A DNA stretch of 64,000 nucleotides from Dolomedes plantarius (Eukaryota; Arthropoda; Arachnida; Araneae; Dolomedidae). Of the stretch, positions 1-64,000 are shown piece by piece. The notes under the pieces are model-generated. The model worked only from the letters and a program-made list of their open reading frames with translations. It was not told the origin of the DNA and searched no databases. A program made the translations under genes and the position numbers. The stretch is from NCBI GenBank assembly GCA_907164885.2, contig OU015490.1, forward strand, positions 97,435,104 through 97,499,103, in the 5' to 3' direction. Position 1 is the stretch's first letter; the number at the start of each line of letters is the position of its first letter.

Positions 1-1725
<1,725 letters not shown>

Positions 1726-1733
1726 ATGAGCGG

Positions 1734-1910
1734 CAGTGGCGTAGTGAGGGGAGGGCAAGGGGGTCTATCATGTCCCGGGCGCCACTCACAGAGAGGCGAC
1801 AAATGTTTCTTTTCACTAATTCTATATATTATATTACTATATGTTTTTCGGAGGGAGGGGCGCCAAAAAGGTATTGTGCCCGGTCGCCAGTTATGCTCGC
1901 TACGTCACTG
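1734..1910. mobile_element. hAT-type MITE, copy A (one internal unit)
   Basis: The 177-bp element begins CAGTGGCGTAG and ends in the near-complement CTACGTCACTG. It is flanked by a perfect 8-bp direct repeat, ATGAGCGG (1726-1733 and 1911-1918). An 8-bp target duplication with a CAGTGG-type end fits the hAT superfamily. The interior carries one copy of the GCGCC / TATATAATATTACTATATG module that is tandemly amplified in copy B at 22738-23147. It has no coding capacity, so it would depend on a transposase encoded elsewhere. Confidence 0.88.
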
Positions 1911-1918
1911 ATGAGCGG

Positions 1919-2335
1919 ATCAAAGTTCATGCCGGAGAATAAAATCGAAGCTTCTCATAAAGAGGTCAAAATGTACATTAATCTAAACAAAATCAAAAAT
2001 GCATGTGCCGACGTCGTCAGCACGAATTCGTACGACGCAGCCTTCGTTCACGTGGGGTATTACGTCACACGTGTAAACTGTGCATGACCCTTTCCGCTAT
2101 GACATCGCAATAGAGTTATAAATGAGTAAATTAGAATTTGTTTATAAATTTTCATGTAACGTTATTAGAGTTCATTATTCTTTACCGTCATTATTTTAAG
2201 ATATCTTATTTTTTAAATGTGTTAAGCAAAAATCATGCTATCTAGTGCTGTAGAAGTACAGTGTTGTACAAATGTCTTCGCAATTTTTTTTATCGTGTTA
2301 GAGCGAAACCGTGCTGTAACATGCCGTTCTGTGGG

Positions 2336-2339
<4 letters not shown>
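1919..2339. other. No recognisable feature
   Basis: Mixed-composition sequence between a MITE and a microsatellite. The frame starting at 1770 runs through the MITE and is not a gene. Confidence 0.4.

Positions 2340-2427
<88 letters not shown>
2340..2427. repeat. Compound (CT)n(AT)n microsatellite
   Basis: About 44 bases of CT units run directly into about 43 bases of AT units. The Ser-Leu / Ile-Tyr frame across it is an artefact. Confidence 0.97.
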
Positions 2428-2431
<4 letters not shown>

Positions 2432-2518
2432 TAACTTCCTTTTTGTAAGAAATTGAAAAGATCTTTATATACCTAAGAAAATAGAAAATAATATTTTCTA
2501 GAAATCCACCCATGAATT

Positions 2519-2561
2519 TGAGGTGCGTCTTATCGTCTTATGGTTCGAAAAATACGGTAAC
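2519..2561 (-). mobile_element. ISL2EU-like transposon terminus (fragment)
   Basis: The sequence GAGGTGCGTCTTATCG...GAAAAATACGGTA is, in complement, an ACCGTATTTTTC start followed by a 'TAAGACGCACC'-like stretch. That pattern is typical of ISL2EU/IS4EU-type DNA transposon ends as I remember them. Similar ends occur at 12149-12190 and 17650-17694. No transposase accompanies it. Family assignment is from memory of the terminal motif only. Confidence 0.4.
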
Positions 2562-3280
2562 TACTTTCCCTATTAAAATCATAACAAATATACAGTGTGC
2601 CTCGAAAAAGGCTTCATTATTTTTCAGCTTATAGTTTGAAAGCATTAAACGACAAAGTTAAAAATGGGGTGTATTTTTATTTAGGATTCACAAATGAAAT
2701 ACTACGTTTGAAATAGCATGTGGTATACAATACACTGTTGTCTTCAATTTTTGGACTCAGTTTGCCTTTTGACAGTCCCTGATCCCTCGTGTATATAGAT
2801 TGCTCTGTTGAAGGTGATCGAGAAGATAAAAGTGCTTTTGAAAGAAGTTTATTCATTGTTAGATATATCCATCAATTGATGGGATTCCACAGAAAACTTA
2901 CTGTACCATTGAATCGCAGTTCATCAGATAAAAAGAAGCTTCCAAATGCAAATTGAATTGTGCCAAAGGATTGGCAATCAGTTTAAAGTATACTAAATCA
3001 ACGGATATTCCGTCCTTCAATAAATGAGCAGTATTTTACAAAAGTATTCTAATTTCGATGCTCTGACAAACAACCTTAAATTATATGCGGATACGCCCAC
3101 TGAAATCTGAACATGCCAGATAAATTTATTCTAGAGTTTGAAGACTGCGGTTCTACCTATTATTTCGAAAACTTAATTATTGTTAAAAAGCCCCTTTTAA
3201 GAATCTTGAATAAACGTAGGTTCATTAGTTTTCATTCTTCGTTGATAACTGCTCTCAAGGTATTAGGCCTCTTGCTGTTA
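2562..3280. other. Possible degenerate TA-target element start at 2592, otherwise unassigned
   Basis: TACAGTGTGCCTCGAAAAAG at 2590-2609 resembles a Tc1/mariner left end. The sequence after it carries many stops and I could not recognise a helix-turn-helix or a DDE motif, so only the end-like sequence is noted. Confidence 0.3.
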
Positions 3281-3540
3281 ATGTTGTTGTTGTTCCAAAC
3301 GCCCCCTAGCCAGGTTGGTTGGTTTAGATTTTATGGTGCAAGGTCCAGAAAGGACTGCCCCCTGGTCAAAAGTGCCAGACCAGGTCCATATAGGCATCGG
3401 CTTGAGTAGGGCGGCTATTTATAATAGCACCACAAGGGTCTGAATCCATCTTGTCTAGGTGCCACCATAATTTTAACCCAGCACTCCCAGGAGCGACATC
3501 GGGGGAAATCTCCACCCACTGAGATCATAGGACTTTCTGT
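3281..3540 (+). repeat. Probable interspersed repeat (SINE-like), unclassified
   Basis: A block of higher G+C than its surroundings begins near GTTGTTGTTCCAAACGCCCC and runs through a 'TTTATGGTGCAAGGTCCAG' stretch to about 3540. The sharp composition change and the compact structured look suggest a short interspersed element. I see no clear box A/box B pair and no second copy in this window. The 98-codon frame at 3113-3409 overlapping it is not convincing. Confidence 0.35.
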
Positions 3541-3714
3541 TCTACGGATTTAATTTACCCATATTCGGCTTAGACACAAATGTATTCAATAAAGAATTTT
3601 GGGATTAAATCAGGGCAAACTCAGTACTGAAAGTCGATAAGCTTCTGATAGGATACCACTGGCCATTAGGCCTCTTAGTTCTTAGATTGTTATTAGTTCA
3701 AGTTTCTAATTATA

Positions 3715-4290
3715 CGAGGGAGGGAACTTTAATAGTGGCATCATTGTTGTAGGTCCCCCACACAGAAGAACCTAGGAAAGCAGCTGACACCACACGTGCG
3801 TCACATACCTGCCTTACCTCAGAGCGAATGTTCTCTCCCCACAAACATCATACGGCTGCACAGTGACAGGATTAACACAGCCATGTTTTAGTTACCAGTT
3901 TATCGTACGAAACAATTTGTTGCATCGTATTGATGGAAGGAAAAGGCTTGTGAGCACACCGTGGCTGACATGTTTGCTCCCTGGGGATGGGAATAGCTCT
4001 ACCATCCCCCATACTTCCCAGACGTAAGTCCCTGTGACTTTGATCTCATCCCCAAAATGAAGGAACCCCTCCGTGGATTCCACCACAGATTCTGCAGGCT
4101 ATAGACCGCTCCATTCGATGGATCAACTGATCAAGTGCTACCAATGGTCTCATGAAGCTACCAGAATGTCAGCAACGGGTGCTAAACAATGCTGGTTATT
4201 GTTTTGAAGGGCTATAAAAGTTTCACACCTATATTTCTTCTGTATACTTTGTACATACCTAGTTGCCACTATTAAAGTTCCATACTATGT
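3715..4290 (+). mobile_element. Internally deleted mariner element
   Basis: Two 18-bp perfect inverted repeats, GGAACTTTAATAGTGGCA at 3723-3740 and its complement at 4264-4281, bracket about 520 bases. TA dinucleotides lie just outside (3713-3714; near 4290). The interior keeps the C-terminal part of a mariner transposase. Full-length mariners are about 1.3 kb, so more than half of the coding region is missing. Confidence 0.8.
4003..4240 (+). pseudogene. Mariner transposase C-terminal remnant
   Basis: From 4003 the plus strand reads HPPYFPDVSPCDFDLIPK followed by MKEPLRG. This matches the conserved mariner block around the third catalytic aspartate (usual form HPPYSPDLSPCDFDLFPK...LRG). Stops soon follow, and the expected tail (a 'LP.RW...I...G.Y..G' type sequence) is recognisable only as scraps such as LVIVLKGYKSF near 4190. 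The N-terminal helix-turn-helix and the first two catalytic aspartates are not recognisable. The product would have been a cut-and-paste transposase acting on the flanking inverted repeats; this copy is dead. The opposite-strand 64-codon frame at 3892-4086 is a shadow. Confidence 0.75.
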
Positions 4291-4965
4291 AAGTCAGAAC
4301 ACTGACACTTTTCATTTCTCCAGAATGTCTCAAACTAACCGCGAAATACAAACTATTTAATGATCGTTATTTTAATTAATTTTAATTTAGGTATTTTGTC
4401 ATGATATTAAAACTATTCTTGCTGTCGTTGTTGCTTTGTGCCAAGGCCGACAGCACCTGATTATTATGTCATTCGCTCTTGGGTCATCCAATCATGTCAC
4501 TAAAATTCTGTAAAGCGGGGCACCTGTCCAAATGTTTAATATTAAAAGCTTTAGTTTCCAGAATTGCATAAAATGCCAAAGGCGAATCTGGTAAATGTAA
4601 ACCAAAAGAATGCGCAGACAAGCAGTCTTACCTTGTCAAAGGTCTGCCAAAACTGCTACTGCACGAGAAAGGAAGATTTTCTCGGAAAGAAAAATTTGGT
4701 TTCTCTCCTCGTGAGATAGACCTGCGGCATTCTGCTGAAGAAATTTCAAAAGTTTCTGTTCCTTAAAGGGACGTTTTACCTGTGGCTTTTTAAACATTCC
4801 TGAACCAGTACAAAGACATAGGAGAAATCGGCAAAGTTGTAGCAGATTTAGCGTTACCCAAGGTTAGCTACTAGGAAGCCTGCTACTTCACACCTCAAAC
4901 ATTTAAAATATTATAATTATATTTTAATTTAAATAGTTGATTATAAAATTGTGAAACTAATTTAT
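4291..4965. other. No recognisable feature
   Basis: Intergenic sequence with short frames only. Nothing supported. Confidence 0.4.
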
Positions 4966-5872
4966 GGTGACTGCCTACGTTGAAAATGTCATTTTTTGAC
5001 TATTTTGGTGAATTTTATTTTCTGCAAGAATCGTGTAATTCAATCTTTTCTCTCATCAAAACCGTTTTGATTTTCTTTCTACATCAATTAGAAGCAGAGT
5101 TATAGCTATTTTTAAAAACATCGTCTGTTACAAAATTGAAGTAACAAACAACTTTAAATGCGTTTTCCTGAGACTTATGCGGACGATGGCCGAATAGCTA
5201 GGGCGCTGGCATTCGGCACCGGAGTCTGTGGGTTCGAGTCCCACTCTTGGCATGGATGTTTGTAGCCGTTCGGAATCGGCTTTAAGCTGTAGGTCCCGGT
5301 CTAATTAGCCCTCGTGTAGCAAAAAATGACCGTAGCGCTCCAAACCAAACCAAACCAAACCTGAGAATTATGATTTTCAGCACAAATCTCTACCGTTATC
5401 ATGATATCTCACATAAAAATGCATATAATTTGATAAAATATTAACGAAATGTTTTAGATGATATTTTTAATGAAATGACACACAATAATTGATGTATAAT
5501 AAATAGGTGTTTATTTGGGGTTGTTTTTATAAGGAAAGGAATGACGAATCGGGGAAAATTTTCATATTGGAACATGCAATTGTGTGTATTAATTTTGCAT
5601 TCTAAAATTTCTTTTAGATTGTGGGTCATTTTGAAGATAACTGTCACATTTATCATATGTGAGAAGGAAATTAAAATAGTACCATTAGAATTTTGTGCAG
5701 AGTGATGTGTGTTTTAGCTAAATTTCATTAAAAATTACTTCAAATTGACTAATTTATAAAAAAATATGGTATTTACAGGTAAGTTTTTGTTCATTTTTAA
5801 TTTTTAAGTGCTATTTTACCATAAAAGACCAAAAAATCCATAAAAAATTGGCTCCGAACGTAGGTAGTCTCC
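4966..5872. mobile_element. TTAA-target MITE, copy 1 (with SINE insertion)
   Basis: It starts GGTGACTGCCTACGTTGAAA and ends GAACGTAGGTAGTCTCC, the degenerate inverted complement. TTAA follows on the right (5873-5876) and TTAT precedes on the left (4962-4965). The interior aligns along its length with 50805-51579 except for the SINE at 5180-5360. A TTAA duplication fits Kolobok or piggyBac; a purine-rich GG/AG start favours Kolobok over the CCC start of piggyBac. Non-coding. Confidence 0.85.
5180..5360 (+). mobile_element. tRNA-derived SINE, full length
   Basis: The head carries a box A-like TGGCCGAATAGCTAGGGC (5187-5204) and a perfect box B, GGTTCGAGTCC (5231-5241), the internal RNA polymerase III promoter of a tRNA. 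A tRNA-unrelated body and a (CCAAA)n tail follow. It is bracketed by a 12-bp target duplication with one mismatch, CTGAGACTTATG (5168-5179) and CTGAGAATTATG (5361-5372). The related MITE at 50805-51579 lacks it, giving a paralogous empty site. A 5'-truncated relative lies at 42753-42857. A partner LINE is needed for movement and is not seen here. Confidence 0.9.
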
Positions 5873-5876
5873 TTAA

Positions 5877-7557
5877 ATTTTAAATATTAAAAAGAAAGGA
5901 AGTTAAATACTATGGTGATAACAGTTTTGTAAAGGAATTATTTTATGTAATACTCGCATAATCCATAAAGCTTATAAATAAAAAAATAATTAATTAATTA
6001 AGATTAAGTGTAAATAAACAAGTTACAACAGCTCTTTCAAAGGATTATTTCCCTACGATTTTGTTCAAATATGACATAGAATTCAATATAACTTCAGATT
6101 TAAATTTCAGATGTCCTTTTTTTTAGCCCCAACAGTAAAGTATAGAGATCTACTGTAATTAATTGCATGACACAAATTTTCATGCAGATAAATCATCAAA
6201 ATGTTTTTAAGGCTTTAAAAACATTTGACTTAATTAATGATCGTTTATTATTATTTCATTAATCGGTGAATTTGTATATATGGTGCGCAGACAAGTTTAA
6301 CTATTCAATTTAACGAAATAATATTAATTAAAAACCGGTTATAATAATATTAATTAAACACATGTTAGTTAAAATTAGGGTGATGTGTAATTGTTTTAAT
6401 GTTTTCCAATGGGCTTAGCAAATATTCTAAAATTAATTCGGTGAATTTTAGATACAAAAAAATGCCAATACTTAATTTTTTTTTAAAATTATCTTTTAAA
6501 GAAGTGTTTGAATACCTTCAATACTTAAGGTCTGTATTTTCCCTAATAATTGTATGTAAAAGTATCTTTTTAATGACGTTACGTGGCAACACTAAAATAT
6601 CAAATTATTTTATATAAAAACTGTAAATCTTGCAGATTTTATTCAAAGCTTCTATTTAAAAATGATTTGTATAAAATCCCTCCGAGCAGTTCTTAAATGC
6701 CATCCAGAATGAAAAATACTTTACAGTATTCATTTTGAATGAATTTTATTTATTAATTAATTTGTTTACTTTCTTCAACTCAAAGGAAATATTCTGATTA
6801 CGAAAATGCTTCAAACCTACAGATTTGTTTTTAATATATTTAACCATTCGTCTGCTTTCAGCTCATTATGCAAACATACAAAAAAAATTACAGAAAAGTC
6901 AGTTCAGAATAATTAGCGTTAAAGTCTTGGAAGCTACATTTTTAATAAAATGAATGTTTGTTTTTCTTTGTCTGTGCCAGAGAGATCTTAGTAATGATCA
7001 TGTAGATTAGCTCTGTGAAGTAAATTTAAGTTATACAGCAAAGAAAAAAATGTCTGATTTATTATTTAATTTATAAGATAAGTTGGACATTTATTAGTCC
7101 AAGCTTTTTTCAACATCCTGAAACTAATTTTTTTCAGACAATTAATTTAAATTTATTCTATGTACGTCCTTTTTGCAGCTGAGGGATGCATTTTAGTACT
7201 TTGTATTATATGTTGTTAAAACGTCTGAGGACATAGCTTTTTAAGAAATGACCTCTAATCCATGTTCATTAGTCAAACCAAGAATGTTTGTAGTATTTAA
7301 AACAGGAGATTAAAAATCAGTAGTTTCAGTTAATTTTCCTTAACGATATTTTAAATTGGTTAGCAGCATCTTTTTTTTTTTCATTTAAATTAATACTGAA
7401 TGGTAGACGTCAAAACATGACGGCTGGATAGTAAATAAATATACTAATACACAAATTATGCACAATGCGTCATTGTCAAATGTTGAAAATCATAATATTA
7501 AGAATAGAGAAATACACTTTAAAAAATTGCTATTGAACCCAATAAAAATAAATAGGG
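5877..7557. other. No recognisable feature
   Basis: About 1.7 kb of very AT-rich DNA. The 72-codon frame at 6399-6617 has no motif I recognise. Nothing supported. Confidence 0.4.
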
Positions 7558-7824
7558 TTACTCAACAGCGCGAAATAAACAATTTCCGTCAGGTTTAATT
7601 CTATATATCTCACAAACGTAATTAAAAATAAAAATGGCAGAGAGACAGCTAGAGAGATTCCTCGGAATAAACAGACTAACGAGTTTATGCGGCCTCGTGC
7701 TTAGTAAGTATCTAAACCCAGATTCAAACATGTCACTGAACATGCGCAGAAACAAATGAATGTGTTTATGCGGAGTCGTGCTTAGTGAGTATCTAAAACC
7801 AGATTTAAACATGACACTAAGCAT
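7558..7824 (-). pseudogene. OTU-like peptide fragment, doubtful
   Basis: The last residues of this minus-strand frame read YRIKPDGNCLFRAVE before a stop. This resembles the catalytic DGNCLFRA motif of OTU-family cysteine proteases, which often occur in animal transposons as well as in host deubiquitinases. The preceding part of the frame lies in a local tandem duplication (7683-7834) and has no OTU similarity I can see. The His-containing C-terminal half of the fold does not follow. At best a relic; the motif could also be coincidence. Confidence 0.35.
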
Positions 7825-7834
7825 GCGCAGAAAG
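7683..7834. repeat. Tandem duplication, 70-bp unit twice
   Basis: GTTTATGCGGCCTCGTGCTT... (7683-7752) recurs at 7765-7834 with about 10 differences, both ending CATGCGCAGAAA. A 12-base spacer separates them. It is an old local duplication. Confidence 0.85.
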
Positions 7835-8218
7835 TAACATTAAATTGTAAATTATCGCATATCAATAGAAATATCGGTCACAAAAACCAAACTTAACACA
7901 TAGAGATCAAAATCTTTCGTTTAAGACCAAATTAAAGTAAATTGATGTAGCAGTTTTCTCTCAGGGAATCGGCTTTGCAACTTAAATATATTTATATCAT
8001 CCTATTGCTGCAAGATTAAACATTGATTCGTTATATCAAGGCTGATTTTGGTTTAGAAAACATTTAAAAAAACGGATCAGGATTGCGTAGACCAAAAGTG
8101 CAGTATGCGGCAAAATGGACTCCCACGTTCCAAAGGGACGATATTTTGTGTCCAACGCAGTTGTCTGATGTAATTTGTTCCGTGTTAAAAGTTTTATACT
8201 TGTCCGCCTCGTGTAGTG

Positions 8219-8467
8219 TTAAAACTTGAGTTTTTTTAAGAACTTCAGTTGATCCATTATATTTCTAAAGACATACGCTATGATTACATCGCGTTGATGT
8301 CTATATTTTCGAATCTTCAGAGCTAGTCCCTTTGTGAATGCAACAATAATAATACCTTCAAATCCTCCTTCAAATTTCTTTTCTTTTCTTACAGACGTTA
8401 TGAGAAATTCGTAGGTGACTTCAATGTAGTCGTTTCTACCATAGTCGTAGAAATCTCCGAATTCCAA
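8219..8467 (-). CDS. Unrecognised 82-codon frame
   Basis: An open frame with a mixed, protein-like composition (acidic start MEFGDFYDYGRNDYIEV, basic end), but no motif I can name, no signal peptide and no membrane segment. It may be an exon or a transposon remnant, or chance. There is no supporting context. Confidence 0.15.
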   Translation of the reverse strand: MEFGDFYDYGRNDYIEVTYEFLITSVRKEKKFEGGFEGIIIVAFTKGLALKIRKYRHQRDVIIAYVFRNIMDQLKFLKKLKF

Positions 8468-8639
8468 TATTTATAATGCAGCATTCATTTTATCTACGCA
8501 TTTTTATCTATTCGAACTGCCATTCTGTAGAATGTTATTGGTTGAAGTTTCTTTCCAAAAAGGTTTAAAAAAAGTTTCAATGATATATTTTTGTAGAAAC
8601 TTTTTTTGTTTACTCGTCTTCCAAGTAAAAGGATCAATA

Positions 8640-9640
8640 TTATAATTTTTGTCTTCTATATACTTCGTATATCAGCAAAAGATATATTGATTCGGCCTTA
8701 TCCTAACCAATTTAAAGTTTCAATATTTATCTTTATAGGATATTAATTTTTTCTCGCAATTTAGATTTTCAGGGTATAACAATACCTTCTCATACACATT
8801 AGACTAATCCATCACACACCATGAGGATGTTAATTTATTCCCAAAGTTATCACACTTTACTATTGTATAAACTTTAGGGAATAGACAATATTTAAAAACA
8901 ATCTTTTATTTATTGCACTTGAAATGCATCGGCTCTTCTTATTCTTTTATTTATTTATTAACGGTTTGCGAAACCAAAATTCTCTCACAAATATTTGACG
9001 AATGAAAGAGGATTTGATTTTGAATTTTTAACGAGGATTTTACCGCTGATTTAATAGTATTTAATAGTATTTAATAATAGTATTTAATGGTATACATATA
9101 CAATTTTTGTCTTCTATGTACTTCTTATATCAGCAAAAGAAATATTGATTGGGCCTTATCCTAACCAATTTAAAGTTTCAAAATTTATCTTTATAGGATA
9201 TTATTTTTTTCTCGCAATTTAGATTTTTTGTCTTCTATATACTTCTTATATCAGCAAAAGAAATATTTATTGGGCCTCATCCTAACCAATTTGAAGTTTC
9301 AATATTTATCTTTATAGGATATCTATTTTTTTCCCGTAATTTAAATTTTTCAGGGCATAAGAATGCCTAATCATATATAGTAGACTAATCTATCACGCAC
9401 CATGTAGATGGTGATTTATTCCCGACATTATCCATTTTTCTAATGTATAAGCTTCAGGGAATAGACATTCTTAAAAAAAACAATCCTTTATTTATTGAAC
9501 TTGAAATGCGTCGGCTCTTCATATTATTTATTTATTAACCGCTTTCAAAACCAAATATTCTCTCACAAATATTTGACGAATTAGTGAGGATTTGATGTTG
9601 AATTTTTAACGAGGGCTTTTTAGTTGATTTAATAAAAACT
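8640..9640. repeat. Degenerate direct repeats (three copies of one block)
   Basis: A block beginning near 'TTTTTGTCTTCTATATACTT' and containing CCTAACCAATTTAAAGTTTC occurs at about 8650-9060, again as a short copy at about 9105-9228, and again at about 9229-9632. The two long copies share the sequence through to 'AACGAGG(A/G)' near 9045 and 9615. This is local segmental duplication of non-coding DNA. Confidence 0.8.
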
Positions 9641-11140
9641 GACCACAAATGGTTTTTGTTTCAAACTCAGAAAATGGGAGAAACTCAGTAAATGGAAAGA
9701 AAAGTCAGATGAGTTATATTATTGATTTTCAAACCCTTGGGATGTGTTGAACTTTCTCTTTTATTGTTCTTTTTCCTCTATTTTATCAGCCCCTTTGATT
9801 GACGATATAAGCTTAGACAATGAATCGATTGTCATTAATATCGGGAGAATTTTGTTTGTGTTAAATATAAACTATTTTAAGAGACAGAGGCATTCATTTG
9901 AGGTATCTGCCTACCTTCGTAATACTTAAATACATGTATTTTTAATTCAAATGTGATATAAAATCAAGAAAACAAATATATTTTTGGTATAAATTTCACA
10001 ACCTTTAAAAAAATAGGGAACTTTTTATATATTTTTATACAAATGAGTGTTTACGCCAGAGACCCTATACTAAATTCAACTAAATATATTTTAATTTCCT
10101 TTATACTATATGAAGGCATTATTTGAATAGTGGTCTAACTCTATTCTTGTTCATTTTGAGATAAAGCCTTAAAGTTTAATGAGTGCTTAGAAATGGCTGC
10201 TGAAGTCTGATTTTTAATGCTCTCTGTTGTCAGCAGAAATAAGCTGGTTGGCGTAAGAGTTTAAAAATAAGATAGAAATGACTTGTAGGAACATGAAAGT
10301 GAGGCTAACTCGATTTTTTTTATAGCGGAGTTGGAATGCTATTCAAATAAGGCCTTCATAGAGTACTGTGATACTTACCTGTGTTTTGAACCAAAAATTT
10401 TACAATAGTTCTAAATATCACTGACATATACAGAAAAAAGGAAAACACTAATTTAAAAAATAAATCGTGGTCCTATAAAAATCACTTAAAAAATCTTTTA
10501 TAAGTGCCGGTACGTGTAACACGATTAAATTAGCCCATATATCTTAGCTTTTAGGTAAAAATATAGTTAGTAATATGTAAAACACTGTTGCAAAATTTCC
10601 TTAAAAGTATATTTAAAGCTATTTAAATTATTTGTTTTATCGTTTACAAAAGTAACTGAAAGATATGTTTTCTAGGAAATGTATTCAAAGATAATACTTC
10701 CAGTCTTTTAATATAGTTTCCGGTTTATTAAATTTGCCATAAATTTCCATTCAATGATTCATACGAATAAAAGTAAAGCAGATTTAAAATCCTAAAAGAC
10801 TGGCCTTTGAATTAAAGCAATAAAAAAATTCGAAATTTTGCTATAAAACAGCCATTTCAACGTGGGAAGATACCTATATTATATATTGTTTTAAGAGGCA
10901 GAGACATGGATTTAATAGAAACCAGAAGATCAAAAAAATGAAACAAAAATATTTATATTTTAATAAAGGGATTAAATAAAATAACCTAATTCATTATTCT
11001 TCGTGATAATTCAATTTGAAACTAATACTAATCTTATTATTTCTTTACTACTTTGATTATCTATCTTATTTTAAATGCTTTTGCCATTTACCAAAAATTG
11101 CCTATGTCTTGATATTCTTCGGAGACTGACCGTGTAAATA
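9641..11140. other. No recognisable feature
   Basis: AT-rich DNA. The 61-codon frame at 9744-9929 has no recognisable motif. Nothing supported. Confidence 0.4.
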
Positions 11141-11149
11141 AGATTATGG

Positions 11150-11605
11150 GGTGTTTTACTGTGACTTAAGGCTGCTCTGTACTAACCCTATTGGATTCGC
11201 TCACCTCAATGTTAACCTAAGGAGAAAATATGTCTGCTATTGACAGCTACATAAATGCTGATAATCCAGTAAAAATGACATTTTCAGATAGCCTGGACTT
11301 TTCTGCACCTCGCTACAGGATTAATTTTATAATTTCTGTCCACCAAAGGAACTGATGGGCGTTTGAAACACACTAGACCATATTTTTTTCCCAAATTAAT
11401 TTTAATTTTAAAATAAGTTTTGAATTTTAAAAAAATAAAAATGCCCCGACATGTAAAAATTCTTTCTCTATTACGAAGTACAATTAAAAAAAATCTTTAT
11501 ATTCAAGTCTGCAATCCTTGGACACATTTTTTCCATAGGTTCACGTTGAGATGAGCGATTCTAATAGCGTTAGTACATAGAGACCTTTAAGTTGCATGTC
11601 ATACA
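11150..11605. repeat. Inverted repeat of about 80-bp arms
   Basis: The left arm (about 11166-11247, containing GTACTAACCCTATTGGATTC) is the inverted complement of the right arm (about 11515-11605, containing GAGCGATTCTAATAGCGTTA), with moderate divergence. A third copy of the right-arm type sits at about 20547-20690. Together these suggest a dispersed non-autonomous element with inverted arms. Ends and target duplication could not be fixed. Confidence 0.55.
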
Positions 11606-12148
11606 CTATGTGTGTTTTGTAGTTTACGGGCTGTTTCTACCGTCTTTCTTTACTAAGCAGAAATCTAAGAACCTGAAAACCATCACTATAATGATTTCAA
11701 CAATTTAGCACAAAGCCTTCATCCATTTCTTCCAGTTTCATAGCATTTAAAATTGGAGGGGCGCCGTTTGCACAGTGCAAACGCCTAAATTTAGACTTTT
11801 TTCACTTTTATTCAATGTATCCCAGTTAAATTAACAGAAAAAGGCTATGCTGCCATCTGTTATCAGTTGAAATAAGTAAAAAAAATGCAACCTTTAATTA
11901 GAAAAAAAAATCAAGATTTTTTAGGCTAAAAAAAATCTGTATTGTGTAAACGGTGGAGGTTGTCGCCGCGTTAAGGGTTAATCACTTTTACATTTTAAGA
12001 CACCATTTGAAACATCTACGTAGAAGGAAAACAAATGCCCGATCCGTTATCTTGGGTGTTTGTAGTTTTAGTGTGAAAGAACTCGCTGACGGATTTGCAA
12101 AGAGAGCTGTTGCAGTTATGCAGAGACCGTGTAGGCCGATCGCATATT

Positions 12149-12190
12149 CCGTATTTTTCCGAACATAAGAAGCATCGACCTATAAGATGA
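12149..12190 (+). mobile_element. ISL2EU-like transposon terminus (fragment)
   Basis: CCGTATTTTTCCGAACATAA followed by GAAGCATCGACC resembles the left end of the same terminal family seen at 2519-2561 and 17650-17694. No partner end or transposase. Confidence 0.35.
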
Positions 12191-12306
12191 ACCTGGAGTT
12201 TATGGTAGGATTTTCAAAACAGAATATTTAGTACTTTGTTAGTTATATAAAGATATTTTTAATTTCTATGTGAATAAAGATAAAAAATATATATAATCAA
12301 AATATA

Positions 12307-13356
12307 GGGGAGATCCGTGTAATATGGACCCCTAAGCAAGAATGCTCATAAAACTTAAATTATTTTTCAAGAAAGATTTAATTTGCTGGCTGCTCATTGC
12401 AATTGGATAGCTGCATGGTTTAAGTTTGGTAAAGTACGAGTACTCTAGTAACTATTAATAATTGCAGGAAATAATTTTTTTATTTTCGTGTCAGTGGTCC
12501 ATATTACATATACGTTCGTGTAATATGGACCGAACGTATGTGTAATATGGACCACTAATACGAGAATAAAAAGTATGATATAGAGTGAAAGACGGACGCA
12601 CAAAACTGTGCTTTTAGTAAATTCATTTCAAGTACAGAATTACCACAATAATGGTGCATCGGGTTGGTTATGTTGGAGCAATCTTCATGCACCCATGAGC
12701 AGCATTTCTCGCACATGATCCAGTCTTCCTCCGTACTCTCCCAGCAGACTGCGCAGAAAGTGAATAGTTCAGTAACTTGATTCGCAGCAGTCTCCTGGCC
12801 GGAGGTTCCTGGGGATGTCCCTACTGAGACCCTTGGAGCTGCCTGGAGTTTTTGCTCTGTCGTCTTCTTCTGTACAAGCATCTCTTTTTGAGCTTTCTGG
12901 AGGAATTATTTCCCTTGTCTGCAGATGTTATCCATCCAACGTGTCTACAACGTGTAATATGGACCTGGGTCCATATTACACAACATCGCATGGTTCATAT
13001 TACACGAATGGACGGGAGCAACGTTGTTTCCAATCACATATCGCTATGAAAAATGGTGAGCATAAAATACATGTATGGATTGTTAAGAAAATAAGTACAT
13101 TTTCTACTATTAAAGTGAAAATTATATTAAATTTACCTAACAGAAGAAAGTAATACTGTCATTTTAACATACTTGTTACATCAATGAACATATAAGCCAA
13201 AAACACAATATCATAATCACCCAAATGAAGGCACACATGTACAAGTCACCTCATGCTTTTCATAACACTAATATTCACTAAAGGCAATGGGATTGTTCTG
13301 CTATCTAGTGGTGAACAGATAAATTTCCCCATGGTCCATAATACACGGATTTCCCC
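12307..13356 (-). mobile_element. Pogo/Tigger-like element, internal deletion copy 1
   Basis: It begins GGGGAGATCCGTGTAATATG and ends in the complement (...TACACGGATTTCCCC), with TA on both sides (12305-12306, 13357-13358). Copies of the core word TGTAATATGGACC recur in both orientations near 12495-12555 and 12953-13010, plausible transposase-binding sites. It is the same family as 22245-25247 and the tail at 62100-62425. About 1.05 kb remain; only the C-terminal PHD-finger part of the coding region survives. Confidence 0.88.
12555..12881 (-). pseudogene. PHD-finger C-terminus of a pogo/Tigger-like transposase
   Basis: The minus-strand frame contains FCAVCWESTEEDWIMCEKCC followed by SWVHEDC and YCGN. 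That is a Cys4-His-Cys3 pattern with the hallmark Trp two residues before the His, as in PHD zinc fingers. Several arthropod pogo/Tigger transposases end in such a finger, which may bind chromatin. The last zinc-binding Cys is missing or displaced (YCGN instead of YxCxxC). The DDE catalytic domain, present in the sister copy at 22245-25247, is deleted here. The plus-strand frames at 12815-13153 are shadows. Confidence 0.7.
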
Positions 13357-13374
13357 TATATAATAATTATAATA

Positions 13375-13892
13375 CACGGTGTCTGGGCTAAAAGTACCTA
13401 AAAGTTATGTCTTATTTTTACGGAACCACCCATTAGAATTTTTAAAAAATGCATTTAAATTGAAAGAGCATCTCACCAAGTTTTAACATCAATTGATTTC
13501 GATGTGTACACTTTTTGTAGCACGACAAACGTCTGAACGGTATTCCAGTTCTGTCCAAGTGTTTCCTAGCACATCAGGAGTTATTAATGTATAAACAAAA
13601 GATTTTGGTATAAACAAAATATTGAAACTTTGGATGCGTTGTAGAAGCGTAACAGTCAAGTAATTCGTCTAATAATAGGATGAGTCTAATAACTTCGAGA
13701 GAAATTCATCACTTGGAGAGAACTGGATTACCATGTAGACGTTTATCGTGCTACAAAAGGTGCACATGTCGAAATCTATTGATGATAAAACTTTGTGAGA
13801 TGTTCTTTGTATTTAAATATTTTTTAAATTCTAATGGGTAGATCCGTAAAAATAAGTCATAACTTTTGGATACTTTTAACCCTGACACCCTG
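13375..13892. mobile_element. TA-target MITE with about 88-bp terminal inverted repeats
   Basis: The left end CACGGTGTCTGGGCTAAAAG (13375 on) and the right end ending ...AACCCTGACACCCTG (to 13892) are inverted complements over roughly 88 bp, up to about 13462 and from about 13805. TA flanks both ends (13373-13374, 13893-13894). Non-coding, 518 bp. The CACCCTG-type end and the TA target fit the Tc1/mariner superfamily. Confidence 0.85.

Positions 13893-15115
<1,223 letters not shown>

Positions 15116-15163
<48 letters not shown>
15116..15163. repeat. (TA)n microsatellite
   Basis: A short TA run between the Tigger-like derivative and the DD37D mariner, continuous in composition with the (AT)n tracts at 13895 and 16468. 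The two elements may have landed in one longer microsatellite. Confidence 0.95.
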
Positions 15164-15166
<3 letters not shown>

Positions 15167-16464
15167 GGTGGCTAATAAATACTGTAACACTCCAAAAAAT
15201 AAGAGTTAATTTTAATCGTTTGGAAAAACAATTTATCTATCTATTTGTGTGATTGGCAACTTTTTGTAAACGCAGACGATTTTTGTTTAAAGTAAAACAT
15301 GTAGAATATTTTTAAAGATGGAAGCCAAAAGGTTAATGGTTAAACAGCTTTTTGATCGCGGATTTTCTGCAGGTAAAATATTTAAGCAATTAAAATGCCT
15401 TGGTTTTAATAGGACGTTTATATATAGGACTATAAATCGATTATTAGATACCAATAGCTGTAAAGATCGACCAAGGTCCGGTCGTCCACGCACTGTTCGT
15501 ACAAAAGAACGTATCAAAAGAATTCGTGAAAAGATACGAAGAAATCCACAACGTTCTGCAAATAAAATGGCTGCAGAAGAGAACATCAGTCGCAGAACTA
15601 TGCAACTTATCATAAATGAAAACCTGGGTTTTCGCCCTTATCGCAAAAGAAAAGTTCAAGGTTTGACTACTGCACAAATAGTAAAAAGGTTACAAAGATG
15701 TAAGAAATTGCTGAACCGGCACGGTAGCAAAAGTGTTGAAAAATAATTTTCTCTGATGAGAAGCTGTTTTGTACAGAACAAAGTTATAATGCTAAAAATG
15801 ATGTTGTATATTCAGCAACCTTCGAGGATATACCTGAATATCTTAGAACTGTTAAACGCTTTCAGAACAAGAATTCTGTTATGGTTTGAGCTGCAGTGTC
15901 ACACAATGGAAAACTGTCTCTGAAATTCATCGATAAAGGGGTAAAAATCAATGCTGAATATTACAAACAGGAAGTATTGGCTACACGTTTATTACCACAT
16001 GCTAACAGATTGTATCCCAAAAAGAACTGGATATTTCAGCAAGATTCTGCACCGTCCCACCGATCCAAAACAACACAGGAATGGCTCCATGCCGATTGCC
16101 CGAAGTTTATCAAGCAAGAAGATTGGCCACCTTCTTCACCAGATCTAAATCCTTTAGACTATTGCATTTGGGGGATTTTAGAGTCTAAAGTAAATGCTAA
16201 GCAGCACAGAAGTTTGGACTCCCTCAAAGCTTCCATACGGAGTGAATGGGACAAATTACCTCATAAAATGATTCGTGCCGCAATAGGACAGTGGCGTAAG
16301 AGATTATCTTTAGTAATCGATAAAGATGGAGGTCGATTCGAGTAAAATTATTTCATGGTAAACTTTCATGTATAATGTTCATAATATTGTTGTATTTTCC
16401 ATTTTCTATTTCATCTGTGTGTAATTAAATGATTCGATATTTGTCACAGTATTTATTAGCCACC

Positions 16465-16467
<3 letters not shown>
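15164..16467 (+). mobile_element. Full-length DD37D mariner-type transposon
   Basis: A 1304-bp element. Terminal inverted repeats CAGGGTGGCTAATAAATACT (left) and the matching complement (right, 16446-16467) are flanked by TA (15162-15163; 16468-16469). It contains one transposase gene nearly end to end. Both termini and almost the whole coding region are kept, with only two coding lesions visible, so the insertion is relatively recent compared with the other elements here. Confidence 0.95.
15318..16345 (+). pseudogene. DD37D mariner transposase, frameshift plus stop
   Basis: The protein would cut and paste the element at TA sites. N-terminal half 15318-15746 (142 codons, start MEAKRLMVKQLF): two helix-turn-helix units with a basic GRPRTVRT linker at about residues 55-60, as usual in Tc1/mariner. 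The catalytic half continues after a one-base frameshift near 15743: IIFSDEKLF (first Asp), then VMV*AAVS where the usual Trp is TGA at 15887-15889, then WIFQQDSAPSH (second Asp) and SSPDLNPLDYCIWG (third acidic residue, an Asp). I count 37 residues between the second and third catalytic Asp, the DD37D (maT-like) spacing, not the DD34D of classical mariners or DD34E of Tc1. All three catalytic residues are kept. Smaller frames on either strand here are shadows. Confidence 0.93.

Positions 16468-16520
<53 letters not shown>
16468..16520. repeat. (TA)n(TG)n microsatellite
   Basis: The TA run directly abuts the right end of the mariner, then becomes GTGTGT for about 14 bases. Confidence 0.95.
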
Positions 16521-17649
16521 AATGGCACGGGCGCGGGCCGACGAAGGAAGGCCTGAGTGGTATTTCTTTTTGAGGTAAAGATGGATGACTTGTCGCCCGG
16601 CCGTGCATCACATATGTTTAATTTTCCTTCCCGCTTTTCATCTCACCCTCGGACACATAAAACACCACAACGTTAATTTAATTACATCTTTATTTTTAAG
16701 ATACACAATACAACTTCTCGGGGCAACTTACAAATCAAAAAAGCGCTACATGCACGTGATACCAAACCTTATATAAACTTATCTCGTCATGTGATCGTAG
16801 TAAGGTTTAATTGGTTAAAAGTTAGGAAAAGGCATGACAAATGCGCTAGAGCATTTAATGTTCTACCCACGCTACGCAAGTTTAGTTTTCGATTAAACAG
16901 GCAGCCATTTAATTTTTTCTCTAGAGGTTATTAGAACTTAGAATCAAAAGCGAAATTAGTTTCGAACGCCGCAGGGAATTTAGAATAATGTTAGATTTTA
17001 AAATGGTATGGGGTTTTTTAATGTTATATATATATATATATATATATATGCATTAATTGTGGCACACTACGGCAAGAATTCGGTATGCACTATATGTTCT
17101 CAATCGAAAAACAGTGCCAGTATCAACTTCCCAGCGGTTGGAAATGTTCGACATTTCTTTCGAGAAAAATGCGTTTCATTTCAGGTGCAAAAGGATGAAC
17201 CCAAGTCTTATTACCGGTCCCGATTTAGTCCCAAAAAGCATTTCCTTCCTGTTTATAGAGTTCCGAAAATGCTAGACCACCTTCAAATCGTTGCACTGTC
17301 GTTGCGTGTTGGTCAGTCAATAAACGAGACGATATCGTTTACTGTGGCACGTCTGTTTTGAAGAATAAGTTCGTCCCCGCGTGAAACGTTCTCGTCTTTC
17401 GACGAAGTTGAAGAAACTTATTCACGATATGTCTACGGTCATTCTCGAATGACAGATACCACTTGGCGATAGCTTGGCGTGATGTTGCATTTCACCGTAC
17501 ATTTCGTGTAGCTGCCGATAAATCCTAGTGAAGTCACCACCTTTTGCTCACAGGAATCTGATTAATAAATATAAAATATATATAAAAATAATATTTATTT
17601 CATTTTAATGTGACCATAGGACCATAAGATGCACTCCAATTTTCAATCG
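16521..17649. other. Unassigned mixed-composition sequence
   Basis: Starts with a GC-rich patch (16524-16560) and includes a short (AT)n at 17025-17050. Frames at 16585-16776 and 17008-17361 show no motif. It could be part of an old LTR or a transposon, but no paired ends were found. Confidence 0.3.
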
Positions 17650-17694
17650 ATTTTATGTAAAAAGGTGCGTTTTATGGTCTGAAAAATACGGTAC
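17650..17694 (-). mobile_element. ISL2EU-like transposon terminus (fragment)
   Basis: AGGTGCGTTTTATGGTCTGA followed by AAAATACGGTA is the right-end form of the ACCGTATTTTTC terminal motif also seen near 2519 and 12149. A related internal stretch (ACCATAAGATGCACTCCAAT) lies 30-50 bp upstream. Confidence 0.4.
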
Positions 17695-17699
17695 TTTTA

Positions 17700-20600
17700 T
17701 GAAGGCATTTATCCGGAGGAAATATAAGAAGTCTGTCTATTATAAATTAATAAATAGAAAGTCCAATATGTTATTGGTTTTTAAAAGTGTGTTCATTCCA
17801 TATTTTCCAAGGAAAGATTCGATAGTCATAATCCGGCATTTAACTGGTCATGACTGCTTAACCAAACATATGAGCTGCTTGAAAATTCTAGAATGTCCTT
17901 TCTGCACTATTAGTGGTAAAACACAAGTAATGGAAATGTTCCACCTTTCAGATCTGTGGGTTCTGTATGCTTGGGATCACTGTATTCGGTATTGAAAGGA
18001 GAGATCATTGAGAAATTAATACGTCTTATTTCCTTCTTAATTTTACCTTTTATCTTGTTGGGTATTTTTTTGTACTTTTAATCTTGCTGATTTTGTATAT
18101 TGCTTGCCATTGGAAATTTTAAAATAATACATTATTGTGAAAGGCTGCTGAAATTAATTGATCACAAAGTGAATATTTGTGTACATATGCACGAATGTTC
18201 ACATTTCTAATCCTAAGTGTTAAAGCAATTCAAGTAGTAAATATTTTATATTCCTACCTAGAATATAAGCTTTGTCTAATTGTCTCGACTCTAATCGCGT
18301 TATTACAATGTGAGCATTGCGTGGTAGTCATATGGCTTAGGTATAGAATAACTGTACCTTATTACATTTGTAATCTAAAATTATTTAAAAAGTGGTATTT
18401 AGAATCTGGTGTATATTAAAGACAATTAAGGTAGGGTTATGTTGTTTCACATTTTCTTTCAATACTTGTAGCTTTAAATTTCAAATGAGTGTGGCGCTGT
18501 AAGGGCTGCAATTCTTAAGGTTAAATTGCTGACTTTTAGTTGAAACCGTCACTTCACAATTTATCGAAATAGGGTGAGTGTGCTTTTGTATTTATGCTAT
18601 ATTAATTTTTGTTCATTTTAGGATTGCATGTTCTATACTGCTAAGGAATCTTACATTTATGGTGCGTTTAGCCCTAAGGGCAAAATGTCTGTTTATTTTT
18701 TATTGATTTGACTGTTTCCTTTTGAGTATCTCAGGGCCTTGGGATGTCTTTTGGCTAGACCTGCATCCTATTCAGAAACCTCTCCCTTGAGGTAACTGAT
18801 TCGGTTAGGCTTCCTCATGAAGAGACCGGTCAGTTACCTCCTTATATGGTTTAGTTTTCATATGTTCTTGTACTGCTACAGAATTTGCAGATATGGTGTG
18901 TTTAGCTCTAAGTACTATATTACTGTTTATTTCGTTTGACTGTCATTGCATTCTTCCTGTTATATAGTATCTTTTACTGATGAATTATTTACAATTTGCT
19001 TGTTATTGTTAAGTATGGAACATCATGGTAATTTCTTTTACGGGATCAACGTAAAATCACACGATTTGCTAATAATATGTTCTGTTATTTTGTATGCTGA
19101 TTTTGTAAGACTTTCTATGTGAACAAAGTTATTTTGAAATAGAAAAAAACCCAACAAACTAACATTTCTCTTCTGCTTACTCCATTATGTGCTTACTATA
19201 AAACAGCAAGAAAAATGAAGTGCAAAGTAGAAAATAGTTACTCAACTTTTTCTATAAATTATGAATCACTTATCTCGGTTACTTGAACGCATCGTTATAA
19301 ATCCTGAACTGAACAATTTCGTCACTCTAATACATAATTAATCAATGTAAAGTGTCTGGAATCCAAAATTTAATTATTATATTTAAGGAAAGCTACATTC
19401 TTAAATGTATGTAAAATTCTAAAAGGGCAAACTTTTATCATTTACTCTAAACATTTCACTGATTGAAAAATCTCATCTAATTAAAGAGAGATTTTTTAAT
19501 ATATCACTCACTGTTAAAGCAACTGAGAGCATTTCAGAAAAATTATAATTAGCTAAGAGTACTTCAAGAAAGCACACTCATTTCATTTAAATTGAAATCA
19601 GATCTATTATCAGGAATTATGTTAAAATGTCTATAATAATTAAGTCATATTGAACTATTATATTAATACTTTGCATTTTAAACTTCTTAAATCTGAGTAC
19701 AGCCTATTATTATAGTATTTAATGATTAATTGGCTAAATTGTAAATTTTAAAATTAAAGTTGTGACATTAAGTTGTGACATTAAATGTTGTGATTTAAAA
19801 GATTAATTACTATTTTCATTAATACATAGAAAATATACAGAAAGTTTAGCAGCTAGTAGAATATTAAACATGTTTTTAAATCTAATCGAATAGGATAGTC
19901 CCAATGTTTCAGTATACTGCAATATATATGAAAAATCAGCACACGTTCCTATGTAAAAAAAGAGGCTTCAAAAGATAATGACAATGCTACTAGATTACTC
20001 ATATATCGATCAATACAGTTTTACGTCCAGCGAAAACCAAAGCACATATTTAAAGTCAATCTTATTCCATGTAATGTATACTATGTACCATTTTTTTCAA
20101 ATATATGCGCGAAATAGTATGTATACAATTTTAAATAAGCGATTCTTGCCATGTATCTGTCTAACCTCATTTTAATATATCCAAATTTTGCTTCCTATAC
20201 TTTGAAAAAGTAATTTCCTTCACTTTAACAAGACATACCTTTATAAATAATTATTTTTTAAAAGAGGTTGACGTTCTATATACTGCCTTATGAAATACAT
20301 AAACTTCCTCCTTCTACCTTAAACATATGACTTCTATTGTTAATCAGTTAGTTTTGTGTATGTTTTCGTTCATCTTGCGGCTTAGGCTACTTAAAAATAC
20401 ACCCTGTTGCCAAAAGTTTGAGACAGAGTAATTTGGGGCTGGTGTGCAGCCGATCTGGCGATGATAACCAATATTTTGCAGATATTTAAATTTTAAAATA
20501 TTATTTGCTTGTTGTTTTGAAAACGACAAATGTCCCAAGATGTCAAATTTTCTTTTCTATTACGGAGTACAGTTAAATAAAATCTTTAAAGCCAAGTCGG

Positions 20601-22240
20601 CAATCCTTCGACAGATTTTCTCCATAGATTAACATTGAGATGAGTGATTACAATAGGGTTAGTACACAGCAGCCGTTAGTAGAAGTCATGTATAACTATC
20701 TGTATTTCGCACTGAGTTACTGGCTCTATTCAATTTATCCCTTTTGGAATACATTTTCCTTACATTATGAAGGTGTTATCTTGGTGAGATAAAACAGAAT
20801 TTTGTTTTATAAAATTTCTCGCAACTTTCAAATCATGTGCTATAAATTCAATTTTGATTCTAAAAATTCAGAAACCAAGAGTTTACTTTTACCACATCGA
20901 GCCAGAATATGAACTCCTGTCTCACACACAAATCCTAAAGTCTGATAAAACTTGTTTGATATATACCCCGTGTATGTGCGCCGCATTTAAAATCGGGATG
21001 TTGACAACAAGTGTTTACAAACGCGTGAAAAAAACTATTTCAACCATAAAATAATCTACAAGGACATTTTCTTATCTAAGATATTGCGGAAGTAACTCGA
21101 CTGTAAACAAGCCCTTTTATAAAAAAAACTATATCAGAGATTTCCTAAAATGTGACGAGTTGCGAATGACCAGACAGAAAATAGTTTTTAGATGGATGAA
21201 AGAATTGGAGACATATTTCTACATTTGACTTATATAAACAGGCTTCAGAAAACTTTTAGTATATATCAAAGCTGAAAATTAATACTTGCACTATCAGTTG
21301 TAAAATGTATGGGTTCCAGATATCCTATGTTGATTTTCGTTATAAAATGTCTCAATATTAGGGAAAACAAAAAGCTCTAAATAAAGTTATGTTCAATTTT
21401 AATCATAATTTCTTGTTAAATATACACAACGGAAAGTTAGAGAAGTCTGAACAGTTCTGTTCAGATTTTGCAGGATAGAACATATGAAATATTTATTTTT
21501 GAAGAAGAATCCTTTAGTTTACGCCAAAAATAATTATTTTACTATCCTGCAATAAAATAATACGAAGCTTCATTTTTATGAATGTGATTATTAAGACCCT
21601 AACTTTCTCAATTAGCAAGTGTAATAATATATTCTTTAAAGTACCTCAAACGTATTTCAAATTACAAACAATTGACTGATAGTTTGAAATTTATCTCATG
21701 TTTAGTTAAAAATTTTAACAAACATTTCGAAAGTTCAGAAAGTTCAGAAAAGAAAGACATCGACACAATTTTCTATACCTTTTACTTGTTTTTTAAAGTT
21801 AAGAAAACTTTAAAGATAAAATACAAAATTTCTTTCTATTCCTCCGAAGTTTTTCTTATTTGTTCGGCATAAATAGTTAACATTTTATCTCTCCACGTTA
21901 TTCATGGAGAAAAACTATAGTTTCATATATTGTACTTATTCTATGCCTGTGTTTTTGTAATAAATAGCCTGTATTTTAAATTATGAATTATGGATTGTGA
22001 ACAAAGTTCAAATGAAAATTTATCAATTGAAAAAAAAAGTGTTTAATCTATTGAAAGCTATTGCAGTAAATAAAGAGAAAACAAGTAAAATCTGTTTCGA
22101 AATATATTTAAATTCTGAAATCGTTTCTTCCTATATTTGAGCTTGTGAAACAGATGCTGAAAAGACTACACTCTGTGGCTAAAATTTAATTTAAAAATTA
22201 TTTTTGTTTTATGATGTGTTTTGATTTTGAAAAGTTAAAA
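17700..22240. other. Long unassigned AT-rich region
   Basis: About 4.5 kb without a recognised gene. Small features: an inverted repeat at 18795-18841 (GAGGTAACTGA...TCAGTTACCTC, about 25-base loop); a weak duplication of a 'TGGTGCGTTTAGC' block (18655 and 18895); and a right-arm copy of the 11150-11605 repeat at about 20547-20690. The frames at 17699-17995, 18177-18419, 19978-20175, 20854-21054 and 21672-21872 show no known motifs. It may be host intron or intergenic DNA. Confidence 0.4.
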
Positions 22241-22737
22241 TGTAGGGGAGATCCGTGTAATATGGACCCCCTAAGCAAGAATGCTTATAAAACTCAAATT
22301 ACTAGCCGCTGCGCGACCAGCATCGTCGCTTTTAGTTTTATATTTTCTTTTGCAAAACAACACAACTGAAAGTAACGTATGCAAGGAATGTTACCATTAC
22401 ATTTCATCATAAATATACGTTGTTAAAGGGTATTCTCTACAAGGCTGATTCTAGAACACCGTGATAAAAAATGTGAATTTTCGTTACCTCAGAACAGAGT
22501 TAAAGATAAGACTGAGAAACCCAACATCAATGATTTTAAAAATTACATACCTCTTTGTATGTACTATTTTTCAAAATTAAGATATCTATACTTTATCTTT
22601 TCAACAGATAAGAAATTGTTGGGGGAAAATTTAAAATATAGTGTTGATTACATCACTCTCTGTATATATTACTGTTCACAATTCAGATATCTACACTTAA
22701 TCATATCAAATAATAAATTGCTGAGAAAATTCCTTCA

Positions 22738-23147
22738 CAGTGGTGTAGCGAGCATAACTGGCGCCCGGGGCACGATACCTTTGTGGCGCCCCCCCCGAAA
22801 AACATATAGTAATATAATATATAGACCCTATATTGGCGCCCCCCGATAAACATATAACATAATATATAGACCCTATATTGGCACCCCCCCCGAAAAGCAT
22901 ATAGTAACATAATATATAGACCTTATGTTGGTTCCCTCCCCGAAAAACATATAGTAATATAATATATAGACCTTATACTGGTGCCCTCCCCTGAAAAACA
23001 TATAGTAATATAATATATAGACCTTCTATTAGCATCACCCTCGAAAACATATAGCAATATAATATATAGGTCTTACATTGGCGCCCCTCTGCGAGTGGCG
23101 TCCGGGGCCTTGATAGACCCCCTTGCCCCCCTTTTGCTACGCCACTG
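22738..23147. mobile_element. hAT-type MITE, copy B (six internal units)
   Basis: Begins CAGTGGTGTAGCGAGCATAA, ends ...GCTACGCCACTG, with a perfect 8-bp duplication TTCCTTCA on both sides (22730-22737, 23148-23155). The outer parts match copy A (1734-1910) in inverted orientation, but the middle is expanded to six tandem units. It lies inside the Helitron and is therefore the youngest layer of this nest. The minus-strand frames at 22701-22910 only read the tandem units. Confidence 0.92.
22783..23087. repeat. Tandem repeat of about 50 bp, six units, inside the hAT MITE
   Basis: Units centred on CGAAAAACATATAGTAATAT start at 22796, 22844, 22891, 22941, 22992 and 23042 (spacing 47-51). Each unit pairs a C-rich half (GGCGCCCCCC type) with an AT-rich half (ATAATATATAGACC). 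Copy A carries a single such unit in inverse orientation. Confidence 0.93.
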
Positions 23148-23826
23148 TTCCTTCACTTAAAGAATGGAGTAAAAATTCAGGAAGTACTGAAAAAAGTGTA
23201 GTAAATTAACTATTACTGGTTATTGATTGCTATGCCGACGACGGTTAAGCTTAACCTCGCGATCATTTATGCTCTCTCTCAATGAATTAGTGCTTCGCTT
23301 TCTTTCTTGAGACTGTTCCCAATTTTCACTTGATCTTGCAGCGCGCTTTCGAACATTCCCGATTTCAGTGCGTCAATCCATGTTGACACGCGTTTGCAAA
23401 TTGAGGACGGCCGCTAATGTTTACATCTGGTAGTGGCAGCCGTTGCCATTCGGAGTGTAGAAATATCGTCGATTTCTGTGCCGCATACCAACGCGTTTTA
23501 TGTATATAGATTTTTAAAAAAAGATTTAATTTGTTGGCTGCTCATTACAGTTGTATAGCTGCATGGTTAAAACTTAGTAAAGTACTCTGGAAACTATTAA
23601 TAATTGCAGGAAATAATTTTTTTATTTTCGTGTCAGTGGTCCATATTACACATACGTTCATGTAATATGGACCGAACGTATGTGTAATATGGACCACTAA
23701 CACTAGAATAAAAAGTATGATATAGAATGAAAGATGGACGCACAAAACTGTGCTTTTAGTAAATTATTTCAAGTACAGCTATCATCACAATAATAGTGTA
23801 TCGGGTAGGTTATGGTGGCGAAAGCT

Positions 23827-24809
23827 TCATGCACCCATGAGCAGAATTTCCCTCATCTGATCCAGTCTTCCTCCGTACTCTCCCAGCAGAATGCGCAAAA
23901 AGTAAAAACAACTTGATTCGCAGTTGTCTCCTGGCCGGAGGTTTCTGGGGATGTCACTACTGAGGGCATTGGAGCTGCCCTCAGTAGGAGGAAGGGGACT
24001 GAGGAAGGGGACTGATGTCTTCCACTGAGAATATTTTATGACTAACGGAAACCGGATATTCTCCTGGACTACATCTTCTGAAGTTGGCCCTTCGGAAACA
24101 GACGTGTTCTTCTGGACTGTAGAGTCAAGTGTTGGGTCTATGGGAGCTACATTTTCTGACAAGTGGTCGTTGGTCTCGTCTTCTCATGTGCCTCGTGGTG
24201 GGGATTTATCAGAAACTTCGGATGGAGCGAAGTCGAAATCGTGAAATCCATGGTGATTGACAGGCCAAATCCCACCTGCATGGAAACCACTGGCAGCGGT
24301 TTCAACAGATCACGACCGTGGATAAGCCTTCCCGAACAGTTCACACACTTGGATTTGTGAAACAGCCTGTCCAGTAAGTTTCCTCATCCACTTGTCCATC
24401 TCTTGGGAATAATAGACGCTTCATGGATGAAAGAAAGCGTGGTCCAAAGGCTGTATTCGATGGGTAGTATGCAAACAAAGTCATAGTATGATCACCCCTG
24501 CTTCTCTGGCCAATTTTATAGCCTCGAGACTTTGAGTGTGGGACACATGTCCCTCGAGAATTAACAAAACCTTTCTGTTTTTGTCAGTTTAGCGAAACTA
24601 ATGAAATGTTTCATCCATTCACTGAAGATCTCGATCGTCATACAACCTTTTTCATGGCATTTGAAAAGAGTTCCTGGAGGAGCTCCTGCTTCCAGCTCCG
24701 GCTTCCATCGCTTACGGGGAAACACCAGTATCGGTGGGATGAAGTGACCAGCAGCACTCATTGTACAGACCAATATGACGTTCTTTCCCTTCTCTGCAGA
24801 TGTTATCAA
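23827..24809 (-). pseudogene. Pogo/Tigger-like transposase fragment (DDE_1 type)
   Basis: Reading from 24809: NVILVCTMSAAGHFIPPILV then FPRKRWKPEL and GAPPGT, a hallmark of the DDE_1 (Tigger/pogo/jerky) catalytic domain. After a frameshift near 24570 it goes on LLILEGHVSH, LCLHTTHRIQPLDHAFFHP and YYSQEMDKWMRK, all conserved in the family. The Asp expected in 'LLLDNH/LDGH' is Glu (codon 24553-24555). In-frame stops lie at 24481-24483, 24421-24423 and 24310-24312. The frame at 23827-24162 is the acidic, Ser/Thr-rich linker before the PHD finger; the finger is degenerate here. The N-terminal HTH region and the first catalytic Asp are absent. Inactive. Confidence 0.88.
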
Positions 24810-25249
24810 TTCAACGTGTCTACAACGTTAATATGGATCAGTGGTCCATATTACACAACAGCGCATGGTTCATAATACACGCATGGACGGAGCAACGTTG
24901 TTTGCAAAGACATATCGCTATGCAAAATAGTGCGCATAAAACACATGTATCGATTGTTAAGAAAATAAGTACATTTCCTACTATTAACGTGAAAATTATA
25001 TTAAGATTACCTAACAGCAGAAAGTAATACTTTCATTGTAACATTCCTGTTACATCAATGATCATATAAACTAAAAACACAATTTCATAATCGTCCAAAT
25101 GAAGGCATACATGTACAAGTCACCTCCTGCTTTGGATAAAACTAATATTCACTAAAGGCCATGGGATGGTTCTGCTATCTAGTGGTGAACAGATAAATTT
25201 CCACGTGGTCCATTTCACACGATGGTCCATAATACACGGATCTCCCCTA

Positions 25250-26175
25250 TACCAGATACACATGGATGTAGGTTCCTCCCTTGTTATGGGCAAAGCAGTT
25301 TAGCGATAGCATATTTTATAGGTGCTTTTGGTGTTTAAATCAAACCGACTAATAAGAAGGTACGGTTAGTAAAAAGGTTATATTGGGGGATAAAATTATT
25401 TCCCGAGTGCTTTTGAAGCATTATAAGTTTTAGGCAGCTGTTCCTTCGATATGATCTGAAATCTTTTAAAGATTCCTTTTTGAGATTTGCGCAGTTTGTT
25501 CACTGTAGATTAAACACGGTTGTTTGAGCTGATTAGAAATGATTCAATACGAATATTAAATATTTATTGTTTAAAAAATTTCAAATTAGTAGTAAAAGAA
25601 TAGTTTTATAAAACATGAAGGATAATTAGTTAATGCGAATACTCTCTAAGAATATTTTATAGATGAATATATAGTCTGCTGTTTACTTACTTTTTATATT
25701 ATTAAGATTAGTGAAAAATTTAATATTGGTAAAATATTAAGGCATTTAAAATAATTTTATCGCACCTTGAAATTATCTTTCTAAATTTAGGTTTTGAGGT
25801 ATAGCATATAAAAAGAAGTAAATTCGAAGGAGGGTTTTTTTTCCCCATGATTATGTGAAATATAACATGGAGTTACATGACATTTCATCAGGCACTTTTA
25901 AATAGGAGATTTCTATTAATGTAACTTTCCCGTTCTTAGAATTCAAAATGACAGTGAAATTACATTACATGTCTTGATAGATGCGTTTTTCCATGGTGAC
26001 AGAATATGATTCAATTATTTCTATACGGTCATTGTAAGTCCTATTTTGACTTCGTAACACGTAAGAAGTTCCGGTTATTATCACTAGTCAACACAAGTTG
26101 AATTAAGGGACAGAAATTCTTCAAGAGTGCTTTCAAAGCATTTTGTTTTTATATTCAATAATTTTTTCTAAGGTA
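25250..26175. repeat. Tandem repeat family T1, segment 1
   Basis: First visible part of a long tandem repeat with a period of about 1.6 kb. Landmarks: a 'TTGTTATGGGCAAAGCA' block, a type-A 'CGATATGATCTGAAATC' block at about 25450 followed by 'TTCACTGTAGATTAAA', then 'ACATGAAGGATAATTAGTTA' and 'ATATAACATGGAGTTA'. Each full unit also contains a related type-B 'GATCTGAAAT' block followed by 'TTCACAGTAG', so the unit itself arose by an older internal duplication. The segment ends where the TA-flanked element at 26176 begins. No coding signal; short frames here are chance. Confidence 0.85.
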
Positions 26176-27109
26176 AGTCGGGGTAACTTGTCCCATGGGG
26201 TAACTGGGCCCTCACCTCGCAGATTTTTCCTTTACATATCACCGGAGAATTTCATTCTGTTGTGGCAACACTGTTTACCAGTATTGGGTAACAAAAGTCA
26301 ATAAAACGGAAGTCAATAAAACAGAAGTCAATAAACAGAAGTCAATAAAAAAACAGCAATTTGGTCTCCAGATTGGATGAAGAATGTTTTATGGCTGCTA
26401 ATGTTTTTTGTATTTCTCATCACAACACATCTTTCTACTACAAGGGTGAATTCAATAACTGATAAAGCTATTTTTATCTCTTAAAAATTGAATGCAAGAA
26501 TTTTTAGCACAGTTAATATCAAAATAGCATTCTGTGTAGTTTTTTAACCTATCCTGCATGTTAAAGGTATGTGGAGGGGTATGACCCAGTTGTCCCATCA
26601 GATTTAGTGATTTGGGGCAACTGGACCTTACCTTCAGGGGAACTGGCTCTAGGTATGGCCCAGTTACCCCCGACTGACCCACTTATGCTTATATTAACTA
26701 CTAATAACCTAACCTAAGTATCTGAACTAATTAAGTTATGTTAATAAGTTGCAGTAAAGTCAATCAAGACATAGGCCTTTATAGATAGAATGCTGTTGGA
26801 GAAATTTTTACTTTTAAAGCTTGTGAGAGTTCAAACATGTTTTCTTTTTCTTACAACTCACCCAAGATTTGCATCATATTTACGTAGAAAAAAGCCAAGA
26901 ATAAAAGAGTTTGGAAGATTTTGCCTTACAAGAAAAAAAATTAAAAAATAGAAAAAAAACTCCTAAAAACAGAAAAAAATATGACATTGTGAAGAAAAAC
27001 CTTAAAGACAAACTTGAAAGTAAAAAAAGAGAGAAACAGCAAATTGAAAATCCAATCGGAGGAAAAAAACCAGAATAAGAAAAGAAATATTGGATTTAAA
27101 CCACTGATT

Positions 27110-27521
27110 TCAGCTGATTTAGAAAACTCGTTGTCTTAAATTTATAGCCTCTGCAAGTTTAAAAAGGTGAAACCTGTTGGGAATTCACACTCTGATGATG
27201 GTGGCTCAACAGGTATGAGCATTTCGGACTGTGAATCAGACAAAGTCATGCCTGGTATCACTGTTTTCAAAGGACTATGTTATAGTATCGTATAATGGTA
27301 CAAAATATCCTGGACAAGTTGCAGATTTAAATAGAGACCATGTGAAAATAAAACACTTGAAAAGTGCTGCTTTAACTTACTGGCGATGGCCAAGAAAGGA
27401 GGATATTTTGTGGTATGAAGAATATAGTTTAAAATTGATTAGACCCCCAATCCTCATGTACAAAGGTGGAATTTTCAGTGTTCCGCAGTCATGTTCCGCA
27501 GTCAAAAGGTTGTTTATTTGA
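27110..27521 (+). pseudogene. C-terminal remnant of a pogo-like transposase
   Basis: The frame at 27231-27521 reads DYVIVSYNGTKYPGQVADLN ... ALTYWRWPRKEDILWYEEYS ... FSVPQ. I know this small C-terminal module ('F V L V x Y x G x x Y P G x I', then 'W x W P x K E D I L W Y') from transposases of elements whose ends are GGGGYAACTT. Just upstream in another frame is SHSDDGGSTGMSISDCESD, an acidic linker, so a frameshift separates them. The Lys-rich stretch 26880-27070 is broken by stops. No catalytic core was recognised. Confidence 0.6.
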
Positions 27522-28020
27522 GTTTGAGTAAGATTGATTATTATAAGTTAAGTATTTAAGTCACTTATTTGTGTTCTTTTTTACTTAATCTTAATATTGG
27601 TTAAGTTATTAAAAAACATGTTTTGCAAGTAATAAGAAGGTTACCCATAAAAGTAACACATTAATTCGCCCATTAACCCATTAACTGACTCAGGGCTTGT
27701 TAAACTCAAATTAATATTGCATTTTACAAGAGAAAATGTCATTACAGCTACTAACTAATCTAAAAAGTATGTTTGCACTTGAAAATGTTTTTCTAATCAA
27801 TTGCATTGTGTTTTTTAATCACTTAATGTGTTTCGTTTTTCGGTGCTCGCAACAATCTATCTTGCAATATTGGTAATTGTTTTCAAAAATTATTTTAAAT
27901 GGGGTACAATTTCTAAGGATTCAATTTCAAATGGGGGTCACAGATTCTGTTGTTTATTATGAGAAATAGACCTGGGTGGTCCACTTAACCCAATTATCAG
28001 AGTAAATAGTCCCACCTGTA

Positions 28021-28024
<4 letters not shown>

Positions 28025-28096
<72 letters not shown>
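28025..28096. repeat. (AT)n(GT)n microsatellite
   Basis: About 45 bases of AT followed by about 26 of GT, inside the pogo-like element near its right end. Confidence 0.95.
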
Positions 28097-28100
<4 letters not shown>

Positions 28101-28262
28101 AAAACCAATATCATAGCTTAAACAGGCCCTCTAAGACTTGCTAAGATACATGCAATACAAAGATTTTTGAAAGATATACATATTATTATAATTTGAATTC
28201 GGTAAATGCATAGTATATAAAAAAGGTAAAAATATATGGCCCAGTTGCCCCAACATACTTTA

Positions 28263-29428
28263 TATGATCTGAATTTGTTTAGAGATTCGTATTTGAAATT
28301 TGTGCAGAGTGTTCACAGTAGGAAGAAACCGCGTGTTTTAGAGGCTATGAGAAGATTTCAAAAAGAAATATTAAATATTTATTTTATATAGAAATTTCAA
28401 AGACGTAATAAGACAAAACTTTTATAAAAGAAGACTGATAATCAGGCAAAATCAATATAATCTTATGCATACACAGCGTTTTAACTTTGTTGAATTGTTT
28501 TTACTTGACGTAAGAAAGAACTCATTACCGATATAAAACCCAAGATACGCATTCTTGCAAGATTGGATATTTTTAGCAAAATAATAACTTTGTAACATTG
28601 TTCCTTATGGGTAACCTTCTTATTTCAGATACAACACTTGTTCCGTGAGATCATATATATATAACTTTTACATAGACAGTTAGTGTAAACCAATTAAATG
28701 TACAAATAAAATGGGTCTAAAATTAAATTCCGGTAATTTTGTAAAGTATTTAAAATAAGTTTCTTAGCACTTTGAAAATACTTCCAAATTGGACGTTTTG
28801 ACATGAATAAATGTATGAAATGCAGTAAATAACAAAGAGATGATGTTTTCACAAAACCGTGAAACGAAACTTCTGTGTAAACATGCGATACACATGACAC
28901 ACAGAACTGTAATAAATTTAAAAAGTATGACATATATATCTGGAAGTAGTTTTCACCCTTGTTTAGGGCAAAGCAATTTAGCGACAGCATGTTTTTTAGG
29001 TGTTTAGATGTCTAAATCGACCCGACGATCGAGAAGGTCCGTTTAGTGTCCTGGAGAAAAATATAGTATTGGGGGATAATATTATTTCACGAGAGCTTTA
29101 TTAGCATTATAAGTTTTAGGCCACTCTCTCTTTCATATGATCTGAAATCGTTTAAATATTCATTTTTGGGATTTTTGCAGTTTGTTCACTGTAGATTAAA
29201 ACTGTTTCTTTGAGTTGCTAAGAAATGATTCAATAAAAATTTTAAATGTTTATTGTTTAAAAAATTTGAAATTAGTAGGAAAAGAATAGATTTATGAAAC
29301 ATGAAGGATAATTAGTTAACGCGAATACTCTGTAAAAACATTTTTATAGATGAATATATATTTTGTAGATTACTCACTTTTTATATTGTTTAAATGAGTG
29401 AGAAATCTAATATTGTCAAAATAATAAA
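28263..29428. repeat. Tandem repeat family T1, segment 2
   Basis: Contains the type-B block at its very start, then 'CGTAATAAGACAAAACTTTT', 'AATGGGTCTAAAATTA', 'GGGCAAAGCAATTTAGCGAC', and the type-A block at about 29137. It aligns collinearly with 34237-35579 and 42246-43370. It ends at the left end of the piggyBac at 29429. The 98-codon minus frame at 28694-28990 recurs with changes in other units (34808-35035, 44536-44748) but without conserved protein character, so I do not call it a gene. Confidence 0.85.
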
Positions 29429-30114
29429 CTTTTACACGCCGCACCATGATCGAAAGTTAATACAAACGATTTATTGAAAAAAATCACATTAAAACTCAAA
29501 CATAAGAACCATGAGAAATTTTAAAAATTTTATATATGATTTACAACATGTTCCCGAAAGGGAACATTGGCGAGAAAAACTTTGTGTTTTCACAAGTTTT
29601 TATAAAATATGATTAACGGCCTTTAAATACATATTTTGACTTCTTGTCCAATTTTTTAGTAGTTATAAATAAATTTCTAAAAGTTATTCAAAATTAACAC
29701 AGGGTAAGCAGAAGAATAATCGGGGAGCACCAGTCAAGCCGTGGTGGTATTCAAGAGCCAGCTAAACTTGTCAAGAGGTGCGACGAAACTTTCAAAAGAT
29801 AAAGATTTCCCACTAAACAAAAAAAAATTATACAGTTGATAAGCAGAAATTAATATTTTAAAATAATTTTACAATTAATTATTAGCATGTTAATGAAACA
29901 ATTAAAACATCATTAGAAAAAAAGAAGCAAAAATAAACTTTGTATTAAAATTCACAGCACAATAATCATATGAATGAAAATCTAAAAAATATCAGGTAAA
30001 AGATAAAAAAACTTACCAAAATTATTTAAAACCAGAAAAAGAAAATAAAAATTAATTATTGTTTTTGCTTTTATGCTCTACGTTTTTTCTACTGTCCATG
30101 GTAGGTAGGAAAGC

Positions 30115-31077
30115 ATTACTCATGCAGTCTTTTCTCACACCGAAAACATTTTTTACTAGTATTCTTTTGGCATACAACACGACGTCCTTGTATTGATGGC
30201 ACAATATAATGTGCATCTGATTGTCTCAAAGATTCATAGCAATGAGCGTCAGGTCCAGGAACAGAGTGGATTTTAGATTTCATGCGAAGCAATCACAAAG
30301 TTACTTCTATCCGGAAACTCAGATGTGATAGTTCTGCTGTTGTACCTTTGTGCAAATGTAAATGCAAAATCCATCCAGCCGCGAAAGCTATGTTTAGCGC
30401 ATTGCTAAATAGATTCCAATGCCATTATTTGTATCTAAACATAGGTCGATATGATCCAAGAATCTGTCTAGTAAATCGACACCTCCCATTTCCTCATTAT
30501 ACATTTTTATCTGATGTGGCTGAGAAACCTTATTCTCTTTTTTTATGTGCTCGACAAAATCGCTTGATCCGGTAGGCTCATGTGTCAAAAAAGTAGATGC
30601 TATAGTTACTATACCACTGTCCTTCCAGCGCATATTTAAACTTGACCATCGATTCGGTACTCTAAATGTCATCTTTGCCATTTTGAGGCTTCGTTTGATG
30701 ATTTGAGAAGGCATCTTCATGTTCGAAATTCTCTAATCGCGCCAGTTGCTTTGAAACCCTTTTCAGACAACTCAGTAAACAGCTTATGGCATGAGAAAAA
30801 GTTCTCAAAGAAGATTTCATGCATCTCTGGATTTTCAACACTGGACAGAAGCTCCCACATAACTCTAGATCCAAGAGGAGAGTTTTCTATTTCTGAACTT
30901 TTTCCTTTATAGATTCTAATAACATATGGATAGCCACTGATGGAACACAACATCCATATTTTAAAACTAAACCGTATTGGTTTACCCCGTATAAACATTT
31001 TAGCCGAATGATGACCGTATCAGGGTACCATGGATTCATGTATACTCAATTTAGAATGAAAGGGACGCGTCTTCTCT
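30115..31077 (-). pseudogene. piggyBac transposase 1, catalytic residues lost
   Basis: Minus-strand order: LSIHESMVP*YGHHSAK, then FIRGKPIRFSFKIWMLCSIS (31000-30930), EIFFENFFSCHKLF, RWKDSGIVTIAST, MYNEEMGGVDLLDRF, and a C-terminal cysteine-rich tail with RRVVCQKNTSKKCFRCEKRL. This is the DDE_Tnp_1_7 (PGBD) fold plus its zinc-binding tail. The first catalytic Asp (usual LSIDESMVP) is His (codon 31038-31040), and TGA follows at 31020-31022. The second (usual FDNFFTS) is Glu (codon 30804-30806). Only the third, in GGVDLLD, remains. The N-terminal half is not recognisable. The plus-strand frame at 30282-30575 is a shadow. Confidence 0.88.
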
Positions 31078-31245
31078 CAACTGAAGAAAATTGCAAAGAA
31101 AAGGAAAATAATGAGAACTCATAATCCCGTGTTTTCCAACATATTATGTGCCCTCCAGTAGAGTCATAGACAACGTCTATCAACAAACACACGTTTTTCA
31201 ACGGCGGCTATAAGTAATCCGATTCAGACCCATTGGAGAACGTGT

Positions 31246-31650
31246 GTGGAAGAGAGGGGCAGAGGGAAATTGAAAGTAAATCAAAGTCATAAATATCTTT
31301 CGTCAAAGCGTACTAAAAGTTCTCGTATTCGAAAACAAATTATCAATACTTCTATGCACTGTAATAAAAAAACCAACCTTTTCACGCCAATGTTCCCTTT
31401 CGGCAACATGCATTTTTTTTTATCTTATAGTAACAGCAAAATTTAATCTGTTTTGTAATATAATCTATTTTGTAATATTTTGTCTATAAATTATGTTCTA
31501 CCAACAAAATGATCATTATTAATTACCCCCACTTAATTTTAAAACCATTTCTTAAATTTTGAATTTTTTATCAATTTTTGAATTTTGTACGACGAAAAAT
31601 TAGGAAGAAGCCAAAATTACGATTTTTTCTCCTAGACAATATTTATTTTA
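31246..31650. other. piggyBac subterminal sequence
   Basis: Non-coding part of piggyBac-like element 1 up to the Kolobok insertion. At 31378-31410 it has an inverted copy of the piggyBac terminal word (CCTTTTCACGCCAATGTTCC). This could be an internal binding site or the end of a second, older nested copy. Confidence 0.45.
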
Positions 31651-32581
31651 TTAAGGGGACTCGGTACCCTTCGAAGAAAATTTTTTCCTAAAGTATGCTT
31701 ATCTATAGTATACACATATTATTATAGGTAATACTTATACAAACTGATTTTAACAAGAAAAAAAATCATTTTGCGGGTAAAGATTGAGAAATTTAATCTT
31801 TTTTAAATTAAAGAATTTTAAAAATTACTTTTCTCCTTTAGTTTTCAAAATTCTAACATGATTTTTTTGGAAGTGTATGACATTATGCTTTATAATTTTA
31901 TGGATCGATTTTACAATTAATGAATTACTTCCTGAGAAAAAAAAATAAAATATACAAATACAGGCAAAATCGCAGCAAAAAGCATGGTTTCCTCAACATT
32001 TTCATTTTTCATTTTTTTTCTTTTCATTAATTGTAAAATCCATCCATAGTTTCATTAAGTACATTATATTGAAGCTACAAAAAAATATTGGAGTCATTTG
32101 ACATATATTTGTAGATGTCGCTTTGCTTTAAACACAGTAATACGTCAAAAAACAGCAAACTGAGAAAAATCAATTTAAAGATTTTAAGCAGTGAAAACAC
32201 TGTAAAATCCTAGTTTTCTTAATATTAATGTCATTATGTTACTACTTATATATCTTGAAAATTATAGACATTTTATTTGAATAGGTGAACATTTAGTTAT
32301 AATTAGAGGCTTTCATTAAAAACTTACCCAAACAGAAATGACGAGAAAACTGGTGAAAAATGTGAATAACAATTTAAATATATTTCTTATAGTGTTTTTT
32401 ATTGCAACAGGTATTCAAATTACTTTTAAATGCATGAAATACTTATAAATATGTATTAGAAGACACTTATAATAAAAATTTATAGCATTAATTAAAAGTT
32501 TCGTTCAGAGTTTGAAAATTTAAGTTGCAATGTTTCACCATCAACAGAGTACGTAAACTTCACTCATAACACATGATAATT

Positions 32582-33070
32582 TTAAAAACATCCAGCTGAA
32601 TATGTAAGACCTTCTCTCTTTCTGTCTAGCTGTTCTCTTTTACGAATAGCTTTTTTAATTATTTTATGAGCAAGTTGGTACTTTGCATTCTTACGCCTTT
32701 TCCGAAACAAAACTTTTCGTGAATCCAACATAATACCAAGTTTTTTCGTGGAATGACCAACATTCATTCCTAGTACATTTTGTACTTCTCTTATTGTGTG
32801 CATTGTACCTATATTAAACTGACAAACTGTTGTTGATACACATAGTTTTACTCGTTGTCTATTAACAAATATTTCTTTAGAGCACTTTGCCCAAATCACA
32901 CTGTGCAAACTCTCATTAGCATTTTGAGTTCCACAACGCACACATCTTTCCAAAAGTTCACTAGATGCAAGCCGTTGATATATGGGTAAAATTGTTGGAA
33001 GAAATGCTTCATTTATTGGGGTACCTACTCTTAATTTGTGACTACCTGGATTGTCACCTCTAGCCATCAA
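32582..33070 (-). pseudogene. Kolobok transposase C-terminal part
   Basis: Contains RCGTQNANESLHSVIWAKCS followed by KEIFVNR and VCQFNIGTM. This matches the conserved 'TQNxNESxxSVIW...' C-terminal region of Kolobok transposases. A Lys/Arg-rich tail ends the frame at residue 162. The N-terminal domain and the catalytic region that normally lie between are missing: a separate 49-codon start segment lies immediately upstream (33060-33209) in another frame, so most of the middle has been deleted. It cannot be active alone; it might move with a complete relative. Confidence 0.8.
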
Positions 33071-33209
33071 TAATAGATGTATTCTGGAGTCTGAAATTGG
33101 AATTTAGCACATTTATGGCACTGCTGGAACCTGGAATCTCATCTTTCGTTGAGCACCATCTTTTATTGTTCATGCGAGATGAATGTGCTTTACGCTTTCG
33201 ACTAACCAT
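33060..33209 (-). pseudogene. Short N-terminal segment of the Kolobok gene
   Basis: A minus-strand frame of 49 codons starting MVSRKRKAHSSRMNNKRWCS and ending at TAG (33060-33062), overlapping the start of the C-terminal frame. Its position and basic character fit the beginning of the same gene after an internal deletion with frameshift. I did not recognise a domain in it. Confidence 0.5.
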
Positions 33210-33812
33210 ATTAATATAAATAATGCAATTATTAATATAAAAATCGTTAGAAAACTAAATAATCACTTATTGGTATATATATAAGCAAGAAATTAAAGGA
33301 AATCAAAAAGATTTAGTCTTGAAATGATTTTTTAAAACAATAAATTAACCGAATCACAAGTTGAAAACAGCGTAGCACATGTAAACAACGATCTACTAAG
33401 AGTTAATTTCACAGTTAAATGCATGCTTTTTCTATTACGCATTACATTTGAAATTCAGGGAGGAAATTTCAGAGTAAATGGAATGTAAACACTGAAGTGG
33501 GCGTGGCATTTAAATGGCTGTTAAGATTATAAAATGTATTTTTGATACACTTACAATCGTCAGATCAACTTAAAACTTTGTACCAATATGCTAGAGGTGT
33601 CAAAGTCTATTTTTAACAAAAAATTGAAAAATCGATATTTTCATCAATATAAGGGTACCGAGTCCCCTTAACGTAACCTCGAAGCCCAAAAATCAATCCC
33701 TAGTTACGTTCTAAGTAATAATTTTCATAGGACAATACGAATAAAATAGTATTTTTCACAGAGTTTTGAAGTTGATGTTCCTATTTGGGAACATTGGCAA
33801 GTAAAAGGTTAA

Positions 33813-35579
33813 GGTATATAAAATAATTTTTTTCGTACTTTCAAAGTAACTTTCTAAATCTAGGTTTTGAGATAAAGCCATATAAAAAGAAGTAAAGACG
33901 AGGGCATTTTTTCCCATGATATGTGAAATATAACATGGAGTTAAATGACTTATCATCAGGTACTTCTAAATAGGTACGCTCCATCAATGTAATTTTCCCG
34001 TTCTTAAAATTGAGAATAACATTCAAATTAGATTCGATGCCTTCATAGATGGGTTTTATCGTGGCGACAGAGTATGATTCAATTATTTCTATACAGCCAC
34101 TGTAAGTCCTCCTTTGACTTCGCGACACGCAAGAAGGTCCGTTTATTATCACTGGACAACACAGGTTGCATTAAAGGATAGAAATTTTTCAAGAGTTCTT
34201 TCAAAGCATTTTATTTTTATATTCAATAATTTTTTCAATATGATCTGAAATTATTTAAAGGTTTGCTTTTGAGATTTCTGCATACTGTTCACGGTAGAAA
34301 AATTCGCTTGATTTAGAGGCTACGAGACGATTTAATAAAATATATTAAATTATTATTTTTTTGAAAAATTTCAAAAACGTAATATGACAAAACTTTTATG
34401 AAAGAAGACTGATAATCAGGCAAAATCAATACAATCTTATGCATACACTACGTTTTAACTTTGTTGAATTGTTTTTACTTGACGTAATAAGGAACTCATT
34501 AACGTAATAAAATCCAAGAAACACATTCCTTCTTGGATGGCATATTTTTGGCAAACTAAAAACATTTTAACAATGCCGCCTTATGGGTTACCTTAACATT
34601 TTAGGTACATCACTTGCGGCGGAATTTAACTGCTGGTGTTCAACTGAATCAACCTTTGTATATCTATCCTGAGCCGTGCAGCTAAGCGAATTAAAATTGC
34701 ATATAAAATGGGTTTAAAATTATACACCGGTAATTTTTTGAAGTATTTAAAATAAGTTGTATAAATTGGACGTTTTGACATCAAAAATTGTAAAAAAGAG
34801 TAAATAACTAAAAGATGCTGTTTTCACAAGAAACTTGAAATGAAACTTCGAATAAAATAAAATATATTATCGCTTTTCTCATTAGATGACATAGACGTGA
34901 TACAGAGATCTTTAAAATATTTAAAAAGTATAACATATGTACTTGGACGTAGCTTTTGCCCTTGTTATCGACACAAAGCAATTTAGCGACAGGAAGTTTT
35001 TTTGTGTGCTTTAGATTTTTAAATCGTCGCGACAAATGAAAAGGTCCAGTTAGTGTCCCTGGAGTAAAAAGTTAGTATTGGGGCATGAAAATATTTCGCG
35101 AGCGCTTTTGAAGAATTAGAAGATTTAGGCAGCTGTTTCTTCGATATGATCTGCAATCATTTAAAGTTTCGTTTTTGAGACTTTTGCAGTTTTACTGTAG
35201 ATTAAAACCGCTTCTTTTAGTTACTAAGTAATTATTCAATCACCATATTAAATTTATATTGGTTAAAATTTTTCAAAGAAGTAGTGAAACAATAGTTTTG
35301 TGAAACATGAAGGATAATTAGTTAATGCGAATACTCTCTTAGAATATTTTATAGATGAATAGATTTTCTGTTGTTTATTCACTAATTTTATTATTTAAAT
35401 TAGTGAGATTTTAATATTGGTAAAATATTAAGGTATTTAAAATTATTTTTTTCGCACCTTCAAAATATCTTTCTAAATTTAGGTTTTGAGTTAAAGACAT
35501 AAATAAAGGAGTAAAGAAGAGGGACGTGTTTTTCCATGACATATGAAATATAACATTCAGTTAAATTATATACCATCAG
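33813..35579. repeat. Tandem repeat family T1, segment 3
   Basis: Resumes exactly where segment 2 stopped ('AAGGTATATAAAATAATTTT'), runs through a type-B block at 34237, 'AATGGGTTTAAAATTA', a type-A block at 35141 and 'ACATGAAGGATAATTAGTTA', and ends at ...ACCATCAG where the long-TIR element starts. The B-to-B distance, subtracting insertions, is about 1.6 kb. Minus frames at 33841-34152 and 34808-35035 are chance frames within the repeat. Confidence 0.85.
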
Positions 35580-36167
35580 TAGCCCAGTCAAAATAGGTTT
35601 TATGGCTAAAAAAAATATGAGTTTTGAAAATTTGTGGAGATGTTTGTTTAGGCATGCTAATGAACATACTAAAAGTCCCCACCGATCAGACTTGAGCTTT
35701 CGCCGCCATCTTGGAAAATGTGTACACTTTTTGGGTTTTTTGGAAATAACTTTAAAAATATTGATTTTATAAAAAATAATTAAATACAAAAATTAAAGAG
35801 CATTAAATTATGAACAAAAATCATTCATAACATTTTTTTATATGTCTAACAGGAACAAAGATAATTGACTTTGAAAAGAGCGCACTATCACACCTGGGAC
35901 GCGCAACCGCGGTTCGCCATCGCGGTGGAGGGAAATACCCGCGCATGAGCATACCATAATTATCCAAATTAGTTTTACACTAAATGGGAAGGTTTTTTGT
36001 ATTTTTTCAAATAACTAGGGAAATATTAACTTTATTTAAAAAAAGTTTATTTCAAATATTAAAAAACATTAAATTATGTACAAAAACGATTTTATACATT
36101 TTTGTCTTAAACCTAACAGGAACGAAGATATTGACTATAAAATGCGCGTTGATAATGGAGGTAGCTT
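35580..36167 (+). repeat. Left long terminal inverted repeat
   Basis: Pairs with 41373-41971. It includes a GC-richer patch (GCGCACTATCACACCTGGGA ... CATCGCGGTGGAGGG at about 35880-35940) in an otherwise AT-rich arm and ends at 'AATGGAGGTAGCTTTA'. The two arms differ by scattered substitutions and small indels. Confidence 0.85.
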
Positions 36168-37584
36168 TAAAGTATCGTTGCAGGGGCTTTTCTTTGAATA
36201 TCTAACCTCTCCCACATTTCGGCATTCTTTAAACACAAGAAAATAGACTTTAATGTTTTTGGCTATGTAGATAATTAATCATTAATAATTTTATACATGA
36301 ATGTAGTAAACTTGGGGGTATTCACTATCAGATTTCCATTGCGAATAATTGTTCAAGCTTACATACTTCAGGATTTACGTGCTTTTTTCGGTACGGGATT
36401 CTCCACTTCGTCAGGCATGTATAGATCGTCTATGGATCCGCTAGCATCGGCCCATTCATCAACTTCTTTCATTCGATCGTCATCATCAACAGGGTTGATG
36501 CCATTCTGACATACCCCATTGTAATTATTGCAGGCCGTTGTGCAGTTGATGCCTGCTTTCCGACATCCGCATCTTACTCCATTGTCAGTCTTACAGTTGC
36601 AAAACACCATGTTTAAAACTGAATCGGGAGCTACTGCATCCATAGTTGTGATGGGCACAAGAATTTTCTCTTGACGCTTCCAGCCCCACAGGCAGTTGGG
36701 CCTTTCTTTTTCAGGTGCTGCAAAGTCTTCCTCATTTTAATTTCGATGGCTCGTATTTGAGTGTGTGCGTTTAAGGTTTCTTGCGATGGTGGTTCAGTAG
36801 CAAAATCTCGAAACAACTCACGGAGATTTTTACATTTCAAATCCGATATGTCCATGCCGTCAAAAATTATTTTTGCTAAAGCTGTTTCGGTCAATAAATG
36901 AGCTCGGACTGCCCTAGCGTATGCATGGCCAGGCAACATTTTTTCTACTGACGTAAGTGCATAAATCAAAGTTAGTATTTCTTTCAACCCACTTCCAGCC
37001 ATTATGTACCCAATGCAGCCTGAGAATGACATTAACCCATTAATGCCCAACATCGAATTCTTTAATTTTCTTTACCTAATTATGTTCGTAGAGCTGCAAA
37101 ATGAACTGAAAAAATAATAAAAAAATTCCTGCATTAAAATTTTAATTTTTATTCAAAATAATGTTACTGTCCTATAAAAAGGACGCTAGGCACGGGAGGG
37201 TACAGGTTTTACACAAACACTTCAACCCTTAGATTTTCTAAAACTATTCCTTTTAATGTCGTTTTTAGATAAATAAACGCATGAAACCAATGGAACTCTG
37301 CGAAAAAATGCATAGTAAAATAAACACAAGGTTTTTAAATTGTATTTTAATCATTTAAAAGAAATCAAAACAATTTAAAAAGCTGAAAATGTCAAAAATA
37401 ATAGCTTAAAAGGCACAAATTTAATAAATTATGTGTTATGATAAATTTTACACTCTTTTATATTTAAATTTACATATAAAAGGGGCTTATTAAAATACAA
37501 AATAATGAAAAAAGTCTATTCGTATTTTTTTTTTTTTACACAATTTATATACAAGCTATTTTGTGCGAAAGATTACAAAGTATT

Positions 37585-38350
37585 TAAAATGCAATCCAAC
37601 TAAACATTTATTGCATTTTCTTGTGGATTTTTTGCCACAGTAGGCGCATCTTATCTGTTTTGGATTCACAACGATTAAATGATCTTTTCCTCAATACCGG
37701 ACATCACCAGACTTTTTGAATTTTTTTTTGGTTTCCATGCAGCCAGACTGTTATTTGGTCTCTTACTGTACTTAGAAAAATATGTCTGACAGATTTCTCT
37801 TCTAAAGTGGAGAAGATCCATTCTGTTACTGTCATTAGAAGGGCATAATCTGTACAATAGCCACGCATTTTGGATTGATGCTTCTAAGCTAAACAAAAAC
37901 AGAGGCCACCACCATTTTTTAGACCGTATGGAACACTGGTATTGTGCCAGATTTTGATCCATTTGATCGGTACCTCCCATAAATTTATTATATTGAGACA
38001 CAATATACGGTTGGTCAATCTCTATAAATCTGTTATCAATATTCGACCAGCGTTTGGCCTGAGCTACAGGTTCAATACCATAATGGTTAGACGCCAAAGT
38101 AACGACACTATTGTCATTCCACCGAACCATTTTAAAATTTTTGCTGTTCTGAAAATCAAAACTTCCCCTACTCTTCTTTTTAACAGATTTAACATCTCCA
38201 AGTGGACATTTTTTAGTTCTATTAACCCGTATAGTGCCAGTCATCGGTAACTTCATTAGATGGTGGGTCCAAATAAATATACGCTTCATGGAATGTATCA
38301 TTATCAGATAACTCTGCCATTAAAGCTAATGCCTCTCCACAGTCAAACTT
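37585..38350 (-). pseudogene. piggyBac transposase 2, internally deleted
   Basis: From the N-terminal side: FDCGEALALMAELSDNDTFH ... AYIYLDPPS (acidic N-terminus, about 38350-38240), then directly IRVNRTKKCPLGDVKSVKKK, MVRWNDNSVVTLASN, YNKFMGGTDQMDQNLAQYQC, IRSKKWWWPLFLFSLEASIQ and NAWLLYR. After a one-base frameshift near 37690 comes the zinc-binding tail QIRCAYCGKKSTRKCNKCLV. The middle third of a normal piggyBac transposase, with the first two catalytic aspartates, is deleted; the third (GGTDQMD) remains. The plus-strand frame at 37942-38250 is a shadow. Confidence 0.9.
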
Positions 38351-38359
38351 AAAATAAAA

Positions 38360-39230
38360 ACAAAAATTTAAATAAGAGCTTTAAAACTTATCGATTGCTC
38401 ATTTCAGTATATTTAGATCAAATATAATTTGGATTAAAAGACAAAATTCTTAAAATTTATTAAATTATAGACTTTTAAAATACGCATATTTTTAAAAAAT
38501 CCAGACAATTACTTATGTACTTCGTAATTTTTCTTTATTTTTTAAAATCACTAAATACAGAACACATCCTTTGATTAAAATTTTTGTATTTAAGAGGCTA
38601 ATTTTTTAATACGTTCATTTTATTATCAAGAGGCTAATATTTCTCTTAAATAAGAAATTATTTTAATCATTCCTTAATCAACAGAACATTTATTTTAAAA
38701 TTATTTTCATAAATAAGGAATACTCAATAATCTTTATTTATAAAAATAATTTATAACATCATTTTTCTGAAAATAAATAGCATTTCCTTTTCTCTATGGT
38801 AATAAAACATCATAAATTGAGAAAAAAAGACGCATTCGTATAGCGGAACAGGTCAGAAAAACATGTACCCATTCGTGCCTAGCGTCCTATATATAGAACG
38901 CTGCGCAAAAGAAAATATAACAGTGTTAAAAAATAATTTTAACAATTTTGAAAAATACATATTTAAGAAAAGAGTATTGACTGTGATAACAGCATAAAAT
39001 ATTTTCGTAACATTGAAAAACAATAAAATAAACTTACTTTTTGTGTGACGCTCTTTTGAAAACGTAAAAAACGACTAACTCTGACTTTCGACCCTCAAAA
39101 TAGATATAGAACATTAATGTAGTGCTACCAACTGATGGATAATAAGAAATACAACACTTTATCATGATATTCTGCTATTTGGATCGAAAAAAATAAAAAA
39201 TTCAGTGATTTAGAGCTTATTATGTAAGCG
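38360..39230. other. Non-coding interior of piggyBac-like element 2
   Basis: AT-rich sequence between the transposase start and the right inverted repeat; no gene. A subterminal copy of the GCTAGG-type word lies near 38878. Confidence 0.5.
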
Positions 39231-41204
39231 TCCTTTTAAAAGGACGCTAGGCACTAATGGGTTAAAAGATGGAATCCACCAAACCTCACAATACAACTTG
39301 ATAATAATGGATTGGATGTTGCTGCGACTATCTCTCGAGCTTTAATATACAGCGGTTGGTCAAACGTGAGTATGCAAGACTTTTGGTGCATTTTAACACA
39401 CTGCTGGGCAGCATATTTCAGCACAGTGAAAATGGTGTCATACTTGCTTGATGGTAAATTAACAAAAGGAAGGGGTATTACTTTGGTCTTTTCACAAGGC
39501 TGGTTTCTGGTTATACAATGTAAATCCTTTCCATTCAGGTATCTGTGGAAGACCTAACCACTTAGCACACATCCAGGAGATATCAGATGGTTTAGGCAGT
39601 GGTAAATCTTCCGCTAAAGGATTTAAGACATTCACATCTTCCATAGTAATTGTTTGTAATCCAGGCCCTCGAAAATTTTCAAACGTTTCTAGAGGAATGA
39701 TTCCCATTTTGCCTACGGTCGATGCAGATGTAAGTTCGGTTAATTTTTTTTATCTTCGTCCCGGGTTCCACTGCTGACGCTGGAGTAAAACAAGCAATGC
39801 CCCCCATGCTATGAAACGTATTCAGGTCATCGATTGTCGACATATTGAAATCTGCATTGTCAAATACGAATTGGCAGAATGATCCCTCGCACATTTGGGG
39901 TTGCGGATGATTTATGGCTGACATCTCAAGTGTTTGGGCTTCATAGTAAGAAGAACAAAATCCCAAATTCGAGAGCATTGTTATTAAATTCTTGGAACAG
40001 AACTTTTTGTACAAGAATAAATCAAGACTATTGAGCAGAGGAGACATAAATGATCGTGGCCTTAGCGCTGATATAATGACGTGAGCTATTGAAGTGACTA
40101 TTTTTTCGGCCTTAGCAGTCTTTTTTTAATAATCAAGTGCTCCAAAAATATTTTAGGCTTTCTGGAATTCCCTTGTTCCCATCTCTGAAAAAATTATCAC
40201 TTGGAGGGTAGCAATGAGTGTCATAAACTGGTATCTGGATATCTTCTTTTATTATGGCTGCAGCAGTTTGTACTATTCGTAGACGCTCCTCATGATCATT
40301 TCGTATCCTTTTGTCGTACCAAGAGTCTGATAAGACTTTCATTCCAGTATTACGTAAACATATGACAGTAACTTTTTTGGAGTTTGAAGCAAAAATAATG
40401 TCATCCCCGTATTTTTGTTTCAACTTATTTCTCAAAGTGATGTCGTCTGGAACTAGCCCTGTAATTTGAGATTTGAGTTCAGGTAGTGAGAATTGACAGT
40501 CGTCATTATCGAGGAAGAAGGATATTTCGTCTACAGCTGCTGAGGCGTAATCCGACTCAGGCTGCCCTCTCTTTCTGATTGGTACAGTGTGTAGAAAAAA
40601 AGTCATGAAGTAATCTTGGTGATAAATCGCATCAGCTGCAACTAAATCAGCAACGTTTATTATACGACACTGAACTTCCTCTCTTCACTGATCATGTCTA
40701 TTCTCTGCAGCTTCAAGAACTTTGTGTTTCATTTCGAGACTCCTAACTTCGTATAGTTCTTCGTCTGTCAGTTGGTTTTTTCATCTGTCTTGCTTTGAAT
40801 TCTTCGTCTATCACTGCCGTACAAAAGAAACATTTTGTTCGAAAATCGAACTGAGGTAAAAAAGATCGTAAACTTACCGCGCGCTCTTCACTTTGGGATG
40901 TTGACGCGATTTCTGCATTTCTTTTTAAATCAACTTTTATATTTCCTGGTTTGGTGTAATTTCTCCGACACAACGAATGAACCGAAACAGATTTTAAATG
41001 TTCCAACTGTTCATGCTTATTGTCTTTTCTTTGGACAATAGCTCTGTTTAAAGCGTCGATCTTTTCTCCTACATTCACGAAATCATCATTTGACATTAAT
41101 TTTTTACTTATAAAAACATAGTTCCGTATCAGCCATTGTTCACAGACGCACACGGAACGGTGACTAACTATTAACTGGCTAGGAAAATACTAGGGTAAGA
41201 CCGA

Positions 41205-41330
41205 TTTGGCGCATTACGGTATGCACATGCACGTGTCTTCCAGCCATCGCGATGGGCACCCACGCATGCGCGTCAATGGTGTAATAGTGCGCTCTTTCCA
41301 AAGTCAATTATCTTTCTTCGTGTTAGACTT
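41205..41330. repeat. Extra partial copy of the terminal repeat of the long-TIR element
   Basis: 'CATTACGGTATGCACATGCA ... CCATCGCGATGGG ... GTGCGCTCTTTCCAAAGTCA' repeats the order found in the right arm at 41580-41690 in the same orientation, diverged. The right end of the element therefore carries a second, internal copy of part of its terminal repeat, reminiscent of foldback-type ends. Confidence 0.75.
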
Positions 41331-41372
41331 AAAAAAATATAATATATGTTTTTTGTGGATTGTTTTTTGTAG

Positions 41373-41971
41373 AAGCTACCTCCATTATCAACGCGCATTT
41401 TATAGTCAATATCTTCGTTCCTGTTAGGTTTACAACAAAAATGTATAAAATCGTTTTTGTACATAATTTAATGATTTTTAATTTTTGAAATAAACTTTTT
41501 TTACGTAAAGTTAATATTTCCCTAGTTATTTGAAAGAATAAAAAAAACCTTCCCATTTAGTGTAAAACTAATTTGGCTAATTATGGTATGCACATGCGCG
41601 GGTATCTCCCCCCACCGCGATGGGGAACCGCGCTTGCGCGTCTCAGGTGTGATAGTGCGCTCTTTTCAAAGTCAATTATCTTTATTCTTGTTAGACATAT
41701 AAAAAAATGTTATGAATGATTATTGTTCATAATTTAATGCTCTTTAATTTTTGCATTTAATTATTTTTTATAAAATCAATATTTTTAAAGATATTTCCAA
41801 AAAACCAAAAAAGTGTACACATTTTTCAAGATGGCGGCGAAAGCTCAAGTCTGATCGGTGGGGACTTTTAGTATGTTCATTAGCATGCCTAAACAAACAC
41901 CTCCACCAAATTTCAAAACTTTCATATTTTTTTTAGCCATTCGTCAAAATCGGTCTATTTTGACTGGGGTA
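41373..41971 (-). repeat. Right long terminal inverted repeat
   Basis: Inverted partner of 35580-36167. Contains 'CAAGATGGCGGCGAAAGCTC' (about 41828) matching the complement of the left arm at about 35690-35715, and 'CCATTTAGTGTAAAACTAAT' matching the left arm near 35965. Confidence 0.85.
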
Positions 41972-41974
41972 CAG

Positions 41975-44714
41975 GTACTTTTAAAAAGGTGCATTCTATT
42001 AAATTCACTTTCCCGTTCATAGAATTGAGAATAACAATCAAATTAGATTTTATGCCTTGATAGATATGTTTTTCCATATGTACAGAATATAATCCAATTA
42101 TTTCTATATAGTCATTGGAAGTCCTCCTTTGACTTCTTGACACGCAAGCATGTCCGGTTATTATCACTGGGGAATGCAGGTTGAATTGAGGGACCGAAAT
42201 TTTTCTTTCAAAACGTTTTTTTTTTTTATATTCAACAATTTCTTCGATATGATCTGAAATCATTTAAAGATTCGTTTTTGAGATTTGTGCATACTGTCCA
42301 CTGTGCAAATATCCGCTTATTTTAGACGGTATGAGAAGATTCCAAAATGAACTATTAAATTTTCATTTTCTATATAAATTTCAAAGACGTAATAAGACAA
42401 AACTTTTCTAACAGAAGACAGATAATCGGCAAAATCAGTACACTCTTATGCATACACTATGTTTTAACTTCGTTGAACTATTATTACTTGACGTTATAAA
42501 GAACTCATTACCGATATTAAACTGAAGAAACACGTTTCTTCTAAAATTGCATATTCTTGGCAAACTAATAACATTTTAACATTGCCGCCTTATGGGTACC
42601 CTTCTTATTTCAGATACTATACTTACAGCGGAAAGTAGCTGCTAGTGTTCACACGGAACAACGGCTATTGGACAACGCATAAAGGGACAGACAGCTGCGG
42701 TATACATCGCGCGAAGATGGCAAAGCAAGAGAAGGACAACACCAGGACAGGGTTTGGAGCGCTACGGTCAATTTTTGCTACACGAGGGTTAATTAGACCG
42801 GGATCTACTGCTTAAAGCCGATTTCGAACGGCTACAAACGTCCATGCCAAGAGTGGGACCAGGATAGGGAAATGAAACAGACAGAATCCGATCCTGTGGT
42901 ATATCAGTTTCCTTTCTGGGCAATATCCGGTAAAGCGAATTAAAATCATATAAAATGGGTCTAAAATTATATTATGGTAATTTTTGAAAGTATTTAAAAT
43001 AAATTTCTTTTAAAGCATTTTAAAAATAAATCTCAATTGGACGTTTTTACCATCAAAAATTTTATGGAAAGGAGTAAATAATAAAGAGATGTTGTTTTCA
43101 CCAGACACTTGAAATGAAACTACGAATAAAAGAAATTATATTATCGCTTTTCTCCTTAGATGCCATAGACGTGATACAGAGAACTTTAATACATGTAAAA
43201 ATTATAACATACATACTTGGACGTAGTTTTCGCTCTTGTTATGGGCGAAAGCAATTTAGCGGCAGCATGCTTTTTAGGTGCTTCAGATGTTTAAATCGAC
43301 ACAACGAATCAGAGGGTCCGTTTAGTGTCCCTGGATTAAAATGTATTATTGGGAGATAAAAATATTTCACGAGTGCTTTTGAAAATTTTAAACTTTTGCT
43401 GTTTAAAATATTTCAAATTAGTAGTTAAAGAATAGTTTTATGAAACATTAATGATAATTAGTTAATGCAAATACTCTCTAAGAATATTTTGAAGATGAAT
43501 ATATAGTCTACTGCTTACTCACTTTTTATATTATTAAGATTAGTGAGAAATTTAATATTGTTAAAATATTAAGGTATATAAAAGATTTTTTTCGCACCTT
43601 GAAAATATCTCTCTATATTTAGGTTTATATATATAGACATATAAATAGCAGTAAAGACCAGGGAGGTTTTTTTCCCATGATATGTGAAATATAACATAGA
43701 GTTAAATGACACATCATCAGGTACTTCTAAATCAGTGCGTTCTATTAATTTAACTACCGTTCTTAGAATTCAGAATAACACTGAAATTAGATTTGATGCA
43801 TTCATACTTGACTTTTGTCATGGAGACAGAATAGGATGCAATTATTTCTATACAGTCATTGTAAGTCCTCTTTCGACTTCGTGACACGCAAGAAGGTCCG
43901 GTTATTGTCATTGGGCAACACAGGTTGAATTAAGGGACAAAACTTTTTCAAGAGTTCTTTCAAAGCATTTTATTTTCATATTCAATAATTTCTTCTATAT
44001 AATCTGTAATCATTTAATGATTTGTTTTCGAGATTTGTGCATACTGTTGTTCACAGTAGAAAAATCCGCTTCCTTTAGATCCGCTATGAAAAGATTACAA
44101 AAAGAGATATTAAATTTTTATGTTCTACAGAAATTTCAAAGACGTAATAAGTCAAGACTTTTATAAAAGAAGACTGATAATCGGCAAAATCTTTACACTC
44201 TTATGCATAAACTATGTTTTAACATTGTTGAACTATTATTACTTGACATTATAAAGAACTCATTACCGATATAAATCCCAAGATACACATTCCTTCTTAA
44301 AAGGCATATTTTTGCAAACTAATATTATTTTAACATTGCCGCCTTAAGGATACCCTTTTTATTTCAAATACAACACTTACAGCGGAAGCAACAGTTGCAG
44401 CGGAAACTAGCTGCAACTGTTCAAAAGAGACAACGGTTGTATTATCAATTTTGGGCGATAGACAGTTAAACGAATTAAAATTACATATAAAATGGGTATA
44501 AAATTATATTCTTTAAACCATTTAATATAAGTTTCTTAACACCTTGAAAGCACCTCTATATATGACGTTTTTACATCAAGAAATGTATGAAAATGAAAAA
44601 ATAACAAAGAGATGTTGTTTATACAAGAGACGTGAAATGAATCTTCGAATAAAATAAAATATATTATCGTTTTTTTCATTAGATGCCATGGACGTGATAC
44701 AGCGAACTGTAATA
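41975..44714. repeat. Tandem repeat family T1, segment 4
   Basis: The longest uninterrupted part: type-B blocks at 42246 and about 43997. The type-A block expected near 43380 has been deleted, and the SINE plus about 150 bases of unknown sequence are inserted at about 42658-42910. The array ends at 44714, where a Tc1-like end (TACAGTGTGCC) begins. Frames at 43114-43359, 43684-43884 and 44536-44773 are chance frames. Confidence 0.85.
42753..42857 (-). mobile_element. 5'-truncated copy of the tRNA-derived SINE
   Basis: In complement it matches the 3' part of the SINE at 5239-5348 ('CCACTCTTGGCATGGA...', 'TCCCGGTCTAATTA', 'ACCGTAGCGCTCCAAA') but lacks boxes A and B. It is flanked by a 12-bp target duplication with one mismatch, ACCAGGACAGGG (42741-42752) and ACCAGGATAGGG (42858-42869). 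5' truncation with target duplication fits LINE-driven retroposition. Confidence 0.88.
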
Positions 44715-44716
44715 TA

Positions 44717-45106
44717 CAGTGTGCCGTTGAATGGACTCCACATTTCAAAGAGTAATAAAAAAAAATGAAACAATTTACAGAAATAAAATTTATATTTTTA
44801 AAAAGAACTTACAATATTTTTTTGCCATTAGGTTTCGAAAATACCAATAATAAGGGGACACTCCTTATTTGCGATGCACTGCCGAAGCTCTTCTCTAAAG
44901 TTTCCCATAACACTGTTGTTATTCTTTTGTGGAAGGGTGGCACCTTCCTTACGAATAACAGACTGACAGACTAGTTGCAGAATTTCAGGTATTCTATTAT
45001 TCCGAGGGAGACCACTTGGTTTCTTTGGTAATGCACACTCACTTTCTCTGGCGTTTGAAACCCATCGTATGACATTTTTTTCGATAAGGAAGTGCATAAG
45101 TTGCAT
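44717..45106 (-). pseudogene. Tc1/mariner-type transposase N-terminal remnant
   Basis: A TA-flanked end, CAGTGTGCCGTTGAATGGAC, begins at 44717. The minus-strand frame at 45106-44828 contains IRWVSNARESECALPKKPSG followed by LPRNNRIPEIL. It resembles the recognition helix and the linker of Tc1/mariner transposases (usual form '..WV...R.TGS...K..GRPR..RTPE'). The catalytic domain is not found and no matching right end was identified. The rest of this frame (after QSVIRK) is unrecognisable. Confidence 0.55.
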
Positions 45107-45403
45107 GGAGTCCGAAGCACATGCTAACTGAATTCTCTGCGGAAGTAATAAAATCGTTGTTTTTAAATAATACCTCTAAAAAAAAAACCGCGATGTTCAC
45201 TGCACCAACTCATGGTGTCAACTTGCGGCAAGAATATTCAACCGAAATCTTGCCACCCTACCCTACCCCACCCTTACCAGTAATCTTCAGATTTGTGGAG
45301 ACTTAATCATGTCGTACCCTATACAAACCAAACTAGATGGTGCTACTCAATTTTAATCCTTTTTTCCCCTCTATCTTTCTTATTACAAGGTTTTTCTCAT
45401 ATA

Positions 45404-46385
45404 CAGTGATTTCCGCTTATAAGAATCACGTTTGTTATTACTGTTTTTGATTCTTATAAGCGGTTGATTCTTATAACCGAAATTTAGGTTTTTGGACAGG
45501 ACCACACACACACTTATATATACATATATTAGATAATTTACAATAAAATACTCTTTAATTTACGTTAATTATCTTTTATTAAAATTATTTTTATAATTTT
45601 AAAAATACAACTTAATTTCTATACCTATAAGTAGATACACATGATTATAGTAAGAGAAGAAAAATATCCAATATTTGTTGCAACATACCTGCTCAACTGT
45701 TTAACATTTCCACTACAGGAAGGAAGCAAGAAAAAGTTTTCTATGGTAGTTTGACGTAATGGAGATTACAGGAGGCTGTTTATACCTCTTTCAATACTAA
45801 TAGTCTCAGACGAAGATTCACCTTCTAGCTTAAGTTTCACGGTTTGATAACGTGCTGAATCTACTAATGTCACGTTTACCTAAGTGATAGTGGACGTCGA
45901 CACTTCGCCGAAGATTTATGTGTTTCAGGGTCCTGGAAGCCGCAACCACGATGTGGGAGGCGGGAAAAAAGAGTCCCTATTTCTGTTTGTCAATGGAGAA
46001 AAGTGAAATCGGACCCGGACGGGTAAAGATGCCCCCGGGTCAAGCTAATAGGACAGTGTTGTGCTAGAGCGTTTAAAGGGAAACTATTATGCTATGTCTA
46101 ACAAAGAAAGTGATGCATTTTACGACTGAATTCCATCACATTTTGTCACTCTTTATTTTAAAAAGAATATAGAAAAAACTTCGTACCTTTGGAGGGTTTA
46201 AGTGGCTTTTTTGGAAAAATGAAAGGAAAGCGAAGAGTGTAAACTGATTCTTAAAACCGGTCGATTGATTCTTTAAAGCGAAAATTTTAACATGGAAATA
46301 ATACATTTGTTTTTGTTTTCGCGATATTGATTCTTATAAACGGTTGATTCTTATAACCACTGATCACTATAAGCGGTGGTTACTG
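45404..46385 (-). mobile_element. Tigger-like deletion derivative, copy 2
   Basis: Inverted twin of 14086-15115: it starts CAGTGATTTCCGCTTATAAG and ends ...AGCGGTGGTTACTG, flanked by TA (45402-45403, 46386-46387). It has the same clustered TTATAAGAATCA words at both ends (45418-45480, 46329-46375). The interior is similar over the outer parts but lacks the 34-codon transposase start. Non-coding. Confidence 0.88.
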
Positions 46386-46387
46386 TA

Positions 46388-47352
46388 GCTCCATCCGTTC
46401 TTTCTGTCCATTTTTTCTTGTGGAAGTGTAGTAGCCGCAAGGATGAATGTTGGTTCAAATGCATGGATATCGATGCTCCTGGTGGTGGTTGGACTGTATT
46501 ATTCTTCACCGTTAGGTGGTATATTTCAAAAGAAGAAGTCCGTTTAAAAATAATTTGTAATATATTACATAATTGAGTTACATTGCTGATTAGATTTTAG
46601 CTAACTTTGCTGTCCCATTGCCAATTCTCCAGTTGTTAGGTCATATTAAAGACCTACATATCTCTTTCTCGGAACAGATTTAGAAAACAATAGAAGCCGT
46701 ACACACATTAGAAAGTATGACCTTGATCATACACGAGAGCAACAAACCTAAAGTCTGAATTTTCTCTTGGACTTTGAAGCAGTAGCGATGGAGTTAGAGC
46801 TTAAATCTATGAAGCCATCAAGAAACAACTTACTTTGAGGAGCAAAATGTAATTTTTAGAAATGTGTCCCTGGGGAAACTGTATAAAAGTGTTTTACTCT
46901 GAAGTTCCGTAAACTTACAAGCTTGTTTCTAGAAGTAAACAACTTGATCATAGAGGTTCCTAGATCCTCTTGTATTGAAAGTTTTAAGAAGCGGATTTTC
47001 GGCGCATCGAGTCTACGAGTGGCATTAAAAGCGACGAGTAAAGTAAACACAAATTTCTTGACAAGAGGGAAAGCTTTCAAGCAGGAAACGAGGAAACGTA
47101 AATTAGAAGTTCTCGATTATCAATGTTTAGATATTAGTTTAGAGGTCATATTGTCAATCGTAGAGTTAGATATTTTGATTAAATACCAATATTTTCACGC
47201 GAAGCAATCTCTGATACAGACTGGAGACTTTGTAAGCCTGGAGAATTTTATTATATTTATGATTCAGATAGTATTAGTGAATGTTGTTGTAGGCAATTTT
47301 AATTCAAAATGTATGTATGTATGTTCATCACAAGGTACAGAAAACAGCTAAT
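46388..47352. other. Unassigned sequence with a 142-codon open frame
   Basis: The plus-strand frame at 46923-47351 (start MFLEVNNLIIEVPRSSCIES) is the longest unexplained frame here. It is mixed in composition with a hydrophobic C-terminal stretch (FIIFMIQIVLVNVVVGNF) and has no family I recognise. It runs straight into the 127-bp tandem repeats, so it may be the tail of a retroelement or chance. Confidence 0.2.
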
Positions 47353-47815
47353 GTGATGTTTCATTTACAGTCAGTCTGTGTCTAAATCAAAGATGTCTGT
47401 ATCAAAGATTTATAGTGGATGTCTTATTAAAAGTCACTATTGGCTCTCTCTGAGATCCTGTATAAGTTTATAAATAAATGTGATGTTCCTTTTACAGTCA
47501 GTCTGTGTCTATATCAAAGATGTCTGTATCTAAGATTTATAGTGGATGTCTTGTTAAAAGTTACTATTGGCTCCCTCTGAGATCTTGTATAAGTTTATAA
47601 ATAAATGTGATGTTCCTTTTACAGTCAGTCTGTGTCTAAATGAAAGATGTCTGTGTCAAAGATTTATAGTGGATGTCTTATTAAAAGTTACTATTGGCTC
47701 TCTCTGAGATCCTGTATAAGTTTATAAATAAATGTGATGTTCCTTTTTCAGTCAGTCTGCGTCTATCTCTGTTGTAGCTTGTATGTGTTTGGCCAACTGT
47801 AAATAAATGTTTATA
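47353..47815. repeat. 127-bp tandem repeat, 3.6 units
   Basis: Units beginning GTGATGTT start at 47353, 47480, 47607 and 47734, an exact 127-base period. Each contains CAGTCAGTCTGTGTCTA and ends TATAAGTTTATAAATAAAT. The last unit is truncated and runs into a second AATAAA-containing sequence. The TATA-like and AATAAA-like words in each unit recall an LTR regulatory region, but no TG...CA boundaries were found. Confidence 0.9.
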
Positions 47816-47906
47816 TTCCCGAACCACCGAACTCTTTAACTTAAAGCAATTACCTCTCTTATTCTAACACTAAGATGATGGAAAATAAATTTCGATTGCC
47901 TATTTC

Positions 47907-47987
47907 CAAACGTTGTTTTTTGCTATATCAATTCTATTAACTCTACTTGTTACTGTAGCATCAGCTGAGCGCAGTTTTAGAGACTAA
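47907..47987 (+). pseudogene. hAT transposase C-terminal dimerisation remnant
   Basis: The frame reads FFAISILLTLLVTVASAERS then FRD and TAA. 'TVASAERSFS.LKLIK' is the signature of the hAT C-terminal dimerisation region. The stop falls where 'SKLKLIKN' should follow. The downstream sequence GCCGCCCCTGCATAGAGG (48350-48367) resembles a hAT right end, so 47.9-48.4 kb may be the tail of an old hAT element. Confidence 0.7.
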
Positions 47988-48005
47988 AAATTAGCTATGA
48001 ATAAC

Positions 48006-48776
48006 AATTGTCCAAGAGTGATTGAATGATCTAGCAAATAATTTCTATAGAAAAGACGGTAACTAAAATAATTAATTAAAATATTACATGCAGTCACGGA
48101 GTTTGTTGCCATAGATTCAATGGCATCTATTTAATAATAACGTTTTTTAATATGTAAATGCAAATCTTTTATTTGTTTTTAAGTAAGTGTTAGTAAAATA
48201 TGTATAAATATTACGTAAAAGTATCACTCCATAATAAAAAAAATTAACGCTTTTTTCCTCTATGAGAAAATTACCCATTCATATCTTCATGTTTGTTACT
48301 TCGCCCGCCGAGCCTAAAACTTCTACAATCTGGCTCTTTCTGAAAATTTTTGCCGCCCCTGCATAGAGGCTCGATTAATGATTTAGTCATGTTTTTTTAT
48401 TAGAGAACAAATTATATTAAAATTTATTTACTTTTTCTGTCTTTTTTATATCCTGTCATTTAAAAAAGTATGTTTTGAAAACCCATAAGGCTTTTCAATT
48501 AATGCTAATTTTTCCCAGTCGATCCGATAGGATTCATTTTCGGAGTGCCCAACTTTTCGTTGTAACTACCGTACTGAATTCGATGAGCTATCAAGATAGG
48601 TGCTCTTAAGTTTAGTTACGTATTAATGGTACACTTTCCGTTAGTTAATTAAAATAATGAAAATACGTTGCAACATTGGTATTAAAGGTGAAGCACAATT
48701 TAACAGTGCTTGAAGAGTACTCAAAAGTTCAGGTAGTTAAAAAAAATTACGAAAATTGCTAAATAAATGTAAAATG

Positions 48777-48828
<52 letters not shown>

Positions 48829-49370
48829 ATTTTAAAGTAAATTTACAGATGGGCTGAAAGGAGAATTTAAATAAAAAATTTGGAATTTAGGGGCCATATA
48901 CAGAATTAATCCGGGGCTGGCTCCAGAAGAGCCGCCCTAGGACTCTTTCTGTACCTAGGATTCCTAAAATCGTAATCCGGAATTTCAGCGATAATTTCGT
49001 TATTTATATTATACATGTTATCATAGAATTTCATAGAGGCCTGTTCAGCTGCCCTGGCAAACGTTTGGATATCGAAGTCCGGCCTAATAACCTTATTAGA
49101 CAGGTATCGGTGCTAATTTTTCCCAAAATGATCATTATTCATATATTAGAATATTTCTAATAGCAATATATTCATTACTATTAGAAACAATGCGTCGTTT
49201 TCAAAACTTTCTTCTGGCACCACGATGGATCAGCCCGACCCCTGCATCTAGTGATAAGTTTTAGAGGAATTTTAATTTTAAAATTTTACTAAAGTAATAC
49301 AGCTTGCTCTTCATTATTAATAAAACGTAACTTATATTAAGAAATTAATATTGTTACGAAATTTACGACC
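48006..49370. other. Unassigned sequence with (AT)n at 48778-48826
   Basis: Apart from the possible hAT end near 48350 and the microsatellite, I see only a GC-richer patch at 48905-48960 (CCGGGGCTGGCTCCAGAAGA) of unknown origin. Confidence 0.35.
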
Positions 49371-49374
49371 CTAT

Positions 49375-49800
49375 GGTAATCTCGCCAAATATGAGAATTA
49401 TCGCCCAATTGGCGATGTGATTTGGTGAGTTATTTTAGTCAAAAAATTTGGCGATATATCGCCAAATTTGGCAATATGGGGCCAAATGGTCACCAACCTT
49501 CTGGCCCTTTCTGGAATCTGCTAGTAATATCTAGCTGGTTGACCCATAGAGAGCGCTTTGGAAGTTTATAAATATACCTGACATTGGCATTGAAACTCAG
49601 TGTTCTTTTCTGCTGAGAATTGAATGTATATGAAAGTGTGTTAGACGTGTATTGTATTGAAGACTCTGTTATTGTGACTTGCATTTTTAGAGATTTCTGC
49701 TGCATAGAAGACAGTCGTTACGTGTTTTCTGTTTAAATTTGTGTATGCGCCTGAAGAATTTACAGAATAATAATTTTATTTTGTAAAATTTTAATATAGT
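49375..49800. repeat. Repeated GGCGAT/ATCGCC words and a 26-bp perfect palindrome
   Basis: Between 49385 and 49490 the words TCGCCAAAT / ATTTGGCGA occur several times in both orientations. 49444-49469 is a perfect 26-base palindrome centred on GGCGATATATCGCC. A TATA-like TTTATAAATA follows at about 49566. The setting could be an LTR or promoter-like region, beginning near 'TTGTTACGAAATTTACGACC' (49352). The 71-codon minus frame at 49490-49705 has no known motif. Confidence 0.6.
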
Positions 49801-50800
49801 AATAGAGCTTGCTCTTCAGTATTAAAAAAACGTAACTTATATTTAGAAAATAATATATTCATATAATTATGTAAATACATACCACTTCATTTTATTCCTG
49901 ATTGTAATTCAAATCAGCTTTCATTAAATTTCGCTAATCCAATAAATTTATAAAGCTAATTATATTGAGGAAAATTAACCAGATAAACACTTTCAGTAAA
50001 AATGTCTTAACAAAGTCTTTTCCCCATTTCTAGAAGGGATTTAGTGGAATTAACTATAATTAAGTTCATATATTTATTTACTACTTTATTTCCCCTTTTA
50101 ATAGTTTAGGAGATGATATTGTTTTTAGGAAGATAGATTTTGTGTATCAATATTTATTTAAGTTTTTGACCCTAGATTCAGAGCACGTTCCAGTGAAGCA
50201 CATCAATTTAGTTAGGAACTACAGAGAGAACTCCATTTTTTAAAGAAATCTGAAGTAACATTGAATAACCATTCAAAGAATCAGTTATTATATAACGAAT
50301 ATCACTTAACAAAATCTGTGTATAAAGTGGTATTTAATTTCGTTAAACAAAATTAGCCTACTTATTTTACTTTTCAAAAACTTAACAAAACAATTTAAAT
50401 TTTTTCTTGTAGATTTTATGAAAAAATTATCACAACCAGAAACTGAAAAAGAAAATAGAAATTTTCTATGATTTTTTACTCCTTTGTTAGAATTAATTAT
50501 GTAAGGGCTTTTTTAGATATTTTAAGATTTCAGCATTTTTTATATACACATTAAAAAAAGTTTTAAAAAGTTGTGAGGTGTAATACTATAGAATTTTATC
50601 ATACGCGTACAGTCACAGGATGATATAACTACTCAGAAACTGTTTATTTTTTAAATAAAAAGAGTAAAATGCTATTTCTTTTTAAAGTTAAATTGATATT
50701 AAAATTATAAATGTCTATTTTTTCTCGGAATTTGTACTATATAAATCCAACAAGAAAAAAGAAATATTTTATACCTGAGAAGTACATAAATTGTCGTCAA
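49801..50800. other. No recognisable feature
   Basis: AT-rich DNA without frames of interest. Confidence 0.4.
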
Positions 50801-50804
50801 TTAA

Positions 50805-51579
50805 AGTGACTGCCTACGTTGAAAATGTCATTTTTGGCTATTTTGGTCAATTTAATTTTTTTTGTAAGAATCGTGTAATTCAATCTTTTCTCTTTTCAAA
50901 ACTGTTTTGATTTTCCTTCTACATCAATTAGGAGCAGAGTTAGAGTTATTTTAAAAAACATCGTCTCCTACAAAATTGAAGTGACAAACAACTTTAAATG
51001 CGTTTTTCTCAGAATTTTGTTTGTTAGCACAAATCTCTACCGTTATCATATCTTACATAATAATGCATATAATTTGATAAAATTTTCAGGAAATATTTTA
51101 GATGCTATTATTAATGAAATGACATACAATAATTGATGTATAATAAATAGTTTTTTTTTATTTGGGACTGTTTTTATAAGGAAAAGAATGACACATGAGG
51201 GAAAATTTTATTATTGGATCATAAAATTGTTTGTATAATTTTTGCATTTTATAATTTCTCATGGATTATAGGTGATTTGGAAGATAACTGTCATATGTAT
51301 CATGTGTGAGAAGGAAATTAAAATAATAGCATTAGAATTTTGGGCAGAGTGATAGACGTTTTAGCTAAATTTCCTTAAAAATTACTTCAAATTGACCAAT
51401 TTATAAAAAAGTATGGTATTTACAGGTAATTTTTTGTTCATTATTTAATTTTTAAGTGCTATTTTACCATTCATTATTTAATTTTTAATTTTTAAGTGCT
51501 ATTTTAGATGAGTATAAAAGACCAAAAAATCCTTTAAAAATTATTAAAAAAAAATTGGCTCCGAACGTAGGCAGTCACC
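50805..51579. mobile_element. TTAA-target MITE, copy 2 (empty of SINE)
   Basis: Ends AGTGACTGCCTACGTTGAAA and GAACGTAGGCAGTCACC, with TTAA on both sides (50801-50804, 51580-51583). Collinear with 4966-5872 without the SINE. It contains a short internal duplication (TTAAGTGCTATTTTA at about 51445 and 51493). Non-coding, probably Kolobok-driven. Confidence 0.93.
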
Positions 51580-51689
51580 TTAAGATTTAAAGATTACAAC
51601 AGTTATATGGCGACCGTCTTTTTTGATAAAGTTTTGAAGTCTCTTTCGGAAATTTTTGCTTGGATCTGCGTATCATGTCCCGCGGGATC

Positions 51690-51847
51690 GCAGTGATTTC
51701 TTGCGTAATTGCTCCCTTGGGTGCTTGCATTTTTTTTTTCTCTGGGGCTACCGCAAATCAGAATTGTACCAACACCGACCAACGAATTTAAAAGCTCTCA
51801 AGGCAGCAATTACGGAAGAAATCAAGGCGATTCCACAGGAAATATGA
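51690..51847 (+). pseudogene. Tc1/mariner-type transposase tail
   Basis: The frame reads FFFLWGYRKSELYQHRPTNL then KALKAAITEEIKAIPQEI and a stop. This matches the segment after the third catalytic residue in one group of Tc1/mariner-like transposases ('CDFFLWGYLKSKVY...LK..I..EI..IP'). The preceding PRDRSDF is a possible scrap of the same region. Only the tail survives, and no ends were found. Confidence 0.6.
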
Positions 51848-52576
51848 AGAATATATAAAATAAAACTATATCTAAAAAGGGGTAACAACTTACTACATTT
51901 ATATATCATCATATTATTGTTTTCAATTTTGTTTACAACGAGTTTAGTTTTTTTTTAAATAATTTTCATTTCAAAGCTTTAGGTTACTATAATTGTGTAC
52001 TAATATAGATTATTCACTTTCAATATGCCTCAAAACATAGAAATCACTGACTTTTAATGAATTTTAAGATGTCATTTCAAGAATTAGGGAACAATTATTA
52101 ATGCAACTCTTTCAATAGATGGGAATTTTACGATACCTTCCATACCCTAATGCAACATATAAAATCTCTGATTTGCCACGGAATGCCTCCAATTTTTGTA
52201 AACATGCAAGACGCAAGAAGTGGAAAACCGCTCGTTTTTTTTTGGAGTAGTGTTTTGAAATTCTATTCCCTTAAAAGACAGAGAAAGATGAGTAATATAT
52301 GAAATGAAATTAAATCTAAAAGTGGTAACATGTTATTTCATTTAATTATCCAAAGGTTAATTTTTATTTTTATTTACAACTCGTTTAGGTTTTTTAAAAA
52401 TATTTTTTATTTCCAAAATTTTCCGTTATATTAATTAGCTGCTAATATGGATTATTCACTTTCAATTACATTAACTTACTACATTAACTGTACTATATTC
52501 TTTAGTATTCTTTATATTAGATTTAATTTGAATATTTTCTTCTACATTTTTTTGTCTATAGAAATATCCCTTACGA

Positions 52577-52852
<276 letters not shown>

Positions 52853-52939
52853 ATTAATTGCATACATTGACCGTTGTATTTACTTTGAATGTACTCCGTA
52901 AAGAAAGGCGGGTTTTCAGCTAGTTCTTAAATAAACCAA

Positions 52940-53285
52940 GTGCGCCCTGTCACAACGGACATTAGTGACTATCGACACCAGGAGTCTTACATTAATGAAC
53001 TTAAAAAACCTAAGGATTTGACTTTAGTTACTGCTGACAGTACCTTTATTAATAATTTTCTAAATATGTCTAATAATTATGGTAAATTAATCAATATTTT
53101 TAGTTATATTTTTAGATTTTTTTATAATTTTAAAAGTAAGGAAAAGGAGGTAGGTGCTCTAGATTTAGATGAAATTTCTGCAGCTGAGTGGAAAATAATT
53201 GCCCTTGTTCAAAGAGAAAATTTTCCGGATGAATATAATTCTTTACCTAAGAAACAACAAGTGTCAGGTAAAAGCCCTTTAACAC
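52940..53285 (+). pseudogene. BEL/Pao retrotransposon pol fragment
   Basis: The frame contains RPVTTDISDYRHQESYIN, then NYGKLINIFSYIFRFFYNFK, EISAAEWKIIALVQRENFPD and SGKSPL. This is the region between RNase H and integrase in BEL/Pao pol ('..S....L.R..AY.LRF..N', 'E...A...LI...Q...F..E', '..SPL..L.PFLD'). It stops at the left end of piggyBac-like element 3 (53280), so the continuation is cut off. No reverse transcriptase, integrase core or LTR was recognised with it. It is an isolated relic. Confidence 0.72.
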
Positions 53286-54820
53286 TAGAACGGCGACAGC
53301 AGTCATTTTGACAGCAAACGATTTTCAAACGCTCATATTTCCCTTTTTTATTCTTTGATTTTTTGTTTGTGCATTGACTTTTCCTAAATATTCCTAAAGA
53401 ATATGTCGGACAATAATTATCTTTTTCTGCGCATTATTATTGCCGCTATAAAGGGGTATACCTATAAAGGCTGATTGCGGTCATTTTGACCGCTGTTCCA
53501 ACATAGTTGTCTATGTTGTGTTTTCTATTCTATTTTTTGCTATCCGTGTATGAGAAGGAAGTAATCCATGTTAGAGAAGGAAAAAGATGTCAAAACCGAA
53601 GTAGAGTACTGAGAAAAAATCAGGAACAATTATCTCTCTAACAAAATGACCAAAATGAGCGAAAAAAAGAAGTAGCAAAAGATGGAACAGCCGGGACTAC
53701 AGTTCCTTCTGATACTCTTTCTTTAGGAAGACGGCAGCATTAGAATGTGTTGAGAGAAGTGCCAGGACGAAGCACATTAGTCATTAGGCATGTAACTCTT
53801 GGTAGATTTACTAGTGCATGGAGGCTGATGCAGAAAAAATTCTACATCTCATACAACAACGCACGGAAGCAGAAGCTGACAGGCGCTTACAAGATCCGCT
53901 TTGGAGTGTATTTTTAGATGTAAACTTTTTTCATGAAACAATGGCTAGTGGTAGATTCAAAGAAATCCAGAGATATTTGCGCTTTGATCTGAAGTCAACA
54001 AGATCCGAAAGACTTCGAACAGATCAATTTGCCCTAGTATCAGAGATTTGGAACACATTTAGTGAAAATTGTTTACTGTGTTACAAAGCAGGTGCAAACA
54101 TAACAGAAGGTGCTCAACTATTCCCAAGTAAGCCACGTTGCTCATTTACACAGCATATGCCACAAAAACCAGAAAATTCGGGATAAAATTTTGGCTAGCA
54201 GCCGTTGTTCGTTCAAAGTATTTTTTGAATGGCTTTCCATATTTAGGAAAAAATTAAACTAGACCCAATGAAGATACCGTTGAAAATCATGCGGTATGTC
54301 GTTTGGTTGCGATATGTCGATTGTCGTTTGGTCAGAACTATTTCAAAATACTGGAAAGAACATTACAACTGACAATTTTTTTACATCATTAAAATTAGCC
54401 AAAACTTTAAGAAGTAAAGGACTTAGTCTCGTAGGCACTGTGAAACATGTAAAGGAAGGAGTACCCGAATCATTCAAGCTCAAAGAGGGAGAACTGTATT
54501 CAAGCAAATTCTCAAGCACGATAATATCACTCTGAAGGCATATCAAGGAAAGAAAGGCAAAATTGTCCAATTGTTAAGCACTCAGTATCCTACACTCGAA
54601 ATGGAAAGCAATGAAAAGAAGATACCTAAGGTTCTTAAATTTTACAACTCTACTCAATACGGTGTAGACGTGCTTGATTAGATGGCAAGAAAATATTCAA
54701 CCAAATCCGCTTCACGAAGGTAGCCAGTACAAGTTTTTTTTAATATTTCCGACTTAGCTCCTATCAATGCTTAGGTCATTTACAAGGAAACTACTGGTAT
54801 AAACGTCAAGCGTGTTGTAT
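53284..54820 (+). mobile_element. piggyBac-like element 3, 3' truncated
   Basis: The left end CACTAGAACGGCGACAGCAG follows TTAA (53280-53283). The subterminal words 'CAGTCATTTTGACAGC' and 'GCGGTCATTTTGACCGC' lie at 53300 and 53479. A transposase pseudogene occupies 53818-54720. Family T2 sequence resumes at about 54826; no matching right end was found, so the 3' end appears lost. Confidence 0.75.
53818..54720 (+). pseudogene. piggyBac transposase 3, multiply broken
   Basis: 53818-54186 reads VNFFHETMASGRFKEIQRYL then RFDLKSTRSERLRTDQFALV, a strong piggyBac signature. Next comes YKAGANITEGAQLFPSKPRC, where the usual 'TVDEQLFP' has lost its catalytic Asp (Gly, codon 54109-54111). After frameshifts: ...YFLNGFPYLGK; 54360 ITTDNFFTSLKLAKTLRSKG (second catalytic Asp kept); 54535 LKAYQGKKGKIVQLLSTQYP; 54640 YNSTQYGVDVLD*MARKYS (third Asp kept, followed by TAG). 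A block of about 30-40 residues seems missing before ITTDN. The zinc-binding tail is not seen. The minus frame 54343-54570 is a shadow. Confidence 0.9.
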
Positions 54821-54825
54821 TTTCC

Positions 54826-56150
54826 TTTTGCTCCTGCCATCACTTCGCCCGTAAGTTTTGAATGTCGGCAAAAAACAAGATAAATTTCCGCTTAATGCTA
54901 CTTCGCCAGACCCTTCCGTCTGTTATTTACCAAAATTTCTACAGTTAATGACTTAATAGGAAAGCAACATTCCCAATATTTGGGCATATTACGATAACAT
55001 CCACACCTTACTGATAAATATAAAATCTCTGATTTTCAACGGTTTAATTATTAATTTTGCAAACACATGCAATAAAAACAGTGGGGAAATGCTTGTTTTC
55101 TTGAAGCAAAATAAATAATGAATAATTTTCTATTTAAGGCCATAGGAAATATGAAGATATATAAAATAAAACTATACCTAAAAAGGGGTAACATGTTACT
55201 ATATTTATAAGTCATAAGGTTAATTTTTCCTATTTCGTTTACAAATCGTTTAGTATTTTGAAAAATATTTTTCAAAATATTTTTTAAATATTTATACAAC
55301 CTTCGCTTTGTCCGTAAGTTTTGAATTTCGGCAAAAAGGCCGCAGAGTCTCTGGCTGATTCAGCTTCACCAGACCCTTCCGTCTCTTATTTTTCAACTTT
55401 TCTATAGTTAGTGAACTATCAGGAATGCAGCATTCCCAATAAGTGGACATATTACGATATCGTCCACACGTTATTGCTAAATATAAAATCCGGGATTGCA
55501 ACGGATTGATTGCTATTGTTGTAAACACATGCAATAAAAGCAGTGGGGAATTGCATGTTTTCTTGAAGCAAAATGAATAATGAATAATTTTCTATTGATT
55601 GCCATAGGAAGATGAAGATTATATAAAATAAAACTATATCTCAAAAGGGGTAACATGTTACTACATTTACATATAATATGGTTAATTTTTTCAATTTTGT
55701 TTACTACTGGTTCAGTTGTTTAAAAATATTTTTCATTTCAAAGCTATAGGTTATAATAAATGTGTGCTAATATAGATTATTCACTTTCAATATGTCTCAA
55801 TACATTCAAATCACTGTCTTTTAATGAATATAAAGATGTCATTTCGATAATTAATGAACTATTTTGAATGCAATACTCCCAATATGTGGGATAATTACGA
55901 TTCTTTCCGCAATTGCAAAATGCAAAATCTCCGATTTGAAACAGACTGACTGCTTTTTTTGTAAACACTCAAAATACAAGCAGTCGGGAACTACTTGTTT
56001 TCTGGAAGCAATATTCTCAAAACACTTTTTCTTAAAGGCCAGAGGAAATATGAATAATATATAAAATGAAACTAAATCTAAAAAGGGTAACATGTTATTT
56101 CATTCCATTATCCAAAGTTTAATTTTAATTCTTTTTACAACTAACCGGGG
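54826..56150. other. T2 repeat units without inserted gene
   Basis: Two to three short T2 units (landmarks at 54826/54910, 55300/55372 and 55777). The minus-strand frames at 55051-55299, 55292-55534 and 55851-56093 read the same repeat in different frames and are not genes. Confidence 0.75.
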
Positions 56151-57611
56151 CATGGATGTGTGTAGAACCGAAACGTTCGTAAACCGAATCAGTGTTTCCC
56201 ATATAAATTAGCGGATGAAGAATTAATCCATTCACCCCCTAGAACATAGCTATTTTTACGTTGTTTTTATGGGTTTAATTATAAAAAATGTGGAGACTAA
56301 ATAAAAACAGATTTAATTATGAAGAACTACCACATGATAATTGTTCAGTACAGCATATTAGCTTTGTAGTGGATATTTGCTCTTGCAGATTGTGGATTGT
56401 TGAAAAGGGAGAGAGGACTACAGATTACTACTTGGAAGGTATATCATCTTCTGTAATATCACGAGGGAATTCTGATTTTAGCGTTTTTCTCTTTGTCTAC
56501 TTTCCATCTCACTAACAGATTTTTGTACCAGAAATGGATCCAAAGAAATTTATCTTTTGGTATTCTGAAGAATTTCACAGAATTGCTGGCACGCATTTGC
56601 TGGCCACATAACAGGCAGTTTAGTCTTCAGCACAATACTATTCTTGAATACACTTTGATTTTCAGAGTGGTAAACTATGAGTGGCTTAATGTTACAATCA
56701 CCACTTGATTTAGCACACGATAAAAGTGTAAGTTTGTCCTTCATAGGCTTGGACGAAGGAAGTGCCTTCTCTTCTTTGGCAGGTTCTTTCTAGCATTTTT
56801 TTCCAAAGCAATCCTCTTTCATCACAGTTAAAAACTTGGTTTGGCATGTAGTCTTCACTTTCCACAAAATTTTTGAATTCATCAAAAAATTCATCTGCAT
56901 CATTTTATCTGAACTAATAGCCTCCCGATGCATAGCAACACTATGAATTCTAGTTCGTTTGGCGACCTTTCTCAAACCAGCCTCTACTGGCATTAAAACC
57001 GCCACATTCTACATCATTTGTACTCGGTGTTTTAACTACCAATTCTTAGCCTTTTTGCATATTGAAGCCTCACAAATACAATCACAGATAACCTCTTTTC
57101 ACGTAACCATGCAGGTAATAATTTTTCTACGTTTTCTATTGAGGCCTTTGATTCATTAAAACAGTCTCTCCTTTAACCACATCACTTACCTTTATTGCCT
57201 CTTCGCTTTTGAGAATAGTACAAATGGTAGACTTCGCAAACCTAAACTGCATGGGGAGAGCAGACACACGCACACCATTCCCCTGTTCAGCTATTATGTC
57301 CTTTTTCTCAATATTTAGGTTAGGTTTCCTGCCAGCAATATCACTTGCTCAAGTCCTTTTCTTGGAAGCCATATAGAGGGCTAATTTAGACAAAAATATT
57401 TACAAAATAAATCTGGGAAATACAAAAGCAACCGACGTTTAAACTGTGCTAGAGAAAGCACAACTGAGATTAAAATTTCGAATGTTCGCGTACCGAAGCA
57501 AATGAGGCGAATGCTTCCCTCTCAGATCACCAGATAGCGATACATCTGCGGCGCTTGTTAGTAAACCGAATCGTTCCTAAACCGAGTCGTCAGTAAACCG
57601 AGATACATCTG
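56151..57611 (-). mobile_element. Tigger-like element with CGGTTTAC repeats at its ends
   Basis: The right end in complement is CAGATGTATCTCGGTTTACT; the left end is CATGGATGTGTGTAGAACCG, a diverged match. The right end is followed by TA (57612-57613). The word AACCGA(G/A) recurs near both ends (56170-56190; 57565-57600), as in Tigger elements with 'CTCGGTTTACGAACG' ends. The interior holds a broken Tigger transposase. Left boundary approximate. Confidence 0.72.
56520..57372 (-). pseudogene. Tigger-type transposase pseudogene
   Basis: Starts MASKKRT* at 57372 (usual 'MASKRKR..' ), then RFAKSTICTILKSEEAIK (57250-57195), the CENP-B-like DNA-binding helix with ILK. After several breaks: EFFDEFKNFVESEDY (about 56890), PNQVFNCDERGLLWKKML, the 'IYN.DETGL.WK.LP' motif with its catalytic Asp kept. 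Last, 56744-56550: MKDKLTLLSCAKSSGDCNIK then PLIVYHSENQ and LPVMWPAN, the 'KDRLTLL.C.NA.G..KLKPL.VY.SE.PRA' block. The rest of the DDE domain is absent. At least six stops or shifts. Confidence 0.85.
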
Positions 57612-57619
57612 TATTGGAA

Positions 57620-58770
57620 AGAAGGTTTTTGAATTTCTAGGAGAAAATGAACTTCCGTCCGCTGAAAATGTTTTGAGTTTTCACTTGCTCCTGTTTTCAC
57701 TTCAACCGTTAGTTTTGAATGGTGACAAAAAAGCCGCAGCCTCTCCGTCCGACATTACTTTGCTAGAAATTTCTATCTCTGATTTTCAAACCTATCAAGA
57801 ATTAATGAACTATTAGGAATGCAACACTCCCAATAGACGGGGACTTTGCAATACCATCCACATCTTATTGCTAAATATAGAATGTTCTACTTGCAACGAA
57901 CTGTCTGCTTTTTTTGCAAACTTATTGAATACAAGCAGTAGAGAACTAGCCTGTTTTCGTGAATCTTTCTGTATCTATGTGTGCTCATTAAGGGTCGGAG
58001 GAATGTTGAATAATATACATACTGAAACTATATCGAAAAAGTGGTAACATTTTATTACATTTAATTTACTTAAGATTATTCTTTTTATATACAAGTGGTG
58101 TAGGTTGTTTGAAAAATATTTTTCATTTCAAAGCTTTGCGTTTCATTAATTGTCTGCTAATGTAGATTACTCACTTTCAATGTACCTCGAAACATTCAAA
58201 TAACTGTATTTTAATAAATTTCAAGATGTCATTTGAATAATTATTGAACTATTATTAATACAACACTCTCAATTTGTGGGAACTTTCCGATACGTTCCAA
58301 ACATTAATGCAAAATGCAAAATCTCTGATTTGGTACGGAATGACTCCATTTTTTTTTTGTAAACATGTAAAATACAAGCAATCCACATGGGAATCCACAT
58401 GTTTTTTAAAGTAATATTTTAAAATAATTTTTCGCTATACGACAGAGAAAAGAAGAATAATTTATAAAATAAAACTAAATATAAAAAGCAAAAAATTATA
58501 TTTCATTTAATTATCCAAAGACTATCTGTTTTAATTTACAACTCATTGAGGATTTAAAAATTAAAATATTTTTCATTTCCGAAATTTTCCGTTTAATTAA
58601 TGATCTGCTAATCTGGATTATTCACTTTCAATATAAATCAGATATTAAAATAACTGTCTTTTAACGTTCTTGCACATCTCGAAATGGATTATTTTCAGAT
58701 TATTTGAAAGTAGGTTTCTGAATTTTTTTGAGAACTTCCGTCTTCTGCAGATGTTTTGTGCTTTCTTTTG
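57620..58770. other. T2 repeat units, no gene
   Basis: T2 sequence with landmarks at 57690, 58160 and 58616. Nothing else seen. Confidence 0.7.
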
Positions 58771-60452
58771 TGCTGATGATAATTAATAGTTTATTAAATA
58801 GTTAACGTTTACTTTAATATCGGGTATTGAGATAATTGAGTTAGTAAAGTAAGTAAGTAAATTTTAGTAACGGTTATGCTTTGTATAAATAAATTTATTA
58901 AGCCTCTGCTAAATATACTTGGTTAAACTTGTGGTGATCAAATATTAATTGATTTGATTAATGTCATCGCATTTGGAGAAGTGTGCGCAAGTTTCTCTAA
59001 ATGTTTTCACATTGTGAAGAATTAAATTGAAATAGATCATCACATGTTATACCTTATTGTTAAAATATTGATAAATTTATAAACCTTGTAAGTGGCTGGT
59101 ACGTATTTTTGGCTGGCGGATTTTACTTCAAAGGTTGAAGAAATGTTGATAAAGGGTAAAAGTTTTAGACATATTCATTATTTTCTTTCTTTCCCAAAAA
59201 ATGACCTGGTGCCTAGTTCTCGTCGCAAGTTCTCGTCGCTATCTCCGCTGTCTGTAACCGGATACTTCCGCTGCGTGCCATTTTTCGAACGGGGAAGAAA
59301 TCTCAGAATAAAAGGAGATGGAAGGGCCGCAAGGATACATCGTCAGGTGGATGACCAGGGCGCCATGAAATAAAATTAATCAACAAGAACGAGATGAGGG
59401 GTGGAAAAAATAAATTGTATAACGATTTGAAGAGTGCAAGAATGCAACCTGTAGCCTTCCCCCTCATTTCGACCACCAGAATTCACGGCGCGCCGAGGAA
59501 CTACTTTGAATGGAAGCTGATTTTACGCGACTGATGCAAGCGGTGACAAGGAGCTGACGCGGGAGCGCGGGGAATTGAAAAAGATATTCTGGACCCTGAA
59601 CTGGTGGCGAGAGGAGCGTGGGACCCAGGTTGGGCCTCCCGGCCTAGGGACGATGGCCACGGGTGAATTTCATCCGTTTCCTTTCTTTCTGTTCTTTAAA
59701 TACTATCCTTAATTTCTCTCCATTTTGAAGCTGCAGCAGGGTCACTAAAGACTCATTTTACTTTATTTTATTTTATTTCATTTTTTAATGTTAGCAATTA
59801 CACATAGAATAATTAAGTTTTTTTTATTCGCCAGCCACTCCTTATTGATTTATTGGAATTTTCATTTTATTTATTTGATTGTGTTGAGAAGATATAAATG
59901 TTGGCTTTGCAGTAAATGCATTTTTTCAATTGATTTTGTTTTTGTTGGAATAAGGTTAAGAAATTATTGAGATAAAAAGTTTGATTGTTATATGTCAGTG
60001 AAATTGTTATTAAACTGATATTATTAGGATGTAAAGTTGTGTCATGTCAGTCCTTGCCTTTTTAGCTAATTTTCTGATTTTCAGCTTCAGGTTTTTTTTT
60101 TCAGCAGATTTGAAGCTTTTTCTTTTAGGTGAAGTAATTTTATTTCTAGGTATCTCCAAGGTTAGATAAGTAAATTTTTTAGATTCAATATCATTTTTCT
60201 TTAACTCATTAACCACCACAGTGGTGCAAACAGTAAATCGAACCTAGGGTAAATTTTAATTATTATTTGGGTTATTGCTATACAAAACGCACATCTTTAA
60301 AATGTACTAACCACTATGGCCAATGGCATATTAAAGTAAATTTAACTGAAACCTACCTTAATTAGTAAGATTTATTCCTACCTTTAATTCATCAATTAGT
60401 AATTATAATAAAAAATTTAAATAACTCCCCAAACACAAATTACAACGTTACA
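58771..60452. mobile_element. 1.68-kb TG...CA insertion, probable solo LTR
   Basis: It begins TGCTGATGATAATT and ends ...AACGTTACA, flanked by a perfect 6-bp direct repeat CTTTTG (58765-58770, 60453-60458). The T2 copy at 61679-61700 shows the empty site 'TTTTCTTTTGCTCCTG', confirming both boundaries. TG...CA ends with a 4-6-bp duplication are those of LTR retroelements. No internal gene is recognisable: the 93-codon frame at 59092-59373 (ends ...GDGRAARIHRQVDDQG) is unassigned. A GC-rich block at 59440-59650 contrasts with the AT-rich flanks. 1.68 kb is long for an LTR, so a non-autonomous element is an alternative. Confidence 0.65.
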
Positions 60453-62099
60453 CTTTTGCTCCTGTTTTCACTTCGCCCGTTAGGTTTGAATGATGATAAA
60501 AAATCCACAGACTTTCCGTCCGATATTACTTTCCCAGACCCTTCCGTCTCTTAATTTCCAACCTTTCTAGAGATAATGAACGTTTAGGAATGTTACACTC
60601 GCAATCAACGGGAATTTTACGATACCATCCACACCTTATTACTAAATACAGAATGTCTTAATTATAACGGACTGACTACATCGTTTGTAGACTTATGGAA
60701 TACAAGATATGGGGAACTAGACTGTTTTCGTGAAGCCACCTGTTTCAGACATCGAAAACTATAGGTTGGCGGAAAGATGAATATTATATACATCGAAACA
60801 ATATCAAAAAAGTCTTAACATTTTATTACATTTAATTAACCTAAGGTTATTTTTTTATTTACACGTGGTTTAAGTTGTTTAAAAACTATTTTTCAATTTT
60901 ACGCTTTACGTTTTATTAATTGTCTACGAATATAGATTATTCACTCTCAATGTACCTCGAAACATTGAAATAAATGTCTTTTAATGATTTTGAAGTCGTT
61001 AATTAACCTAAGGTTATTTTTTTTATTTACACGTGGTTTAAGTTGTTTAAAAAATATTTTTCAATTCAACGATTTACGTTTTATTAATTTACTACTAATA
61101 TAGATTATTCACTCTCGATGTACCTCGAAACATTGAAACAAATGTCTTTTAATGATTTTCAAGTCGTCATTTCAAGAATTATTAAACTATCATTAATGCA
61201 ACACCCTCAATAAGTGGGAAATTTACGATACCTTTTAGACTTAATACAAAATGTAAAATGTCTCATTTGCTAAGGAAATACTACATTTTTTTAAACATGT
61301 AAAATACAAGCAGTGGGAATCCGCTTTTTTTCTTGAAGTAATATTTTAAAATCATATTTCGTTATACGACAGAGGAAAGACGGATAATATATAAAAATAA
61401 ATCTAAAAAGCAATAGAATGTTATTTCATTTAATTATCCGAATGTTATTTTCTTTTTAATTTACATCTGGTAGATGATTTTTAAAAAATATTTTTCATTT
61501 CCGAACTTTTCAGTTTTATTAATGATCTGCTAATATGTATTATTCACTTTCAATATAAGTCAGATATTCAAATAAATCTTCCAACGTTCGTGCAAATCTC
61601 GAAAGGGATTATTTTCAAAATATTGGAAAGAAGATTTCTGAATTTCTTGGAGAAATTGAACTTCCGTCTGCTGCAGATGTTTTGTGTTTTCTTTTGCTCC
61701 TGTTTTCACTTCGTTAGTTTTGAATGATGGCAAAAAACCGCAGCCTCACCGGCTGACGCTATTTCGCCAGACCCTTCCGTCTCTTATTTTCTAACATTTC
61801 TAGAGTTAATCAACTATTAGGAGAGCAACATTCCCAATAAGTGGGCATATTACGATACCAACCACACCTTAATGCTAAATACAAAATCTCTGATTTGCGA
61901 GGGATTGACTATTACTTTGCAAACACATGCAACAAAAGCAGCGGGGAATTGCTTATTATCTTGAAGCAAAATATATAATGAATAATTTTCTATTGAATGC
62001 CACAGGAAAGATGAAGATATATAAAATAAAACTATATAGAAAAAAGGGTAACATGTTACTACATTTATATAACATAAGGTTAATTTTTTTAATATTGTT

Positions 62100-62425
62100 C
62101 TTAAATGGTGCGCATGAAACACATATACGGATTGTTAAGAAAATAAGTATATTTGCTACTATTAACATAAAAATTATTTTAAAATTACGCAATAGCAGAA
62201 AGTAATACATTCATTTTAACATACTTGTTACATCAATAATCATATAAACCAAAAACTCAATTTCATAATCGTCCAAATGAAGGCACACATATACAAGTCA
62301 CCTGCTGCTTAGTATAACAATAATATTCAATAAAGGCAATGGGAGGGTTCTGCTATCTAGTGGTGAACAGATAAATTTCGACATGGCCCGTATTACACAA
62401 TGGTCCATAACACATGGATCTCCCC
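62100..62425 (-). mobile_element. Truncated pogo/Tigger-like element, copy 3
   Basis: Matches the right-hand 320 bases of 12307-13356 and 22245-25247 ('GATTGTTAAGAAAATAAGTA', 'CTGCTATCTAGTGGTGAACA') and ends ...ATGGATCTCCCC followed by TA (62426-62427). The left part is missing. The frame 61927-62205 crosses the junction and is not a gene. Confidence 0.88.
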
Positions 62426-63382
62426 TAAATCAAATATTCAAATAAATGTCTTTTAACGTTCGTGCACATTTCGACAGGGATTATTTTCCAAATATCAGAA
62501 AGAAGTTTTCTAATATTTGGAAAGAAAAAGATTCTGATATTATATCTGTTAAACACATGCAATAAAAGCAGTGCGGAATTGCGTGTTTTTTTGAAGCAAA
62601 ATGAATAATGAATAATTTTCTATTGAATGCCACAGGAAAGATGAAGATATATACAGTAAAACTATATCTAAAAAGGGATAACATGTTACTACATTTATAT
62701 ATCAAAAGGTTCTTTTTTAATATTGTTTATAACTGAATTAGTTGTTTAAAAATATTTTTTTCATTTCAAAGCCTTAGGTTAAAAAAATTGCGTGCTAATA
62801 TAGATTATTCACTTCCAATATACCCCAAAACATTGAATTCACTGTCTTTTAATGAATTTCTAGAATTAAAGGGGACTCATCACTTTTAAATCTTTAAAAA
62901 ATCGAATTTTATTTTTTGCAATTTTAGAATATTTGAACATTTCTGAATCATTTAAAAAAAACCGCGTTAAAATATTCCAATTAGAACATATAATCCAATT
63001 TGAACAATTATGAAATCAACACTCCCAATACGTGTGATAGTTACGATTCCTTCCAAACCTTATTGCAAAACGTAAAATCTCTGATTTGCAAAGCACCGAC
63101 AACTTTTTTGTAAATATGTAAAATACAAGCAGTAAGAAACCACTTGTTTTCTGGAGGCAATATTCTAGAAGATCTTTCCGATAAAGGTCATAGGAAATAT
63201 GAATTATATATAAAATAAAACTAAATCTGAAATGTGGTAACATGTTATTTCATTTAATTATCTAAAGGTTATTTTTTATGTTTTTTAAAATTCCTTTAGG
63301 ATCTTTAAAAAATGATTTTCATTTCCAAAATTTTCCGATTTAGTATTAATGATCTGCTTATATGAATTATTCACTTTCAAAA

Positions 63383-63713
63383 TGTTACGACTCCAAACTC
63401 CGTCTGTAACTGTTTGTCCCTATAATCGAAGATGTTGGTTTTACTCTCCTTACGGGAGGGAAATACTGTATGTGTAAGTCACGTGTCAAAAAGAAACTAA
63501 CTTGCTTTTGTCGCGTTAGGAGAATCGAATTGCGCGTCTCTTGGAATCATGTAATGGCCCGAAATAGTGGAGTGGAAATCTCGGCGCCATAAATGAAAGG
63601 CCGGTATTAACTATTGTAAAGTGAATACAGTAATTGGTTGTGATTGTGATAATTGTGAATAAATGTAGTGTTTAGTAAAGAATACGGAGTCGGATACGTT
63701 TAATTATGGTACA
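63383..63713. mobile_element. LTR-like insertion in T2
   Basis: A 331-bp block, TGTTACGACTCCAAACTCCG ... ATTATGGTACA, differs in composition from T2 and is flanked on both sides by T2 sequence 'TATGRATTATTCACTTTCAA'. The TGTTACG start, TG...CA ends and an internal AATAAA (63658) suggest a solo LTR. There is no clear 4-6-bp target duplication; instead about 20 bases of T2 are present on both sides. Confidence 0.5.
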
Positions 63714-64000
63714 TATGGATTATTCACTTTCAATATAAATGAGATATTCAACTAACTTTTTTTAATGTTCGTGGACATCTAGAAAGGGATTATTTACAAA
63801 ATAATGAAAAGAAGTTTTCTGAATTTATTGGAGAAAATGAGTTTTCGTCTGGATATATATTATTATTCTTTTGCTGGTCTTTTCACTTCGCCCGTTATAT
63901 TTGAATGATGTCAAAAATTCCTCATCCTTTCTGGCCGATGCTACTTCGCCACACCCTTCCGTCTCTTATTTTATAACATTTCTAGAGTTAATGCCTTATT

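Follow-up and report, generated by a model that had tools for sequence, protein, structure and literature searches.

The window, a stretch of 64,000 nucleotides, contains an element at 35580-41971 that raises the question of which transposon it belongs to and which enzymes could have moved it. A sequence-only reading had proposed a DNA transposon family, possibly related to Academ or else not yet named. The evidence discussed below makes it very probable that the element descends by internal deletion from an AcademX-type cut-and-paste DNA transposon and is non-autonomous, and the window copy was probably moved by the enzymes of intact relatives.

The element is bounded by a left arm of 588 bp with a TAG end (35580-36167), in which an imperfect sub-repeat of about 155 bp occurs twice in direct orientation, and by a right arm of 599 bp with a TAC end (41373-41971). 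The long inverted arms described earlier keep their coordinates and are 93.7% identical over 599 columns; a repeat search gave a second estimate of 560 nt at 95% identity. An extra, asymmetric sub-repeat copy (41191-41356) adjoins the right arm only. The ends of the element read TA[G/C]CCCAGTCAAAATAG, and the outermost sequences of the two arms in the window copy are TAGCCCAGTCAAAATAG and TACCCCAGTCAAAATAG. A CAG target site duplication is present on the left (35577-35579) and on the right (41972-41974), so that the matching ends and the flanking CAG reported before are both confirmed in the window sequence. The empty site CATCAGGTACTT, of which one example in a sibling repeat had been noticed, is seen in three sibling repeat units: it is intact at 33954-33965 and, on the forward strand, at 43715-43726, and carries one mismatch at 25886. 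Once joined, the flanks of the element give unbroken alignments with these three units (43385-44387, 25248-26168 and 33801-34653), and the insertion with its 3-bp duplication is therefore directly observed.

The space between the arms had been taken for one long broken gene. About 2.23 kb of it is a nested piggyBac copy (37036-39261) on the reverse strand with TTAA on both sides (37032 and 39262; full span 37032-39265), whose transposase fragment (37675-38319) matches Pfam DDE_Tnp_1_7 (PF13843) with an E value of 4.9e-23. Without it, the window copy measures about 4.16 kb. The element's own gene, also on the reverse strand, is split by the piggyBac copy, contains several frameshifts and stops, and is missing an internal stretch of about 620 residues that relatives have. 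A read-through of this broken gene found 16 proteins and the full-length protein P0001 found 258; the window family matches P0001 at residues 15-748 and then 1361-1445. The section at 39263-41136 covers the N-terminal part of this broken transposase gene, which is of AcademX type. The majority frame has its ATG at 41136, as read from the sequence, and the section encodes a cysteine-rich N-terminus and the RNase H core, of whose conserved aspartates the first two are present. Beyond the nested element, a transposase piece located by tblastn with P0001 (36691-37035) reaches the deletion, the approximate junction of which (36685-36700) joins P0001 residue 748 to about residue 1368. The C-terminal remnant (36368-36736) has a CXC-like cysteine cluster, lies in a frame that differs from that of the preceding part, and aligns to P0001 residues of about 1361-1445.

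The host genome (2.78 Gb, 390 contigs) was searched for other copies. The exact 17-base ends occur 2,459 times (1,255 + 1,204) compared to one occurrence (0 + 1) of a reversed control pattern, which is far beyond chance. Twenty other copies, picked for how closely they match the first 121 bases and thus biased toward young copies, all have both ends (20/20), with an exact 3-bp duplication in 19 and a length of 4.13-4.22 kb in 18. Four more copies, picked by protein match and read at the ends only, all carry exact duplications (4/4). Among six copies with diverged ends, two had one end in the stretch read (L029 and L030, omitted from the duplication count) and the other four showed no exact duplication (0/4), for which age may be responsible. 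Counting the window copy, exact 3-bp duplications are found in 24 of the 29 copies with both ends read, the misses being one young copy (L026) and the four older ones (L031-L034). The pairwise divergence among 19 copies is 0.4-4.3%, with a median of 2.8%. Inverted arms thus recur at the same boundaries, with duplications of the same size at many sites, and the protein is not a single-copy host gene, which upholds the proposal of a DNA transposon family. Pairing of the first 100 of the 2,459 ends gave 38 inward-facing pairs within 12 kb and left 24 ends unpaired. All 38 pairs combine one TAG with one TAC end, and 19 of them span 4.155-4.221 kb. With this 4.17-kb type making up about half of the sampled pairs, extrapolation suggests several hundred copies or more. 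The other pair lengths and the diverged copies L032-L034 indicate that these ends also bound elements with a different interior. The window copy took its piggyBac insertion later than the rise of the family.

The internal deletion of about 620 residues is common to all 21 window-family copies. In none of these was a match to P0001 residues 754-1297 found; the first match ends at 748-753 in 17 copies and at 711-721 in four, and matching resumes near 1368-1372 or as weak overlapping alignments from 1298 on. L031 and L048 show the same jump across the deletion. The same genome was also searched with P0017, which tree distances place closest to the family (sister support only 0.51). Of 12,888 candidates 31 were scored, and the 12 long matches among them, at 53-55% identity, all break off at residue 750 or 751. 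The deletion has taken the XPG nuclease and both candidate catalytic glutamates from all 21 copies, and the window family is therefore non-autonomous.

What remains of the gene could still have a function. The majority sequence of 18 copies has one open frame of 761 codons that ends just past the deletion junction and includes the cysteine-rich N-terminus and the first two aspartates, but neither candidate glutamate; the C-terminal cysteine cluster lies in a different frame. Truncated proteins of Drosophila KP elements act as repressors, and the 761-codon protein might likewise be a functional repressor that retains DNA binding, lacks catalysis and partly drives the spread of the element. The open majority frame is consistent with this, as are four of the 12 own-genome matches obtained with P0017, which have just one internal stop and suggest that less damaged copies exist than those tested for frame breaks. 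However, at least two breaks were found in each of the 19 copies tested (L015 and L019, which have large inserts, were omitted from the majority and frame counts). A 10-bp deletion is common to four copies and a stop codon to three others, with differing sites and flanks. Breaks common to independent insertions indicate that broken copies multiplied, pointing to supply in trans, although single-base breaks in homopolymers could be independent recurrences or assembly errors. Moreover, the substitutions shared by at least two copies are not enriched in silent changes (23 of 94 vs 22.6% expected, p 0.62, a comparison of low power), and so give no sign of selection keeping the truncated protein. 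We consider a repressor of this kind unlikely.

The full-length relatives, of about 1,480 aa, indicate what the deletion derivative has lost. By their deposited names, the 120 listed of the 258 proteins found with P0001 include beetle, ant, aphid and moth sequences and those of a whitefly and a coral. The full-length relatives combine a DDE/RNase H-type transposase core with an XPG/FEN/Exo1-type nuclease fold. The predicted core fold is closest to the P-element, hAT, Transib and RAG transposases according to a second structure aligner; Foldseek with the DDE core gave no match at E <= 0.001. DUF6589, a Pfam family of unknown function, lies over the core above the cut-off in three of 12 Pfam-scanned relatives (P0041, P0113 and P0115, best E 1.7e-8), a count that includes a scan in which five of six relatives were chosen for an existing DUF6589 database entry.

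The nuclease of AcademX is of the XPG type. Duplications of 3 or 4 bp are given for AcademX and of 9-10 bp for AcademH, which encodes a helicase, and the difference in size is linked there to the encoded nuclease and helicase (PMC10045372). AcademH has the superfamily name in common with the window family, but the duplications are of 3 bp and not of 9-10 bp, and the Pfam listings of 12 relatives contain no helicase. Resemblance to AcademX includes the inverted terminal repeats at the element boundaries of the window family and its relatives, the 3-bp duplications of the family and the 3-, 3- and 4-bp ones of full-length relatives (CTA, GAT and GTCT), and the DDE-type core and XPG/FEN-fold nuclease of the relatives. 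The length of full-length relatives, 5.9-6.1 kb, compares with a mean of 5,565 bp for bivalve Academ elements (PMC10294476). The XPG-type nuclease, the DDE-type core and duplications of 3-4 bp together fit AcademX, an assignment that builds on the published duplication size and the domain definition of AcademX and not on direct homology to Repbase Academ sequences. The suspected relation to Academ has thus gained weight from the two domains in full-length relatives, three of which occur in the same genome. The window family itself differs from AcademX in having neither the nuclease nor the two candidate last catalytic residues; as the nuclease is missing because of the deletion, the family is filed as a non-autonomous derivative and not as an autonomous AcademX element.

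The core also resembles the P element in that the transposase fold of the latter is nearest to the one predicted for the relatives. P elements produce 8-bp duplications and, to our knowledge, have no XPG nuclease. The internally deleted P elements KP and Har-P are similar to the window family as deletion derivatives that keep their ends and, as proposed for this family too, are moved in trans.

An undescribed DDE superfamily distinct from Academ was also considered, in line with the earlier view of an unnamed system. Seven window pieces of the main gene gave no Pfam match above the cut-off, as might be expected for such a superfamily. A match to PF23153 in window pieces (E 0.0098) was sub-threshold and was disregarded, as were four matches (E 0.23-0.74) that one 183-aa window piece gave against PDB sequences. 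A search of plasmids with left arm DNA gave no match, and a viral contig scan with alignment A3 of the protein relatives gave 22 pattern matches, none of them a relative. The nuclease, core, duplication size and length of about 6 kb nevertheless fit AcademX, and relatives are known from many insects and a coral among the matches listed, which makes an undescribed superfamily very unlikely and leaves the claim of an undescribed system unsupported. In the literature on Academ-type, XPG, nonautonomous and DUF6589 elements, covered as titles and passages, no published description of the window family was found. As far as these searches show, the family is new as a family and its mechanism is ordinary.

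Returning to the AcademX derivative, the enzymes that move it could come from the same genome. Three stop-free full-length relatives of 5.9-6.1 kb were located there, in searches that scored 31-32 of about 12,700-12,900 candidates: two sites of about 6.07 kb with duplications CTA and GAT, of which the GAT site was read only at the ends, and one of 5.86 kb with GTCT. Their ends TAGTCCAGTCAA and TAGTCCGGTCAA resemble TAGCCCAGTCAA. In the DNA comparison, the longest alignments to the window family are 188 and 265 bp at 69-70% identity, so that in their DNA these intact relatives belong to different families; arms in two of them measure 146 bp and about 365 bp, compared to about 590 bp. Among 31 of 12,888 candidates scored and the first 100 of the 2,459 ends paired, no full-length copy was seen that carries the ends of the window family itself. 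The longer pairs include two of 5.77 kb, one of 5.50 kb and one of 5.17 kb on C1, and the middle was read for two others, of 5.91 and 6.12 kb. In these, L048 has the shared deletion and L047 tracks window-type DNA to about 20 bases beyond the junction, which gives both the look of deleted copies that carry inserts.

The many copies and the lack of a detected same-end partner in this sample of ends would also suit a short transposon that is autonomous and can do without the nuclease and the last catalytic residue. Such an element is highly improbable in view of the loss of both invariant candidate glutamates, the broken frames of all tested copies, and the presence of full-length open-frame relatives with similar ends in the same genome. 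A CACTA, Zator, AcademH, Kolobok or piggyBac element is practically out of the question: CACTA and Zator elements also make 3-bp duplications, as the window family does, and a piggyBac copy is present, but CACTA/EnSpm elements have CACTA-type ends whereas those found here are TA[G/C]CCCAGTC and, as had been recognized, not CACTA-like, the variable 3-bp duplications match neither TTAA, which belongs to the nested copy, nor the AcademH size cited above, and the family's relatives carry an XPG-type nuclease.

For the AcademX deletion derivative the following route can be proposed. One internal deletion of about 620 codons, perhaps through faulty gap repair, would have founded the window family while keeping both arms, after which the deleted element multiplied. 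A full-length AcademX protein supplied in trans would bind the arms of about 590 bp, probably via its cysteine-rich N-terminal part. The DDE core would cut at the TA[G/C]CCC ends and join them to the target with a 3-bp stagger, giving the 3-bp duplications, and the XPG-like nuclease may trim intermediates such as flaps. A more specific scenario is a high-copy AcademX deletion family that has lost its own full-length partner and is spread by other AcademX families, which have different arms and share only the outermost TAG[C/T]CC[A/G]GTCAA, with the truncated transposase once acting as a KP-like brake on them; this full combination is unlikely.

The window family represents a young, high-copy case, diverged by a few per cent, of an Academ-type transposon breeding a widely spread deletion derivative, and full-length relatives with open frames persist in the same genome. 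The predicted structures place an Academ-type core near those of the P element, hAT, Transib and RAG transposases, and the same protein continues behind the core into an Exo1/FEN-type nuclease, an arrangement that makes the role of an XPG enzyme in cut-and-paste transposition testable.

The host genome carries three full-length AcademX-type elements, each with duplications of 3-4 bp: one on contig C1 (locus L035) and one at C10:81924139-81930198, whose DNA was read at the ends only, both with a stop-free frame of 1,641 codons, and a third on contig C4 (locus L036, 549-6407) in which the stop-free frame spans 1,490 codons. A 12-base pattern, TAGTACAGTCAA, occurs 882 times in the same genome as against 297 times for the control, with several same-strand pairs spaced about 5.88 kb apart, and probably represents another repeat family.

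Diverged relatives, with ends similar to those of the window family, were found at L032 (4376-7800), L033 (1307-7800) and L034 (4287-7800). In all three the inverted arms extend into transposase coding sequence that is itself duplicated in inverted orientation, corresponding on both sides to residues ~595-712 of the protein, and pieces of the nuclease are retained while other parts are gone. At another copy with diverged ends, L030, the element end is present twice, at positions 201 and 336, which is 135 bp apart, with an identical 8-base flank.

The AcademX-type element in the window is flanked by and interleaved with related repeat units (25248-26168, 28262-29427, 33801-34919 and 43074-44716), which are roughly 73-86% alike over the longer matches. 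It also contains a nested, defective piggyBac copy with a TTAA duplication (37032-39265), whose transposase fragment of 214 aa corresponds to just the C-terminal part of the Pfam model. A 173-aa open frame on the minus strand (32582-33103), which may resemble a mutator-like TE protein, gave no convincing match in a Pfam scan.

The protein tree nests P0046, deposited under the name of the rust fungus Austropuccinia psidii, within a clade of 10 tips with a support of 0.97, in which the window family and a protein from a leaf beetle are also placed; this position may reflect either contamination or horizontal transfer.
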